Assembly: GCA_015068025.1 (NCBI GenBank)
Contig: SVLH01000007.1
Coordinates: forward strand, 1-56,846
Direction: 5' to 3'
From: Oscillospiraceae bacterium
GTDB lineage: Bacteria > Bacillota > Clostridia > Oscillospirales > Oscillospiraceae
Length of the DNA: 56,846 nucleotides
This document shows, in pieces, positions 1 to 56,846 of the stretch; positions within the stretch are counted from its first letter, which is position 1, and each line of letters opens with the position of its first letter. Under the pieces are notes generated by a model. It was not told where the DNA came from. It worked only from the letters and a program-made list of their open reading frames with translations, and did not search any database. A program made the position numbers and the translations under genes.

Positions 1-278
1 ACGCCCTCGACGGTAGCCTTGGCCTCGGCCAGGCCCTGGCCGGTGATCTCGCGGACAACCTTGATGACCTTGATCTTGGCAGCGGCGTCGAAGCCGGTCA
101 TGACAACGTCGAACTCGGTCTTCTCCTCAGCAGCGGGAGCAGCAGCGCCAGCAGCGGGAGCAGCCATAGCGGCGGCGGAAACGCCGAAAACTTCCTCCAG
201 AGCGTGGACCAGCTCGCTCAGCTCCAGAACGGTCAGGCCCTTGATCTCTTCGATCATAGCAGTAATCTTCTCAGACAT
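1..278 (-). CDS. rplL: Ribosomal protein L7/L12 (3' end cut by window)
   Basis: Stalk protein of the 50S subunit that recruits translation GTPases. The visible 92 residues begin [20 protein letters not shown], which is the dimerisation domain. An Ala-rich hinge ([15 protein letters not shown]) follows, then the start of the globular C-terminal domain with the [20 protein letters not shown] stretch. The ATG at 276-278 is preceded by an AGGAGG box. The C-terminal end lies to the left of the window. It follows rplJ by 49 bases, the usual L10-L7/L12 pair, and is presumably controlled by the L10 leader upstream of rplJ. Confidence 0.97.
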
Positions 279-327
279 GTTAATTGCCTCCTAATTCGTA
301 TAATTTAAAAGTATGTGGGTGCCGCAA

Positions 328-855
328 TTATTCGGCGGCGGGGGCAGCCTCTTCGGCAGGAGCGCCGTTCTTCTCGGCGATCTGCTTCAGCACGACTGCC
401 AGGCTGGTAATGGGAGCCAGCATGGTGCCCAGAACCTGAGCCTGCAGAACAGGCAGTGCGGGGATGGAAGCCAGACGATCGATCGTGGCCATGTCGACGG
501 GCTTGCCGTCCATGAAGCCGCCCTTGATCTCGAACTTGTCCTTCAGCTTCTTGGCGTAATCGGCCATGACACGGGCGGGAGCCACGGGGTCAGAGCACAG
601 AGCCAGAGAAGTGGTACCGTTCAGCAGATCATTCAGACCTTCCAGACCGGTGTTGTTGAAAGCAAAGCGGAGCAGGGTGTTCTTGACAACGGCGTAATCC
701 ACGTCGTTCTCACGGCACTCCTTACGCAGCGCAGTGTCTTCCTCAACGGAAATGCCCTTATAGTCGACGAGGACGCCGGCGGTGGCATTCTGGATCTTTT
801 CGGTCAGCTGGGCAACGATTGCCTGCTTTTCAGATAAGACCTTTGCGTTAGGCAT
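328..855 (-). CDS. rplJ: Ribosomal protein L10
   Basis: L10 anchors the L7/L12 dimers to the 50S subunit. The 175-residue product reads MPNAKVLSEKQAIVAQLTEK at the start and has the typical VLVDYKGISVEEDTALR and VKNTLLRFAFNNT segments. The C-terminus is acidic and Ala-rich (GAPAEEAAPAAE) and would bind L7/L12. An in-frame GTG at 867 overlaps the GGAGGT Shine-Dalgarno box. I therefore place the start at the ATG at 855, which lies 10 bases after that box. Transcribed from its own promoter at 1009-1036 through an attenuator, then followed by rplL. Confidence 0.96.
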   Translation of the reverse strand: MPNAKVLSEKQAIVAQLTEKIQNATAGVLVDYKGISVEEDTALRKECRENDVDYAVVKNTLLRFAFNNTGLEGLNDLLNGTTSLALCSDPVAPARVMADYAKKLKDKFEIKGGFMDGKPVDMATIDRLASIPALPVLQAQVLGTMLAPITSLAVVLKQIAEKNGAPAEEAAPAAE

Positions 856-893
856 TCTTGGTTTCACCTCCAGGAAAATTTGTAGGTGCGTTC

Positions 894-1002
894 AAAAAGG
901 AAAACCGTCCTTGTGCACAAAGACACAAGGACGGATAGCAAATCAACTTTGCCGCCCTCGGCAGGATTTACGGCGATTGCCACCTGCTGTCTTTGGAACG
1001 CA
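894..1002 (-). ncRNA. L10-type ribosomal protein leader with attenuator
   Basis: The untranslated leader of rplJ contains the hallmark complementary pair of the Firmicutes L10 leader: GACAGCAGGTGGCAA and, about 13 bases later, ATCCTGCCGAGG (minus strand, around 957-993). It ends in an 11-bp hairpin (905-915 with 924-934) followed by TTTTCCTTTTT, an intrinsic terminator. In this family free L10 (or the L10-L12 complex) binds the first element and stops transcription, giving autoregulation. The family assignment comes from recognised sequence pattern, not a covariance search. Confidence 0.85.
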
Positions 1003-1008
1003 TCTGGT

Positions 1009-1036
1009 ATTATATCAAACTATCCGGAAATGTCAA
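1009..1036 (-). promoter_or_regulatory. Promoter of rplJ-rplL
   Basis: On the minus strand a perfect -35 TTGACA (1031-1036) and a perfect -10 TATAAT (1009-1014) are separated by 16 bases, just upstream of the L10 leader. This separates rplJ-rplL from the upstream rplK-rplA unit. Confidence 0.85.
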
Positions 1037-1086
1037 GTATGAATTTCCGAATAGTTTAATACAAAGGGAAATTGCAGATCTAAAAA

Positions 1087-1779
1087 TCAGATCAGCTTTG
1101 CGGTGCTCAGCTTCACGCCGGGGCCCATGGTGGAAGCGGCGACGCAGCTGCGGACATACTGACCCTTGGCGGCGGCGGGCTTGGCCTTGACGATAGCGCC
1201 GATGAGAGCGTTGTAGTTGTCAACCAGCTTCTCGGGGCCGAAGGAGACCTTGCCGATGGGGCAGTGAATGATGTTGGTCTTGTCCAGACGATACTCGATC
1301 TTACCAGCCTTGACTTCCTTCACGGCCTTGGCAACATCGGGGGTGACGGTACCGGCCTTGGGAGAGGGCATCAGACCCTTGGGACCCAGGACCTTACCGA
1401 GGCGGCCGACAACACCCATCATGTCGGGGGAAGCGACGACCACATCGAAATCAAACCAGTTTTCCTTCTGGATCTTGTCGACCAGATCCAGATCGCCGAC
1501 ATAGTCAGCGCCAGCCTCGCGGGCAGCGTCGGCCTTGTCGCCCTTGGCGAACACCAGCACGCGGACAGTCTTGCCGGTGCCGTGGGGCAGCACGATGGCG
1601 CCACGAACCTGCTGGTCAGCGTGACGGGAGTCAACACCCAGCTTCACATGCAGCTCAACAGTCTCGTCGAACTTGGCGCTGGCGGTCTTGCAAATGAGAG
1701 TCATGGCGTCGAGAGCCTCGTACTGAGTGTTCTTCTCGATCTGCTTGGCGCTCTCCTGATACTTCTTGCCTCTAAACAA
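1087..1779 (-). CDS. rplA: Ribosomal protein L1
   Basis: L1 forms the mobile 50S stalk that helps release E-site tRNA, and in many bacteria it represses its own mRNA. The 230 residues match the normal length of the family and contain ARAFVFAKG-like and [18 protein letters not shown] segments (the latter seen as [15 protein letters not shown]), a signature of L1. The start is an uncommon TTG, 8 bases after GAGGAGG; no in-frame ATG fits better. Lies 95 bases after rplK. The gap contains a hairpin resembling the L1-binding site of 23S rRNA. Confidence 0.95.
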
Positions 1780-1796
1780 TGTTATTTCCTCCTCAT

Positions 1797-1828
1797 AGTG
1801 GTTCTTCGGACTCTACGTTCCTCCCACT
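1797..1828 (-). promoter_or_regulatory. Possible L1-binding hairpin before rplA
   Basis: Minus strand: AGTGG (1824-1828) pairs with CCACT (1797-1801). The 5' side continues GTGGGAGG and the 3' side reads GAAGAACCACT. The 23S L1-stalk site contains GUGGGAGG opposite a ...GAAAUACCAC strand, so the resemblance suggests target mimicry for autoregulation by L1. This is inference from similarity only. Confidence 0.4.
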
Positions 1829-1874
1829 GTATGGAACGGCCTGTTCAGCCGCTCTGTTGTTTGTAGTCAGGGAA

Positions 1875-2300
1875 TCAGTCGCCCACAACGACGCCCATGG
1901 AACGGGCAGTGCCGGCGATCATGCTCATAGCGGCCTCGAGGGAGGCGGCGTTCAGGTCCTTCATCTTGATCTCAGCGATCTTCTGGATGGAGGCCTTGGA
2001 GATGGTGGCCACCTTGTTCTTGTTGGGGACACCGGAGCCGGACTCGATGTTGCATTCCTTCTTGATCAGGACTGCCGCGGGGGGAGTCTTGGTGATGAAG
2101 GAGAAGGAGCGGTCAGAGTACACAGTGATGACGACGGGGATGATCATGCCCATGTCATTCTTGGTACGCTCGTTGAACTCCTTGGTGAATGCGGCAATGT
2201 TCACGCCGTGCTGGCCCAGAGCGGGACCAACAGGGGGAGCGGGAGTTGCCTTGCCTGCGGGGATCTGCAGCTTTACATAACCAGTAATCTTCTGTGCCAC
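1875..2300 (-). CDS. rplK: Ribosomal protein L11
   Basis: L11 sits at the base of the GTPase-associated centre. The 141-residue product has the family's usual length. It opens [20 protein letters not shown] and contains [22 protein letters not shown], the diagnostic N-terminal stretch. The C-terminal rRNA-binding domain ends in [16 protein letters not shown]. The start is GTG, 9 bases after AGGAGGT. It is the first gene of the rplK-rplA pair and lies 127 bases after nusG. That gap holds a chain of small GC-rich hairpins including a second GTGGGAGG motif. Confidence 0.97.
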
Positions 2301-2304
2301 GGAG

Positions 2305-2420
2305 TAGCACCTCCTAAATCATAAATGTGGTGGCGGACGTTCGTCCGTTCTTGGCGGGACCGAAGGTCCCTCCCACTTGTGCCGGCCTGTACCGGCCTGT
2401 TTGCACCATCATGGTGCGGG
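2305..2420 (-). promoter_or_regulatory. Structured leader between nusG and rplK
   Basis: Minus strand contains four short inverted repeats in series: GCACCAT/ATGGTGC, GGCC..GGCC, GGGACC-TTCG-GGTCCC-type, and GGACG..CGTCC. The motif GTGGGAGG (2369-2376), also present before rplA, occurs here, with CCACCAC about 35 bases further on. It could be an L1-responsive leader controlling rplK-rplA. No terminator T-run is seen, so translational control or mRNA stability would be more likely than attenuation. Confidence 0.35.
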
Positions 2421-2427
2421 ATTTGCG

Positions 2428-2952
2428 TTAGTTCTGAACCTCGACCTGATCCAGCTCCAGGTCCACGGGCGTCTCTCTGCCGAACATGGAAACCATCACG
2501 CTGACCCGATTCTTTTCGGGCTCGATCTCCTCGACCACGCCGGTAAAGCTGGCCAGAGGACCGTCCATGATCCGCACGTGGTCGCCCACGTTGTACTTGA
2601 CAACGATCTCGTGCTTTTCCATGCCCATGGCAAGCACCTCTTCCTCGGTCAGAGGAATGGGCTTGTTGGCACTGCCGACAAAGCCGGTCACACCGCGGAC
2701 GTTCCGCACCAGATGCCAAGTGTCGTCTGTCATGACCATCTTGATGAGCACATAGCCGGGGAACACCTTGCGCTCCACTTCCTTGGTGGTGCCGGACTCG
2801 GTGACCTCGGTCACAGACTCCATGGGGATCTCGATCCGCAGGATCATGTCCTCCATGTTGCGGCCGGTGACAAACTTCTCAATGCTGGTTTTCACAGCAT
2901 TTTCATAGCCGGAATAGGTATGGACCACATACCACTTCGCGCTGTCTGACAT
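2428..2952 (-). CDS. nusG: Transcription termination/antitermination factor NusG
   Basis: NusG binds RNA polymerase through its N-terminal NGN domain and links it to ribosomes or Rho through its KOW domain. The 174 residues begin MSDSAKWYVVHTYSGYENAV, the classic NGN opening. They continue with FPGYVLIKMVMTDDTWHLVRN, and from about residue 120 the KOW segment VGDHVRIMDGPLASFTGVVEE. Length is normal. Lies 12 bases downstream of secE in the usual rpmG-secE-nusG-rplK-rplA order. Confidence 0.97.
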   Translation of the reverse strand: MSDSAKWYVVHTYSGYENAVKTSIEKFVTGRNMEDMILRIEIPMESVTEVTESGTTKEVERKVFPGYVLIKMVMTDDTWHLVRNVRGVTGFVGSANKPIPLTEEEVLAMGMEKHEIVVKYNVGDHVRIMDGPLASFTGVVEEIEPEKNRVSVMVSMFGRETPVDLELDQVEVQN

Positions 2953-2964
2953 ATCCGATTCTCC

Positions 2965-3177
2965 TTAAGCGCCGAACACGCTGAGGATCATCTGCACGAC
3001 CGAGCCCAGCACACCGTCAAAGATCCAGATGCAGGCACCGATCACCAGAGAGCACAGCAGCACGGTGCCGGTGTTCTTGAGAACGGTCTTCTTGTTAGGC
3101 CAAACAACCTTCTTCAGTTCGCTTTTCATTTCGCGGAACCAACGGCCGCGATCCTTCTTCTTAGCTTCTTCTGCCAT
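2965..3177 (-). CDS. secE: Preprotein translocase subunit SecE
   Basis: SecE clamps the SecY channel. This is the short, single-membrane-helix form: 70 residues with a charged amphipathic N-terminus (FREMKSELKKVVWPNKKTVL, the conserved KKVVWP motif) followed by one hydrophobic helix (TVLLCSLVIGACIWIFDGV). Between rpmG (30 bases upstream) and nusG (12 bases downstream), the standard position. Confidence 0.96.
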   Translation of the reverse strand: MAEEAKKKDRGRWFREMKSELKKVVWPNKKTVLKNTGTVLLCSLVIGACIWIFDGVLGSVVQMILSVFGA

Positions 3178-3207
3178 AATTACTCGCCCTTTCTTCGTTT
3201 CTGCCCA

Positions 3208-3357
3208 TTACTTGGTTTCAGTATGGGGCGTGTGCTTCTTGCAGAAGGGGCAATACTTGTTCAGTTCAAGCTTGTCAGGGGTATTCTTCTTGTTCTTCAT
3301 CGTATTGTAGTTTCTCTGCTTGCACTCGTTGCATCTTAAAGTGACTTTAACGCGCAT
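3208..3357 (-). CDS. rpmG: Ribosomal protein L33
   Basis: A 49-residue zinc-ribbon ribosomal protein: it starts [19 protein letters not shown] and ends [14 protein letters not shown]. The two CxxC pairs (CNEC and CPFC) mark the zinc-binding, C-plus form of L33. ATG at 3355-3357 follows AGGAGGT by 8 bases. First gene of the rpmG-secE-nusG run. No tRNA-Trp gene is present between rpmG and secE, although it is found there in some relatives. Confidence 0.96.
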
Positions 3358-3379
3358 CTAACGGCACCTCCTTATTATT

Positions 3380-3409
3380 GGTATCTTTCCCGGCTACGCC
3401 GGGGATACC
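3380..3409 (-). repeat. Hairpin in the rpmG leader
   Basis: GGTATC (3380-3385) pairs with GATACC (3404-3409) and CCCGGC with GCCGGG inside it, forming a stable stem-loop just upstream of the rpmG ribosome binding site. No T-run follows it. Role unknown; it may affect mRNA stability or translation. Confidence 0.4.
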
Positions 3410-3503
3410 GACTGCCTCCCTGCATGGATGAGAGGCTTTGTTCTGCGGCTTGAAAAGCGAAAAAAGCGCACAAAAAGAAAACCCCTTTTCACAGGTAATA
3501 GGA

Positions 3504-3533
3504 AGTATAGCACGCCTCCCCCCTGTCGGTCAA
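3504..3533 (-). promoter_or_regulatory. Promoter of rpmG-secE-nusG
   Basis: Minus-strand -35 TTGACC (3528-3533) and -10 TATACT (3504-3509), 18-base spacer, about 145 bases upstream of rpmG. The rest of the 3358-3675 gap holds the leader hairpin and the divergent ruvX promoter. Confidence 0.65.
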
Positions 3534-3614
3534 CCTTTTTTTGAAGAAAATTTCACTTTTTTCCCTGTTTTTTGTTCTGCCGCCAAGCCGTTCCCCATCC
3601 CTCCAAAGCAGACA

Positions 3615-3643
3615 TTGAAAGGCGGCGAAATCTGTGGTAAACT
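3615..3643 (+). promoter_or_regulatory. Promoter of ruvX
   Basis: -35 TTGAAA (3615-3620) and -10 TAAACT (3638-3643) with a 17-base spacer, 32 bases before the ruvX start. Confidence 0.6.
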
Positions 3644-3675
3644 GATGCCAACATACATTCAGGAGAGGACACTTT

Positions 3676-4092
3676 ATGCGCATCATGGCCATCGACTACG
3701 GCGACGCCCACACCGGCATCGCCATTTCCGACCCCACCGGTTTTCTGGCCGGCTATACCACCGTCATCAACGCATACCGCCCCGAAGCGGTGGCGGAGCA
3801 GATCTGCACCCTCATCGCCGAGCACGGCGTGGAGGAGCTGGTACTGGGCCACCCCATCAACATGGACGGCAGCCGCGGCCCACGCAGTGAAAAGGCGCAG
3901 GCCATGAAGGCGCTTCTGGAACAGCGCACTTCCCTGCCCGTTGTGTTGTGGGATGAACGCCGCACCACTATCGACGCCCACCAGATCCTGTTCAACAGCG
4001 GCAAAAACGCCAAGCAGCGCAAAAAGGTGGTAGACGCCGTGGCGGCTTCCCTGATCCTGGAGGGTTATCTGACCTTCAAAAAGAGCCGTTAA
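3676..4092 (+). CDS. ruvX: RuvX/YqgF RNase H-fold nuclease (putative Holliday junction resolvase)
   Basis: The family has an RNase H-like fold and is linked to 16S rRNA 5'-end processing and to Holliday junction resolution. The 138 residues show the expected motifs in order: MAIDYGDAHTGIAISD at the N-terminus (first catalytic Asp), LVLGHPINMDGSRG mid-protein, DERRTTIDA, and DAVAASLILEGYL at the C-terminus. ATG at 3676 follows an AGGAGAGG box. Single-gene unit between its own promoter and a terminator. Length is typical. Confidence 0.93.
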   Translation: MRIMAIDYGDAHTGIAISDPTGFLAGYTTVINAYRPEAVAEQICTLIAEHGVEELVLGHPINMDGSRGPRSEKAQAMKALLEQRTSLPVVLWDERRTTIDAHQILFNSGKNAKQRKKVVDAVAASLILEGYLTFKKSR

Positions 4093-4100
4093 AAACAAAC

Positions 4101-4123
4101 CTGCCGGAGCAATGCTCCGGCAG
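4101..4123. terminator. Bidirectional terminator between ruvX and the phosphoribosyltransferase
   Basis: CTGCCGGAGC and GCTCCGGCAG arms with a short AAT loop, followed on the plus strand by TTTCTTTCTT and preceded by an A-rich stretch. Serves two converging genes. Confidence 0.85.
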
Positions 4124-4138
4124 CTTTCTTTCTTCTCT

Positions 4139-4699
4139 TTACTTCACACTTCCGTCGGCGTTGAACAGGGGCAGCGGCGCCAGGAAACGGATGTCCTCAC
4201 GCTTCTGCGCGTCGCCTTCCGCCAGCACCGCCACCTTTCCGGTCACGATGCCGCCGGCCTTCTTCACCAGTTCCTCCATGGCGCGGAGCGAACCGCCGGT
4301 GGAGATCACGTCGTCCATCAGCAGAACACGCTTGCCGCGGATCAGATCCGCATCATCCCGGCCGAGATACAGCTTCTGCGTGCCGGCAGTGGTGATGGAC
4401 TGATCCTCCACCCAGATGGGGTCGGGCATATAGGCCTTGGGCCCCTTGCGGGCGATGAAGTACTTCTCCGCACCGCTCTGGCGTGCCATTTCGTGGATCA
4501 GGGGGATGCTCTTGGCCTCCGCCGTGAAGATGTAGTCGTAACTGTCGGCGGGAACCAGCTTCAGCAGTTCCCGGGCGCAGGCAACGGTCAGTTCCGCGTC
4601 GCCGAAGCAGATGAACGCGCCGATGTACAGATCGTCCGTGATCTTGCACAGCGGCAGTTCACGCTTGACACCGGCTACCTCAATGGGATAAGTAAGCAT
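4139..4699 (-). CDS. Phosphoribosyltransferase (adenine-type PRTase fold)
   Basis: A type I PRTase. The PRPP-binding loop RVLLMDDVISTGGSL (about residue 125) is intact, and upstream it has YDYIFTAEAKSIPLIHEMAR, the segment that contacts the base in adenine/xanthine PRTases. The substrate is not certain: at 186 residues it is slightly longer than bacterial Apt, and I do not assign a gene symbol. An ATG at 4717 is in frame but would contain the GGGAGG ribosome binding site, so the ATG at 4699 is preferred. Monocistronic, with a strong promoter at 4766-4793. Confidence 0.8.
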   Translation of the reverse strand: MLTYPIEVAGVKRELPLCKITDDLYIGAFICFGDAELTVACARELLKLVPADSYDYIFTAEAKSIPLIHEMARQSGAEKYFIARKGPKAYMPDPIWVEDQSITTAGTQKLYLGRDDADLIRGKRVLLMDDVISTGGSLRAMEELVKKAGGIVTGKVAVLAEGDAQKREDIRFLAPLPLFNADGSVK

Positions 4700-4765
4700 A
4701 CGGTCTTCCTCCCTCATTTTTACATTCTATATAAATGTAGCGATGGGCAAAATCATTCCGCTATC

Positions 4766-4793
4766 ATTATACGATGTTTCGCGGGAAAGTCAA
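4766..4793 (-). promoter_or_regulatory. Promoter of the phosphoribosyltransferase gene
   Basis: Minus-strand -35 TTGACT (4788-4793), -10 TATAAT (4766-4771), 16-base spacer. Confidence 0.75.
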
Positions 4794-4817
4794 TCGGCGT
4801 GACCACATATAAAAAGA

Positions 4818-4842
4818 GAGAGCGGGGGGCATCCCCGCTCTC
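4818..4842 (-). terminator. Terminator of the phosphopantetheinyl transferase gene
   Basis: GAGAGCGGGG/CCCCGCTCTC hairpin followed on the minus strand by CTTTTTAT. The stem overlaps the stop codon of the gene it ends. Confidence 0.85.
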
Positions 4843-5437
4843 AAAGCATTTCGTCCAGAGAATATTTCCGCACCTCTCCCGGCAGCTCCTTGCAGCGAGT
4901 GGACACACCGGCCACATAGCCCGGGAAGGTATCCAGTTCGTAATAGTACTCGCCGTACTGCAAGGGAGATTCCGAGCGCATCATGGTGGCGATGGCGGTG
5001 CCTTCCCGCTTGGCTCTGGCCTCACGGCGAACCCAGCTCTGGTAAAAGGCCTCCTCGGTGATGGCGCCGGCCAGGCGGCGCATCGTGCGCTGGGTCACGG
5101 GGCGCAGCCGCTCGATGTCCACGCCGATAGGCTGGTCGGACAGTCCCACCAGCACCGCGCCGCTGGTATGACTGATATTAAAATGCACATCCGGATACCC
5201 TGGGAAATAAGGCTTACCCCGGCCGGATCGCTGGATCTCCGGAAGCGCCTTCCAGCCGTACTTCTGGCGCAGTGCCAGACACAGGATCATGTATGCACAC
5301 AGCGGCTCTCTCCGCTTTTCCTCCGGAAGCCGCATCAGACGCTCCCGTCGTTCAGGCGGCATCATAAACAGCATGATCGCCGTTTCCTGCTCTGTCAGCG
5401 GCCGTTCCAGACGCGCCGCCCATAGATCGATGGCCAT
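4841..5437 (-). CDS. 4'-phosphopantetheinyl transferase, Sfp type
   Basis: Transfers the phosphopantetheine arm from CoA to a carrier-protein serine. Key motifs are in order: RGKPYFPGYPDVHFNISHT, then IGVDIERL (Mg-binding Asp and Glu), then WVRREARAKREG, the WxxxEA helix. The 198-residue product is shorter than Sfp (about 220). The open frame extends to 5473, but the predicted promoter -10 is at 5476-5481, so transcription would begin at about 5469. The ATG at 5437 after GAGAGGG is therefore the likely start. No polyketide or peptide synthetase genes lie nearby; its carrier may be the fatty-acid ACP or a protein elsewhere. Confidence 0.85.
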   Translation of the reverse strand: MAIDLWAARLERPLTEQETAIMLFMMPPERRERLMRLPEEKRREPLCAYMILCLALRQKYGWKALPEIQRSGRGKPYFPGYPDVHFNISHTSGAVLVGLSDQPIGVDIERLRPVTQRTMRRLAGAITEEAFYQSWVRREARAKREGTAIATMMRSESPLQYGEYYYELDTFPGYVAGVSTRCKELPGEVRKYSLDEML

Positions 5438-5475
5438 GCTCGCACCCTCTCTATCCGTTCTCTCTGTATACATCT

Positions 5476-5504
5476 ATAATACGCACTTCCCAGCCCAATG
5501 TAAA
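5476..5504 (-). promoter_or_regulatory. Promoter of the phosphopantetheinyl transferase gene
   Basis: Minus-strand -35 TTTACA (5499-5504), -10 TATTAT (5476-5481), 17-base spacer. Confidence 0.7.
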
Positions 5505-5661
5505 GGCTTGTCTTTTACAAAGTTTTTTAATTTTTTTCGAAAAAAAGAGGGAATTGCAAATCTGCGGTGTATATCTAGTTGTCGAGAAACCAGAGAAAGT
5601 GCTTTTTCCGTATGACAACGGCGAATTCCGGCTAAACTGACCGAAAGGAGGGCCTGCGGCC

Positions 5662-7442
5662 ATGGCATTCCCCCAAAGTTTTATGGACGAGCTCGTCGCG
5701 CGCAGTGATATTGTCGATGTTGTCGGCAGCTATGTGCAGCTGAACCGCAAAGGCTCCAACCTCTTTGGTCTTTGCCCCTTCCACAGCGAAAAGACCGGCT
5801 CCTTCTCCGTTTCGCCGGACAAGCAGATCTACCACTGCTTCGGCTGCAAGAAGGGCGGCGGCGTCATCAACTTCATGATGGAGATTGAAAACCTCTCCTT
5901 CCCCGACGCAGTACGCGCGCTTGCCAAACGTGCCGGCATGGAAGTCCCCGAGGAAGAAGGCGACCGTGAGGCCGGCCGCCGCAGACAGCGTCTGCTGGAT
6001 CTAAACCGGGACGCCGCCCGTTTTTACTACCAGTTGCTCCAACAACCGGAAGGCCGGGCGGTGCAGGAGTATCTGAATCGCCGCCGCATCAGCAAAGCTA
6101 CCGCCGTGAACTTCGGCATGGGCGCATCCCTCGATTCCTGGGATGCCCTGCTCACCGCAATGACGAAAAAAGGCTACACCAAGGCGGAGCTGCTGACTGC
6201 CGGTCTGGTGGTACAGAACAAAAACGGCGGACTGTATGACAAGTTCCGCAACCGGCTCATGCTCCCCGTCATCGATACCCGGGGCGATGTGGTGGCTTTC
6301 GGCAGCCGTGTGCTGGACAAATCCGAGCCCAAATACATGAACTCCTCGGAAACGCCGGTATACAGCAAGCGGCGCGTCCTGTACGGCCTGAATCTGGCCA
6401 AAAAGACCAAGCGTCCCAACATCATCCTCTGCGAGGGCAACCTGGACATCGTCACATTGCATCAGGCAGGCTTTGACAATGCCGTGGCTTCCATGGGCAC
6501 GGCGCTGACCGTGGAGCAGACCCGGCTTTTGTCCCGGTTCACCAAGGAACTGGTTCTCTGCTACGACAACGACAACGCCGGCAAAATCGCCACGGAGCGG
6601 GCACTCCAGATCTTGAGCGACTCGGAATTTTCCGTGAAGGTCCTGCAGCTGCCCCGCCGTCTGGTGGACGGAGAATATGTCAAGCAGGATCCGGACGACT
6701 ATATCAAGAACCACGGCGCCGATGCCTTTGAGCGTCTGCTCACCGGCAGTGAAAATGGCGTGGAGTTCCGCATGGCACAGGTGGCCGGCAAATACGATCT
6801 CTCCAACGACGAGGCGCGGGTCGCCTACTGCGAGGAGATCAGCCACCTTTTGGCTTCCCTGCCGGGCGCGGTGGAGCGGGAGATCTACACCGTCCGCGCC
6901 GCAGAAGCCGCCAGAATCTCCCCGGACGCCATGAAGCTGGAAGTCCAGCGGGCCTTCAAGCGGCGGCTGGCGCAGGAAAAGCGGGCGGAAACCAGAAAGA
7001 GCCTGAATCCCGCCCGCACACTGCAGCCGAAAGAATCGGCGCTCCGCTACGAGAACATCCGCTCCGCCCGGGCGGAGGAAGGCGTTTTGCGGCTGCTGCT
7101 GATGGACGACAGTCTGTTCCCCCCGCAGCCGCCCCTGACACAATCAGACTTCTCCTCTCCCCTGCTCGGTCAGGTCTTTGCCGCCCTGTGGCAGGCAAAA
7201 ACAGAGGGCAGGCGCATCTCTCTGGCCTCCCTGTCCGGATCGCTGTCGCCGGAGGAGATGAGCCACATCACAGCCGTCTGCCAGCAGCCGGAATCCGTAC
7301 AGAACGGACGGCAGGCCCTTGCAGACTACATACGCATCATCCGGACGGAAGCCGAAAAGCGCAGCAACGGGGCGGACACCGACCCCCTGCTGGCCGTCAT
7401 AGAGAAAAACAAATCCAAAAAGGGTACTGGAGGAAAGCAGTA

Positions 7443-7443
<1 letters not shown>
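5662..7443 (+). CDS. dnaG: DNA primase
   Basis: Makes RNA primers at the replication fork. The 593 residues show the CHC2 zinc finger ([13 protein letters not shown] ... HCFGCKKGG, about residues 38-65). The RNA polymerase core and TOPRIM domain follow with [14 protein letters not shown] and [15 protein letters not shown] (the DxD metal site). A helical C-terminal region that would contact DnaB completes the protein. ATG after AAGGAGGG. The stop codon TAA overlaps the rpoD ATG by one base (TAATG), so the two are translationally coupled. This is the dnaG-rpoD part of the macromolecular synthesis operon, without rpsU next to it. Confidence 0.97.
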
Positions 7444-8894
<1,451 letters not shown>

Positions 8895-8904
8895 ACCGCA
8901 GCAA

Positions 8905-8939
8905 AAAGCGGAGCAGAGTGCAAAGCTCTGCTCCGCTTT
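8905..8939 (+). terminator. Terminator of dnaG-rpoD
   Basis: AAAGCGGAGCAGAG and CTCTGCTCCGCTTT arms with a 7-base loop; a 14-bp perfect stem with a T-rich 3' side. Confidence 0.88.
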
Positions 8940-9019
8940 CCTGTCCAATTGTCAAAACCGTTTCCCTTCGATTCTGCGCCATGCCGGTCATAAAACCCCC
9001 AAATTTCACAATTGTATGG

Positions 9020-9044
9020 TGACAAATCTATCTTTCGCTGCGTA
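9020..9044 (+). promoter_or_regulatory. Candidate ECF-type promoter (autoregulation)
   Basis: TGACAA (9020-9025) and CGTA (9041-9044), 15 bases apart, recall the TGAAAC-N16-CGTA promoters of Bacillus ECF sigma factors. If real, the sigma factor downstream would switch on its own gene. An alternative housekeeping pair TTCACA/TATCTT overlaps it, so this is tentative. Confidence 0.35.
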
Positions 9045-9079
9045 TTCAAAGTGAAAGCTTTCAAAACCGAGGTGATCAA

Positions 9080-9562
9080 GTGGACAAAGCCGCTTTTCGC
9101 ACGCTGGCGGAAACGCACCGCAGCATGGTGTACCGCATCGCATTGAACTTTTTCCGGAATATTCAGGATGCAGAGGATGCCACGCAGGAAGTTCTGCTGA
9201 AACTCTATCTGCGCGCAGACCCCTTCGACAGTCAGGAGCACGCCCGAAACTGGCTGATCCAGGTGACGCTCAACCATTGCCGCAGCGTATGGCGAAGCCC
9301 ATGGCGGCAGCGGGTGACGCTGGAGGAACTGACGGCGGCGATCCCGTTTTCAAGGCCGGAGGACGGAGAATTGTTCCGGACAGTGATGGCCCTTCCGGAA
9401 AAGCACAGGACCGTGCTGTATTTATTCTATTATGAAGATCTGTCTGTCCGCGAGATTGCAAATGTACTGAAAGTCAGCGAAACGGCTGTGACTTCCCGGC
9501 TGTCCCGCGCCAGAAAAGCCTTGAAAGACGAATGGACGGAGGTACTGAACGATGGCATATAA
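9080..9562 (+). CDS. ECF-family sigma factor
   Basis: A 160-residue sigma-70 family protein with only regions 2 and 4. Region 2 is MVYRIALNFFRNIQDAEDATQEVLLKLY, seen in two pieces around residues 15-45. Region 4 is LPEKHRTVLYLFYYEDLSVREIANVLKVSETAVTSRLSRARKAL, split about residues 105-150. The start is GTG after GAGGTGA. Its last 11 bases overlap the next gene, which encodes a membrane protein likely to be its anti-sigma factor. It probably responds to an envelope signal; which one cannot be told from sequence. Confidence 0.9.
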   Translation: MDKAAFRTLAETHRSMVYRIALNFFRNIQDAEDATQEVLLKLYLRADPFDSQEHARNWLIQVTLNHCRSVWRSPWRQRVTLEELTAAIPFSRPEDGELFRTVMALPEKHRTVLYLFYYEDLSVREIANVLKVSETAVTSRLSRARKALKDEWTEVLNDGI

Positions 9563-10973
9563 GGAACGATACAAAGAAGTTTTTTCCCAGATCCGCCCCT
9601 CGACGGAATGGGAGGATCCGGAAACCCTGTATGCTGCAAAACCGCACAAGAATATGACGAAAAAACTGGTCTGCATTGCAGCGGCAATTGCTGTCCTGAC
9701 CGGCGCATGCCTCTCCGCATACGCGGCAAATCTTTTCGGTCTGCGGGATCTGCTGCTGCCTCAACAGCAGGAGGTTCCGTTCCCCGCCGAGCCGGATGAT
9801 TCTGGCAGCAAAAAAGAAACTTATCAGGCAGATATGATCTCTCTGGCCGGCTACGGGGACACTCCGGAGAGCCGCGCTCTTGCGGAATGGCAGGCATTTC
9901 TGAACACCTACGATCAGGACGGCGCCATCATTGGGCGAATCGGCAACGCTCCCACCGGCTTCGAGGAGGACTACGGCCTGTATCTGGTCTACACGCAGGA
10001 GATGGCCGACAAACTGGACGAGATCACTGCCAAATACGGTCTGAAGCTTCACACCACCATGCTGACGCTGGGCTACGGCGAACAGGTGGAAGATCAGGTA
10101 GGCGGAAACTTCCTCGGCGAGAACAGAGCATACAGCGCTTACATGTACGAGGACGGCACCCTGAAATTTGACGGCGAGATCGATCTGGACGGATACGGCC
10201 ATCTGGATTACCAGTTCCAGCGGTGTGTCCGGGGCAGCTTTACGGATATGATCCTGAACATCGTCAATGTCAACGACTATGCCGAATGGGGCTATGTCAC
10301 CGAAAGCGGCATCCCCGTCACCCTTGCTCTGGCTTCCCACAAGGCTCTGATCATCGCCGACCTGCCCGATTCCTTCGTCACCATCAACGTGCTGGCCGGA
10401 ACGGAAACGCCCACCGATGACATCTTCTCCCACGGCCCCCTTTCCGCCGAAGATCTGGAGCGATTTGCCGACAGCTTTGATCTCTCTGTTTTAACACCCG
10501 CGCTGCCCGCCGCTCCGGAGCAGCCGGATCTGGCAGAACAGCAAAAGGCAGAGTTGGAAAAGGCCAGCCAATTCTATCAGGCCACTGGTCTGGAGCAGGG
10601 GCAGGCACAGGAGTTCTTTGCATCGTTCGCAGACTCCGTGGAAGCCGATGACCGCCAGACAGTCGCGGAAATGCTGCACTACCCGGTGGTGGTAACTTAC
10701 TGGAACACCACGGCGGCAGGCACATATCTGGTGTATGACACCGCAGAGAACGCGAAAGATTTTCTCCCCTTCTACGACAGCATCTTCACGGAGGACCTGT
10801 GGTGGAACTGCATCATGTCCAACCGCTACGACAAGGAACGGGCAGCCCTTACTGCCGACAACGGCATGGTGGTCAGCGCTGGCGGCGCCATCCGTTTCGC
10901 AGCGGCGCAGGACGGTACCATCAAAGTGTTTTCCATTCAAAACGGCGAAGAATGCAGCGTTCGGCAGCCGTAA
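9552..10973 (+). CDS. Membrane-anchored protein, probable anti-sigma factor
   Basis: A 473-residue protein whose gene overlaps the ECF sigma gene by 11 bases. The N-terminus is a short cytosolic segment (about 35 residues, MAYKERYKEVFSQIRPSTEW). One hydrophobic helix (KLVCIAAAIAVLTGACLSAYA, residues 37-57, split here as seen) is followed by a large acidic extracytoplasmic part rich in Asp, Glu and Tyr. This layout, one gene after an ECF sigma factor, is that of anti-sigma or sensor proteins in Clostridia. I see no canonical zinc anti-sigma motif (HxxxCxxC) in the cytosolic part. The C-terminal region from about residue 335 (AEQQKAELEKASQFYQATG onward) looks like a separate small domain with a DUF4878/NTF2-like flavour, but this is uncertain. 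Confidence 0.65.
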   Translation: MAYKERYKEVFSQIRPSTEWEDPETLYAAKPHKNMTKKLVCIAAAIAVLTGACLSAYAANLFGLRDLLLPQQQEVPFPAEPDDSGSKKETYQADMISLAGYGDTPESRALAEWQAFLNTYDQDGAIIGRIGNAPTGFEEDYGLYLVYTQEMADKLDEITAKYGLKLHTTMLTLGYGEQVEDQVGGNFLGENRAYSAYMYEDGTLKFDGEIDLDGYGHLDYQFQRCVRGSFTDMILNIVNVNDYAEWGYVTESGIPVTLALASHKALIIADLPDSFVTINVLAGTETPTDDIFSHGPLSAEDLERFADSFDLSVLTPALPAAPEQPDLAEQQKAELEKASQFYQATGLEQGQAQEFFASFADSVEADDRQTVAEMLHYPVVVTYWNTTAAGTYLVYDTAENAKDFLPFYDSIFTEDLWWNCIMSNRYDKERAALTADNGMVVSAGGAIRFAAAQDGTIKVFSIQNGEECSVRQP

Positions 10974-11018
10974 CACCGCGCACTTCGTTGAAGCAGGAAA
11001 AATAACCACACGAAGGAA

Positions 11019-11049
11019 AAATGTTCCCCGCCAAGGGCGGGGAACATTT
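11019..11049. terminator. Terminator between the anti-sigma-like gene and the YwaF-like gene
   Basis: AAATGTTCCCCGCC and GGCGGGGAACATTT with an AAG loop. It ends just before the stop of the converging minus-strand gene and can serve both. Confidence 0.85.
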
Positions 11050-11051
11050 CT

Positions 11052-11792
11052 TTATGCAGCCATTTCTTTTTCTCTGCGTTTGGACAGCAGCCACGCGGGG
11101 ATGGACATAAGCCCCAGAAAAATGGGAATCAGCACCGGGAAGCCCCACAGATAACTTCCCATATGCTCCTCAAACCACACCAGCGGCGTACCCGGCTCCG
11201 GATAAGCCAGGAACATAAAATTGGTTCCGTAGAATTTATTGAAGATACTGACCGGCACAGCCATGGCCGCCAGCAGCAAAATGCACTTGGGAAACTCCCG
11301 GGGCTGGGGACGGATCTCCCCCGCCGCTGTCAGCACAAAGGGATACATCACCAGCAGGATATGCAGCAAAAAGCTGTGGAGATAGACGAAGTTCAGCGGT
11401 GGCAGCATGGACCACGTGGAAAACAGCATGGCCAGCGCCGCACCGGGGATGCAGATCAGATACAGGAAGTTGTCCAGCAGCTTTGTGGGCTTCCACGCGT
11501 GGTATGCGATGAGGAAGATGTTGATGCCGCACAGATGGAAGGGCAGATACTTCGCCATAAACGTCCCGCAGACGATCATACAAATGTCGCGCAGCACCTC
11601 ACCGCCCACCACCAGAACCGCCACGATCCTGCGCCACCGCTGCCGCCCCTTTGCATCCAGTTTGCGGTAGAGCAGCGTATTGGCGGCCACCAGCACCACC
11701 AGCGCCGCCAGCCAGAGGAAGTGCTCTCCGTCAAAATGAGTAAACCCATATCCGGGCGGAATAGTCTCCTGTGTCGCAAAAAAATATTTCAT
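11052..11792 (-). CDS. YwaF-like (TIGR02206-type) integral membrane protein
   Basis: A 246-residue polytopic membrane protein with about six hydrophobic helices. Examples are HFLWLAALVVLVAANTLLY near the start, an IFLIAYHAW segment, and FPVLIPIFLGLMSIPAWLLS at the end. The pattern HLCGINIFL...P and the LPP-containing loop after SMLPPLNFVY resemble the YwaF/TP0381 family of unknown function. The open frame begins at 11930, but the likely start is the ATG at 11792 (MKYFFATQETIPPGYGF), 8 bases after AGGGGTG. Ends in a shared terminator; divergent from the YgiQ gene. Confidence 0.7.
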   Translation of the reverse strand: MKYFFATQETIPPGYGFTHFDGEHFLWLAALVVLVAANTLLYRKLDAKGRQRWRRIVAVLVVGGEVLRDICMIVCGTFMAKYLPFHLCGINIFLIAYHAWKPTKLLDNFLYLICIPGAALAMLFSTWSMLPPLNFVYLHSFLLHILLVMYPFVLTAAGEIRPQPREFPKCILLLAAMAVPVSIFNKFYGTNFMFLAYPEPGTPLVWFEEHMGSYLWGFPVLIPIFLGLMSIPAWLLSKRREKEMAA

Positions 11793-11880
11793 GCTTTCCA
11801 CACCCCTTTTTCTCTGCCAACAGAATACCACCTCTTTCCTCTTTTCACAAGCAAAACCGTGGTTTCCTGCGCACGAAATA

Positions 11881-11909
11881 TCGACAAGCACCGTTTTTTC
11901 TGTTACACT
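11881..11909 (+). promoter_or_regulatory. Promoter of the YgiQ-family gene
   Basis: -35 TCGACA (11881-11886) and -10 TACACT (11904-11909), 17-base spacer, 35 bases before the start codon. Confidence 0.55.
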
Positions 11910-11944
11910 GTATGCGAAGAAACAATACAAGAAAGGATCGCCTT

Positions 11945-13975
11945 ATGGAACGAGATTTTCTGCCCATTTCCCGCGCTGACATGGAGCGTCGGGGCTGGGA
12001 CCAATGCGACTTTGTATATGTCATCGGCGACGCCTATGTGGATCACCCCACCTTCGGCCACGCCATCATCTCCCGCGTGCTGGAGGACGCCGGTTTCCGC
12101 GTGGGCATTATCTCCCAGCCGGACTGGAAGAATCCCAACAGCATCCGCGCGCTGGGCGAGCCCCGTCTGGGCTTTCTGGTGATGGGCGGCAATATGGACT
12201 CTATGGTAAACCACTATTCCGTGTCCAAAAAACGCCGCAAGGCAGATGCCTTTACACCCGGCGGTGTCATTGGAAAACGCCCGGATCACGCCGCCGTGGT
12301 CTACTGCAACCTCATCCGCCGCAGCTTCCCCCGCAAGCCTATCATCGTGGGCGGCATTGAGGCAAGTCTCCGCCGTCTGGCACACTATGACTACTGGTCC
12401 GACGGGATGAAACGCTCTCTCCTGCTGGATGCGCAGGCAGACCTGCTGCTCTACGGCATGGGCGAGCGGAGCATCGTGGAGGTGGCCGAGGCTCTGGACA
12501 GCGGACTGGATGTCAAAGACATCACCTACATCCGCGGCTCTGTCTACAAGACCGAGAGCCTTGAAAGTGTATACGACAGCCTGACCCTTCCCTCCTACGA
12601 AGTCCTGACGGAAAACCGCCGCGCCTACGCAGAGAGTTTCTACACCCAGTACTGCAACACAGACCCCTTCGTGGCCAAACGGCTGGTGGAACCCTACGAG
12701 GCGGAGCACTGCTATGTGGTGCAGAATCCGCCCCAGGAGCCCCTCACCACCGCGGAGATGGATCACGTCTACGCCCTGCCCTACATGCGTGCATGGCACC
12801 CCTCCTACGACGCCGCCGGCGGTGTGCCCGCCATTGAGGAGGTCAAGTTCAGTCTTACCTCCTGCCGCGGGTGCTTCGGCGGGTGCAGTTTCTGCGCCCT
12901 CACCTTCCATCAGGGCCGTATCATCCAGACCCGCAGCCACGAGGCCATCATCGAGGAGGCAAGACAGGTCATTGCCGACCCGGATTTCAAGGGCTACATC
13001 CACGATGTGGGCGGCCCCACCGCCAACTTCCGCCACCCCAGCTGCCAGAAGCAGCTGACCAAGGGCGTATGCCCCAACCGTCAGTGTCTCTTCCCTACCC
13101 CCTGCAAAAATCTGAAAGTGGATCACAGCGACTATTTGAGTCTGCTGCGCAAGCTGCGGGAGCTGCCCGGCGTGAAAAAGGTCTTTATCCGCAGCGGCAT
13201 CCGCTTCGACTATCTGATGTGTGACAAGGACGGAACCTTCCTGCGGGAGATGGTGGAGCACCATATCTCCGGGCAGCTGAAGGTGGCGCCGGAGCACATC
13301 GCCGACCCGGTGCTGGAAATGATGGGCAAGCCCTCCAACGATGTCTACCAGAAATTCCTGACGAAATACGAACGGCTCAACGAAAAACTGGGCAAAAAGC
13401 AGTTCGTTGTGCCTTACCTCATGAGCAGTCACCCCGGCTCCACTCTGAAAGAAGCCGTTGCGCTGGCGGAATATCTGCGGGATCTGGGCTATATGCCGGA
13501 ACAGGTGCAGGATTTCTATCCCACGCCCTCCACCATCTCCACCGTGATGTACTACACGGGTCTCGACCCCCGCACCATGAAGCCGGTCTATGTCCCCACC
13601 AACCCCCACGAGAAGGCCATGCAGCGCGCCCTGATCCAGTACCGCAATCCCAAGAACTACTATCTGGTGCGGGAAGCGCTGGAAAAAGCGGAGCGGCAGG
13701 ATCTCATCGGCTACGGAAAGCACTGCCTGATCCGCCCCGTTCCTCCCGGGCAAAAAGCCCCTTACGGGCAGGGGAAACCCACCGGAAGCAAAGCCGGAGG
13801 ACAGGGGCGTAAGGATGCCCCCAAGAGCGGAAAGCCAGGCAAAACCGTCGGCAAATCTGCCACCCCCGTCGAAAAGGCCAGACCCAAGAAGCGTCCCGCC
13901 GGCTGGGCCAAGCCCAAAGCCGCCAAAACCGGCGGCACGAAAGGCAAGAAACCCTCCGCCCGACGCAGCAAATAA
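11945..13975 (+). CDS. YgiQ family radical SAM protein
   Basis: A large radical SAM enzyme of unknown substrate. It is 676 residues from the ATG at 11945 (AAAGGA box upstream). The N-terminal B12-binding-like region has YVIGDAYVDHPTFGHAIISR and later IIVGGIEASLRRLAHYDYW, both typical of YgiQ. The cluster motif CRGCFGGCSFCAL (about residue 310) holds the CxxxCxxC cysteines. Further on are CPNRQCLFPTPC and VAPEHIADPVLEMMGKP. The last roughly 75 residues are a Lys/Gly/Pro-rich basic tail (e.g. GKPTGSKAGGQGRKDAPK) of low complexity, probably disordered and perhaps nucleic-acid binding. Monocistronic. Confidence 0.9.
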   Translation: MERDFLPISRADMERRGWDQCDFVYVIGDAYVDHPTFGHAIISRVLEDAGFRVGIISQPDWKNPNSIRALGEPRLGFLVMGGNMDSMVNHYSVSKKRRKADAFTPGGVIGKRPDHAAVVYCNLIRRSFPRKPIIVGGIEASLRRLAHYDYWSDGMKRSLLLDAQADLLLYGMGERSIVEVAEALDSGLDVKDITYIRGSVYKTESLESVYDSLTLPSYEVLTENRRAYAESFYTQYCNTDPFVAKRLVEPYEAEHCYVVQNPPQEPLTTAEMDHVYALPYMRAWHPSYDAAGGVPAIEEVKFSLTSCRGCFGGCSFCALTFHQGRIIQTRSHEAIIEEARQVIADPDFKGYIHDVGGPTANFRHPSCQKQLTKGVCPNRQCLFPTPCKNLKVDHSDYLSLLRKLRELPGVKKVFIRSGIRFDYLMCDKDGTFLREMVEHHISGQLKVAPEHIADPVLEMMGKPSNDVYQKFLTKYERLNEKLGKKQFVVPYLMSSHPGSTLKEAVALAEYLRDLGYMPEQVQDFYPTPSTISTVMYYTGLDPRTMKPVYVPTNPHEKAMQRALIQYRNPKNYYLVREALEKAERQDLIGYGKHCLIRPVPPGQKAPYGQGKPTGSKAGGQGRKDAPKSGKPGKTVGKSATPVEKARPKKRPAGWAKPKAAKTGGTKGKKPSARRSK

Positions 13976-13982
13976 TATGAAA

Positions 13983-14008
13983 CAGGACCTGACTTTTGTC
14001 AGGTCCTG
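13983..14008 (+). terminator. Terminator of the YgiQ-family gene
   Basis: CAGGACCTGAC and GTCAGGTCCTG arms around TTTT, an 11-bp perfect stem; a T-rich stretch follows. Confidence 0.8.
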
Positions 14009-14065
14009 CTCCTTGTACTTTTTTGTAAAAGCAGTTTAAATCAACAGTTTTCTAAAACCGTGTTG

Positions 14066-14094
14066 TTCGAAGTGCCTCTCTGCATTGTTACAAT
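14066..14094 (+). promoter_or_regulatory. Promoter of the small membrane protein / TetR unit
   Basis: -35 TTCGAA (14066-14071) and -10 TACAAT (14089-14094), 17-base spacer. The region around it is noticeably less GC-rich than its neighbours. Confidence 0.5.
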
Positions 14095-14125
14095 AGCATT
14101 GCAAAACAATCAGGAGGTTTTTACC

Positions 14126-14476
14126 ATGAACACAGACAAAATCATTGCGGAGTCCATTGCAAAGGAATATGCACCGAAGGACAATTCGAAAATCGTTGCC
14201 TTAAAGAAGCTTGACAACAAGGCAAAACTGCCCGCCACGATCTTCACCTACTCTTGCGGCATTGTGTCGGCACTCGTCTTCGGCACCGGAATGTGCCTGG
14301 CAATGCAGGTGATCGGCAGCGGCACGGCAAGCATGGTGCTGGGTATTATGATCGGCATGATCGGGCTGATTGGCTGCGGAATCAATTATCCGCTTTACAA
14401 GAAAATGCTCGAAAACAGCAAGGCAAAATACGCGTATGAGATCGTGCAGCTTGCCCGTGAAATCAGCGAAAACTGA
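14126..14476 (+). CDS. Small two-helix membrane protein, function unknown
   Basis: A 116-residue protein (MNTDKIIAESIAKEYAPKDN...) with a charged N-terminus and two hydrophobic helices, IFTYSCGIVSALVFGTGMCL and SMVLGIMIGMIGLIGCGIN, then a Lys-rich C-terminus. The ATG at 14126 sits 8 bases after CAGGAGG; an in-frame ATG at 14060 lies upstream of the -10 box and is excluded. Encoded 30 bases before a TetR-family regulator and probably co-transcribed and controlled by it. I do not recognise a function. Confidence 0.7.
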   Translation: MNTDKIIAESIAKEYAPKDNSKIVALKKLDNKAKLPATIFTYSCGIVSALVFGTGMCLAMQVIGSGTASMVLGIMIGMIGLIGCGINYPLYKKMLENSKAKYAYEIVQLAREISEN

Positions 14477-14506
14477 CAGGCAGCGGTCATATAAGAGGGT
14501 GATGGA

Positions 14507-15097
14507 GTGAATAAATCAGAAAGCAAATATTTCAATACGGCTGTCAAAATGGATCTTGCACTGATTTCTTTGCTCAAAACGAAACCATTTGAATATATCA
14601 CGGTAAGCGAACTATGCGAAACGGCAGGCGTAAACCGCTCCACCTTTTATCTGCATTATGAAACCGTGGGCGATTTGCTGGATGAAACCGCGCAATATTT
14701 GATTAAGGATTTTCTTTCCTGCTTCGGCGAGGATACGAACAACTTCGCGCTGAATCTCTCAAAATACGAGCTGGATGAACTGAACTTTATCTGCGATAAA
14801 TACCTGACACCGTACCTCACATACATCAAAGAGAACAAAGAGGTTTTTTCAACGGCTTTGTCCAACGGAAAATCCCTTGGTTTTGAAAGCGTATATAAGC
14901 GGATGTTTGAAAGCATCTTCGATCCCATTCTGGAGCGCTATCACTACCCGAATGGAAACAGAAAATATGTGATGATGTATTATTTGAACGGCATTACCGC
15001 TATCATTACCGAATGGCTGAAAGATAACTGCGAAAAGCCCATGTCGGAGATCTCCGAAATCATCCAGGTGTGTATTTTTGGCCTGAATAACCGTTAA
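14507..15097 (+). CDS. TetR/AcrR family transcriptional regulator
   Basis: A 196-residue regulator. The N-terminal helix-turn-helix is ITVSELCETAGVNRSTFYLHY (about residues 31-51, split here), preceded by an AVKMDLALISLLKTKPFEY helix. The rest is an all-helical ligand-binding domain ending in LNGITAIITEWLKDNCEKPM. The C-terminal half resembles the DhaS/YfiR branch of TetR proteins more than classic TetR. Start GTG after GAGGGTGATGG. Lies just downstream of the small membrane protein gene, its likely target. Confidence 0.85.
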   Translation: MNKSESKYFNTAVKMDLALISLLKTKPFEYITVSELCETAGVNRSTFYLHYETVGDLLDETAQYLIKDFLSCFGEDTNNFALNLSKYELDELNFICDKYLTPYLTYIKENKEVFSTALSNGKSLGFESVYKRMFESIFDPILERYHYPNGNRKYVMMYYLNGITAIITEWLKDNCEKPMSEISEIIQVCIFGLNNR

Positions 15098-15117
15098 GGC
15101 TGCCGCCTTTTAAGCCC

Positions 15118-15152
15118 CCACTCTCCGCCAAATCGGCGGAGAGTGGTTTTTT
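15118..15152. terminator. Terminator after the TetR gene
   Basis: CCACTCTCCGCC and GGCGGAGAGTGG (12 bp, 5-base loop) followed by TTTTTT on the plus strand. The stop of the converging minus-strand ATPase gene lies at its edge. Confidence 0.9.
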
Positions 15153-16218
15153 ATCTCAACCAGCTCAACAGCCGCCCCGCCTCCAGCGCCGCCAGCGCAC
15201 GCACACCATCGAAGTCCACATAGGGGTTGTAGACCGCTTCCAGACGGTCATGCTGTGCTTTGGCCTCTTTCAGGGATTCAATGCCCTCCTCCCGAAGCAA
15301 AGAGGCCATCCGGCTCTGGAAGCGAAGCTTCCCCTTTCCGCCCGCATCCGCCATGGCGTCCATCCGGACGCGGCGATAGGGGCACTTTCCGTACTCCATG
15401 CCGGGTCTGGAAGTAACGAAGGCCAGCTCCAGTCCGGGGATCAGCAGATGTTCGATCCGATCTGGTTCCTCCGGCGCCATGCAGGCAATCACATCCCAGC
15501 CCTTCTCCACCGCAGCCCGGTGGAGCTGCGTCATGGCCGCCCCCGCCAATTCCCAGCTGTCGGCAAACTCATACACCCTTTTACAGAGACTGTCTACACT
15601 ATCAAACCGCCAGACATTGCCCTTGTGGGTGATGCTGCCCAGAAACCGCCGGATAGTTTTCCCACGCTCGGCGCCCCGCCTGCGCAGTTCCCGCTGGATG
15701 ATACCGCGAATCCGGCGCTCTGCCCGCTGGGCATCGAAGCCGCCGCGCACCGCCGTGACGGCATCCAGTTCCACCTGCCGGGCGGCTTTCAGGCACCGGT
15801 AGGCGCTGGCATAGGCTGCCTGATAGGCGCGGGTGTATGTTTTGGCCTCCGCCGCAGCACTTTTGGCCGCGGTGAGATCGTAAAACCGCCCCAGATCCAC
15901 ATACCGATCCACCGCCGCAGGATACCTCGGTTCGATGACGTGGGGCGAAGTTCCGTCCGCAACGGCACAGCGCAGCTCCGGCAGCACCACTCCGTCCAGC
16001 GAATCCGGGTCGCCGGAACACCAGAGGTACTCCACCGCCGTCCCCGCCTGCTCCATAGCCCGACCGATCTCCCGCATAAAGGTGTTCTTCCCCACGCCGG
16101 GGCCGCCTTTGAGCACGATGAAGTCGTAAGTATCCTCAATATCCACCAGTTCCCCAAACAAATTCTGAAAGCCATTCCCGCTGTTGGCGCCCGCAAAGAA
16201 GTTTGTTACCTGTGCCAT
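15151..16218 (-). CDS. PRK06851-like P-loop protein with altered Walker A
   Basis: A 355-residue protein starting MAQVTNFFAGANSGNGFQNL, 7 bases after GGGAGGAG; the frame is open further upstream but without a ribosome site. The P-loop region reads VLKGGPGVGKNTFMREIG. In this family the motif is usually GKS or GKT, and here the Ser/Thr that coordinates Mg is Asn, though a Thr follows. Next come CSGDPDSLDGVVLPEL and SPHVIEPRYPAAVDRYVDLG, a segment I know from the PRK06851 group. Function is unknown; weakened or altered nucleotide use is possible. Lies 121 bases downstream of the EFR1-type gene. Confidence 0.7.
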   Translation of the reverse strand: MAQVTNFFAGANSGNGFQNLFGELVDIEDTYDFIVLKGGPGVGKNTFMREIGRAMEQAGTAVEYLWCSGDPDSLDGVVLPELRCAVADGTSPHVIEPRYPAAVDRYVDLGRFYDLTAAKSAAAEAKTYTRAYQAAYASAYRCLKAARQVELDAVTAVRGGFDAQRAERRIRGIIQRELRRRGAERGKTIRRFLGSITHKGNVWRFDSVDSLCKRVYEFADSWELAGAAMTQLHRAAVEKGWDVIACMAPEEPDRIEHLLIPGLELAFVTSRPGMEYGKCPYRRVRMDAMADAGGKGKLRFQSRMASLLREEGIESLKEAKAQHDRLEAVYNPYVDFDGVRALAALEAGRLLSWLR

Positions 16219-16305
16219 AAGGTCTCCTCCCGTTTCGATCTTGAACCAGACTATGCAAAAAGAGCCCCCTTTGACAGCCGTTTTCTTCCCTTTCCCCGCA
16301 AAAAG

Positions 16306-16333
16306 AAAAAGCACCTCCCCAGAGGTGCTTTTT
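16306..16333 (-). terminator. Terminator of the flavodoxin/ferredoxin gene
   Basis: AAAAAGCACCTC and GAGGTGCTTTTT around a 4-base loop; on the minus strand TTTTTCTTTTT follows the stem. Confidence 0.88.
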
Positions 16334-16339
16334 CCGGTA

Positions 16340-17155
16340 TCACAGAAACACTTCGTTTTCCTTCGGTTCTGCATAGTCCCGTTCCAGCATAGCAACATGG
16401 GACAAAAAGGCCGGGTCGTCAAAGTATTTGGCGCGCTTGGTGCATTTGCGGACGCAGCTCTGACACTTGATGCAGGTGCCGGGCACATGGGCGGGATCTC
16501 TGGGATCAATGGCACCCATGGGGCAGGAACGAACACAGGCGCCGCAGCGATTGCAGCGGCTCAGGTGGGTTTTGGGCTTTGCTTTCAGGAACATGGCGGG
16601 CTGGCCGTCCAGCCCCCTGGGCACATAATAGGGCGCGTTGGCGTCACCCGGGACCGCCAGCGGAGGAAGTGCTCCCCCCGCCCGTTTGATCTTATCGGCG
16701 GCCTTTTTGGCAAAGGTTTTCATCTCAAAGCTGTCGCTCCAGCCGGGGCGGCCGTAAGCCAGCTCATCGGTAAAGGCGTGGCGGCACACAAAGGCGCCGG
16801 CAGCAGCCAGCCGAAAGCCGTTTTCCGTCAGCACCGCGCACAGTTCCGCCAGAGAATTGTCATAAGCGCGGTTTCCGAAGGTCACCACCGGGATCGCCGC
16901 CGCGCCGTTTCCGCGCAGTTTCTCCCGAAAATCCGGCAAGATCTTGTTGGGCAGCTTGCCGGCATAGGTGGGGCTTGCAATTACGACAATATCAGACTCT
17001 GTAAAGCAATATTCCCTTTCACGTTCCGCCGGTTTTGTGAAGGCGCGCCGCTCCACGGAACGCCCTAACTGCTCCGCCAGCGTCTCCGCAATGGTCTCCG
17101 CCACCTTTGCCGTTGTCCCGGCAGGGCTGAAATACAGCGCCGTGACAGCGTTCAT
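16340..17155 (-). CDS. EFR1-type flavodoxin/ferredoxin fusion protein
   Basis: A 271-residue electron-transfer protein. The N-terminal half is flavodoxin-like, with an FMN phosphate-binding loop YFSPAGTTAKVAETI near residue 10, then IVVIASPTYAGKLP and VVTFGNRAYDNSLAEL. The C-terminal half carries two 4Fe-4S motifs, CNRCGACVRSCPMGAI and CIKCQSCVRKCTKRAKY (about residues 195-245). This is the EFR1 layout found in anaerobes; the redox partner is not known. ATG after GGAGGAAGATGCC. A terminator-like hairpin at 17177-17204 separates it from the small gene upstream. Confidence 0.88.
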   Translation of the reverse strand: MNAVTALYFSPAGTTAKVAETIAETLAEQLGRSVERRAFTKPAEREREYCFTESDIVVIASPTYAGKLPNKILPDFREKLRGNGAAAIPVVTFGNRAYDNSLAELCAVLTENGFRLAAAGAFVCRHAFTDELAYGRPGWSDSFEMKTFAKKAADKIKRAGGALPPLAVPGDANAPYYVPRGLDGQPAMFLKAKPKTHLSRCNRCGACVRSCPMGAIDPRDPAHVPGTCIKCQSCVRKCTKRAKYFDDPAFLSHVAMLERDYAEPKENEVFL

Positions 17156-17176
17156 GGCATCTTCCTCCTTTGTGAC

Positions 17177-17204
17177 AACAGGCGCCCGTTTTCAGGCGCC
17201 TGTT
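17177..17204 (-). terminator. Terminator or attenuator upstream of the EFR1-type gene
   Basis: AACAGGCGCC and GGCGCCTGTT arms, 8-base loop. It lies only 6 bases past the stop of the 70-residue gene. No strong T-run follows on the minus strand, so it may be a weak terminator or stability hairpin. Confidence 0.55.
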
Positions 17205-17209
17205 CAATG

Positions 17210-17422
17210 TTACAGCGAAAAGTCCTCGTCCTTCAGCGCTCCGGTATTCAGCGCCACCGGACGGGGCGGCACACGCTTGAGCGGATCATACCGAAACGCG
17301 CGGCAGTGATGCTCCACGGGTACAACACCCTTCTTCACGCAGGCTACGTCCCGTTCGTTGATCTGCCGTCCCCACTCACAATAGGCACAGCGGGGGTCAA
17401 TATCCTTTCGAAACAGCTTCAT
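17210..17422 (-). CDS. Small cysteine-containing conserved protein
   Basis: A 70-residue soluble protein, MKLFRKDIDPRCAYCEWGRQ at the start. It contains CAYC, then a Cys about 15 residues on (VACVKKG) and HHCRAFRYDPLKRVPPRP. The four Cys and His residues could bind a metal. It sits between clpE (18 bases upstream in the direction of transcription) and the EFR1-type gene, with a good GGAGGGGGAAGT box. Similar short proteins occur in related Clostridia by my recollection, without known function. Confidence 0.65.
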   Translation of the reverse strand: MKLFRKDIDPRCAYCEWGRQINERDVACVKKGVVPVEHHCRAFRYDPLKRVPPRPVALNTGALKDEDFSL

Positions 17423-17440
17423 ACTTCCCCCTCCATTCTT

Positions 17441-19765
17441 TTACAGCGTGTACAGCTTGATTGCGTCTTCTTCCACGGTGGCTTTCACCTTGGAAATGGG
17501 ATTTTCATAACTGTCGATGATGCGGGTGGCCATGGGATCCTCCACTTCCCGCTGGATGGTACGCCGCAGATTGCGGGCACCATAGGTGCGGGAGAAGGAC
17601 TTCTCCGTCAGGAAAGACACCAGCGCATCGTCATAGGTGAATGTGATACCCTTTTCTGCCAAAGATGCCACCAGCTCATCCAGCATAATGCGGGCAATGC
17701 GCTGGAAATGTTCCTCCGTCAGACGGTTGAAGGTGATGACGGCATCCACGCGGTTGATGAATTCCGGGCGCAGGAACTGCTGCAGTGCCTTCATGGCACG
17801 GTCGGCGTCCTGCTGGTTCTGGGTGCGGTCGAAGCCAACTGTGCCCTCCTTGGTGGCACTGCCGGCATTGGAGGTCATGACGATAATGGTATTCTCGAAA
17901 TTGACCTTGCGGCCGTGGGAATCGGTGATCTCGCCATCGTCCAGAATCTGCAGCAGCACATTCAGCACATCGGGATGGGCCTTCTCGATCTCGTCAAACA
18001 GAATGACGGCATAAGGCTTGCGGCGGATTTTCTCCGTCAGCTGCCCCGCTTCGTCATAGCCTACATAGCCGGGAGGAGAACCCACAATGCGGGAGACGGA
18101 GTGCTTCTCCATAAACTCGGACATATCCAGACGGATCAGGGCATCCGGCGCGTCAAACAGGTCGGTGGCCAGCTGCTTCACCAGTTCCGTCTTGCCCACG
18201 CCGGTGGGGCCGACGAAAATGAAGCTCACAGGCTTGTGCTTGGGCGAGATGCCCACGCGGTTGCGGCGCACCGCCGCAGACACGGCGCTTACGGCCTCGT
18301 CCTGACCGATGATATGGCTCTTCAGCCGCTCCTCCAACTGGGAAAGCCGGTGGAACTCCTGCTCCCGGATCTTGGAAGCCGGGATCTTCGTCCACAGTTC
18401 GATGACGTGGGCCAGATTTTCCATGGTCAGCTGGGGATCACCCTTTTCCAGCAGAACATTCAGCTCCGTGTGCAGCTGCAGCTCACGGCTCTTGATAAAG
18501 GCCATGCGCTCGTAGTCCGGCTCGGCGCCCTCCTGGGCGTTGTTGTCCTCCATCAGGACGCGTTCTTTTTCAAAGTCGTCCAGCTCCCGCTGGATCTCCA
18601 TGCGGCGGGAAATGTCGGGGTCTTTCAGGTTCAGGTCGGAACAGGCCTCGTCGATCAGGTCGATGGCCTTATCCGGCAGGAAGCGGTCGGTAATATAGCG
18701 TTCGGAAAGGATCACCGCCTGACGGAGGATCCCCTCGGAAATACGAACACCGTGGAACTTTTCATAGTTCGGCGCAAGACCCTTCATGATCTTGATGGAG
18801 TCCTCGATGGAAGGCTCGTTCACCGTTACAGGCTGGAAACGGCGTTCCAGCGCGGTATCCTTTTCGATGGATTTCCGGTACTCGGTAAAGGTGGTGGCAC
18901 CGATGACCTGGATCTCTCCGCGGGAGAGAGCCGGCTTGAGGATGTTGGCGGCATTCATGCTGCCCTCGGCGTCGCCTGCACCCACGATGGTGTGGACCTC
19001 GTCGATCATCAGGATGATGTTGCCCAGCTTCTTGACCTCATCGATCAGGCCCTTCATGCGGCTTTCAAACTGGCCGCGGAACTGGGTTCCTGCCACCAGA
19101 GAGGTGAGATCCAGCAGGTAAACTTCCTTCTCCCGCAGCTTGAAGGGCACGTCGCCGGAGGCGATGCGCTGCGCCAGTCCCTCGGCAATGGCAGTCTTGC
19201 CAACACCGGGTTCGCCGATGAGGCAGGGGTTGTTCTTCTGGCGGCGGTTCAGGATCTGCACCACGCGCTCGATCTCCTCCGTCCGGCCGATCACCGGATC
19301 CAGCTTGCCCTCCTTGGCCCGACGGGTCAGGGAGATGCAGTAGCTCTCCAGAAATTTCCGTTTGTTATTCTTATTGTCCTTCCGTTCCTTCTCCCGGCCG
19401 CTGCGCTCGCCTTCCGGCGGCTCAGGCTGTTCGCTGCGGGGCAGTTCTCCGCCGGAAAACAGGCGGTTCAGGAAGGGGAAGGTGGCCGTCTTGCCGTCTT
19501 CCTCGGCATCGTCTTCCTCGCCGCCGGGCAGGTCCTCGATATTCTCGATCCCGCTCATGGCCTGCATCATCTCGCTGCTGATGGTTTCCAGATCCTCATC
19601 CGAGATGCCCATGCGCTTCATCATCTCATTGACCTGGGGCAGTCCCAGATCCTTGGCGCATTTCAGGCACAGGCCTTCATTGATGGTGTTTTCTCCGTCC
19701 ATTCTGGAAATGAACACCACGGCAACATTCTTTTTGCATCTTGAACACAGTGTAGGCTGCATCAT
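17441..19765 (-). CDS. ClpE-like AAA+ unfoldase with N-terminal zinc finger
   Basis: A class I Clp ATPase that would feed proteins to ClpP. The N-terminus is a CxxC zinc finger pair (CSRCKK at residue 8, CLKCAK at about 33), as in ClpE and McsA, in place of the double Clp_N domain of ClpC. AAA-1 has [17 protein letters not shown] and [14 protein letters not shown]; a linker with [16 protein letters not shown] follows. AAA-2 has [15 protein letters not shown] and [12 protein letters not shown]. Sensor-2 [15 protein letters not shown] is present. It starts with ATGATG; GGAGGT lies 3 bases from the first and 6 from the second, so either is possible. I see no CtsR operator repeat (GGTCAAA) upstream. 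Last large gene in the run from cvpA. Confidence 0.88.
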
Positions 19766-19875
19766 GACCTCCAGGCGCCATTCCGGCGCAAAATCAGAAA
19801 TGAAACCTCCCTATGGAGCGTTTCGGTAAAAGATATCTTTTGCGGCAAAACCGCAAGGGCTGCGCCCCTCTCCGC

Positions 19876-20562
19876 TTACTGCAGGAACGATGGGATCTTC
19901 AGAAAGCTGCTGTCGGCAAAGATGCGGAGCACGCGCGTGTCCGCCAGTTCAAAGGATGTACCCATCACCCGGGCAAGCCATGCCACAAGGAACACGATCA
20001 CAACGCCCTGCAGAAGGCCGATCAGCCCGCCGCCCAGACGATTGAAGCTCTTGAGTACCGGCAGTTTCATCATAAGATCCAGAGTCCCTGCCAAAAAATG
20101 GAGCAAAACCAGCAGCAGCAGGAACGCAAGGATGTACAACACACCGTAAACCACGCCACGGATCGCCGCCTCGACGACGGCTGTCACCAGAGGCGCACCG
20201 GTCTCTGCCATAATGGTTTCGACTTTTTCAATCAGTTCCGCGCGGAATTCCTCGTTCAGCCCCATCTGTTTCATGAGCTCTGCCAGCATGGTGCTGTCGG
20301 GTGTCAGATCTTCCGTACCGGCGATCAGCGCTTCTCCCAGTGCTTCTTCCAGTTTGGCGTTGACCTGCTCCTCGACCCCGGGGGCAACCAGCTTTGTCAC
20401 CGGATCCGCAAGGGATGAGGCAATGACCCCGGCGCCGAACAACGCCACGATGATAATCAGCAGCCCCGCCAGCGTCTTCACCAGACCTCTGCGGGCACCC
20501 CAAAGGGTCATCCCCACCAGAACGGCAACCGCTACGATGTCCATTATAACAGGCATTGTCAT
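19876..20562 (-). CDS. CvpA family membrane protein
   Basis: A 228-residue membrane protein of the CvpA/colicin V production family. Helices include VIMDIVAVAVLVGMTLWG with the conserved GARRGLVKTLAGL motif directly after, LLIIIVALFGAGVIASSLA, and VYGVLYILAFLLLLVLLHF. The final portion has LPVLKSFNRLGGGLIGLLQG, also typical. A roughly 80-residue soluble insert separates the second and third helices. ATG after GGAAAGGTAGG. Lies 77 bases after the DUF5711-like gene. Confidence 0.88.
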   Translation of the reverse strand: MTMPVIMDIVAVAVLVGMTLWGARRGLVKTLAGLLIIIVALFGAGVIASSLADPVTKLVAPGVEEQVNAKLEEALGEALIAGTEDLTPDSTMLAELMKQMGLNEEFRAELIEKVETIMAETGAPLVTAVVEAAIRGVVYGVLYILAFLLLLVLLHFLAGTLDLMMKLPVLKSFNRLGGGLIGLLQGVVIVFLVAWLARVMGTSFELADTRVLRIFADSSFLKIPSFLQ

Positions 20563-20639
20563 ACTTGCCTACCTTTCCACGTGTAAACGTTTTATGAATT
20601 CGCCTTGTAATTGTTCTCTCTTCTTCCGTTTCTGTACAG

Positions 20640-21830
20640 TTACGGCAGGAACAGCCGCGCATATTCCGAAGCCAGCAGCAGCACAGAGCCATCGCCGCGC
20701 TGCAAGACCTCTCTTGCGAAATCCGTGCCCTGCAGCGAAGCATAGAGCTGCAGGTCGCGGTTATAGATCTCCAGCCGGTCGGCATACAGCACCGCCAGAT
20801 AGCGTCCCGCCGCCGACAAGCCCAGAACTTCCTCGTTGACATCCAGCCTGCCCAGTTCCTGGCCGCCCGGTGCAATGCTCACCAGTCTGCCCACGCTGCC
20901 GGAACGGTAGCGATTGAGCAGCAGCACCACAAAGTCATCGCCGCCCAGGTCGTATTCTCGCAGGAAGGCGCCGTCGTAGCCGTAGGTCGACAGATCCCCG
21001 CCGTCCTGCCGAGCAAAGGTCACGCCGGTGTCGGTGACGGTACTCAAATAGTCACCCTGCTGCCCGACAGCCAGCACCAGACCGTCCATCACATCGTAAT
21101 TCGCGGTACTCTCGGTCTGCGTCAGATCGTAGATCACCACATTGCTGAGAAACACACCGTCACGCTGTCCCAGCGTCACAGCTGCCAGGGTGGTATTGTC
21201 ATTGGTCACATACGCATCCGTCACAAACCGGCGGGAGGAGTTGAAGGCAAAGACCAGCTCCAGTTCCGGATCATATACCTGAACACTGCTCTTGTAGCCT
21301 TTCTTCTCCGCCGTCACAGCCAGGTAGCCGCTGTCGTTCAGCGTGGCGGCGATCAGAGGTTCCTGCTCATCCGCCGTTATGTGGAGCAGCTGCCCCTCCT
21401 CACCCAGTACATACAGCTCCGTGCCGCCCACATCGTAGGCCACGGCTCGCCCACCGCCGAAGTGGATGGCCGGCGCTTTCATGCTCACCGCCGCAGACCA
21501 CACCTCGCTGCCGTCCGGGTCCAGCAGACGCAGCCGGGTATCCGACAACACCACCAGCCGGTTTCCCAGCACCGCAAAGCGGTTGTTGGCGGACGCATCG
21601 TAATCGTACAGCGCGTCGCCATCGGCTGTGGTGGCCTCTTTTCCGTAGTTCAGGTAGCGGCGCAGCGCATCGAAGCCGGTCCCGTCCCGATAGGCCGCAA
21701 ACAGCACCACGGCCAGAACCACCGCCAGCACCATAAAGAACACCAGAAACCGCCGAAAACCGCCGCGCTTTTTGGGCGCAACACGTTCACCCGGTTCGTC
21801 ATTCCAGATATTTCTTGTCGTATTAGCCAT
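20640..21830 (-). CDS. DUF5711-like protein: one membrane helix plus beta-propeller-like exterior
   Basis: A 396-residue protein with a basic cytosolic start, a single helix (FLVFFMVLAVVLAVVLFAA, about residues 28-46), and a long exterior region. That region is built of repeated short strands (FAVLGNRLVVLSDTRLRLLD, AVAYDVGGTELYVLGEEGQL and so on), suggesting a WD40/PQQ-like propeller. Proteins of this kind are commonly annotated DUF5711 next to cvpA in related Clostridia. The gene overlaps the end of truA by 8 bases. Function unknown. Confidence 0.75.
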   Translation of the reverse strand: MANTTRNIWNDEPGERVAPKKRGGFRRFLVFFMVLAVVLAVVLFAAYRDGTGFDALRRYLNYGKEATTADGDALYDYDASANNRFAVLGNRLVVLSDTRLRLLDPDGSEVWSAAVSMKAPAIHFGGGRAVAYDVGGTELYVLGEEGQLLHITADEQEPLIAATLNDSGYLAVTAEKKGYKSSVQVYDPELELVFAFNSSRRFVTDAYVTNDNTTLAAVTLGQRDGVFLSNVVIYDLTQTESTANYDVMDGLVLAVGQQGDYLSTVTDTGVTFARQDGGDLSTYGYDGAFLREYDLGGDDFVVLLLNRYRSGSVGRLVSIAPGGQELGRLDVNEEVLGLSAAGRYLAVLYADRLEIYNRDLQLYASLQGTDFAREVLQRGDGSVLLLASEYARLFLP

Positions 21831-22581
21831 TGTTCAGTCGTTCGTCCTCATACCACAGTCTTGTCAGGTACAATCCGCCGGGCGGCACGGTGGGCCCCGC
21901 CAGCCGGCGGTCGCCGCTCTCCAGAATCGCAGGGATATCCTCCGGCAGGAACTTCCCCTCCGCCGCGTACAGCACGGTGCCGGTAATGGCCCGAACCATA
22001 TTATACAAAAAGCCGTTGGCGCAGACCTTCAATTCCAGAAGATCCCCGTTTCGGGTCACGTCGCACCAGTAAATGGTGCGCACTGTGGAGCGGGTCTCCG
22101 TGCCTACGCTGCGAACTGCGCGAAAATCGTGGGTGCCTACAAACTGATGCGCCGCCTGGTTCAAAAACGCCTCGTCCAGGTGCTTCGGATAGAAGTAGGC
22201 GCGGTTTACATAAAACGGGTTCTTCACCCGGGAGTTGTAGATGCGATAGGTATACTCCTTCTTCACGCAGGAGCCAATGGCATTGAAATCCTCCGCCACC
22301 TCCAGCGCCTCCTTCACCGCAATATCCTCGGGGGTATGGGTGTTGATGGCAAAGGGCAGGCGGTCCAGCGGAATACCGGACGAGGTGCGGAAATTGGCCA
22401 CATAATGCTCCGCATGGACGCCGGCGTCGGTGCGGCCGCAGCCGGTGAGGTGTACTTCCTCGCCGGTGATCTGCTTCAGCGCCTTCTGCAGGGTCTCGCA
22501 GACGGTGACTGCGTTTTTCTGCACCTGCCAGCCGTGATACGCCGTGCCGTTATACATCAGTTTTAAGGCGATATTCCGCAT
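21823..22581 (-). CDS. truA: tRNA pseudouridine synthase A
   Basis: Converts U38-U40 of tRNAs to pseudouridine. The 252 residues show LMYNGTAYHGWQVQKNA at the start, the catalytic-Asp motif GCGRTDAGVHAEHYVANF (about residue 47-64), and later NPFYVNRAYFYPKHLDEAF and FLYNMVRAITGTVLYAAEGK. Typical length. Overlaps the downstream DUF5711-like gene by 8 bases and sits 20 bases after ecfT, the usual ecfA-ecfA-ecfT-truA order of Firmicutes. Confidence 0.96.
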   Translation of the reverse strand: MRNIALKLMYNGTAYHGWQVQKNAVTVCETLQKALKQITGEEVHLTGCGRTDAGVHAEHYVANFRTSSGIPLDRLPFAINTHTPEDIAVKEALEVAEDFNAIGSCVKKEYTYRIYNSRVKNPFYVNRAYFYPKHLDEAFLNQAAHQFVGTHDFRAVRSVGTETRSTVRTIYWCDVTRNGDLLELKVCANGFLYNMVRAITGTVLYAAEGKFLPEDIPAILESGDRRLAGPTVPPGGLYLTRLWYEDERLNNG

Positions 22582-22601
22582 ACAAAGCTCCCGTCTTTTC
22601 T

Positions 22602-23408
22602 TTACAGTCCGAATCTTGCCAGCACGATGACCGCGATCAGGATCACAGCACCGATGGTCAGGGCGGTATAGTCCCGCCGCTCATATTTTAGTACATGCAG
22701 CTTGGTGCGTCCCTCGCCGCCGTGGTAACAGCGGCACTCCATGGCCGTGGCCAGTTCGTCCGCCCGCCGAAACGCGCTGATGAACAGCGGCACCAGAATG
22801 GGGATCAGCGCCCTGGCCTTCTGGATCAGGTTTCCGCTTTCAAAGTCCGCGCCCCGTGCCTTCTGGGCGGACATGATCTTGTCCGTCTCTTCGATCAGCG
22901 TGGGGATAAACCGCAGGGCGATGGACATCATCATGGCCAGTTCATGCACCGGCACACGCAGTTTTTTCAAGCCGTTCAGCAGCCGCTCCAGACCGTCCGT
23001 CAGGCTGATGGGGCTGGTGGTATAGGTCATCAGGAAGGTGCCCATGATGAGCAGCATGATGCGCAGCACCATGAACACGGCGTTGCGCAGACCGGTATCG
23101 GAGATGCGCAGAATGCCCCACTCCACCAGATACCGCTCGCCGGGGGTAAAGAACAGGTTCAAAATGCCGGTAAAAAGGATGATAAACAGCACCGGCTTCA
23201 AGCCCCGCACCAGCTGCTTGATACCGACGTTGGAAACCCGAACGCAGGCAGCAAGGCAGGCCGCAATGATGGCATAGGTCACCACGCCTTTGGCGCTGAA
23301 CAACGCCACGATATACAGCACCACCAGCAAAATCTTCGTGCGGGGATCAAGCTTATGCGCCACGGTATTTCCGGGGAAATACTGACCCAGCGTAATGTCT
23401 TTCAGCAT
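22602..23408 (-). CDS. ecfT: ECF transporter T component (EcfT)
   Basis: The transmembrane coupling subunit of group II energy-coupling-factor vitamin and metal importers. The 268-residue protein has hydrophobic helices such as ILLVVLYIVALFSAKGVVTY. The coupling-helix motifs are present (ARALIPILVPLFISAFRRADEL, ATAMECRCYHGGEGRTKLHV, the second AxE/GxxRT-like). Start ATG within the ecfA2 3' end (7-base overlap). It works with EcfA1 and EcfA2 and exchanges S components encoded elsewhere; none is encoded in this window. Confidence 0.95.
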   Translation of the reverse strand: MLKDITLGQYFPGNTVAHKLDPRTKILLVVLYIVALFSAKGVVTYAIIAACLAACVRVSNVGIKQLVRGLKPVLFIILFTGILNLFFTPGERYLVEWGILRISDTGLRNAVFMVLRIMLLIMGTFLMTYTTSPISLTDGLERLLNGLKKLRVPVHELAMMMSIALRFIPTLIEETDKIMSAQKARGADFESGNLIQKARALIPILVPLFISAFRRADELATAMECRCYHGGEGRTKLHVLKYERRDYTALTIGAVILIAVIVLARFGL

Positions 23409-24268
23409 GCGCCACCGCCCTTCCGCAGCGCCAGCAGCTGCTCCTCCAGCGCCTCCACGGTGTAGACCGCAGGGTCAATGGCAAGGCCGCGCTCCTTCAG
23501 TGCCCGGGCAACGCGGGTGATCTGGGGCACATCCAAACCGGCAGCGAGCAGTTTTTCCGCCTGCTGAAACACTTCCGAGGGCGTGCCGCTCATCAGGACA
23601 TGGGCGTTTTTCAGCACCAGAATGCGGTCCACATTCTGCGCGATCTCGTCCATGCTGTGGCTGACCAGAATGATGGTCTTGCCCTTGTTGCGGTGATAGT
23701 CCCGGATGTTGGCCATCAGGTTCTCACGGCCTGCGGGGTCAAGCCCTGCCGTAGGCTCGTCCAGCACCAGCACGTCAGGCTCCATGGCCATGACGCCGGC
23801 CAGTGCCACGCGCCGCTTCTGACCGCCGGAGAGTTCAAAGGGCGACTTCTCCAGCTGGTCGTCCCGCACGCCCACCAAACGGGCAGCCTCCCGGACACAG
23901 CGATCCAGTTCTTCGCCCCGCTTGCCCTGATTCATAGGTCCAAAGGCAATGTCTTTATAAACCGTCTCCTCAAAGAGCTGGTATTCCGGGTACTGGAACA
24001 CCAGCCCCACCTTGAAGCGCACGTCCCGGATCTTCTTCGGCTCCGCCCAGATGTCCCGTCCGTGGAGCAGGATCTGCCCGGAGGTGGGCTTGAGCAGGCC
24101 GTTGAGATGCTGGATCAGCGTGGACTTACCGGAGCCGGTATGTCCGATGACGCCCAGAAACTCACCGTTGTACACATCGAAGGTGATGTCCTCCACCGCG
24201 CTGCGCTGGAAGGGCGTGCCGACCCCGTAGGTATGGGTCAGGTTTTTGATCTGTAAAATCGGTTCCAA
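23402..24268 (-). CDS. ecfA2: ECF transporter ATPase EcfA2
   Basis: 288 residues. Walker A GHTGSGKSTLIQHLNG (about residue 42), Q-loop LVFQYPEYQLFEETVYKDIA, signature LSGGQKRRVALAGVMA, Walker B DVLVLDEPTAGLD. The C-terminal region is typical of EcfA. It is placed between ecfA1 and ecfT, overlapping ecfT by 7 bases. Assigned as A2 from order and from the QYPEYQLFEETV region. Confidence 0.95.
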   Translation of the reverse strand: MEPILQIKNLTHTYGVGTPFQRSAVEDITFDVYNGEFLGVIGHTGSGKSTLIQHLNGLLKPTSGQILLHGRDIWAEPKKIRDVRFKVGLVFQYPEYQLFEETVYKDIAFGPMNQGKRGEELDRCVREAARLVGVRDDQLEKSPFELSGGQKRRVALAGVMAMEPDVLVLDEPTAGLDPAGRENLMANIRDYHRNKGKTIILVSHSMDEIAQNVDRILVLKNAHVLMSGTPSEVFQQAEKLLAAGLDVPQITRVARALKERGLAIDPAVYTVEALEEQLLALRKGGGAC

Positions 24269-24284
24269 ATCGTTTCGTCCTTCC

Positions 24285-25136
24285 TCATTTTCCCGCCATG
24301 GCTTTCACGATGGCATCGGCACATTCCTCCACGGTCAGCGCGTCCAGCGGAACCGCCACGCCGTTCTGGCGCAGGCGATCCAGCAGATCCACCGTGTCCG
24401 GTGCCGTCAGTCCCATGGAGCGCAGAGCTTCGATCTGCGCAAAGACCTCACGGGGTGTTCCATCCATAGCGACGCGCCCCTCGTCCATGACGATGACGCG
24501 GTCAGCGTCTTCCGCTTCATTCATGTGATGCGTGATGAGCACCACGGTAATGCCCTTCTCCCGGTTCAGCCGGCGGATGGCAGAAAGCACTTCCTGCCGT
24601 CCCACAGGATCCAGCATGGCAGTGGCCTCGTCCAGCACGATGCACGCCGGTTCCATGGCGATGACACCGGCAATGGCGATACGCTGCTTCTGTCCGCCGG
24701 AAAGCAGATGGGGCGCATGGGTCACAAAGTCATACATGTCCACCGAGCGCAGCGCATCGTCCACCCGGCGGCGAATCTCCTCCGTGGGTACCCCCAGATT
24801 TTCGGGGGCGAAGGCGACATCCTCCTCCACCACGTTGGCAACGATCTGGTTGTCGGGATTCTGGAACACCATACCCACCCGCTGTCGGATGGCCAGCAGC
24901 ACCTTCTCATCCAGCGTGTCCATGCCCTCCACATACACCTTGCCGCCGGAGGGCAACAGCACGGCGTTGAAGGTCTTGGCCAGCGTGGACTTGCCGGAGC
25001 CGTTGTGGCCCAGGATCACCGTAAAGCTGCCCTTTTCAATGGCAGTGTTCACGCCTTTGAGGGCAAAGACAGGCTCGCCGTCCTCCCCCGCCGGGTAGAG
25101 AAACCGCAATTCTTTTGTTTCAATCATAGTTGACAT
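24285..25136 (-). CDS. ecfA1: ECF transporter ATPase EcfA1
   Basis: 283 residues from ATG at 25136 (a TTG at 25166 also opens the frame, and an ATG at 25127 is possible; none has a strong Shine-Dalgarno box). Walker A GHNGSGKSTLAKTFNA, Q-loop VFQNPDNQIVANVVEED, signature LSGGQKQRIAIAGVIA, Walker B CIVLDEATAMLDP. QNPDNQ is characteristic of EcfA1. It follows a methyltransferase gene by 45 bases and is followed 16 bases later by ecfA2. Confidence 0.93.
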   Translation of the reverse strand: MSTMIETKELRFLYPAGEDGEPVFALKGVNTAIEKGSFTVILGHNGSGKSTLAKTFNAVLLPSGGKVYVEGMDTLDEKVLLAIRQRVGMVFQNPDNQIVANVVEEDVAFAPENLGVPTEEIRRRVDDALRSVDMYDFVTHAPHLLSGGQKQRIAIAGVIAMEPACIVLDEATAMLDPVGRQEVLSAIRRLNREKGITVVLITHHMNEAEDADRVIVMDEGRVAMDGTPREVFAQIEALRSMGLTAPDTVDLLDRLRQNGVAVPLDALTVEECADAIVKAMAGK

Positions 25137-25181
25137 AACATATTCTCGTTTCCCGTTTGTTTGCAACGAAGTCAGTCTCCC

Positions 25182-26045
25182 TTATTCGCTGAACCAGCGG
25201 CCGGTGGCGCCGCAGGGCAGCGCCAGACCGGTCTCGGTGACGGGCAGACCCAGTTCGTCCCAGGTGCATTTTCCGCCGTATTTGGAGGCCACCAGCACGT
25301 TGAGCAGATAGCCCAGCACAGAGGGCGCAAGACCCGTGGTGTAGGAATTGATGATGACGAACAGCGGCTTGTCCGACAGCACGCCGGCGCACAGCTTCAC
25401 GAAGGGATAGAGGTTCTCCTCCAGCTTCCATACCTCGCCGCCGGGGCCGCGGCCGTAAGAGGGCGGATCCATGATAATGGCGTCGTAGGTCTTGCCCCGG
25501 CGGATCTCACGCTCCACAAATTTGGCGCAGTCGTCGATGATCCAGCGGATGGGCGCCTCCTCCAAACCGGAGAGGCGGGCGTTGTCCTTGGCCCATGCCA
25601 CCATACCCTTGGCCGCATCCACATGGCACACGCTGGCACCCGCCTTGGCGCAAGCCACCGTGGCGCCGCCGGTATAGGCAAACAGGTTCAGCACACGGAT
25701 GGGACGGCCGGCGTTGCGGATCTTGTTCATGGCAAAATCCCAGTTCACCGCCTGCTCGGGGAACAGACCGGTGTGCTTGAAGTTCATCGGCTTGACCTGG
25801 AAGGTCAGTTCATCATAATGAACTTTCCAGCTCTCGGGCAGGGTATTCTTCTCCCAATGGCCGCCGCCGCTCTGGGAGCGATGATAGCGGGCATTGGTCT
25901 TTTTCCATGCGGGGTTGCGATAATCCGTTTCCCAGATGGCCTGGGGATCGGGCCGCACCAGGAACTGCTTGTCCCAGCGCTCCAGCTTTTCTCCGCCGCC
26001 GCAATCCAGCAATTCGTAGTCCTGCCATTTATCCGCGATCCACAT
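25182..26045 (-). CDS. SAM-dependent methyltransferase, RlmI/RlmK-like (COG1092)
   Basis: A 287-residue class I methyltransferase. The SAM-binding motif is VLNLFAYTGGATVACAKAG (about residues 118-136), then an acidic motif II near VCHVDAAKGMVAWAKDNA. The catalytic region DAIIMDPPSYGRGPGGEVW includes the DPPSY tetrad plus Tyr. This is the core of rRNA large-subunit m5C/m7G methyltransferases such as RlmI/RlmK. The N-terminal PUA domain of RlmI is absent and the first 100 residues are different, so the exact target is open. First gene of the run through to clpE; ATG after GGAGGACACACT. Confidence 0.85.
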   Translation of the reverse strand: MWIADKWQDYELLDCGGGEKLERWDKQFLVRPDPQAIWETDYRNPAWKKTNARYHRSQSGGGHWEKNTLPESWKVHYDELTFQVKPMNFKHTGLFPEQAVNWDFAMNKIRNAGRPIRVLNLFAYTGGATVACAKAGASVCHVDAAKGMVAWAKDNARLSGLEEAPIRWIIDDCAKFVEREIRRGKTYDAIIMDPPSYGRGPGGEVWKLEENLYPFVKLCAGVLSDKPLFVIINSYTTGLAPSVLGYLLNVLVASKYGGKCTWDELGLPVTETGLALPCGATGRWFSE

Positions 26046-26087
26046 AGTGTGTCCTCCGTTTTTTATGTTTGCATATTAAATCAGTAT

Positions 26088-26117
26088 ATTATACCTCTTT
26101 TTCTCTTTGTTCGTCAA
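26088..26117 (-). promoter_or_regulatory. Promoter of the methyltransferase-ecf-truA-cvpA run
   Basis: Minus-strand -35 TTGACG (26112-26117), -10 TATAAT (26088-26093), 18-base spacer. Faces away from the queH promoter. Confidence 0.75.
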
Positions 26118-26150
26118 TTACATTTCCGGGCCAGGACGCAAAATCTGCCG

Positions 26151-26179
26151 TTGGATTTTCGGGGTTTTTATGATACAAT
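26151..26179 (+). promoter_or_regulatory. Promoter of queH
   Basis: -35 TTGGAT (26151-26156), -10 TACAAT (26174-26179), 17-base spacer, 39 bases before queH. Confidence 0.6.
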
Positions 26180-26218
26180 ATCGGTGATCCGTAATTTTTC
26201 AAAAAGCGAGGCGATCCG

Positions 26219-26782
26219 ATGGAAACCGTTCTGATGCACACCTGCTGTGCCCCCTGCTCTCTCAGCTGCATTGCCCCCCTCCGCGCCGAGGGCATTGAGC
26301 CGGTGGCGTTCTGGTACAACCCCAACATCCACCCCTGGAAGGAATACGAGGCACGCCGGGACTGTCTGCTCTCCTTCGCACCCACCATCGGCATGGAGGT
26401 GCGGGTACGGGAGGATTACGGACTGAAGGACTTTGTCCGCCATGTGGCCGGCGACATTGACCACCGCTGCACCTACTGCTACGAGCACCGTCTCGAAGGC
26501 ACGGCAAAATACGCCGCCGAACACGGCTTCACCCACTTTACCTCCACCCTGCTCTCCAGTTTGTATCAGGATCACGAGGGCATCGTTCGGGCAGCAGAGC
26601 GCTATGCCAAACAGTACGGCGTGGAGTTTCTCTACCGGGACTTCCGCCCCAACTTCCGTGCAGGCAACCAGCAGGCAAAGGAATTGGGCTTCTATATGCA
26701 GAAATACTGCGGCTGTGTGTTCTCCGAGGCCGACCGCTATCAAAAGCAGATCGACCGGGATCGCGCGAAATTTCAGGAATAA
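26219..26782 (+). CDS. queH: Epoxyqueuosine reductase QueH
   Basis: Carries out the last step of queuosine synthesis at tRNA wobble position 34, reducing epoxyqueuosine. The 187 residues show HTCCAPCSLSCIAPLR at the N-terminus and DHRCTYCYEHRLEGTAKYAA mid-protein, and YCGCVFSEADRYQKQ at the end. The paired cysteines (CC near residue 10, CxxCY, and CGC) are the family's metal and 4Fe-4S ligands. No other queuosine gene is nearby. A GAGGCG box precedes the ATG. Ends with a strong terminator. Confidence 0.95.
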   Translation: METVLMHTCCAPCSLSCIAPLRAEGIEPVAFWYNPNIHPWKEYEARRDCLLSFAPTIGMEVRVREDYGLKDFVRHVAGDIDHRCTYCYEHRLEGTAKYAAEHGFTHFTSTLLSSLYQDHEGIVRAAERYAKQYGVEFLYRDFRPNFRAGNQQAKELGFYMQKYCGCVFSEADRYQKQIDRDRAKFQE

Positions 26783-26787
26783 AAAGA

Positions 26788-26814
26788 AACACAGGAGCGG
26801 TTCGCTCCTGTGTT
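26788..26814 (+). terminator. Terminator of queH
   Basis: AACACAGGAGCG and CGCTCCTGTGTT with a 3-base loop, then TTTTTT. The converging mntP gene ends just after it. Confidence 0.9.
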
Positions 26815-26821
26815 TTTTTCG

Positions 26822-27382
26822 TTATGTCAAAATACCCAGATGTTCCAGCAGGATCTTCGTACCCATCAGGATCAGCACGATGCCGCCGGTAAGCTCTGCC
26901 CGGGCGCGGTATTTTGCGCCGAACACACTGCCCACCTTGACGCCGATGCCGGAGAGGACAAAGGTCACAATACCGATAAAGCATACTGCCGGAACGATAT
27001 CCACACTTAAGAAAGCGAAGGAAATACCCACCGCCAGCGCATCGATGCTGGTTGCCACCGCCAGCGGCAGCATCGCTCGGAAGCCGAAATTGCAGTCCAG
27101 ACAGTCCGCCTCTTCCCGGGACTCCCGAATCATATTGAAGCCGATGATGCCCAGCAGCACAAAGGCGATCCAATGGTCGACGGATACGATCATAGACTGG
27201 AACCGGATGCCCAGCAGATAGCCCAGCAGGGGCATCAAGCCCTGAAAGCCGCCGAAATAGAGGCCGGCGGTGCAGACGTGGCGCAGCCGCACCTGCCCCG
27301 TAGCCAGACCCTTACACACAGATACAGCAAAGGCATCCATGGACAAGCCGATGGCGATGACAAATAATTCCCATAAACCCAT
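26822..27382 (-). CDS. mntP: Manganese efflux pump MntP
   Basis: Six-helix exporter of Mn2+. The 186-residue product from ATG 27382 (GAGGAAACAGAAA before it) contains [21 protein letters not shown] at the start. Conserved Asp in SMDAFAVS and [13 protein letters not shown] recur in helices 1 and 4, as in the family. The longer reading frame to 27430 adds only residues inside the gap after the PFL gene. Sequence shows no Mn riboswitch before the unit. Confidence 0.9.
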
Positions 27383-27433
27383 TTTCTGTTTCCTCGTTCT
27401 GTTTGCGTTGACAGCCGCTCCAAGCGGCACCCA

Positions 27434-28792
27434 TCAGTTTTTCAGGCTGTGCATCGGGGCCGGGATGCGGCCGCCGCGGGCGATGAAGTCCGCGCTGGAC
27501 TCGGGATGCACCGGCATCACCGGGGCGCTGCCAAGCAAACCGCCCATCTCGATGGTGTCGCCCACCGTCTTGCCGGGAGTTGGCAGGATGCGGACGGCGG
27601 TGGTCTTGCAGTTGACCATGCCGATGGCCGCCTCGTCGGCGATGATGGCAGAGATGGTCTCCGCAGGGGTATCGCCGGGCACGGCGATCATATCCAGACC
27701 CACGGAGCAGACGCAGGTCATGGCTTCCAGTTTATCCAGCGTCAGCACGCCACTGCGGGCGGCGGCGATCATACCCTCGTCCTCGGATACGGGGATGAAG
27801 GCGCCGGACAGGCCGCCCACGGAGGAGGACGCCATAACGCCGCCCTTTTTCACCGCATCGTTCAGCAGCGCCAGCGCCGCCGTGGTGCCGTGGGTGCCGC
27901 AGACTTCCAGCCCTATCTCCTCCAAGATCCGTGCCACGGAGTCGCCGATGGCGGGGGTAGGCGCCAGAGAGAGGTCCACGATGCCGAAGGGCGTATCCAG
28001 ACGGCGGGATGCCTCCTGTGCCACCAGCTGACCCATACGTGTCACGCGGAAGGCCGTCTTTTTCACAGTCTCCGCAACGACATCAAAGGGCATTCCCTTT
28101 ACAGCTTTTAACGCATGATGTACCACGCCGGGGCCGGAAACACCCACGTTGATGACCTTCTCCGCCTCACCCACACCGTGGAAGGCGCCGGCCATAAAGG
28201 GGTTGTCCTCCACGGCGTTGCAGAATACCACCAGCTTCGCACAGCCCAGGCCGTCCCGGTCTGCGGTGGCAGCGGCGGTGTCCTTGATGATACGGCCCAT
28301 CAGAGCCACGGCATCCATATTGATGCCGGCCTTGGTGGAGCCCACATTCACGGAGGAGCAGACCAGTTCCGTCCGAGCCAGTGCCTCGGGGATGGACCGG
28401 ATCAGGCGCTCGTCCGCCTTCGTCATACCCTTTTGCACCAGCGCGGAGTAGCCGCCGATGAAGTTCACGCCGCAGGCCTTGGCAGCGCGGTCCAGCGCCA
28501 GCGCGAAGGGGACGTAGTCCTCGGTCTCACTTGCGCCCGCCACCAGTGCCATGGGCGTGACGGAAATACGCTTATTGACGATGGGGATGCCGAACTCCCG
28601 CTCGATGTCCTCACCGGTTTTGACCAGCTTTTCGGCATAGCGGGTGATCTTGTCATAGACCTTATCGCAGGCGCGCTTGGCATCGGGGTCGCAGCAACTG
28701 AGCAGAGAAATGCCCATGGTGATGGTGCGGATATCCAAATGCTGCTGGTCGATCATTTCAATGGTGGAAAGGATGTCCTTTTGATTGAGCAT
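27434..28792 (-). CDS. PFL family protein (UPF0210/DUF711)
   Basis: A 452-residue protein beginning [20 protein letters not shown] and continuing with [15 protein letters not shown], a signature of UPF0210. Later parts have [13 protein letters not shown]-like (seen as [19 protein letters not shown]), [14 protein letters not shown] and [19 protein letters not shown] fold related to pyruvate-formate lyase is proposed, but no catalytic glycyl radical motif is seen and the function is unknown. It sits 16 bases after the small ACT-domain gene, a long-known partner (UPF0237). Confidence 0.88.
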
Positions 28793-28807
28793 AATCCCTC
28801 TCCCCTC

Positions 28808-29077
28808 TTAAATCCTGTGCATTGCGTCGAAAATCTCCTCACGCTGGATGCGGATGGAGATGCCCATCTCGGTGCCCAGTTCTTCCAGCAGAACACGCAG
28901 ATCACCCACGGAAACCGCTGCCTTTTCCACATCCACGGCCATAACCATGGTGAAAGAGCCATGCAGAATGGTCTGGGAAATATCCAGAATATTCACGTTG
29001 TTCTTTGCCAGCAGCGTGCAGACTGCGGCGGTAATGCCCACTTTATCCTGTCCCACGACAGTTACGATTGCGTTCAT
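28808..29077 (-). CDS. ACT domain protein (UPF0237)
   Basis: An 89-residue single ACT domain, MNAIVTVVGQDKVGITAAVC at the start, with NVNILDISQTILHGSFTMVMAV the classic ACT core (small-ligand binding, often an amino acid). It lies immediately upstream of the UPF0210 gene, a conserved pair in many bacteria and archaea. AGGAGG box present, 7 bases from the ATG. It is probably a regulatory or sensing partner of the PFL protein. Confidence 0.9.
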   Translation of the reverse strand: MNAIVTVVGQDKVGITAAVCTLLAKNNVNILDISQTILHGSFTMVMAVDVEKAAVSVGDLRVLLEELGTEMGISIRIQREEIFDAMHRI

Positions 29078-29112
29078 AAAGTTCCTCCTGAAAAAAGGAT
29101 TTGATCCGATTC

Positions 29113-29141
29113 ATTTTAGCACATAACGCCTGCAAAGTAAA
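29113..29141 (-). promoter_or_regulatory. Promoter of the ACT-PFL-mntP run
   Basis: Minus-strand -35 TTTACT (29136-29141), -10 TAAAAT (29113-29118), 17-base spacer. Confidence 0.5.
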
Positions 29142-29154
29142 TCCAAAAAAAATA

Positions 29155-29183
29155 CAAGGGGGCACGCATCGCACGCCCCCTTG
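29155..29183 (-). terminator. Terminator of lysC
   Basis: CAAGGGGGC and GCCCCCTTG arms (11-base loop). On the minus strand TATTTTTTTT follows the stem. Confidence 0.82.
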
Positions 29184-29194
29184 CTTTTCACTTC

Positions 29195-30406
29195 TCAGAT
29201 TACGTCAAAGAACTTGTCGTGGATGGCCTTGACGGCACGATTCACATCTTCCTCATCCAGCAGGACGGAAACACGGATCTCGGATGTGTTGATCATCTGG
29301 ATGTTGATGCCCGCCTCATACAGCGCCTCAAACATCTTGGCCGCCATACCGCAGTGGCTCATCAGGCCGATGCCCACGATGGACACCTTGCCGATGTGTT
29401 CGTCGGCTTCGATGTGGTCGAACTTCAGCACCTCTTTGTTGGCGTTGAGCAGTTCTTCCGCATCTTCCAGATCCTTCTTGTGGATGGTGAAGGTAATGTC
29501 CTTGGTGGCGTCGCGGCCGATGGACTGCAGGATCACGTCCACATTGATGTTGTGCTTGCCCAGCAGATCAAATACCTGAAATGCAACGCCGGGATTGTGC
29601 TGCAGACCGATCAGGGCAACGCGGGCAATGCTGGTATCCTTCGCCACACCGGCGATATTGGTTTTTTCCACTTTGGTGACCTCCTTGACTTTCGTGCCGG
29701 GCTTGCGCTCCAGACTGGACACGACTTCCATATTGACTTTAAATTTCTTTGCCAGCTCCACGCTGCGGTTATGCAGCACGCCTGCGCCTTGGGATGCCAG
29801 TTCCAGCATCTCGTCATAAGTAATCTCATCCAGCTTCTGGGCGCTGGAAACGATGCGGGGATCGGTGGTGTACACACCGTCCACATCGGTGTAGATCTGG
29901 CACAGATCTGCGTGGAACGCGGCAGCCAGCGCCACAGCGCTGGTATCGCTGCCGCCGCGGCCCAGCGTCGTCACATCACCCGTGCGGGCCAAACCCTGGA
30001 ATCCGGTGACGATCACGATGCGGTGCTGATCCAGTTCGGTCTGGATCCGCTCGGGATCGATCTTCTTGATGCGGGCGTCGGAATGGTCGGAGGTGGAATG
30101 GATTCCAACCTGGCCGGCGTTCAGAGACACGCAGGGCAAACCCATCCCTTCCAGCGCCATGGCGCACAGCGCCACGGAGATCTGCTCGCCGGTAGACAGC
30201 AGCATATCCATCTCCCGCTTGGAGGCCTTGGGGTTAATCTCCTCGGCCTTGGCAATCAGGTCATCGGTGGTATCTCCCTGTGCGGACAGCACCACGATGA
30301 CATCGTTGCCCTGCCGATAGGTATCGGCAATAATACCGGCGACATTGCGGATATGCGCTGCATCCTTCACGGAGCTGCCGCCGAATTTCTGTACGATCAA
30401 ACTCAT
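29195..30406 (-). CDS. lysC: Aspartate kinase
   Basis: Phosphorylates aspartate, first step to lysine, threonine and methionine. The 403 residues have VQKFGGSSVKDAAHIRNVA at the N-terminus and VTTLGRGGSDTSAVALAAA (about residue 150) in the kinase domain. Two C-terminal ACT domains carry ALIGLQHNPGVAFQVFDLLG and VSIVGIGLMSHCGMAAKMFE, the feedback region. It lies after hom; a -10-like TATAAT overlapping the hom stop (30464-30469) may provide a local promoter. I use lysC as a general symbol; the isoform is not determined. Confidence 0.95.
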   Translation of the reverse strand: MSLIVQKFGGSSVKDAAHIRNVAGIIADTYRQGNDVIVVLSAQGDTTDDLIAKAEEINPKASKREMDMLLSTGEQISVALCAMALEGMGLPCVSLNAGQVGIHSTSDHSDARIKKIDPERIQTELDQHRIVIVTGFQGLARTGDVTTLGRGGSDTSAVALAAAFHADLCQIYTDVDGVYTTDPRIVSSAQKLDEITYDEMLELASQGAGVLHNRSVELAKKFKVNMEVVSSLERKPGTKVKEVTKVEKTNIAGVAKDTSIARVALIGLQHNPGVAFQVFDLLGKHNINVDVILQSIGRDATKDITFTIHKKDLEDAEELLNANKEVLKFDHIEADEHIGKVSIVGIGLMSHCGMAAKMFEALYEAGINIQMINTSEIRVSVLLDEEDVNRAVKAIHDKFFDVI

Positions 30407-30464
30407 CGAATTGCCTTCTTTCCTTTCTGGTGGTCACAGAGCGCCAACGGCACTCCGTATTTCA

Positions 30465-31643
30465 TTATAGTACACGGAGCACGGCTTCGGCACCCAGTTT
30501 CTCGGCTGCTGCCTTTGCCTGTACCTCCGTCATGGGAGCGGTGATGACGGCGCCGGGGGCGGCTTCCTTCACCTCACCGCAGACGCCCTTGGCATCGGCG
30601 GCAGAGAAGTCGCCGCGCAGATACCACTGCATGACCAGTTCCTCGCTGGGGAACAGGTCGGCACTCTCGCTCCAACCCAGATCACGGCGCTTTTCACGGT
30701 GCTGGATGGCATCGATGACGTCGCCCATCAGCGCAGAAGCGGTGGGCTTGCCGGCACCGCGGCCGTAGAACATCACCTCGTCCGCTGCGTTGCCGCGGAT
30801 CAGGCAGGCGTTGAACACATCGTCCACACGGGACAGCGGAGAGCTTTCGGGCACCAGATGGGGAGCCACATAGGCAGCCACCTTGCCCTCTGCCATGCGC
30901 ATAGCATGGCCCAACAGCTTGACCCGGTAACCGGCAGATGCAGCAATGTCCACATCCTTCAGATCCAGGGCGCTGATACCAATCATACGGACATTGGCGG
31001 GAGCCACTTCCTTGCCCCATGCCAGGTTGGACAGAATGCAGATCTTGCGGCCTGCATCGATACCCTCCACATCGGCGGTGGGATCGGCCTCGGCGTAGCC
31101 CTTGGCCTGGGCTTCCTTCAGGGCGTCGGCAAAGGATGCGCCATCCTGCACCATGCGGGTGAGGATGTAGTTGGTGGTACCGTTCAGGATACCTGCAATC
31201 TCCTCGATCTGGTTGCCGGCCATGCACTGGAACAGCGGACGCAGCAGGGGGATCGCGCCGCCCACGCTGGCCTCAAACAGGTAGTTCACATTCTTCTCCG
31301 CGGCGATGGCCAGCAGGTCCTTGCCGTAGGTGGCCACCAGCTCCTTGTTGGCGGTGACCACATGCTTGCCAGCCATCAGGGCGCGGCGGGTGAATTCCTG
31401 CGCCACCTTGGTGCCGCCGATGGTCTCCACCACCACTTCCACCTCGGGGTCGTTTTCAATGATCGCGAAGTCCTTGATGAACTTATCGGCATCGGGGCTG
31501 TCGGGGAATTCACGGATATCCAGAATATACTTGACGGTGATCTCCTCGCCCACCTTGGCGGCAATGCTCTCCCGGTTGACCCGGGCGACTTCTGCCAGGC
31601 CGGAGCCCAGAGTACCGTGTCCCATAATTGCAAACTTTGCCAT
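30465..31643 (-). CDS. hom: Homoserine dehydrogenase
   Basis: Reduces aspartate semialdehyde to homoserine on the threonine/methionine branch. From ATG 31643 (CAAAGGAG upstream) the protein has 392 residues. The Rossmann start is FAIMGHGTLGSGLAEVAR (most homologues have GLGTVG here). The NAD(P)-binding VVTANKELVATYG, the catalytic region GILNGTTNYILTRM, and KGYAEADPTADVEGIDAGRK follow. The end of the protein appears to be a reduced ACT domain. An upstream in-frame ATG at 31673 would lengthen it by 10 residues but contains the Shine-Dalgarno box. Confidence 0.95.
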   Translation of the reverse strand: MAKFAIMGHGTLGSGLAEVARVNRESIAAKVGEEITVKYILDIREFPDSPDADKFIKDFAIIENDPEVEVVVETIGGTKVAQEFTRRALMAGKHVVTANKELVATYGKDLLAIAAEKNVNYLFEASVGGAIPLLRPLFQCMAGNQIEEIAGILNGTTNYILTRMVQDGASFADALKEAQAKGYAEADPTADVEGIDAGRKICILSNLAWGKEVAPANVRMIGISALDLKDVDIAASAGYRVKLLGHAMRMAEGKVAAYVAPHLVPESSPLSRVDDVFNACLIRGNAADEVMFYGRGAGKPTASALMGDVIDAIQHREKRRDLGWSESADLFPSEELVMQWYLRGDFSAADAKGVCGEVKEAAPGAVITAPMTEVQAKAAAEKLGAEAVLRVL

Positions 31644-31740
31644 AATCGTTTCTCCTTTGCTTCTATCTTTCACTAAATATCATTTGTATACAAGCGTTGT
31701 TTGTACAGCGCAGTTGCATCTGCCATTTTTTGCCGCAGCC

Positions 31741-32181
31741 TCAACCGGCCAGGATCTCAAACTTTACCACGCCGTCCAGATTACCCACTTCCGCCATCAG
31801 CTGCTCCAAAGACTCCTCCATATCACTGGTCTCCGCAGAGATTGTCACCGCCGCGCAGCCGTTGGTGGGGATGCTCTGGTTGATGGTGAGGATGTTGGCG
31901 CCCGATGTTGCGAAAACGGACAGCACCCTGCTCAGCACGCCGGAGGTATCCTTCAGCATGGCATAAAAGGTGATGATGTGCTCCGACTTCATGTCGTTGA
32001 AGGGCTGCACGGAATCCTTGTACTTGTAAAAGGCACTGCGGCTGATACCCACCTTTTTGGTGGCGGAGCCAACTGTATCCGCCTCACCGGTCTGCATCAT
32101 GCGCTTCGCTTCCGCGACCTTCACAAAAATCTCCGGCAGCGCGTCCGCCGCCACAATGTAATACTTGACCGCTTTGGCCAT
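31741..32181 (-). CDS. ACT domain protein, UPF0735 (PheB-like)
   Basis: A 146-residue protein from ATG 32181 (GGGAGGTG box). The N-terminal half has YYIVAADALPEIFVKVAEAK and a helix-turn-helix-like KVGISRSAFYKYKDSV. The C-terminal half is an ACT domain (FYAMLKDTSGVLSRVLSVFA, GANILTINQSIPTNGCAAV). This is the family named PheB in Bacillus, where a link to phenylalanine synthesis was proposed but never shown in detail. Here it stands directly upstream of hom and lysC, and I infer a role in aspartate-family amino acid control. Confidence 0.85.
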   Translation of the reverse strand: MAKAVKYYIVAADALPEIFVKVAEAKRMMQTGEADTVGSATKKVGISRSAFYKYKDSVQPFNDMKSEHIITFYAMLKDTSGVLSRVLSVFATSGANILTINQSIPTNGCAAVTISAETSDMEESLEQLMAEVGNLDGVVKFEILAG

Positions 32182-32221
32182 TCGTCCACCTCCCGTGGTC
32201 ATTTGTCTTTCCACGTCGCCC

Positions 32222-32250
32222 ATCGTACCACATTTTGATCTCCGGCGCAA
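32222..32250 (-). promoter_or_regulatory. Promoter of the pheB-like/hom/lysC unit
   Basis: Minus-strand -35 TTGCGC (32245-32250), -10 TACGAT (32222-32227), 17-base spacer. Confidence 0.5.
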
Positions 32251-32358
32251 CCGGAATCCGGCAAAATTCCTTTGGCAGAATCACGAATGTTCCCTCAAAC
32301 CGTCCGTCCCTGGTGGTCAAATTGCCGGTAGCGGTGGAATTTTGCCCAAAAGCGCAGA

Positions 32359-32385
32359 AAAGAACCGCCTTTCGGCGGTTCTTTT
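32359..32385 (-). terminator. Terminator at the end of the ddl-to-peptidase run
   Basis: AAAGAACCGCC and GGCGGTTCTTTT around a 4-base loop. It closes the minus-strand transcript ending with the M18 peptidase gene. Confidence 0.85.
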
Positions 32386-32414
32386 TGGGGTTCGTCTTGG
32401 GTTCGGTTTGTCCG

Positions 32415-33815
32415 TCAGTCTGCCTGATAAATGGCCTTCACGCCCTTGTAGGTTTCATAGCAGTCCAGCTTGGACACCACCTCAAAGGGCGCGTGCATAC
32501 TCAAAACCGGAACGCCGGCATCCAGCGTTTCGATGTTGCGGTTGGCCATATAGGCGGCAACGGTCCCGCCGCCGCCTCCGTCCACCTTGCCCAGCTCCAC
32601 GAGCTGCCAGAGCACGTCGGCCTCGTCAAACACGCGGCGCACATAGGCCACCGTTTCCGCGCCGGCATCAGAGGCGCCAGCCTTGCCGCGGGCGCCGGTA
32701 TATTTGCACAGCCCCACGCCGTAGTTCAGGAAGGCGGCGTTGCGCTTCTCATAAACATCGGCATAATGGGGGTCATAGGCCGCCGTCACGTCCGCGCTCA
32801 GGCAGAAGGACTTTTCATAGCACACCCGCAAAGGCACGTTCTGGGCGGCGCACAGATCTTCCACAAAGGTGTCAAATGCCGCGGATTTCATGCCGGTGAC
32901 GCCGTCGGAGCCGATCTCCTCCTTGTCCGCCAGAATGCACACAGCCGTCTTTTCCGGCGTTTCCTCCAGATCCAGCAGCGCCCGCAGGGCGGCGTAGCCG
33001 CAGACGCGGTCATCGTGGCCGTACGCGCCGATCATGGAGCGATCCAGACCGATATCCACCGCGTCCATCGCGGGAACGGCCTCCAGCTCGGCAGAGGTGA
33101 AATCGTCCTCGGTGATGCCGTACTTTTCGTTGAGGATCTGCATCACCGCCAGCTTCACCCGGCCGGTATCCTCCTCGTCACCGATGGGACGGCTGCCCAG
33201 CAGCAGGTTCAACGTCTCGCCGGAGAAAGCGGTGCCCAGGGGCTTCTGGGACTGCTCCCCACCCAGATGGGGCAGCAGGTCGGTGATGACCAGTCTGGGG
33301 TCGCCGGCGTCTCCGCCGATATTCACCGCAACGGAGGAACCGTCCTTCATGGCCACCACGCCGTGCAGTTCCAGGGGAATGGTGACCCACTGGTACTTGC
33401 GGACACCGCCGTAGTAGTGGGTCTTGAAATAGGCCAGTTCGCTCTCCTCATAGAGGGGATTGGGCTTCAGATCCAGACGGGGCGAGTCGATATGGGCGGC
33501 GGCGATCTGGGCGCCCTCTGCCAGACTCTTCTTTCCGATGTGCGCCAGCAGCACCGCCTTGCCCCGGTTGCAGACATACAGCTTGTCGCCGCTTTTCACG
33601 TCCATCCCGCGGACATAGGGCTTGTATCCCCGCGCCTCCGCCAGGCGGATGCTCTCCGCCGCGCACAGACGCTCGGTCTTTCCGGCGTCCAGATACGCCT
33701 TGTAGTCGGCGCAGTAGGCCTCCATGGCAGCGTGTTCCTCCAGCTTCACGCGGTCGTAGCCGTTCTTCTTGCCGGAGAGCAGCTTTTTCTTCAATTCCTT
33801 AATGGCGTCAGACAT
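32415..33815 (-). CDS. M18 family aminopeptidase (aspartyl aminopeptidase)
   Basis: Zinc aminopeptidase that removes acidic N-terminal residues, 466 residues. Metal-site motifs are AAHIDSPRLDLKPNPLYE (about residue 85), then NIGGDAGDPRLVITDLLPH, ILADKEEIGSDGVTGM and HDDRVCGYAALRALL. The C-terminal region closes with VPVLSMHAPFEVVSKLD. The longer frame begins MFDMSD, but its first ATG directly follows AGGAGG with no spacing. The ATG at 33815, 9 bases after that box, is the likely start. Last gene of the long run from ddl. Confidence 0.9.
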   Translation of the reverse strand: MSDAIKELKKKLLSGKKNGYDRVKLEEHAAMEAYCADYKAYLDAGKTERLCAAESIRLAEARGYKPYVRGMDVKSGDKLYVCNRGKAVLLAHIGKKSLAEGAQIAAAHIDSPRLDLKPNPLYEESELAYFKTHYYGGVRKYQWVTIPLELHGVVAMKDGSSVAVNIGGDAGDPRLVITDLLPHLGGEQSQKPLGTAFSGETLNLLLGSRPIGDEEDTGRVKLAVMQILNEKYGITEDDFTSAELEAVPAMDAVDIGLDRSMIGAYGHDDRVCGYAALRALLDLEETPEKTAVCILADKEEIGSDGVTGMKSAAFDTFVEDLCAAQNVPLRVCYEKSFCLSADVTAAYDPHYADVYEKRNAAFLNYGVGLCKYTGARGKAGASDAGAETVAYVRRVFDEADVLWQLVELGKVDGGGGGTVAAYMANRNIETLDAGVPVLSMHAPFEVVSKLDCYETYKGVKAIYQAD

Positions 33816-33839
33816 ATCAAACATCCTCCTTCGTGGGTG

Positions 33840-35510
33840 TCAGGTGTTTTCCCGGCATTTTTCCTGCCGGACGGTCTCGATGAGCCGGCCGAAAAAGATG
33901 CGGGCCTCGTTCCGGAACTGCTCCGGCAGTTCCGCGATGTTGTTCAGTTCGCAGTCGCATCTGCTGCGGTAAAATTCATCCGTCTTTTGTGCGGAGATCC
34001 GCAATCGGGCATACTGCTCCGTGATGCCGTCCCGCGCCATGATGCGGCGGACGCGCAGCTCCATCGGCGCGGTCACCACCACCGTGCGATCGCACAGGCG
34101 ATCCAGCCCGCACTCCAGCAGATTGATGGCGTCGATGGCGTACAGCCCGTCTCCGCCCTCCTCCACCATACGCTCCACTTCGGGAACCAGCAGGCGGAAA
34201 ATGATCTCGTTCAGCTGTGCCAGTCGTTCCTTTTGGGCAAAAACTTCCTCGCCCAGCTTTCTGCGGTTCAACGTACCGTTCCGGTCAAAGACGCCGGGGA
34301 AGGCTTCGCTGATGGCATGGCGCAGTTCGGCGTTGTTTGCCAGCATCTCATGATACACCGCGTCACAGTCGATCACGGTGCCGCCCAAGTCCCGGATGGC
34401 ATCCAGCGCGCTGGTTTTTCCCGCGCCGGTGCCGCCGGTGATGCCCAGCACCACCCGTGCCGTATCGGCCTCGATGACATGGAAGCCTGCGGCTTTTTTC
34501 AGGCGGTTGCTCACGGCCAGACCCAGTCCCTGGTCGTCCGGACACTGGGCATAGATCTCCGTCACATCGCTTTCGTCAAAGGTGCGCAGCGCCGCAAATA
34601 CCCGCTGCGCCTGTGCCTGCTTGTCAAAGCTGGACCCCAGCGTCTGCACGCGCCGCCCGTCGAACAGGTGCGCGTATTCATCAAAACAGATCACGCCGGA
34701 ATTCTCCCCTACACGCCGCAGGATCTCCCGTGCGGAGGCCTCCGGCGCGCCGGTGACCACGGTGACCGGCGCCTTGGGTGCGTAATGGCGGTATTTCATA
34801 CCGGGCGCTCTGGCGACCTCGTCCTTTTTCAGCGCCTGCGAGACCGCCTTATCCACATCGATATGCCCGACCAGCTGTTCCAGCGCCTCCAGCGGCAGAC
34901 CGCCGGGACGCAGCAGTCGGGGCGGCTGGCAGGTCAGATCCAGAATGGTGGACTCCACGCCGACGCTGCAGCTTCCGCCGTCCACCACCGCCTCGATCTT
35001 TCCGCCCATATCCTCCAGCACATCCGCCGCCGTGGTGCAGCTGGGACGCCCCGAGGTGTTGGCGCTGGGCGCGGCAACGGGAACGCCCGCCTCCCGGATA
35101 ATGGCCAGCGCCACCGGGTGGTTGGGACAGCGCACCGCAACGGTATCCAGCTTTGCTGTGGTTTCGTCGGGCACATTGGCCTTGCGCTTGAGGATCATGG
35201 TCAGCGGGCCCGGCCAGAACTTCCGCGCCAGCGTGTAGGCGATGGGCGGGATGTCCTCGCAGAACCGGGGCAGCCACTGGGCGCCGGTGATGTGCAGGAT
35301 CAGGGGATTGTCCTGAGGTCTGCCCTTTGCCTCAAAAATGCGGTTGACCGCCGCGGAATCCAGTCCGTTGGCGCCCAGTCCGTACACCGTTTCCGTGGGA
35401 AGTGCCACCAGTCCGCCCTGGCGCAGGATCTTCGCCGCGGCCTTGATCTTTTCTTCCACTTCTTTCTGCTGCCCGCGGATATCCCGCAGGTCATAATAGA
35501 TCGTTTGCAT
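33840..35510 (-). CDS. Fused threonylcarbamoyl-AMP synthase (Sua5/TsaC) and dephospho-CoA kinase (CoaE)
   Basis: A 556-residue two-enzyme protein. Residues about 1-350 are Sua5-type, with VALPTETVYGLGANGLDS, KGRPQDNPLILHI, FWPGPLTMILKRK, VAAPSANTSGRPSCTTAADV and the Sua5 C-terminal domain (MKYRHYAPKAPVTVV). From about residue 360 to the end it is CoaE-type: LGITGGTGAGKTSALDAI (P-loop) and VIDCDAVYHEMLANNAELRHAI, then NRRKLGEEVFAQKERLAQLN, and lid-like RRIMARDGITEQYARLRIS. The first makes the precursor of tRNA t6A37, the second the last step of CoA. Single frame with no stop between, so a true fusion. In the usual operon between prfA and the peptidase. TsaE and TsaB are encoded about 10 kb to the right. 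Confidence 0.9.
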   Translation of the reverse strand: MQTIYYDLRDIRGQQKEVEEKIKAAAKILRQGGLVALPTETVYGLGANGLDSAAVNRIFEAKGRPQDNPLILHITGAQWLPRFCEDIPPIAYTLARKFWPGPLTMILKRKANVPDETTAKLDTVAVRCPNHPVALAIIREAGVPVAAPSANTSGRPSCTTAADVLEDMGGKIEAVVDGGSCSVGVESTILDLTCQPPRLLRPGGLPLEALEQLVGHIDVDKAVSQALKKDEVARAPGMKYRHYAPKAPVTVVTGAPEASAREILRRVGENSGVICFDEYAHLFDGRRVQTLGSSFDKQAQAQRVFAALRTFDESDVTEIYAQCPDDQGLGLAVSNRLKKAAGFHVIEADTARVVLGITGGTGAGKTSALDAIRDLGGTVIDCDAVYHEMLANNAELRHAISEAFPGVFDRNGTLNRRKLGEEVFAQKERLAQLNEIIFRLLVPEVERMVEEGGDGLYAIDAINLLECGLDRLCDRTVVVTAPMELRVRRIMARDGITEQYARLRISAQKTDEFYRSRCDCELNNIAELPEQFRNEARIFFGRLIETVRQEKCRENT

Positions 35511-35535
35511 GATGCTCGCCTCTGCTTTGTGTGAT

Positions 35536-36606
35536 TTATGCTTCTGCCGCCTCTCCGCTGCCCAGAGTCTCCGCCCGGGCGGCGGTGGTCAGCGCGTCCA
35601 CCAGCTCATCCAGCCCACCGTCCATGATCTGATCGATCTTGTACAGCGTCAGGCCGATGCGGTGATCCGTGACCCGCCCCTGTGGGAAGTTGTAGGTGCG
35701 GATGCGCTCGCTGCGGTCTCCGCTGCCCACCTGGTTTTTCCGCTCTGCGGCGGCGGCACTCTCCTGCTTTTCCCGTTCCATTTCATACAGGCGGGAACGC
35801 AGGACTTTCATCGCCTTGTCCTTGTTTTTATATTGGCTGCGCTCATCCTGACATTCCACCACCAGCCCTGTTGGCAGATGGGTGATGCGGATGGCAGATT
35901 CCGTCTTGTTGACGTGCTGTCCACCGGCACCGGAAGCGCGATAGGTGTCGATCTGCAAGTCTTTCGGATCAATGGCAAACTCCACATCCTCCGCCTCCGG
36001 CAGCACCGCCACCGTGGCGGCAGAGGTCTGGATGCGGCCACCGGACTCCGTCACCGGGATTCGCTGAACGCGATGAACCCCGGATTCAAATTTCAGACGA
36101 GAGAACGCTCCTTCGCCCTCGACCAGCAGGCTGCATTCTTTGATGCCACCCAGTTCCGTTTCGTGGAGGCTGACAAGATCCGTCTTCCATCCCTTCGCCT
36201 GCGCGTACATGGTATACATCCGGTAGAGATCGCCGGCAAACAGCGCCGCTTCCTCACCGCCGGTGCCTGCCCGGATCTCCAGAATCACGTTTTTGTCGTC
36301 ATTGGGGTCTTTGGGAAGCAGCAGGATCCGCAGTTCTTCCCACAGCGCGGCCGCTTCCGCCTTTGCCGCGGTCAGTTCCTCCTGTGCCAAAGCGCGGAAC
36401 TCGGGGTCGCGGAGCAGTTCTTCCGCCTCCGTGCGCCGCTGCTCTGCCCGACGGCAGGCGCAGAACGTCTCTGTCACGGGGATCAGTTCTTTCAGTTCCC
36501 TGTTGATGCTGCGCAGCTTTTCCGCATCACCGTAGACGGACGGGTCAGACAGCTGTGCCTCCAGTGATTCCCGGCGCAGCACCAGCGCATTCAGTTTTTC
36601 CAGCAT
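35536..36606 (-). CDS. prfA: Peptide chain release factor 1
   Basis: Reads UAA and UAG stop codons. 356 residues, standard length. The GGQ loop is present in [20 protein letters not shown] (about residues 230-249). The codon-recognition tripeptide in [16 protein letters not shown] is P-V-T, the RF1 PxT type and not RF2 SPF. The end of domain 4 has [17 protein letters not shown]. Start ATG after GGAGCGG. A prmC gene, which often follows prfA, is not in this run. Confidence 0.96.
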
Positions 36607-36644
36607 ATTGCCGCTCCTTTCCGCTTTGGTGAAAGGGGCGCAGA

Positions 36645-37127
36645 CTAGTTCAGATACTCCCGCACCTGACGCAGGAACTCCTCCATCCAGAAATCATAAC
36701 CCACAGAGCCGGGCATCAGAGAGCCCGCCGCCTTGTGGCCGCAGGGGGTATACAGATCCATCTGTTCAAAGACCTCCTCACTGCGGCGCAGACTGCGTCG
36801 GGTGGCCAGATAGGCGGCAGCAGGAATGTCCGCGCCGTGTTCCTTCAGGAAGCTCCGCACCACGCTGCTGCAGCGCCCTGCCCACACCGGCGTACCGATG
36901 ATGACCAGACGGTACTCCGACAACGGACGGCTGGTCCTCACGGGACGAATGGGGTCCGTGGTACGGCGGACGGCATCCCGCCCGCAGCGCAGCCAGCCGA
37001 AAAAGCCGGAACGCTTGGCGTCGTCCCGCAGTTCCACCAGTTCCGCGTCCAGCTCCAGCGCAACCATCTTCATTGCTTTTTTGGTATTTCCCGTTCTGGA
37101 ATAATAGATACACAATACGTCGTTCAT
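36645..37127 (-). CDS. Flavodoxin family protein
   Basis: A 160-residue single-domain FMN-binding protein. The phosphate-binding loop is [19 protein letters not shown] at the start, and [20 protein letters not shown] contacts the isoalloxazine ring. Start at ATG 37127, 7 bases after GAGGAG; an upstream in-frame codon at 37142 overlaps the YdcF gene end. It is probably a low-potential electron carrier or NADPH-linked reductase partner; its role in this cell-wall/translation run is not clear. Confidence 0.82.
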
Positions 37128-37138
37128 CGTGATGCTCC

Positions 37139-37900
37139 TCAATCAAAAATCAGCGTCTTTACCAGGGCAAAGGCCTCCCGGACATAATAGTTTGCCGTCA
37201 GCCACCACCAGGGCAGCTCCGCCGGGATCCCCACCGTCGTCAGTTCTGCGCGAGCGGCGATCAGCTCCGCCCGGAAAATATGGAAGTCATTGGTCACCAC
37301 ACCGATCACAGAGGTATCCGTGTCGATGCCGTGGGACTGCAAAAGTTCCTTGGAAAAGGCGAAATTCTCCGCCGTGGAGGTGGATCGCTCCTCCAGCAGC
37401 AGCCGCTCGCCCCACGCGTCGTTGACCCGGGTCAGTTCCCGCCGCATACATTCGGCTTCCGTGATGTACTCGCCGTCGCCCTGTCCTCCGGAAAGCACCA
37501 CCGGGATCTCCGGGTGTGCCTCCATATACCGGCGTGCGGCGTTGATACGAGTCCGCAGAGTGGCGGAGGGCGTTTCTCCGTTAACGCCCGCGCCCAGCAC
37601 GATGACTGCATCTACCCTTTCGACGCCGTATTCCCGCTCTCCGTGGGCGAGGATCACCGCCTCAAAGCAGACAAGCACCGCCGCCACAGCGCAGATTCCG
37701 ACAAGGAAAAGTCTTTTACATATCTTGAAAAATCTTTTCTTTCCAGCAAGTCTGCCCAGCGCAATCCACACCAGACACAGTCCCGCCAGCCCCAAGGCCA
37801 GCCGGGCGGAAAACCGGACACCCGGTACGCCCCACAGCCCGATGCCCAGCACAGCCAGCACCGCTGCAGCGGTCAAAAACGCTTTTTCTCCTTTGTTCAT
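37139..37900 (-). CDS. YdcF/DUF218 family membrane protein
   Basis: 253 residues from ATG 37900 (GAGGAAACAGCG before it). Three hydrophobic helices at the N-terminus (FLTAAAVLAVLGIGLWGV, LALGLAGLCLVWIALG, LFLVGICAVAAVLVCFEAV) are followed by a DUF218 domain. That domain has VDAVIVLGAGVNGETPSATL, VVLSGGQGDGEYITEAECM, and STSTAENFAFSKELL. Relatives include SanA/ElyC, linked to cell-envelope polysaccharide or lipid carrier handling. Here it lies between ABC-F and flavodoxin genes in the ddl-murF run, supporting an envelope role by inference. Confidence 0.85.
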   Translation of the reverse strand: MNKGEKAFLTAAAVLAVLGIGLWGVPGVRFSARLALGLAGLCLVWIALGRLAGKKRFFKICKRLFLVGICAVAAVLVCFEAVILAHGEREYGVERVDAVIVLGAGVNGETPSATLRTRINAARRYMEAHPEIPVVLSGGQGDGEYITEAECMRRELTRVNDAWGERLLLEERSTSTAENFAFSKELLQSHGIDTDTSVIGVVTNDFHIFRAELIAARAELTTVGIPAELPWWWLTANYYVREAFALVKTLIFD

Positions 37901-37929
37901 CGCTGTTTCCTCTGCGGTAAATGCCGCCG

Positions 37930-39831
37930 TCACTCGCCTGCTTCTTCGCTGAGCTGCTCCCACTTTTCGTAAAGCGCGTCCAGTTCTGCCTGGGCGGCTT
38001 CCTTCTCTTTCAGCAGGGTGTTCAGTTTCTCATAGTCGCAGGAGGCGGTCTCCATGTCGGCATCCAGCGCCGCCATGCGCTCCTCCATTTTCGCAATGTC
38101 CCGCTCGCAGATGGTCAGCTGGCGGCGTGCCGCCTGCTGCGCCTTGTTTCCGCGCTGGGGTCTTTCTGTCACCGGCTTTTCCTTTACAGTCTTCGGCGGT
38201 TCCGTCTTTTCCGCTTCTTCCTGTGCCTTCATCTGCCGATACTGGGCAAAGCCCATGGGATAATCTGTAATGGTCTCCCCGGCCAGCTCCCAGACGCGGG
38301 TGGCGAAGCGGTTAATGAAATATCGGTCATGGCTGACAAAGAGCAGCGTGCCGTCATAGGCCTCCACCGCCTCCTCGATCCACTCCCGGGAGGCGATGTC
38401 CAGATGGTTGGTGGGCTCGTCCAGAATCAGGAAGTTGATCTCGTCATCCATCAGCATGCAAAGCCGCAGACGGCTCTGCTCACCGCCGGAGAGGACGCTG
38501 ACGGGCTTGAACACATCCTCGCCCCGGAAGTCATAGCCCGCCAGCCGGTTGCGTGCGGACTGGGCCGACAGCCCCCGTTTCGCCGCCATCATATTCTCCA
38601 CCAGATTCCAGTCCGGATGGTCGAATTGGATGATCTGGGGCAGATAGGCCGCCTTGACCTGGGGGCCGGTGCGGATGCGTCCCTCGTCCGGATACAGCTC
38701 ACCCATAATCATCTTGATGAGGGTGGACTTGCCCGTGCCGTTGTCGCCGATGAGGGCGATGCGCTCACCGCCCTCCACTTTGAGGGTGATGTTGTCAAAC
38801 AGATGCTTGTCCCCGTAGGACTTGGCGATGTTCCGCAGCGCCAGCACCTCGTCGCCGTGAAACTCCGCCGTGGAGAAGCGGGCGTCCATCTTTCGCGCCT
38901 TGGTGGGCTTGGCGGTGGTGCGCATCCGCTCGATGCGGCGCTCCATGGAAATAGCGCGGCGATAGGTCTTGTCCATGCCCTGAAATGCCCACAGCCGCAG
39001 CTGATCGGCAGCCTTTTCCAACTGCTCGATCTTGGCCTGTTCTTTCAGGTACTGCTTCATCTTCTCCTGATAGCGGCGCTCTTTTTCCACCGCATAGAAG
39101 CTGTAATTGCCGCTGTAAAACTCCGCCTTGCCGTCCGCGATTTCGATGACGCGGGTCACGATGCGGTCGAGGAAATAGCGGTCATGGGAAATGGCCACCA
39201 CCGTCCCCTGAAACCCCCGGATATATTCCTCCAGCCATTCGGTGGCATGGAGATCCAAATGGTTCGTGGGCTCGTCCAGCAGCAGGATGTCCGTATCCTC
39301 AAGGATCAGGCGTCCCAGATTGACACGGGTCTTTTCACCGCCGGACAGGCTGTCAAACAGCTGGCGGCGCATTTCCGCGGAAATGGACAGACCGTTGGCG
39401 ATCTTGTTCACCGCCACATCGGTATCGTAGCCGCCGAACACCTCAAACTTCTCGTTCAAGGCGCCGTAACGACGCAAAATGGCAGGATCACTCTCACCGG
39501 CGGCCATCCGCGCCGCCAGCGCCTCCATCTCCGCCGCCAGCTTCTGCACGCGGGAGAAGGCGGAGCGCAGCACGTCCTCCACGGTGTATCCCGCGGGATA
39601 CACCGGGATCTGGGAGATCAGACCGATGCGGCGGTTCTGTCCGATGATGACCTCGCCCTCGTCGCAGTCCAGTTCTCCCGTGAGTATTTTAAACAGCGTG
39701 GTCTTGCCGGCACCGTTTTTGCCCAGCAGGCCGACTCTTTCGCCCTGATCGATCTGGAAGGTCAATCCGTCCAGAACGTTCCGTCCGATCTCAAAGGACT
39801 TGATCAGGCCGCTTACCTGTATCTCAATCAT
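37930..39831 (-). CDS. ABC-F family ATPase
   Basis: A soluble twin-ATPase protein that acts on the ribosome. 633 residues from ATG 39831, which overlaps the end of murF by 8 bases (GGGAG box upstream). First cassette: GLLGKNGAGKTTLFKILTG and LSGGEKTRVNLGRLIL, LLLDEPTNHLDL. A charged P-site tRNA-interaction linker (YAVEKERRYQEKMKQYLKE) follows. Second cassette: LIGDNGTGKSTLIKMIMG, LSGGEQSRLRLCMLM, LILDEPTNHLDI. A C-terminal coiled coil (DIAKMEERMAALDADMETA) completes it. No membrane helices. Likely a housekeeping translation factor; antibiotic protection cannot be read from sequence. Confidence 0.9.
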   Translation of the reverse strand: MIEIQVSGLIKSFEIGRNVLDGLTFQIDQGERVGLLGKNGAGKTTLFKILTGELDCDEGEVIIGQNRRIGLISQIPVYPAGYTVEDVLRSAFSRVQKLAAEMEALAARMAAGESDPAILRRYGALNEKFEVFGGYDTDVAVNKIANGLSISAEMRRQLFDSLSGGEKTRVNLGRLILEDTDILLLDEPTNHLDLHATEWLEEYIRGFQGTVVAISHDRYFLDRIVTRVIEIADGKAEFYSGNYSFYAVEKERRYQEKMKQYLKEQAKIEQLEKAADQLRLWAFQGMDKTYRRAISMERRIERMRTTAKPTKARKMDARFSTAEFHGDEVLALRNIAKSYGDKHLFDNITLKVEGGERIALIGDNGTGKSTLIKMIMGELYPDEGRIRTGPQVKAAYLPQIIQFDHPDWNLVENMMAAKRGLSAQSARNRLAGYDFRGEDVFKPVSVLSGGEQSRLRLCMLMDDEINFLILDEPTNHLDIASREWIEEAVEAYDGTLLFVSHDRYFINRFATRVWELAGETITDYPMGFAQYRQMKAQEEAEKTEPPKTVKEKPVTERPQRGNKAQQAARRQLTICERDIAKMEERMAALDADMETASCDYEKLNTLLKEKEAAQAELDALYEKWEQLSEEAGE

Positions 39832-41197
39832 AGTTCTCCCGTAACCGTTCCACCAGTTCGCCAAAGTGCATCGCGTGGGACGCCTTCACCAGCACGGCAG
39901 TCCCCGGCAGGAACTGCGCTTTCAGCGAGTCGATGGCTTCTTCTTTTGTTGCAAAATGCAGCACTTCGCCGCCGCTGAGGGCAGCACCGTCCGCGATCTT
40001 CGCCGCCTTTTCACCGATGGCGGCAATGAAGTCGATCCCCAGCATGGCAGCCAGCGCGCCGATGTTGTAGTGCGCCTGCTCCGTCAGATCACCCAACTCT
40101 CCCATGTCGCCGAGGATGGCGATCTTCCGTTCGCAGTTGGTCTTTGCCAACACTTCCAGCGCAGCGGTGACCGCCTGCGGACTGGCGTTGTAGCAGTCGT
40201 CCAGAATGATGCGGCCGCCGTCCAGACGAAGCACCCGCATCCGGGATCCGGAAGGCTCGTAAGCCGCCACGCCCCGCACGATCTCATCCCGGGTCAGCCC
40301 CAGCACTTCACCCACCGCCACGGCGATGGCGGCGGCGTAAGCCATATGCTCACCGGGCGCAGGAACGGACAGCGGATAGCATTCCTTCTCCGTGACCACC
40401 GTGCAGGTGATGCCGTCCACGCCGTGATCGTTCAGCTCCGTCACACGGACACCGCAATGTTCCGCCCAGCCGCAGCGGACCGTTTCAAAGGGGACATCCA
40501 CGGTGTCCAGCAGGGCATCGTCCCCGTTGAGAACGGCAAGACCGCCCTCTTTCAGATGGGCGAAAATTTCGCACTTGGCCTGCAGAATGCCCTCGCGGCT
40601 GCCCAGAAACTCAATGTGGGCATCACCGATGTTGGAGATGACCGCCACATCCGGCCGCACCAGCGCGCCCAGATATTCGATCTCACCGAAGTGGTTCATT
40701 CCCGTTTCGATGACGGCCGCTTCATGCTCCGGCCCGAGGCCGAAGAGGGTCAGCGGCGTGCCGATATCGTTGTTGAAATTCTCGGGGGTCTTCAGCACCC
40801 GATACTTTGCCCCCAGCACGGCCGCGATCATTTCCTTGGTCGTGGTCTTGCCCACGCTGCCCGTGACCTGCACGAAGGGGATGGCAAATTTATCCCGATA
40901 CGCCGATGCCAGCGCGCGCAGCGCAAGGCGGGTATCGTCTACCTTGATGTAAAACTTATCCGTACGCAGTTCCTGCGGCAGCTTGGCGCAAAGGCAGCCT
41001 GCGGCACCGGCAGCAAGCGCCGTGTCGATAAAATCGTGGCCGTCGAACTTCTCGCCCACCCAGGGAAGAAACAGCGATCCGGGTGTAACTTTGCGGCTGT
41101 CTGTGCAGACGCCGGTGATGGGGCGAACCTCTTCTCTCGGATTCCACCACACGCCGTTGACGGCAGCGGCGATCTCCTGAATGGTCATGGGCTGCAT
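39824..41197 (-). CDS. murF: UDP-MurNAc-tripeptide-D-Ala-D-Ala ligase MurF
   Basis: Adds D-Ala-D-Ala to complete the peptidoglycan pentapeptide. 457 residues. P-loop VTGSVGKTTTKEMIAAVLG (about residue 110). VLKTPENFNNDIGTPLTLF is the Mur-ligase stretch that follows. AVIETGMNHFGEIEYLGAL and LDDCYNASPQAVTAAL complete the family picture. Starts 3 bases after the ddl stop (AAGAGGTTG precedes ATG), so ddl and murF are consecutive. Overlaps ABC-F by 8 bases. Confidence 0.96.
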   Translation of the reverse strand: MQPMTIQEIAAAVNGVWWNPREEVRPITGVCTDSRKVTPGSLFLPWVGEKFDGHDFIDTALAAGAAGCLCAKLPQELRTDKFYIKVDDTRLALRALASAYRDKFAIPFVQVTGSVGKTTTKEMIAAVLGAKYRVLKTPENFNNDIGTPLTLFGLGPEHEAAVIETGMNHFGEIEYLGALVRPDVAVISNIGDAHIEFLGSREGILQAKCEIFAHLKEGGLAVLNGDDALLDTVDVPFETVRCGWAEHCGVRVTELNDHGVDGITCTVVTEKECYPLSVPAPGEHMAYAAAIAVAVGEVLGLTRDEIVRGVAAYEPSGSRMRVLRLDGGRIILDDCYNASPQAVTAALEVLAKTNCERKIAILGDMGELGDLTEQAHYNIGALAAMLGIDFIAAIGEKAAKIADGAALSGGEVLHFATKEEAIDSLKAQFLPGTAVLVKASHAMHFGELVERLRENYD

Positions 41198-41200
41198 ACA

Positions 41201-42262
41201 TCAACCTCTTCTCTTCAAACGATAGGACTGCTGCACGATCTCCTCGCACAGCTCGTTATAACTCATACCAATGGCGGCAGCCTCCTTGGGCACCAGACTG
41301 GCGGAGGTCATGCCCGGGAGGGAGTTGACTTCCAGACACCAGAAGTTCCCCTCCGCGTCCATCAGGAAATCGGTACGGGAGTAGACTTCCAACCCCAGCG
41401 CACGGTGCAGCTTCAGCGCCAGACGTCCCATCTCCTCCTGCTGCTCCGCCGTGATGGGGGCGGGACACAGTTCCCGTGCGCCGCCGCTCTGGTATTTTGC
41501 TGCATAGTCAAAATCCTTTACAGCAGGCAGAATTTCAACAGCCGGCAGGGCACGGTCACCCAAAATACCGATGGTGAACTCCCGACAGCCGGTCAGCTTC
41601 TTCTCCACGATCAGGTGGCTTCCGTAGCGCAGCATATCCCGCAGTGCCGTTTCCAGTTCTTCCTTCGTATCCGGCAGTGCCACGCCCAGGGACGAGCCGC
41701 CGTTGACCACCTTCACCGCACAGGGCACTTCCAGTTCCTCCACCAGCGCAGGAATGTCCGCCTGCGTATAGGACGGAATATCCCGCCACGGGGCATTGGG
41801 GATGCCTGCGGAATCCATCATGCGCTTGGTCATGGATTTATCCATGGCCAGCGCCGAGGCCAGATAGCCGCCGCCGGTATATTTGATGCCTAACAGATCG
41901 AAGGTCGCCTGCACGCGGCCGTCCTCGCCGTCCTGTCCGTGGAGGCCGAGGAACACGATATCCGCCATGGCGCAAAGATCCAGCACGTGGGGGCCGAACC
42001 GGCAGTCGCTCTTGTCGCTGCGTGCGGCGCGGACGGCATCCAGATCCGGCTCCTCCGCCGTGATGCTGGCCTCCGGGCACAGACCGTCCGGTGCGTCAAA
42101 GATACTTTCCGCATCTTCCGGAAGCATCTCCACACCCAAAAACAGATCCACCAGAATGGCGCGGTGTCCGTTCTCACGCAGGGCACGGCACACAGACGTT
42201 CCCGTCACCAGAGAAACCGAGCGTTCCGGAGACAGGCCGCCCGCCAAAACAACGATCTTCAT
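41201..42262 (-). CDS. ddl: D-alanine-D-alanine ligase
   Basis: Makes the D-Ala-D-Ala used by the MurF next door. 353 residues from ATG 42262 (AGGAGGGGGTCTGT before it; a longer frame to 42304 lacks such a box). N-terminal VVLAGGLSPERSVSLVTGTS, ADIVFLGLHGQDGEDGRVQA, and AVKVVNGGSSLGVALPDTK (ATP-grasp serine loop). The carboxy side is GNFWCLEVNSLPGMT (Mg-binding Glu and Asn). First gene of the run down to the M18 peptidase. The protein keeps the Tyr/Phe-type residue region of D-Ala-specific enzymes as far as I can judge, so I see no sign of a D-Lac variant. Confidence 0.93.
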   Translation of the reverse strand: MKIVVLAGGLSPERSVSLVTGTSVCRALRENGHRAILVDLFLGVEMLPEDAESIFDAPDGLCPEASITAEEPDLDAVRAARSDKSDCRFGPHVLDLCAMADIVFLGLHGQDGEDGRVQATFDLLGIKYTGGGYLASALAMDKSMTKRMMDSAGIPNAPWRDIPSYTQADIPALVEELEVPCAVKVVNGGSSLGVALPDTKEELETALRDMLRYGSHLIVEKKLTGCREFTIGILGDRALPAVEILPAVKDFDYAAKYQSGGARELCPAPITAEQQEEMGRLALKLHRALGLEVYSRTDFLMDAEGNFWCLEVNSLPGMTSASLVPKEAAAIGMSYNELCEEIVQQSYRLKRRG

Positions 42263-42328
42263 ACAGACCCCCTCCTGCCCACAGGCCGTTTGACGAATGG
42301 GCATACCAATACTATTATAATCTTTTGT

Positions 42329-42357
42329 ATTTTAGCACAAACAGGAAATGAATACAA
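42329..42357 (-). promoter_or_regulatory. Promoter of the ddl-murF run
   Basis: Minus-strand -35 TTGTAT (42352-42357), -10 TAAAAT (42329-42334), 17-base spacer. Further TATAAT-like sequence lies between it and the gene. Confidence 0.6.
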
Positions 42358-42411
42358 CTCCAACTTGCAGGCACCTCCCGCCGCAGGAAAAGGCCGTCTG
42401 CACGCAAAAAA

Positions 42412-42439
42412 GACCGCCCTCCGACACCGGAGAGCGGCC
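42412..42439 (-). terminator. Terminator of the SLH protein gene
   Basis: GACCGCCCTCCG and CGGAGAGCGGCC arms around a 4-base loop, with TTTTTT following on the minus strand; the stem has two mismatched or wobble pairs. Confidence 0.75.
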
Positions 42440-42444
42440 TGTAT

Positions 42445-43422
42445 TCACTTCAGCCAGCCAAACCAGCCCGCGTCTTCTTCGCCTTCCAGCAGCGTTTTCA
42501 CCGCAGAGAGCATCTGCGCCGCGTCCGCACGGGTGACGGGCTCCGCCATGGCAGCGCTGCCGAAGCTGCCCACAGAGAGTACGCTGACTGCCTCCATGTT
42601 GCCCACGGCCTGCGCCGCCCAAGAGGGTACCGCCGCCCGATCCGCATACCAGACGTCCAGCTCCACATCGCCCAGATTCAGCATCCGATCCAGAATGGTG
42701 GCCGCCTGATTGAAGGTGATGGGTTCCTCGCCGCGGAACGCCGCGCCAGCCGCTGTGGGCTTGCCGCAAACGATACCGTCCGCCGCGCCGGCGGCGGCAT
42801 AGGCCTTGGCCCAGGTGGGGATGACAGCGTCATCGCAGAAACCGGTCATGGTGACGGCCGTCACTTCCCTGCCTGCGGTTTCCAGCGCCATGACAAGGAA
42901 TTCACTGCGGGAAACCGTTTCGTCGGGCTGGAAATAGTGCTTTCCGCCCATCTGCACGCCGGTAAACACGCCTGCTTCCGCCAGATGCTGCGCCGCCACC
43001 GCCGCCTTGCTGCCTGCCATGTCGGCATAGGTGACGCCGGACTTGGTCTTTTCAATGGTCACGGTGACCGTGGCAGGCGCGGACACATGTCCGGCGCTGT
43101 CCGTTGCGGTGTAGGTGAAGCTGTCGCCGCCCGCAGCCTTGTCTTTGGGCGTATAGGTGAAATCCACGCCGTCGATGGTGACCGTGCCCTTGCGGGGCTG
43201 CTGTACCACAGCATAGGTCATGTCGTCGCCTTCGCTGTCGCTGGCCAGAAACTGCCCCTGCACGGGAATGCCCCGGTAGGTGGTGATGCTGACTTCCCGG
43301 GCAATGGGCGCGCCCGCCACTGCTTCTGCCTGCTTTTTGCCGAACAGTGCGAATGCGCTGGTGCCCAGTGTCAGGATGGCAAGGGTCAGCGCCACAGCTT
43401 GTTTCATCAGATTCTTTTTCAA
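42445..43422 (-). CDS. Secreted SLH-domain protein with an Ig/cadherin-like repeat
   Basis: 325 residues. An uncommon TTG start (10 bases after AGGAGG) gives MKKNLMKQAVALTLAILTLG, a signal peptide. A region of about 90 residues follows that resembles the tandem-Ig/cadherin-3 repeat (PVQGQFLASDSEGDDMTYAV, GVDFTYTPKDKAAGGDSFTY, VTVTIEKTKSG). The rest has three S-layer homology motifs: VTYADMAGSKAAVAAQHLAE, FQPDETVSRSEFLVMALETA and the last with TRADAAQMLSAV. It is likely attached to the cell wall through the SLH motifs. A terminator before and after make it a single-gene unit. Confidence 0.85.
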   Translation of the reverse strand: MKKNLMKQAVALTLAILTLGTSAFALFGKKQAEAVAGAPIAREVSITTYRGIPVQGQFLASDSEGDDMTYAVVQQPRKGTVTIDGVDFTYTPKDKAAGGDSFTYTATDSAGHVSAPATVTVTIEKTKSGVTYADMAGSKAAVAAQHLAEAGVFTGVQMGGKHYFQPDETVSRSEFLVMALETAGREVTAVTMTGFCDDAVIPTWAKAYAAAGAADGIVCGKPTAAGAAFRGEEPITFNQAATILDRMLNLGDVELDVWYADRAAVPSWAAQAVGNMEAVSVLSVGSFGSAAMAEPVTRADAAQMLSAVKTLLEGEEDAGWFGWLK

Positions 43423-43488
43423 GGGAATCGAACCTCCTGTATGATTTAGTACAGGAGTAGTGTTTTCCCATTGGCTGAAAATATGCGA

Positions 43489-43514
43489 AAAAAGCGACCC
43501 TTCGGTCGCTTTTT
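43489..43514 (-). terminator. Terminator of the RodA/FtsW-family gene
   Basis: AAAAAGCGACC and GGTCGCTTTTT around CTTC; it overlaps the stop codon of the gene. Confidence 0.82.
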
Positions 43515-44691
43515 ATCGGACGATCCTTCCGTATCGCCGCATGGAGGTGGTGTAGCGCTTGATACTGGATACCACGCCCATGGCCATGTACAGTGTCACC
43601 ACCGAGGAACCGCCATAGCTGAAAAAGGGCAGCGTGATACCGATGACCGGCATCACGAACAGACACATGCCGATGTTGACAATGGTCTGGAAGATCAGCA
43701 TGGCCGCCACACCCACGCATACAAGACTTTGAAAACGGGTCTGGGCATTCCGCGCCACCAGCAGCACGCGAATGATGATGGCTGTAAGCAGCGCCATGAT
43801 GGCAAGACAGCCCACAAGTCCCAGTTCCTCGCCGCACACGGAGAAGATCAGGTCTGTATGGCGGGCAGGCAGCGAGGTGGAATAGGCGCTCTGAGTCTGG
43901 GTCCCGTTCAGCAATCCCTGGCCGAACACGCCGCCGGAGCCGAGGGCAAGCAGACTGCGGTTCTGCTGCCAGCCCGCACCCAGCGGGGCATAGCTGTGGT
44001 CAAAGAGGACGCGGAACCGTTCCAGCATATAGTTCATGGAGGAGGGCACCAGATCCAGCACCAGCACACCCGCTATCACAGCACCCGCACCGCCCAGCAG
44101 CAGTACAAACCAGCGAATGGCAAAGCCCGCCGCAAAAGCCATGGCGAGAAAGACGAAAAAGAACACCAGCCCGTTGCCCATGTCGCCGGAAATCAGGAAG
44201 TAGTACCCGATCAGGCACAGGGCATGTCCCGCCGCCTGGATCGCCGAGGAGAAGGAGCGCAGATCCCGCTTTTCCTCCCGCAGCCACGCCAGCTGATAGG
44301 CCAGCAGCAGCGTATAGGTGATCTTCACCACTTCCGCCGGGCCGATGCTGACCGGCAGGAAGGGAAACTTCAGCCACGCCGTGTTGCCAGTGTTGTCGCT
44401 GACGCCCAAAGGTGTCAGCAGCAATCCGATAAAGCCAACATTGAACAGCAGGATCCATTTCCACTTCTTGATGAGCACCTCAAAGTCCACCATGGACACA
44501 CCGATATACACGCAGATGCCCAGCACCAGCGCCGCCGTCTGCACCAGGACCCGCCGGTTGCTTCCCATATAGCGGGTGGCGCTGAAAATCAGCACGATGC
44601 CAAAGAGCGTAGAGGCGCAGCAAAGCCCCAGCAGCACCAGATCGGCCTGCTGGAAAAAGTCCGCAAGGACATCTTTTAACCGCTTGAGCAT
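43513..44691 (-). CDS. RodA/FtsW/SpoVE family (SEDS) peptidoglycan polymerase
   Basis: A ten-helix glycosyltransferase that polymerises lipid II. 392 residues from ATG 44691 (GGCGGAGAGAG before it). Recognisable blocks are LKFPFLPVSIGPAEVVKI, YYFLISGDMGNGLVFFFVF, LGAGWQQNRSLLALGSGGVF and GMCLFVMPVIGITLPFFSYG with SSVVTLYMAMGVVSS at the end. The catalytic Asp in the large loop is probably the D of SLPARHTDLIFSVCGEELG. Whether it is RodA, FtsW or SpoVE cannot be settled here; no class B PBP gene is adjacent. Confidence 0.9.
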   Translation of the reverse strand: MLKRLKDVLADFFQQADLVLLGLCCASTLFGIVLIFSATRYMGSNRRVLVQTAALVLGICVYIGVSMVDFEVLIKKWKWILLFNVGFIGLLLTPLGVSDNTGNTAWLKFPFLPVSIGPAEVVKITYTLLLAYQLAWLREEKRDLRSFSSAIQAAGHALCLIGYYFLISGDMGNGLVFFFVFLAMAFAAGFAIRWFVLLLGGAGAVIAGVLVLDLVPSSMNYMLERFRVLFDHSYAPLGAGWQQNRSLLALGSGGVFGQGLLNGTQTQSAYSTSLPARHTDLIFSVCGEELGLVGCLAIMALLTAIIIRVLLVARNAQTRFQSLVCVGVAAMLIFQTIVNIGMCLFVMPVIGITLPFFSYGGSSVVTLYMAMGVVSSIKRYTTSMRRYGRIVR

Positions 44692-44731
44692 CTCTCTCCG
44701 CCTTTCCAAAAGGGCAAATTTCAACAAATGT

Positions 44732-44760
44732 AGTATAGCACAAGAAAAAAGGTGTGTAAA
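44732..44760 (-). promoter_or_regulatory. Promoter of the RodA/FtsW-family gene
   Basis: Minus-strand -35 TTTACA (44755-44760), -10 TATACT (44732-44737), 17-base spacer. Divergent from the tsaE promoter 15 bases away. Confidence 0.7.
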
Positions 44761-44775
44761 CGGCGCAAAAAGGTT

Positions 44776-44804
44776 TTTACAGTTCGTTCAAAGTGTGGTA
44801 TACT
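44776..44804 (+). promoter_or_regulatory. Promoter of tsaE-tsaB-upp
   Basis: -35 TTTACA (44776-44781), -10 TATACT (44799-44804), 17-base spacer. Its two boxes are identical to those of the divergent promoter. Confidence 0.75.
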
Positions 44805-44840
44805 GTTTGCGGCAAATTTCGATGGAAAGGCGGTGCCGGC

Positions 44841-45269
44841 ATGGAATATCTCTCCCACTGCGAAGCAGACACAGAAGCGCTGGGCGAAAAGCTGGGCGCT
44901 CTGCTCACCCCCGGCACCGTGGTGGCGTATCAGGGGGGATTAGGCATGGGAAAAACCGCCTTCACCCGCGGCCTCGCCAGAGGTTTAGGCTACAAAGGCC
45001 GGGTCACCAGCCCCACCTTCACCATCGTCAATGAATACGAGGGCGGACGGCTGCCCCTGTTCCACTTCGATATGTATCGTCTGGCGGATGCCGATGCGCT
45101 GTTCGACATCGGCTGGGAGGACTATCTCGACCGCGGCGGCGTGTGCGCCGTGGAGTGGAGCGAACAGGTGGCGGAGGCAATGCCGCCGGACACCGTATAC
45201 GTCACCCTGACCCGGGGCGATGCCGACAAAGACCGCATCATCACCGTTAAAGGAGTTGTGCTTCCATGA
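44841..45269 (+). CDS. tsaE: tRNA t6A synthesis ATPase TsaE
   Basis: ATPase of the TsaBDE complex that attaches threonylcarbamoyl to A37 of tRNA. 142 residues from ATG 44841 (AAAGGCGG before it). P-loop VAYQGGLGMGKTAFTRGLAR (about residue 30-49), RVTSPTFTIVNEYEGG and LFHFDMYRLADADALFDIG, then CAVEWSEQVAEAMP, all family motifs. Overlaps tsaB by 4 bases (ATGA). Confidence 0.95.
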   Translation: MEYLSHCEADTEALGEKLGALLTPGTVVAYQGGLGMGKTAFTRGLARGLGYKGRVTSPTFTIVNEYEGGRLPLFHFDMYRLADADALFDIGWEDYLDRGGVCAVEWSEQVAEAMPPDTVYVTLTRGDADKDRIITVKGVVLP

Positions 45270-45955
45270 AGATCCTGGCATTGGAGACTTCGGCCAAAGC
45301 CGTTTCCGCCGCCGTGACGGAGGACGGAAAAGTCCTTTGCTCCGGTTATCAGGACACCGGCCTGACCCACAGCCGCACCCTGATGCCCATTGTGGAGCAT
45401 ATTCTGAAAAACACCGGGCTGTCCGTGGCGGACATGGACGCCATCGCCGTGGCGGCAGGCCCCGGCTCTTTCACCGGCATCCGCATCGGCATTGCCGCCG
45501 CCAAGGGGCTGGCCTTTGCTGCGGAAAAGCCCTGCATCGGCGTTTCCACGCTCTCCGCCATGGCCCGAAATGTCGCTTTCTGCGACGGACTGATCATCTG
45601 CGCCATGGATGCACGCAGAAATCAGATCTACAACGCCCTCTTTGAGGCAAAAGACGGCGTTCTCACCCGCCTGACCCCCGACCGCGCCATCGCGCTGGCA
45701 GAGCTGGCGGAGGAGCTGCGCACCGACACGCGCCCCAAAATCGTAGTCGGTGACGGCGCAAAGCTGTGCCTGCAGTTTCTGGAGGAAACCGCCATCCCCT
45801 GCCGGCTCGCCCCCCCTCACCTGCTGATGCAGAGCGCCGCATCCGTGGCGCTGGAGGCGGAGCAGCTTGCTGCGCAAGGCGCTTTTGTTTCCGCGCAGGC
45901 CCTTGAACCCGTATACCTGCGACCCGCCCAGGCGGATCTGCCGAAGAAAAAATAA
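45266..45955 (+). CDS. tsaB: tRNA t6A synthesis protein TsaB
   Basis: Non-catalytic ASKHA-fold partner of TsaD. 229 residues. N-terminus [20 protein letters not shown], then [20 protein letters not shown] (the hallmark GPGSFTGxR motif) and a C-terminal half ending in [16 protein letters not shown]. TsaD itself is not in the window; the TsaC function is the N-terminal half of the fusion at 33840-35510. Coupled to tsaE by the ATGA overlap and followed 28 bases later by upp. Confidence 0.95.
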
Positions 45956-45983
45956 CGAGATTGCAGATAAAGGAGATATTGTT

Positions 45984-46616
45984 ATGAGCGGAAAAGTACA
46001 TGTTATGGATCATCCCCTGGTCGCCCACAAGATGACCGTGCTGCGGGACAAGAACACCTCCGTCAAGGTCTTTCGCGAGATCGTTTCCGAGGTCGGCATG
46101 CTCATCACCTACGAGGCCACCCGTGATCTGCCCCTGACCACCAAGGAAGTTGAAACCCCCATCTGCGCCACCACCGCCCCCACCCTGAAGGGCAAGAAGT
46201 TCGCCGTGGTGCCCATCCTCCGCGCCGGTCTGGGTCTGGTGGAGGGCGTGCTGAACATGGTTCCCAACGCCCGTATCGGCCACATCGGTATGTACCGCGA
46301 CGAGGAGACGCTGGAACCCCACACCTACTTCTGCAAGCTGCCCAAAGACATCTCCGAGCGTGAAGTCATGGTGGTGGATCCCATGCTGGCCACCGGCGGC
46401 AGCGCCGAGGCTGCCATCTCCGAGCTGAAGCAGCGCGGCTGCACTACCATCAAGCTCATGGTCCTGCTGGCGGCTCCCGAGGGCATCAAGCGCATTCAGG
46501 ACGCCCATCCCGATGTGGACATCTACTGCGGCGCTGTGGATGAATGTCTGAATGAGAACGGCTACATCGTCCCCGGTCTGGGCGACGCCGGCGACCGCAT
46601 TTTCGGCACGAAGTAA
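45984..46616 (+). CDS. upp: Uracil phosphoribosyltransferase
   Basis: Salvages uracil to UMP. 210 residues from ATG 45984 after [29 protein letters not shown] at the N-terminus is the Upp signature, [20 protein letters not shown] is the flexible loop region, and [20 protein letters not shown] is the PRPP loop. The reading frame is open into tsaB upstream but no start fits there. Co-transcribed with tsaE-tsaB and ended by a strong hairpin. Confidence 0.96.
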
Positions 46617-46655
46617 CGTTTGCATGGCCCCGCTTGCGGGACTGCATAAAACAGA

Positions 46656-46691
46656 AACCCCTCCGCATGAGTAAGATCATGCGGAGGGGTT
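46656..46691. terminator. Terminator of tsaE-tsaB-upp
   Basis: AACCCCTCCGCATGA and TCATGCGGAGGGGTT arms, 15 bp, 6-base loop. It lies between upp and the converging ABC permease gene and could act on both. Confidence 0.88.
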
Positions 46692-46788
46692 ATTTGCAGC
46701 ATCCCCCTCGGGGGAAACACGGCGGCAAAACGCAGATCGGATCCCTGCAGCTCCGGAAGCCTGAAGTTTTGCAGGACGCACTGCAAAA

Positions 46789-47520
46789 TCACTGCTTTTT
46801 CATCTGTCTTAAAAACAGCAAAACCGCCAGCACAAGCGCCGCCGCGGAATATCCAAGCACCCACAGCAAATGAGAGAACACACCGGCAAGATCCCCCGCA
46901 AGGGCGGCTCGCTCCATATCAACGGCATGAACAAAGGGCAGCGCATAAGCGATCTTCCTGAACGTGCCTCCCACGAGTTCCAGATCAAACCAGACCCCGG
47001 AGAGCCACGCCGAAAGATTGGTAAGCAATGCGCCGCAAACGCCGCCGACCTGCTTATCGTTCAGCACACTTCCGAACAGGAGCCCCAACGCAATGTAGAG
47101 CACGGAAACGGGAAGAATGCACACGAGCGCGTACAGGATGCCAACCGTAACATCCAGCCCGAGAATAATCGCGGCAATGTAGCAAATCATGCATTGCGCT
47201 GCCGCGATGGGCAGAATGGGAAGGGTATACCCGAGGATGAAGTCTGTAGGGGTAAGGGGCGTGGTATATAATCTTTGAAGCAGCGAACTCCCTCGATCCT
47301 TTGCAATCATAGTTGCAGAAAACAAAGTCATAAATGCCAGACCAAAAACCGTAATACCCGGAGTCAGGTGCTGTATTTCAAACAGCTTCACAGGGATATT
47401 CGCCTGTATGGCACTCATCAGAAAAAGCAGAACAAGGGGAAACCCAAGCCCAAAGAAAAGGTTCAGCGGATCCCGCAATATTTCTTTTGCGGTTCTGCCT
47501 GCAAATGTCAGTATCCTCAT
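46789..47520 (-). CDS. ABC-2 type transporter permease
   Basis: A 243-residue membrane protein with six hydrophobic segments: NLFFGLGFPLVLLFLMSAI, GITVFGLAFMTLFSATMIA, ILPIAAAQCMICYIAAIIL, ILPVSVLYIALGLLFGSV and so on. The MIAKDRGSSLLQRLYTTPLT segment is the usual ABC-2 signature. Its start overlaps the end of the ATPase gene by 4 bases. Cargo is unknown; the three-gene unit with a TetR repressor suggests drug or toxic compound export. Confidence 0.88.
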   Translation of the reverse strand: MRILTFAGRTAKEILRDPLNLFFGLGFPLVLLFLMSAIQANIPVKLFEIQHLTPGITVFGLAFMTLFSATMIAKDRGSSLLQRLYTTPLTPTDFILGYTLPILPIAAAQCMICYIAAIILGLDVTVGILYALVCILPVSVLYIALGLLFGSVLNDKQVGGVCGALLTNLSAWLSGVWFDLELVGGTFRKIAYALPFVHAVDMERAALAGDLAGVFSHLLWVLGYSAAALVLAVLLFLRQMKKQ

Positions 47521-48245
47521 TCTGCCTCCCTCTTAACGACACGAACAAACGCCTCCTCAAAACGATCCGTCCCCGCCGTTTCCTTAATCTTATCAGCAGT
47601 TTCACAGATCAGGAGCCTGCCGTCTTTCATAATGGCGATGCGATCGGAAAGCGCCTCAGCTTCCTCCATATAATGTGTTGTCAGGATGATCGTGACCTTT
47701 CCTTTCAGAGCGCGGATCATATCCCACAGGTCGCTGCGGGCAAGCACATCAAGGCCAAGCGTGGGCTCGTCAAGAAACAGGATCTCCGGCTCACTGATCA
47801 GAGCCATGGCAATGCTCAGCCTGCGCTGCCAGCCGCCAGATAATTTCCCCGCCCTCTTGCCGATCACGGACGCAAGTCCCAGCAGCTCTGTCATCTCGGC
47901 GATCTTTGCGTTTCGCTTATCCTTTGAAAATCCATGCACACCGCACATCAATTCCAGATTTTCGCGAACAGACAGGCCGGGGGCAACCGCGCTCTCCTGG
48001 GGAGATACTGCGATCAGCGATTTCACGGAGGCCGTATCCCTGCAAATACTTTTTCCATTCAAAAAGGCATCGCCGCTGGTCGGCTGCGTCAGGCAGGACA
48101 GCATTTTGATGGTAGTGGTTTTGCCTGCGCCGTTTATGCCCAGCAGGGACAATAATTCGCCCTTGCGCACGGAAAGATTCAGGCCGTCAACCGCAATTAC
48201 ATCCTTATACGCTTTTGTTAACCCTTCTGTTCTAATGGCATCCAT
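47517..48245 (-). CDS. ABC transporter ATP-binding protein (ABC-2 exporter)
   Basis: 242 residues. Walker A LLGINGAGKTTTIKMLSC, Q-loop ISPQE-like (VSPQESAVAPGLSVRENL), signature LSGGWQRRLSIAMALIS (note W in place of Q or K after SGG), Walker B EILFLDEPTLGLDVLARSDL, switch His in ILTTHYMEEAEAL. Pairs with the permease and follows a TetR gene by 6 bases. Confidence 0.92.
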   Translation of the reverse strand: MDAIRTEGLTKAYKDVIAVDGLNLSVRKGELLSLLGINGAGKTTTIKMLSCLTQPTSGDAFLNGKSICRDTASVKSLIAVSPQESAVAPGLSVRENLELMCGVHGFSKDKRNAKIAEMTELLGLASVIGKRAGKLSGGWQRRLSIAMALISEPEILFLDEPTLGLDVLARSDLWDMIRALKGKVTIILTTHYMEEAEALSDRIAIMKDGRLLICETADKIKETAGTDRFEEAFVRVVKREAE

Positions 48246-48251
48246 GTCTGC

Positions 48252-48812
48252 TCACTCCAATCCATACTGTTTTCGAAGTCCCTGATAGGAGTCTGTGAGC
48301 ATTTTGCTGACAAGCTCGCTGTCGAGATCAAAAAAACCCGTTGCAAACATCGTGGCGATCCCGTGAACACAGGCCCACATCTCAAGGTGGAACAGCTTTG
48401 TCTCCGCAAGATCGAGTCCCGTATTGGCTTGTACCATGCTCTCCATTTGATCGTTGATATCCGATCGTTCGGGAATGGCTTCGCTTGAACGATCACGCAT
48501 ATATAAGAGCTTGAACAGCTCTTTTTCTTCTTTGGCAAATCGTATATAGGCCATGCCGTTTGCCTTGTAGACGGGAAAATCTCCATTTTCCACTTCCCGC
48601 AGCATATATTCCTGACATAGCACATCCGCTTTTTCCACAACGGCAAGCCGCAGGTCATCCATCGTAGCAAAGTTGGAGAACACCGGCTGCGTAGAGCAAT
48701 GCAATGCAGCCGCAACGGTTCTTGCGTTGATTGCTTGCGCTCCATCCTTCCGCACAATATCCACCGCGGCATTTACAATGTCTTCTTTTGTAATTTTCAC
48801 TTTTGGCGGCAT
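48252..48812 (-). CDS. TetR/AcrR family transcriptional regulator
   Basis: 186 residues from ATG 48812, 6 bases after TTGGAGGGG; the longer frame to 48848 lacks a ribosome site. Helix-turn-helix region ITKEDIVNAAVDIVRKDGAQ and INARTVAAALHCSTQPVFSNF (about residues 6-45, divided). The remaining helices form the ligand pocket and contain several Cys and Met. It opens the exporter unit, so it likely represses its own operon, with a small-molecule inducer. Confidence 0.88.
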   Translation of the reverse strand: MPPKVKITKEDIVNAAVDIVRKDGAQAINARTVAAALHCSTQPVFSNFATMDDLRLAVVEKADVLCQEYMLREVENGDFPVYKANGMAYIRFAKEEKELFKLLYMRDRSSEAIPERSDINDQMESMVQANTGLDLAETKLFHLEMWACVHGIATMFATGFFDLDSELVSKMLTDSYQGLRKQYGLE

Positions 48813-48853
48813 AATACCCCTCCAAATACAACAACGGTTATATATCATATGTT

Positions 48854-48882
48854 ATTTTAATGGAACCTGCCAGAAAAGTCAA
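48854..48882 (-). promoter_or_regulatory. Promoter of the TetR-ABC exporter unit
   Basis: Minus-strand -35 TTGACT (48877-48882), -10 TAAAAT (48854-48859), 17-base spacer. AT-rich sequence (TATATAACC / CATATGTTA) between it and the gene would fit an operator, but I see no clean dyad. Confidence 0.7.
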
Positions 48883-48962
48883 TAGCATTCTATCAGAAAC
48901 ACCTGAACTGCGGCACCGGGCAGCAGCGATCCTTGCCGCCGGATGAGCCGGTCACGCAAAAA

Positions 48963-48994
48963 GCAGGCACGGCAGCCGAAGCCGCTGTGCCTGC
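48963..48994 (-). terminator. Terminator of the hemolysin III family gene
   Basis: Minus strand: GCAGGCAC...GTGCCTGC stem with a TTCG tetraloop and TTTTT after it; two imperfect pairs within the 14-bp stem. Confidence 0.78.
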
Positions 48995-49040
48995 GAATTC
49001 TTTGTTTTCTCACCGATTTGTGGAGAAAGCTCTTCTCTTT

Positions 49041-49742
49041 TCAGACATAAAGCTGGGTATAAATGCCCCAGAAGTGCAGGGCTGCAGCCAGCAGCACAAA
49101 CAGATGCCAGACGCAGTGGTCATATTTCTGCTTTCGCACAAAGGGGATCATGCCCAGCGTATACACCAGTCCGCCCATCAGGATGAAGCGCATCAGCACT
49201 CGTGCATGGGCAAGAAACGACGGCAGAAACAGCAGTCCGCTCCATCCCAGCAGAAAATACAGCGTGAAGTGGACAGGCCGCCAACAGCCCGGGCCAAATA
49301 CCAGAACCAGCGTCACGCCGCAGAGGATCACCCCCCACTGGACACAAAAGAGAACGATCCCTGCCGTTCCCCCCAGATACAGCAGAAAAATGGGGGCGAA
49401 TGTCCCGCCGATAAGCAGGTAGATGGAGGTATAGTCAAACCGGCGGCACACCCGCTTGACGGCAGACCCACTTCTCATGGCGTGATACACTCCGCTCATG
49501 CACATCATCACCACCATGCTGATACCGTAAAAGCAGGCGGCCATGACTTCCAGCGCGGTATCCGACCGCAGGAGAAGCAATACAAAGCCCGCAGAGGCCA
49601 GCAGCGCGCCAAGGCCGTGACTGACAGTATTGAAGATCTCCTCGCCTACCGTCAGACAGGGGGGCTCATTCCGCTGTTTTACCCGAACCCTTCGCTCCAG
49701 CCGTTGCATCTGTTTTGCCGTTAAAACACCTGCCATCTGCAT
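49041..49742 (-). CDS. Hemolysin III / PAQR family membrane protein (YqfA-like)
   Basis: A 233-residue seven-helix protein. PAQR motifs: EEIFNTVSHGLGALLASAGF near the start with the conserved SHGLGA, YGISMVVMMCMSGVYHAMRS, DYTSIYLLIGGTFAPIFLLY, VLMRFILMGGLVYTLGMIPF, and a C-terminal VWHLFVLLAAALHFWGIY with the metal-site His. Relatives are proposed zinc-dependent hydrolases; haemolysis itself is not shown. GGAGGAA sits 2 bases before the first ATG (49742) and 8 before the second (49736), so the second is likely the real start. Preceded by a dyad-covered promoter. Confidence 0.88.
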   Translation of the reverse strand: MQMAGVLTAKQMQRLERRVRVKQRNEPPCLTVGEEIFNTVSHGLGALLASAGFVLLLLRSDTALEVMAACFYGISMVVMMCMSGVYHAMRSGSAVKRVCRRFDYTSIYLLIGGTFAPIFLLYLGGTAGIVLFCVQWGVILCGVTLVLVFGPGCWRPVHFTLYFLLGWSGLLFLPSFLAHARVLMRFILMGGLVYTLGMIPFVRKQKYDHCVWHLFVLLAAALHFWGIYTQLYV

Positions 49743-49771
49743 TTCCTCCGTTTTTGGATATTGTCTATCTT

Positions 49772-49798
49772 GTAATATGGTTTATAAAACTATATTAC
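49772..49798. promoter_or_regulatory. 27-bp near-perfect inverted repeat (candidate operator)
   Basis: GTAATATGGTTT (49772-49783) mirrors the other side ending CTATATTAC (49790-49798). The full 27-bp sequence is self-complementary except at three or four central/inner positions. It covers and follows the -10 box of the hemolysin III promoter, so a dimeric repressor bound here would block transcription. Confidence 0.55.
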
Positions 49799-49820
49799 GC
49801 GATATGTATCACTTTTGCAA
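49792..49820 (-). promoter_or_regulatory. Promoter of the hemolysin III family gene
   Basis: Minus-strand -35 TTGCAA (49815-49820), -10 TAATAT (49792-49797), 17-base spacer; the -10 lies in one arm of the dyad at 49772-49798. Confidence 0.6.
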
Positions 49821-49852
49821 GTAGTATTTTCATTTTTTCTTTTTTCATACAA

Positions 49853-49882
49853 AAAGAGAGGACGCACTAGCATCCTCTCTTT
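49853..49882 (-). terminator. Terminator of the AGCS symporter gene
   Basis: AAAGAGAGGA and TCCTCTCTTT arms, 10-base loop, with TTTTTG following on the minus strand. Confidence 0.85.
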
Positions 49883-49893
49883 AAGCATTTTCT

Positions 49894-51351
49894 TCAATTC
49901 CAGAAATCGGTTTTTTCCTTGATGCCAATGCGTTCCGCGTGGAACACCGGGTCTTTGCCACTGCGTCTCTGACGGGTGTAATCTTTCAGCGCATTCACAG
50001 CAGGCGTTGCCAGCAGCAAAATAGCAGGAATATTGGTGACCACCATCAATCCCTGCGTCAGATCGGCCATGTTCCAGACCAGATCCATGCCGGCGATGGC
50101 ACCGGCAAACACGATGACGGAAGCCACAATGCGGAAGCCGGTCATGAAGCCGCGGCTGGGCTGGCGCTTCAGGATAAAGCGGAGGCAGCCCTCACAGTAG
50201 TAATAGTTACCCAGCAGGGTGGTGAAGGCAAACAGGGACATGGACACCGCAATGAACACCGGGCCGATGGCGCCCAGAGAATTTTTCAGCGCCGCCTGCA
50301 CGAAGGGCGCGCCGGCCAGTTCTTTTGTCGGCACCACATCGGAGGTCAGGCACATGAAGGCCGTGGCGGTGCAGATCAGCAGGGTATCCAGAAACACGGA
50401 CAGCATCTGCACCAGACCCTGCTTGGCAGGATGGGAAACGTCGGCTTCGGCAGCGGCATTGGGGGCAGAGCCCATGCCGGCCTCATTGGAATACAGCCCC
50501 CGCTTGATGCCGTGCATCAGACAGGAACCGGAGAAACCGCCGAAAATGGCCTTGAAATCAAAGGCATTGGCAAAGATGGCGGTAAACATAGTGGGGACGC
50601 GCTGGATGTTCATCAAAACAATGATGACCGCCACCACAATATAGACGATGCCCATCGCAGGCACCATGATGCCGGTGACCTTGGCCAGCCGCTTGCCGCC
50701 GCCCATGATGCAGATCATAAACAGCACCGCCAGCACAGCGCCCATGATGGCAGGCGTTGTCGCCGCATCGTAGAAGCGGAAGCCGGTAAAAGTGGACTGC
50801 AGATTATAGGACGCCAGCGCGTTGTAGCCCACCGCGTAGGTCAGGATCACGAACACGGCAAACAGCACGCCCAGCCAGCGCTGGCGCAGGGCGGTTTCCA
50901 TGTAATAGGAAGGGCCGCCGTAGCTGGAGCCGTCGGGATTGCGACGCTTGTAGATCTGTGCCAGCGTGGACTCCACAAAGGCGGAGGCGCCGCCGAAGAT
51001 GGCAATAAACCACATCCAGAACACGGCGCCGGGGCCGCCCAGACAGATGGCCATGGACACACCCACGATATTGCCCGTACCCACACGGGAGGCGGTGGAG
51101 ATCATCAGCGCGCCGAAGGAGGACATGGCACCCTCGGTCTTCGGTTTTTCCATGACGACGCGAAGCGCCTCCTTCAGCATCCGCAGCTGGGGGAAGCCTG
51201 TCCGAACCGTCAGCACCACCCCGGCAACCACCAGAAACAGCGGCACCCAGGGATCGTAGAGAAAATCGCTGACAGTCAGCACAAGGCCGTTGATCGTTTT
51301 AATGAGGAAGTCGCCGACCGCCAGCACAAGCTCTTTGATCGTTTCAATCAT
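49894..51351 (-). CDS. Alanine/glycine:cation symporter (AGCS) family protein
   Basis: An amino-acid importer driven by Na+ or H+. About 485 residues from the ATG at 51351 (a GTG at 51360 is also open). Family blocks: MSSFGALMISTASRVGTGNI (about residue 75-94), AICLGGPGAVFWMWFIAIFG, YKRRNPDGSSYGGPSYYMET, HGIKRGLYSNEAGMGSAPNA and SMSLFAFTTLLGNYYYCEG. Near the N-terminus IKELVLAVGDFLIKTINGL and LVLTVSDFL look like a short tandem repeat preceding the first helix. It is divergent from the ssnA-ygfK unit across a 331-base gap; a link to amino acid or ammonia flow from purine breakdown is only inference. Confidence 0.9.
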   Translation of the reverse strand: MIETIKELVLAVGDFLIKTINGLVLTVSDFLYDPWVPLFLVVAGVVLTVRTGFPQLRMLKEALRVVMEKPKTEGAMSSFGALMISTASRVGTGNIVGVSMAICLGGPGAVFWMWFIAIFGGASAFVESTLAQIYKRRNPDGSSYGGPSYYMETALRQRWLGVLFAVFVILTYAVGYNALASYNLQSTFTGFRFYDAATTPAIMGAVLAVLFMICIMGGGKRLAKVTGIMVPAMGIVYIVVAVIIVLMNIQRVPTMFTAIFANAFDFKAIFGGFSGSCLMHGIKRGLYSNEAGMGSAPNAAAEADVSHPAKQGLVQMLSVFLDTLLICTATAFMCLTSDVVPTKELAGAPFVQAALKNSLGAIGPVFIAVSMSLFAFTTLLGNYYYCEGCLRFILKRQPSRGFMTGFRIVASVIVFAGAIAGMDLVWNMADLTQGLMVVTNIPAILLLATPAVNALKDYTRQRRSGKDPVFHAERIGIKEKTDFWN

Positions 51352-51396
51352 GTTTCTCACTCTCTTTCCGATTCATTTTTCAAAACACATCTGCGT

Positions 51397-51425
51397 GTTC
51401 TATCGAAATTCCGGCAAAAATGCAA
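51397..51425 (-). promoter_or_regulatory. Promoter of the AGCS gene
   Basis: Minus-strand -35 TTGCAT (51420-51425), -10 TAGAAC (51397-51402), 17-base spacer. Confidence 0.45.
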
Positions 51426-51493
51426 GAAAAATCGTTTACGCTCATGACGGCAAACTGTACAAATCCACCCTGAAAATTTTTCAGACCGCCTGC

Positions 51494-51522
51494 TTGCTTT
51501 TTTATCGGATTTCCTGTAAAAT
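51494..51522 (+). promoter_or_regulatory. Promoter of ssnA-ygfK
   Basis: -35 TTGCTT (51494-51499), -10 TAAAAT (51517-51522), 17-base spacer. It would start the transcript at about 51529, just before the structured leader at 51541. Confidence 0.6.
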
Positions 51523-51540
51523 ACGATATATAAATATAGA

Positions 51541-51646
51541 GAATGATAGCTGCAACGGAGTGCTGCGCGCACGGGCTTGACACCTATCATTCCCGCGCGC
51601 CGGTAGGTGTTTCGAACCGTAATGGTTTGAAGCGCCTTTTCTTTTT
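51541..51646 (+). ncRNA. Riboswitch-like leader of ssnA-ygfK with terminator
   Basis: Three mutually exclusive or stacked pairings are visible. First, GAATGATAG (51541-51549) pairs perfectly with CTATCATTC (51584-51592), closing a 34-base loop. Second, within that loop GCGCGC plus GGG (51565-51570, 51573-51575) is complementary to CCCGCGCGC (51592-51600), a possible pseudoknot. Third, ACACCTA (51580-51586) can pair with TAGGTGT (51604-51610). That would break the first helix and also the terminator, whose arms are GGTGTTTCGAACC (51606-51618) and GGTTTGAAGCGCC (51624-51636), all 13 pairs formed with wobble, then TTTTCTTTTT. This is the layout of a transcription-controlling riboswitch. It does not match the purine riboswitch core that I know, and I cannot assign a named class with confidence. 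Confidence 0.7.
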
Positions 51647-51691
51647 CCAAAAATCACTTCATAAACATATCCACATAAAGGAGGGCTCTGT

Positions 51692-53035
51692 ATGATCTTA
51701 CTGGCAAACGGCAGACTCATCACCCGCGATCCCGACGGCATTGGCTATCTCCCCGACGGCGGCGTTGTCACCGACGGCGGCAAGATCGTGGAGGTCGGTG
51801 TCACCGCCGAACTGAAAGCAAAATATCCGCAGGCCGAATTTGTAGACGCAAAGGGCGGCGTCATCATGCCCGGCCTCATCAATGCCCATACCCACATCTA
51901 CTCCGCCCTGGCACGGGGTCTTTCCATCAAGGGCTACAACGCCACCAACTTCTACGAAGTGCTGGACGGCCAGTGGTGGTACATGGATCGCCATCTGGAT
52001 CTGGCCGCCACCCGTGCCAGCGCACAGGCGCTGGTCATCGACTGCATCAAGCAGGGCGTCACCACCATCTTCGACCACCACGCCTCCTTCTGCCAGATCC
52101 CCGGCTCTTTGATGGAGATCGCCAACGTCACGAAGGAGTTCGGCATCCGCGCCAGCCTCTGCTATGAGGTCAGCGACCGTGACGGCGAGGAGAAGTCCAT
52201 CCAGTCCGTGCAGGAGAACAAGGACTTCATCGATTACTGCGAAAAGAACCCCAGCGACATGCTCAAGCCCATGTTCGGCGGACACGCCCTGTTCACCATC
52301 TCCGACAAGACTTTCGACCGCATGAATGCCGCCAACAACGGCCGGGTGGGCTTCCACATCCACGTATCCGAGGGCATGAACGATGTGTACGACTCCCTGC
52401 AGAACTACGGACGCCGCCCCGTGCAGCGTCTGCAGGATCACGGGATTCTGGGTGAAAAGACCATCCTCGGTCACTGCATCCATGTCAACACCGCCGAGAT
52501 GGATATCATCAAGGCCACGGACACGATGTGCGTCAACAATCCCGAATCCAACATGGGCAACGCCGTAGGCATCTCCCCCGTGCTGCAGCTTTACGCCAAA
52601 GGCATCCTGATCGGTCTGGGCACCGACGCCTATACCAACGACATGCTGGAATCCCTGAAGGTAGCCCTCTGCTCCCAGCGGCATAATGCCTGCCTTCCCA
52701 ACGTGGGCTGGTGTGAAGTCACGGATATGCTCTTTAAGAACAACGCCAAAATGGCCGCACGCTGCGGCTTCCCCCAGCTGGGCGTGCTGAAGGCCGGCGC
52801 CGCCGCCGACATCATCGTCATGGACTACAAGCCCTTCACCCCCTTCTCCGATGCCAACATCGACGGGCATATGCTCTTCGGCATGACCGGCCGCCAGTGT
52901 CAGACCACCATGGTGAACGGCAAAATTTTGATGCGTGACCGCATCCTGACCGAGATCGACGAAGAGGCCGTCAACGCAAAGATCCTGGAGGTGTCCAAGA
53001 GATTCTGGGGTACGCTGAACCACCGCGAATACTGA
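51692..53035 (+). CDS. ssnA: SsnA-type aminohydrolase (amidohydrolase superfamily)
   Basis: A 447-residue metal-dependent hydrolase. GVIMPGLINAHTHIYSALAR holds the HxH metal motif (about residue 66-71); further metal ligands lie in FHIHVSEGMNDVYDS, ILGHCIHVNT and GLGTDAYTNDML. The match to SsnA rather than to guanine deaminase comes from overall pattern (SIKGYNATNFYEVLDGQWWY) and from its partner ygfK. In gut anaerobes ssnA, ygfK, ygeW, ygeX, ygeY, hyuA and xdhD form a set used to break down urate and related purines. AAAGGAGGG lies 7 bases before the ATG. First gene after the structured leader; followed by ygfK after 14 bases. Confidence 0.88.
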   Translation: MILLANGRLITRDPDGIGYLPDGGVVTDGGKIVEVGVTAELKAKYPQAEFVDAKGGVIMPGLINAHTHIYSALARGLSIKGYNATNFYEVLDGQWWYMDRHLDLAATRASAQALVIDCIKQGVTTIFDHHASFCQIPGSLMEIANVTKEFGIRASLCYEVSDRDGEEKSIQSVQENKDFIDYCEKNPSDMLKPMFGGHALFTISDKTFDRMNAANNGRVGFHIHVSEGMNDVYDSLQNYGRRPVQRLQDHGILGEKTILGHCIHVNTAEMDIIKATDTMCVNNPESNMGNAVGISPVLQLYAKGILIGLGTDAYTNDMLESLKVALCSQRHNACLPNVGWCEVTDMLFKNNAKMAARCGFPQLGVLKAGAAADIIVMDYKPFTPFSDANIDGHMLFGMTGRQCQTTMVNGKILMRDRILTEIDEEAVNAKILEVSKRFWGTLNHREY

Positions 53036-53049
53036 GAGGAGGAAACACC

Positions 53050-56001
53050 ATGTCTGAACTGATGATTCCCATCCCGTTTCGGGAGTTAATGACCTGGATT
53101 ACCACCGAATATCAGAAAGAGGGCTCCGTCTTCGGCGTCCATAAACCCTATAAGGCAGGCACCAAGAAGCTTCCCATTTTCGGCGAATTTATCGAGACGC
53201 CCTTCGGCCCCGCCGCCGGTCCCAACACCCAGCTGGCCCAGAACATCATCGCCGGCTACTTCGGCGGCGCCCGTTTCTTCGAGCTGAAAACCGTGCAGAA
53301 GATGGACGGCGCCGAGCTGGCCGCCTGCATCTCTCGCCCCTGCATTCTGGCGGAGGACGAGTGCTACAACTGCGAGTGGTCCACCGAGCTGTACGTCCGG
53401 CAGGCCTTTGAGGAATACGTCAAGGCATGGTGCGCCTGCAAGATTATGGCAAAGGTCTACGGTCTGGGCGACCCCAACGGCTTCGTGTTCAATATGTCCG
53501 TGGGCTATGACCTTGCCGGCATCAAGGGCGAGAAGATCGACACCTATCTCAACGGCATGACAGATGCCTCCCAGACGCCCATCTTCAAGGAGTGCATCAA
53601 GGTCCTGAAAGAATTCTTCCCCGCCGAGAGCGCTTTTATCGACACCATCTCTCCCCGGGTGTCCGGCTCTGTCACCGTGTCCACCCTCCACGGCTGCCCG
53701 CCCGACGAGATCGAGCGCATCGCCTCCTATCTGATCAGCGAAAAGCACCTGCACACCTACGTCAAGTGCAATCCCACCATTCTCGGCTACGAGACCGCCC
53801 GTTCCATTCTGGACGGCATGGGCTACGATTACATCGCCTTCGACGACCACCACTTCAAGGAAGATCTGCAGTATGCCGATGCTGTTCCCATGTTCCGCCG
53901 CCTGCTGGCACTGGCCAGCGAGCACGGATTGGAATTCGGTTTGAAGCTCTCCAACACCTTCCCCGTGGATGTCAAGCAGGGCGAGCTGCCCAGCGAGGAG
54001 ATGTACATGGCCGGCAAGAGCCTCTATCCCCTCACCACCACCATGGCCGCCCGCATTGCCCGGGAGTTTGACGGCAAGCTGCGCATTTCCTACGCCGGCG
54101 GTGCGGACTTCTTCAACATCGACAAGCTGTTTGCCTGCGGCATCTGGCCCATTACGATGGCCACCACCGAACTGAAACCCGGCGGCTATCAGCGCTTCGT
54201 CCAGATCGGCGACAAGCTGGACGCCATGGACTTTAAGCCCTTCACCGGCGTGGATGTCACCGCCATCGAGGCGCTCTCTCTGGCCGCCAGAAGCGACAAA
54301 TACCACCTCAAGGACATCAAGCCGCTGCCCAGCCGCAAGCTGGCAGAAACCGTCCCTCTGGTGGACTGCTTCACCGCCCCCTGCAAGGGCGGCTGCCCCA
54401 TCGGTCAGGACATCCCCGAATACATCGAGCTGTGCCGCAAGGGCCGCTATGCCTCCGCCCTGCGTGTCATCATGAAGAAGAACCCCCTGCCCTTCATCAC
54501 CGGCACCATCTGCGCCCACAACTGCATGAGCAAATGCACCCGCAACTTCTACGATCAGCCGGTGAACATCCGCGCCACCAAGCTGGTGGCGGCAGAGCGG
54601 GGCTATGAGACGTATTTCAGCAAGATCACCAAGCCGGCTCCTGCCGAAACAAACGCCCGTGTCGCCGTCATTGGCGGCGGCCCTACAGGCATGGCGGCAG
54701 CCTATTTCGTGGCCCGCGCCGGCATCCCCGTCACTCTCTTTGAAAAGACCAACAACCTCGGCGGCATCGTCCGGCAGGTGATCCCCGCATGGCGCATCGG
54801 CGGCGAGGCCATTGACCGTGACGCTTCCTTCCTGTTCAAGCTGGGCGTGGAAGTAAAACTGAACACCCCCGCCCCCTCCGTAGCAGAATTAAAAGCCGTC
54901 GGCTACACCCACATCTTCTTCGCCGTGGGTGCCTGGAAAGCCGGACGGCTGGATATCCCCGGCAATGTCGTCTCCGTCATCGGCTGGCTGCGTGACCTGA
55001 AGGCCGGCAAGGAGGTTTCTCTGGGCCATGTGGCTGTGGTGGGCGGCGGCAACACCGCCATGGACGCTGCCCGTGCCGCCCTGCGTGCCGGCGCCAAGTC
55101 CTCCACGCTGGTCTATCGACGCACCAAAAAGTATATGCCCGCCGACGCCGAGGAACTGGAGCTGGCCATCGCCGACGGCGTGCAGTTCCTGGAACTGGTG
55201 GCTCCTGTGGAACAGAACGACGGCGTGCTGAAGTGTGAAAAGATGAAGCTGGGCGACGCGGATGAAAAGGGCCGCCGCATCCCCGTTGCCACGGGCGAGT
55301 TTGTGGAGATCCCCTGCGACACCGTGATCTCCGCCGTGGGCGAACAGGTGGACAGCGAGATTTTCACCGCCAACGGCATCGAGGTCAACGCAAAGGGCAT
55401 CCCCGCCTTCCGCACCAACCTTGAGGGCGTCTATGCTGGCGGCGACGCCATGCGCGGCCCCGCCACCGTGGTGGAGGGCATCGCCGACGCCACCTGGTTC
55501 GCCAACGCCGTCATCGGAGAGGCTCACAGCTTCAAGATCCCCGCCAGCGCCCTGCCCACCCGTGCCGAGGCCATCGCCAAAAAGGGCATCCTCTGCGAGA
55601 GTGCCAAATGCGAGGGCAATCGCTGCCTGAACTGCAATACCGTCTGTCAGGTCTGCGCCGACGTCTGCCCCAACCGGGCCAATGTGGTCATCGAGCTGCC
55701 CGACGGCCGCCATCAGATCCTGCATGTAGACCGGATGTGCAACGAGTGCGGCAACTGCGCCATCTTCTGCCCCTACGCCTCCGCCCCCTATCGTGACAAG
55801 TTCACCCTGTTCTTAAGCCGCGAGGGTTTTGACGAGAGCGTGAACAATTCCGGCTTCCTGCCGCTGGGCGGCAGGCGCGTGCTGGTTCGGCTGGACGGCA
55901 AGGTGGCTGAATATGATCTGGACGCCGCCAACGACCTGCCCGCCGACATCGAGGTCTTTGTCCTCACCGTTCTGACCAAGTACACCTATCTGCTGGGATA
56001 A
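53050..56001 (+). CDS. ygfK: YgfK: FAD/iron-sulfur oxidoreductase of the purine breakdown set
   Basis: A 983-residue multidomain protein. The first roughly 430 residues form a dihydropyrimidine/dihydroorotate dehydrogenase-like barrel (IETPFGPAAGPNTQLAQNII, VTVSTLHGCPPDEIERIASY, SYAGGADFFNIDKLFACGI). Next is a GltD-like iron-sulfur helical part (CFTAPCKGGCPIGQDIPEYI, then ICAHNCMSKC). An FAD site (VAVIGGGPTGMAAAYFVARA) and an NAD(P) site (VAVVGGGNTAMDAARAALRA) follow. The C-terminus has two ferredoxin-like clusters: CLNCNTVCQVCADVCPNRAN and CNECGNCAIFCPYASA. The old name selenate reductase subunit is not needed; the fit is to an electron-handling or reductive step in anaerobic purine use. AGGAGGAAACACC precedes the ATG. 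Last gene before its terminator; the other members of the set are not in this window. Confidence 0.93.
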   Translation: MSELMIPIPFRELMTWITTEYQKEGSVFGVHKPYKAGTKKLPIFGEFIETPFGPAAGPNTQLAQNIIAGYFGGARFFELKTVQKMDGAELAACISRPCILAEDECYNCEWSTELYVRQAFEEYVKAWCACKIMAKVYGLGDPNGFVFNMSVGYDLAGIKGEKIDTYLNGMTDASQTPIFKECIKVLKEFFPAESAFIDTISPRVSGSVTVSTLHGCPPDEIERIASYLISEKHLHTYVKCNPTILGYETARSILDGMGYDYIAFDDHHFKEDLQYADAVPMFRRLLALASEHGLEFGLKLSNTFPVDVKQGELPSEEMYMAGKSLYPLTTTMAARIAREFDGKLRISYAGGADFFNIDKLFACGIWPITMATTELKPGGYQRFVQIGDKLDAMDFKPFTGVDVTAIEALSLAARSDKYHLKDIKPLPSRKLAETVPLVDCFTAPCKGGCPIGQDIPEYIELCRKGRYASALRVIMKKNPLPFITGTICAHNCMSKCTRNFYDQPVNIRATKLVAAERGYETYFSKITKPAPAETNARVAVIGGGPTGMAAAYFVARAGIPVTLFEKTNNLGGIVRQVIPAWRIGGEAIDRDASFLFKLGVEVKLNTPAPSVAELKAVGYTHIFFAVGAWKAGRLDIPGNVVSVIGWLRDLKAGKEVSLGHVAVVGGGNTAMDAARAALRAGAKSSTLVYRRTKKYMPADAEELELAIADGVQFLELVAPVEQNDGVLKCEKMKLGDADEKGRRIPVATGEFVEIPCDTVISAVGEQVDSEIFTANGIEVNAKGIPAFRTNLEGVYAGGDAMRGPATVVEGIADATWFANAVIGEAHSFKIPASALPTRAEAIAKKGILCESAKCEGNRCLNCNTVCQVCADVCPNRANVVIELPDGRHQILHVDRMCNECGNCAIFCPYASAPYRDKFTLFLSREGFDESVNNSGFLPLGGRRVLVRLDGKVAEYDLDAANDLPADIEVFVLTVLTKYTYLLG

Positions 56002-56016
56002 CCGCATACAGCAAAG

Positions 56017-56043
56017 AAAGGGAGAGCGACAAGCTCTCCCTTT
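56017..56043 (+). terminator. Terminator of ssnA-ygfK
   Basis: AAAGGGAGAGC and GCTCTCCCTTT with a 5-base loop, then TTTCATT. Confidence 0.88.
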
Positions 56044-56068
56044 TTTCATTCTGTGTCCCAAAACAAAA

Positions 56069-56103
56069 ACGCCGTCGCGGAAGAGAACCCTCCGCGACGG
56101 CGT
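56069..56103 (-). terminator. Terminator of the former tRNA-Thr gene
   Basis: ACGCCGTCGCGGA (56069-56081) and TCCGCGACGGCGT (56091-56103) form a 13-bp perfect stem. On the minus strand TTTTTGTTTT follows. It directly abuts the tRNA 3' end, so it is the tRNA gene's own terminator retained at this site. Confidence 0.8.
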
Positions 56104-56147
56104 GGAGCTGATGGCCGGATTTGAACCGGCGACCTACTGATTACGAA
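56103..56147 (-). pseudogene. 3' half of tRNA-Thr(CGU), likely attachment-site remnant
   Basis: Minus strand: the anticodon loop TTCGTAA (56141-56147) is followed by the 3' anticodon strand TCAGT, AGGTC, a T arm (GCCGG-TTCAAAT-CCGGC), the acceptor strand CATCAGC and discriminator plus CCA (ending 56103). A tRNA-Thr of this type begins GCTGATG. Nothing like the D arm, 5' anticodon strand or 5' acceptor strand occurs just beyond 56147, where the sequence becomes GAGTGTCC. This is the state left when an element integrates into a tRNA 3' half and carries its own replacement copy, so the intact gene would lie at the far end, outside the window. Confidence 0.75.
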
Positions 56148-56369
56148 GAGTGTCCAATCTCTCAAATCACTGCTTTCCAGCCCTTTCGTGGGCTTTCCTC
56201 TGGGGGGATTTCGCACAAACCTGCGCTTGTGCCCTTTCCTTCCCACCCCATTTTTTCCTATTGTGGGTCGGCACGTGGGTCAGGAAGCCGCTGCGCAAAA
56301 CCCACTTTTCAAACTCACAAAAACATAATAAACTACATACACTAAAAATGAACTTGCGGAGGTGTCGAC
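56148..56369. other. Non-coding stretch inside the presumed element end
   Basis: No convincing gene. It contains GTGGGT repeats and a complementary ACCCAC (around 56265-56310), then an AT-rich run up to the VbhA-like gene. Reading frames that cross from here into the tRNA fragment translate tRNA sequence and are not genes. Attachment-site arm sequences of an integrase could be here but I cannot identify them. A weak promoter pair TCACAA/TACACT with 17-base spacing precedes the next gene. Confidence 0.4.
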
Positions 56370-56537
56370 ATGAGCGAACGGGAATATGAAGCACTGCGCA
56401 GCGCACTGGCCTCCACCCACATGGAGGGCTTTCGCGTGACCGAGCAGACGGAAAAGGACTGCATCCGCCTCATGAACGGCGAAGTGTCGGTGTCCGATCT
56501 GGTAAAGAAGATCCTGACCCGCCCCGCAACTATATAA
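56370..56537 (+). CDS. VbhA-like antitoxin (55 residues)
   Basis: A short protein, MSEREYEALRSALASTHMEG at the start and VSVSDLVKKILTRPATI at the end. The pattern ALAS-x-x-MEG followed about 20 residues later by G-E-V-S-x-x-D-L-V is that of the VbhA family. Those proteins inhibit Fic adenylyltransferase toxins through an inhibitory helix; the family motif (S/T)xxxE(G/N) is here within ASTHMEG. The ATG at 56370 follows GCGGAGGTG. A terminator follows directly, so no Fic toxin gene is joined to it in the window; a toxin may be elsewhere on the element, or this is an orphan. Such genes are common on Clostridia integrative elements. Confidence 0.7.
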   Translation: MSEREYEALRSALASTHMEGFRVTEQTEKDCIRLMNGEVSVSDLVKKILTRPATI

Positions 56538-56540
56538 TGA

Positions 56541-56583
56541 AAAAACGCCTGTCGCTCGACGAGATGATCGACAGGTGTTTTTT
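56541..56583 (+). terminator. Terminator of the VbhA-like gene
   Basis: AAAAACGCCTGTCG and CGACAGGTGTTTTTT arms with a 14-base loop; a T-run of six at its end. Confidence 0.85.
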
Positions 56584-56846
56584 CATATTTTGCGCTGCTG
56601 TAATCAATAAGGTCAGAAAAACTTTTTTGTATCATTTCTGATTGTTTTTCACCGTTTTCTCCCAATTTTGTTTCTTTTCAAAGCGTCTTTGATCGTATAA
56701 TTTCCACGTGTCCCGGAGCTGTCTGTGGCTGTTTATGTGATCAACAAACAGAGCTTTGTTGGGATTCCGCAACGAGGCTCTGCTATTATCCGCAATCCGA
56801 CAGCAACTCTATACAACTGATGTATAAGTTGGGCATCGTTTATTGC
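56584..56846. other. AT-richer stretch at the right edge with two competing hairpins
   Basis: No gene is recognised. The DNA is more AT-rich than most of the window. Near its end CAACAAA (56742-56748) can pair with TTTGTTG (56755-56761), or the overlapping CAGAGCTTTGTTG (56749-56761) can pair with CAACGAGGCTCTG (56770-56782). The two pairings exclude each other. This may be the leader of a gene beyond the window. Confidence 0.35.

Follow-up and report, generated by a model that had tools for sequence, protein, structure and literature searches.

The leader of ssnA and ygfK in the window (by which we mean the whole stretch of DNA analysed, 56,846 nucleotides of an Oscillospiraceae contig) carries a member of an already catalogued RNA family, ssnA RNA (RF03031), and the analysis presented here sharpens its mechanism into a testable form. 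As regards mechanism alone, this RNA is probably a ligand-activated (ON) riboswitch acting on transcription. That it is such a switch and has urate or yanthine (2,8-dioxopurine) as its ligand is, taken as a whole, a tentative proposal; more tentative still is the broader statement that ssnA RNA directly senses urate or yanthine and turns on the genes of anaerobic reductive urate breakdown via three platforms, each coupling the folded sensor to antitermination. We know of no ligand for ssnA RNA, and a direction (ON) with a short ligand list turns this orphan RNA into a simple experiment.

In the proposed mechanism (Table 1), the presence of ligand would lead the inner helix to displace the top of the outer helix; the strand so freed (51579-51588) would pair with 51602-51611 during passage of RNA polymerase; the terminator (51605-51637) would then form too late, and ssnA and ygfK would be transcribed. 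With ligand absent, the core would be unfolded and the terminator would form.

Table 1. Elements of the ssnA leader and the two genes behind it (window coordinates).
Feature	Position	Strand	Evidence or remark
ssnA RNA (RF03031), conserved sensor core with flanks	51540..51587	+	cmscan 54.9 bits, full model length
Inner (sensor) helix	51548-51551 with 51574-51577	+	fifth family pair (8-39) is U/U here
Core hairpin	51560-51563 with 51569-51572	+	all cells paired in 61 and 70 distinct leaders
Outer helix, 9 bp, competes with inner helix	51541-51549 with 51584-51592	+	
Antiterminator helix, 10 pairs (two G-U)	51579-51588 with 51602-51611	+	
Intrinsic terminator	51605-51618 with 51624-51637, T-rich run to about 51646	+	
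ssnA, aminohydrolase	51692..53035	+	NF005540 609.1 bits, TIGR03314 537.7 bits, both over cut-off
ygfK	53050..56001	+	TIGR03315 1300.4 bits, over cut-off

Family, genes and candidate ligands

The original prediction, made from the letters of the window, placed a transcription switch with overlapping pairings 5' of ssnA and ygfK, and allowed that it might belong to a motif class already described near ssnA. The analysis supports the former, and the Rfam covariance check bears out the latter: the RF03031 match (E 1.9e-12) lies over the gathering score of 37.3 bits and spans model positions 1-48 of 48. The Rfam entry is a cis-regulatory element whose name is taken from its gene. The window forms eight of the nine model pairs, position 8-39 being U with U (Rfam position p is window 51539 + p). 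A permissive Rfam search of 51300-51900 returned three further families, each far under its gathering score (E at least 1.8), and the models of the xanthine riboswitch (NMT1) and of the purine riboswitch gave no match in this interval at E up to 10; the standard purine aptamer was thus not matched, in line with the original prediction. Elsewhere in the window, at 890-1014 on the minus strand, lies a ribosomal protein L10 leader (RF00557; 64.5 bits, gathering score 44).

RF03031 matched 110 of 400 genomes in the family sample (103 over cut-off), 18 of 394 in the order sample at E <= 0.001 (16 over cut-off; one, L018, judged unrelated) and 6 of 391 in the class sample, where the window alone was over cut-off. 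Our own model, R1, found one match in 291 genomes outside the family, the window itself. A scan of named genomes with the core pattern gave at least 119 stretches, those listed being mostly from Oscillospiraceae, Oscillibacter, Flavonifractor, Intestinimonas, Gemmiger and uncultured Clostridia. The leader set comprises 181 distinct leaders collected via the core pattern, so that the core letters are partly conserved by construction, and 180 after removal of L101, judged unrelated by eye; L072, L081 and L238 were left out for short flanks, and the covariance-model matches L018, L020-L024, L240 and L242 were judged unrelated by eye. Tandem ssnA RNAs, about 170 nt apart, were seen in L015 (which contains L019's match) and L038 (Gemmiger sp. 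An194, L078, and An87, L038).

Among the 400 genomes of one sample, 127 encode SsnA over cut-off and 101 of these have the motif, while in 6 genomes the motif occurs in the absence of a full SsnA. For 25 of the 26 SsnA genomes lacking the motif, the region upstream of ssnA was examined, as 26 loci (L243-L268); the genome left out, G819, has a weak match (L241) that carries the core upstream of ssnA. Twenty of the 26 loci, L259 included, had no Rfam match at E up to 0.5, and R1, run on all 26, returned only L259 plus one insignificant match, the former by construction since alignment A4, a hand-picked 71, includes it. L259 holds on its minus strand (166-213), upstream of ssnA, a strongly diverged ssnA RNA that was spotted by eye; it keeps all nine core pairs and differs from the commonest pair at six. 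The lack of a significant RNA model match upstream of the other ssnA genes in these loci suggests that they are controlled otherwise.

Urate and yanthine would lead the list of candidate ligands on the strength of gene function, since YgfK and SsnA act on yanthine made from urate: the two proteins jointly convert yanthine, the product of XdhD acting on uric acid (PMC12507026). The urate link drawn in the original prediction is strengthened by this 2025 biochemistry. ygfK and ssnA are also among the uric-acid-induced genes common to distant gut bacteria (PMC12990295, a commentary), an induction that concerns other organisms, neither this genus nor ssnA RNA. The source genome (71.3% complete) has a single copy of the motif and also encodes a selenium-dependent xanthine dehydrogenase, YgeY and D-hydantoinase, each over cut-off, so that the reductive urate pathway may well be present.

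The ON mechanism might instead serve another ligand. Candidates are xanthine or guanine, an intermediate from further along the pathway, or a cofactor containing molybdenum or selenium. The wider gene set has links to both elements: L082 has a selenium-dependent xanthine dehydrogenase close to ssnA, and in L046 a MocA/YgfJ-like protein, scoring below the family cut-off, follows the hydantoinase at some distance. A few copies of the RNA stand directly before other genes, namely D-hydantoinase in L046, a two-gene electron-transfer unit in L070 (L220 and L237 resemble it) and, in L139, a DUF6198/YczE-like membrane protein under the YczE model cut-off, L117 having in this place a short frame with a similar start. 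The commonest targets, however, are the two yanthine enzymes: SsnA comes first, starting within about 450 nt downstream of the motif, in 172 of 180 leaders (of the remaining eight, L060 and L127 are cut by the locus end), and ygfK is next in all 64 loci having at least 2.6 kb of sequence, with YgeY behind it in L109. Switches that activate breakdown genes usually sense the substrate, which again speaks against a different ligand; we consider this reading possible but rather unlikely.

Open-licence papers did not yield the phrase 'ssnA RNA', and none of those naming both ssna and riboswitch seems to be about this RNA; 'ssnA' was not found in the main text of PMC7266159, PMC7373994, PMC10043782, PMC8632094 or PMC11109978, nor 'riboswitch' in PMC12507026. 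The pathway of the genes behind ssnA RNA was worked out biochemically in 2025, with yanthine identified as an intermediate, and bears on gut uric acid and gout (PMC12507026, PMC12990295). Should ssnA RNA prove to respond to urate or yanthine, it would lend itself naturally as a sensor part for detecting uric acid. To our knowledge, no RNA for yanthine has been described before, so that a sensor of this purine would be the first.

The core and the outer helix

What is conserved in the 180 leaders is a unit made of the inner helix (positions 8-12/35-39) and the hairpin (21-24/30-33), separated by an asymmetric internal loop, one strand of which is mostly G-N-A-A-C-G-N-A and the other G. Of the 181 leaders, 180 form pairs 9-38 and 10-37, the former as A-U, G-U, G-C or U-A, and 136 form pair 8-39. 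The outer helix was scored as present where six contiguous pairs extend outward from position 10, the partner strand lying 3-9 nt behind the core. By this criterion 96 of 180 leaders have it (window type, below), whereas shuffles average 8.6 and never exceed 16; the other 84 lack it and retain the core.

The original prediction had taken the 9-bp outer helix for the closing helix of the sensor. The helix exists in the window, but it overlaps the core's own closing helix at 51548-51549; since the two share bases, both cannot form fully. As the sensor's own stem it is rejected, on account of these shared bases and of its absence from 84 of 180 leaders, and it probably belongs instead to the switching apparatus of one leader group.

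The pairing of the core was evaluated in alignments A1 and A2, which hold 131 distinct 48-mers from the 155 leaders of common core length (25 cores one base longer were excluded). In 61 distinct leaders without outer helix, 95.1% of cells are paired and there are 14 two-sided changes (shuffled mean 5.3); in 70 with it, 97.8% and 11 (shuffled mean 1.3). Neither count was reached in 500 shuffles, which do not keep the relatedness of the leaders. Sliding the structure by 1 to 3 columns in the 61 leaders gave 16-19 two-sided cells versus 14 for the true structure, with only 28.6-33.0% of cells paired and covariation scores of 0.035-0.064 versus 0.166. When all pairs were scanned for covariation under a tree-based null, none was significant: in the core alignment the best was 24-30 in the hairpin (E = 0.4), and the window-type alignment gave nothing below 0.8. 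Covariation thus appears to lend the core moderate support.

Among the helices proposed for such a check in relatives, the outer helix, terminator and antiterminator recur in the window-type leaders; the GC-rich pseudoknot does not. GC-only complementarity of at least 5 bp between core and linker is present in only 3 of the 96 window-type leaders (the window, L107 and L133), and the pseudoknot is rejected as a conserved element. The GC-rich core-linker pairing itself, approximately 51563-51575 with 51592-51601, would unfold the sensor; in these three leaders it is perhaps a local anti-sensor, perhaps a chance feature.

Expression platforms and the probable direction of switching

In the window, as had been predicted, an intrinsic terminator with a T-run stands in the leader, and an antiterminator arm overlaps both it and the 9-bp helix. 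The scan found no second terminator-like site in 51361-51691 (shuffles mean 0.3), TTTCTTTTT follows the stem, and the antiterminator shares 51584-51588 with the outer helix and 51605-51611 with the terminator. A simple scan of the same interval for a sigma-70-type promoter found none. The fold of the leader (51535-51650) beats 200 of 200 shuffles (z = -4.17); its minimum-energy form combines the terminator with the GC-rich core-linker pairing and corresponds to neither switch state.

Three arrangements couple the core to a terminator. In the first, that of the window, the outer helix and terminator of 89 leaders, taken together, show pairing in 91.2% of cells, with 121 two-sided cells where shuffles average 38.6, the grouping being defined by the outer helix so that its six inner pairs are paired by construction; the two-sided changes are mostly in the terminator, and a further outer pair is present in just 32 of the 89. 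This alignment (A3) holds 89 of 91 leaders, L129 and L131 being left out for length. The antiterminator averages 7.9 bp versus 5.2 in shuffles and, in 85 of 91 leaders, shares bases with outer helix and terminator alike. Its two registers, ACACCUAUC with GAUAGGUGU and CACUC with GAGUG, argue for selection on the pairing itself. Counts for the antiterminator and for energetics refer to the 91 of 96 window-type leaders that had a usable terminator in the first scan, a scan that overlooked stems separated from the T-run by a gap and put the terminator inside the core for L035, L085, L122 and L143; some stems, such as those of the first copies in L015 and L038, escaped a second scan as well.

In the second, direct arrangement, the terminator stem itself uses at least four core bases, as in 29 of the 84 leaders without outer helix. 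The pairing of core with terminator beats all 200 shuffles in 21 of these 29 and is in the top 5% in 26, the 29 having been chosen for strong core pairing; a fairer count is 27 of the 72 terminator-bearing leaders without outer helix (26/29 plus 1/43). Where the terminator is separate, the top 5% is reached by 4 of 93 window-type leaders and by 1 of the 43 leaders without outer helix. With a terminator built of core bases, folded core and terminator are mutually exclusive, so that folding should allow transcription. The second copies of the tandem RNAs in L015 and L038 have a terminator stem of core bases, and the first copies seem alike.

In the third, adjacent arrangement, examined in 30 of the 43 remaining leaders with a terminator, a strand immediately 3' of the inner helix, whose start lies at 39-42 in 23 of these 30, pairs around the 5' arm of the terminator, with a mean of 8.6 bp versus 6.1, the overlap with the terminator arm following largely from the stretch searched. 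The scan found no terminator in 12 of the 84 leaders without outer helix. Five leaders in which it found none (L032, L067, L082, L104 and L135) have a ribosome-binding site close behind, and their ssnA RNAs might act at translation. All three platforms would fit one logic: in each the folded sensor should hinder termination, from which we infer an ON switch.

The energetics of this coupling were computed with pairs enforced, the probability of the antiterminator being taken before the 3' arm of the terminator is made. Enforcing the core raised the antiterminator in 77 of 91 window-type leaders; it then exceeded 0.5 in 79 of the 91, its mean going from 0.61 to 0.80, whereas enforcing the outer helix lowered it in 88 of 91. 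Since the unconstrained mean is already 0.61, many of these leaders are computed to be partly open by default, and for them an OFF default is not clear. Once complete, the terminator prevails whether the core is folded or not, and any control would have to be kinetic. Under enforcement of the core, 84 of 91 leaders favour the antiterminator over what remains of the outer helix; the reverse holds in seven, including the window, whose antiterminator rises from 0.00 to no more than 0.24 because seven outer pairs can persist (0.75). The core costs 10 kcal/mol in the window versus a mean of 4.0, and the hand-drawn window states at this stage, -17.0 (core and antiterminator) and -14.9 (outer helix and hairpin), lie close together but well above the free ensemble (-28.6), in which other pairings, among them the GC-rich one, prevail. 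The overlapping pairings of sensor and platform thus appear clear in the window and its relatives, while the switching computed for the window copy is weak, and the direction suggested for the window rests mainly on the relatives.

This weakness would suit an OFF switch, in which the ligand would stabilise the 9-bp outer helix as a closing stem, withholding the antiterminator strand and letting the terminator form: outer helix and antiterminator strand do overlap, the window keeps its seven outer pairs with a folded core and its antiterminator stays low, and the xanthine/urate riboswitch NMT1 is an OFF switch (PMC7373994). Such a reading has to contend, however, with the 84 of 180 leaders that keep the core and have no outer helix, with the core-base terminator in 29 of those, which it does not explain, and with the 84 of 91 leaders in which enforcing the core lets the antiterminator outcompete the remaining outer helix; we judge it improbable. 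Nor is it likely that the core is bound by an antiterminator protein instead of a small molecule: a small hairpin with an internal loop that excludes a terminator does resemble the RNA targets of BglG/LicT-type proteins, but the core has no above-chance match to another Rfam family.

Comparison with known systems

The proposed ON switch can be set beside several leader RNAs. The purine (guanine/adenine) riboswitch is a leader RNA for purine-related genes built as a three-way junction, unlike the ssnA core with its one hairpin and internal loop, and its Rfam model gives no match. BglG/LicT-type ribonucleic antiterminators are small imperfect hairpins that overlap a terminator and permit transcription by folding; the ssnA core resembles them in general architecture. 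The xanthine riboswitch (NMT1), with no Rfam match here, is likewise a leader RNA of purine oxidation genes and binds xanthine and uric acid, but it turns genes off, likely at translation, and was described from Proteobacteria (PMC7373994). To ssnA RNA (RF03031) the likeness is a full-length match over the gathering score in an ssnA gene context; the Rfam model comprises the inner helix and hairpin only, and the outer helix, antiterminator, terminator and alternative platforms described here lie outside it.
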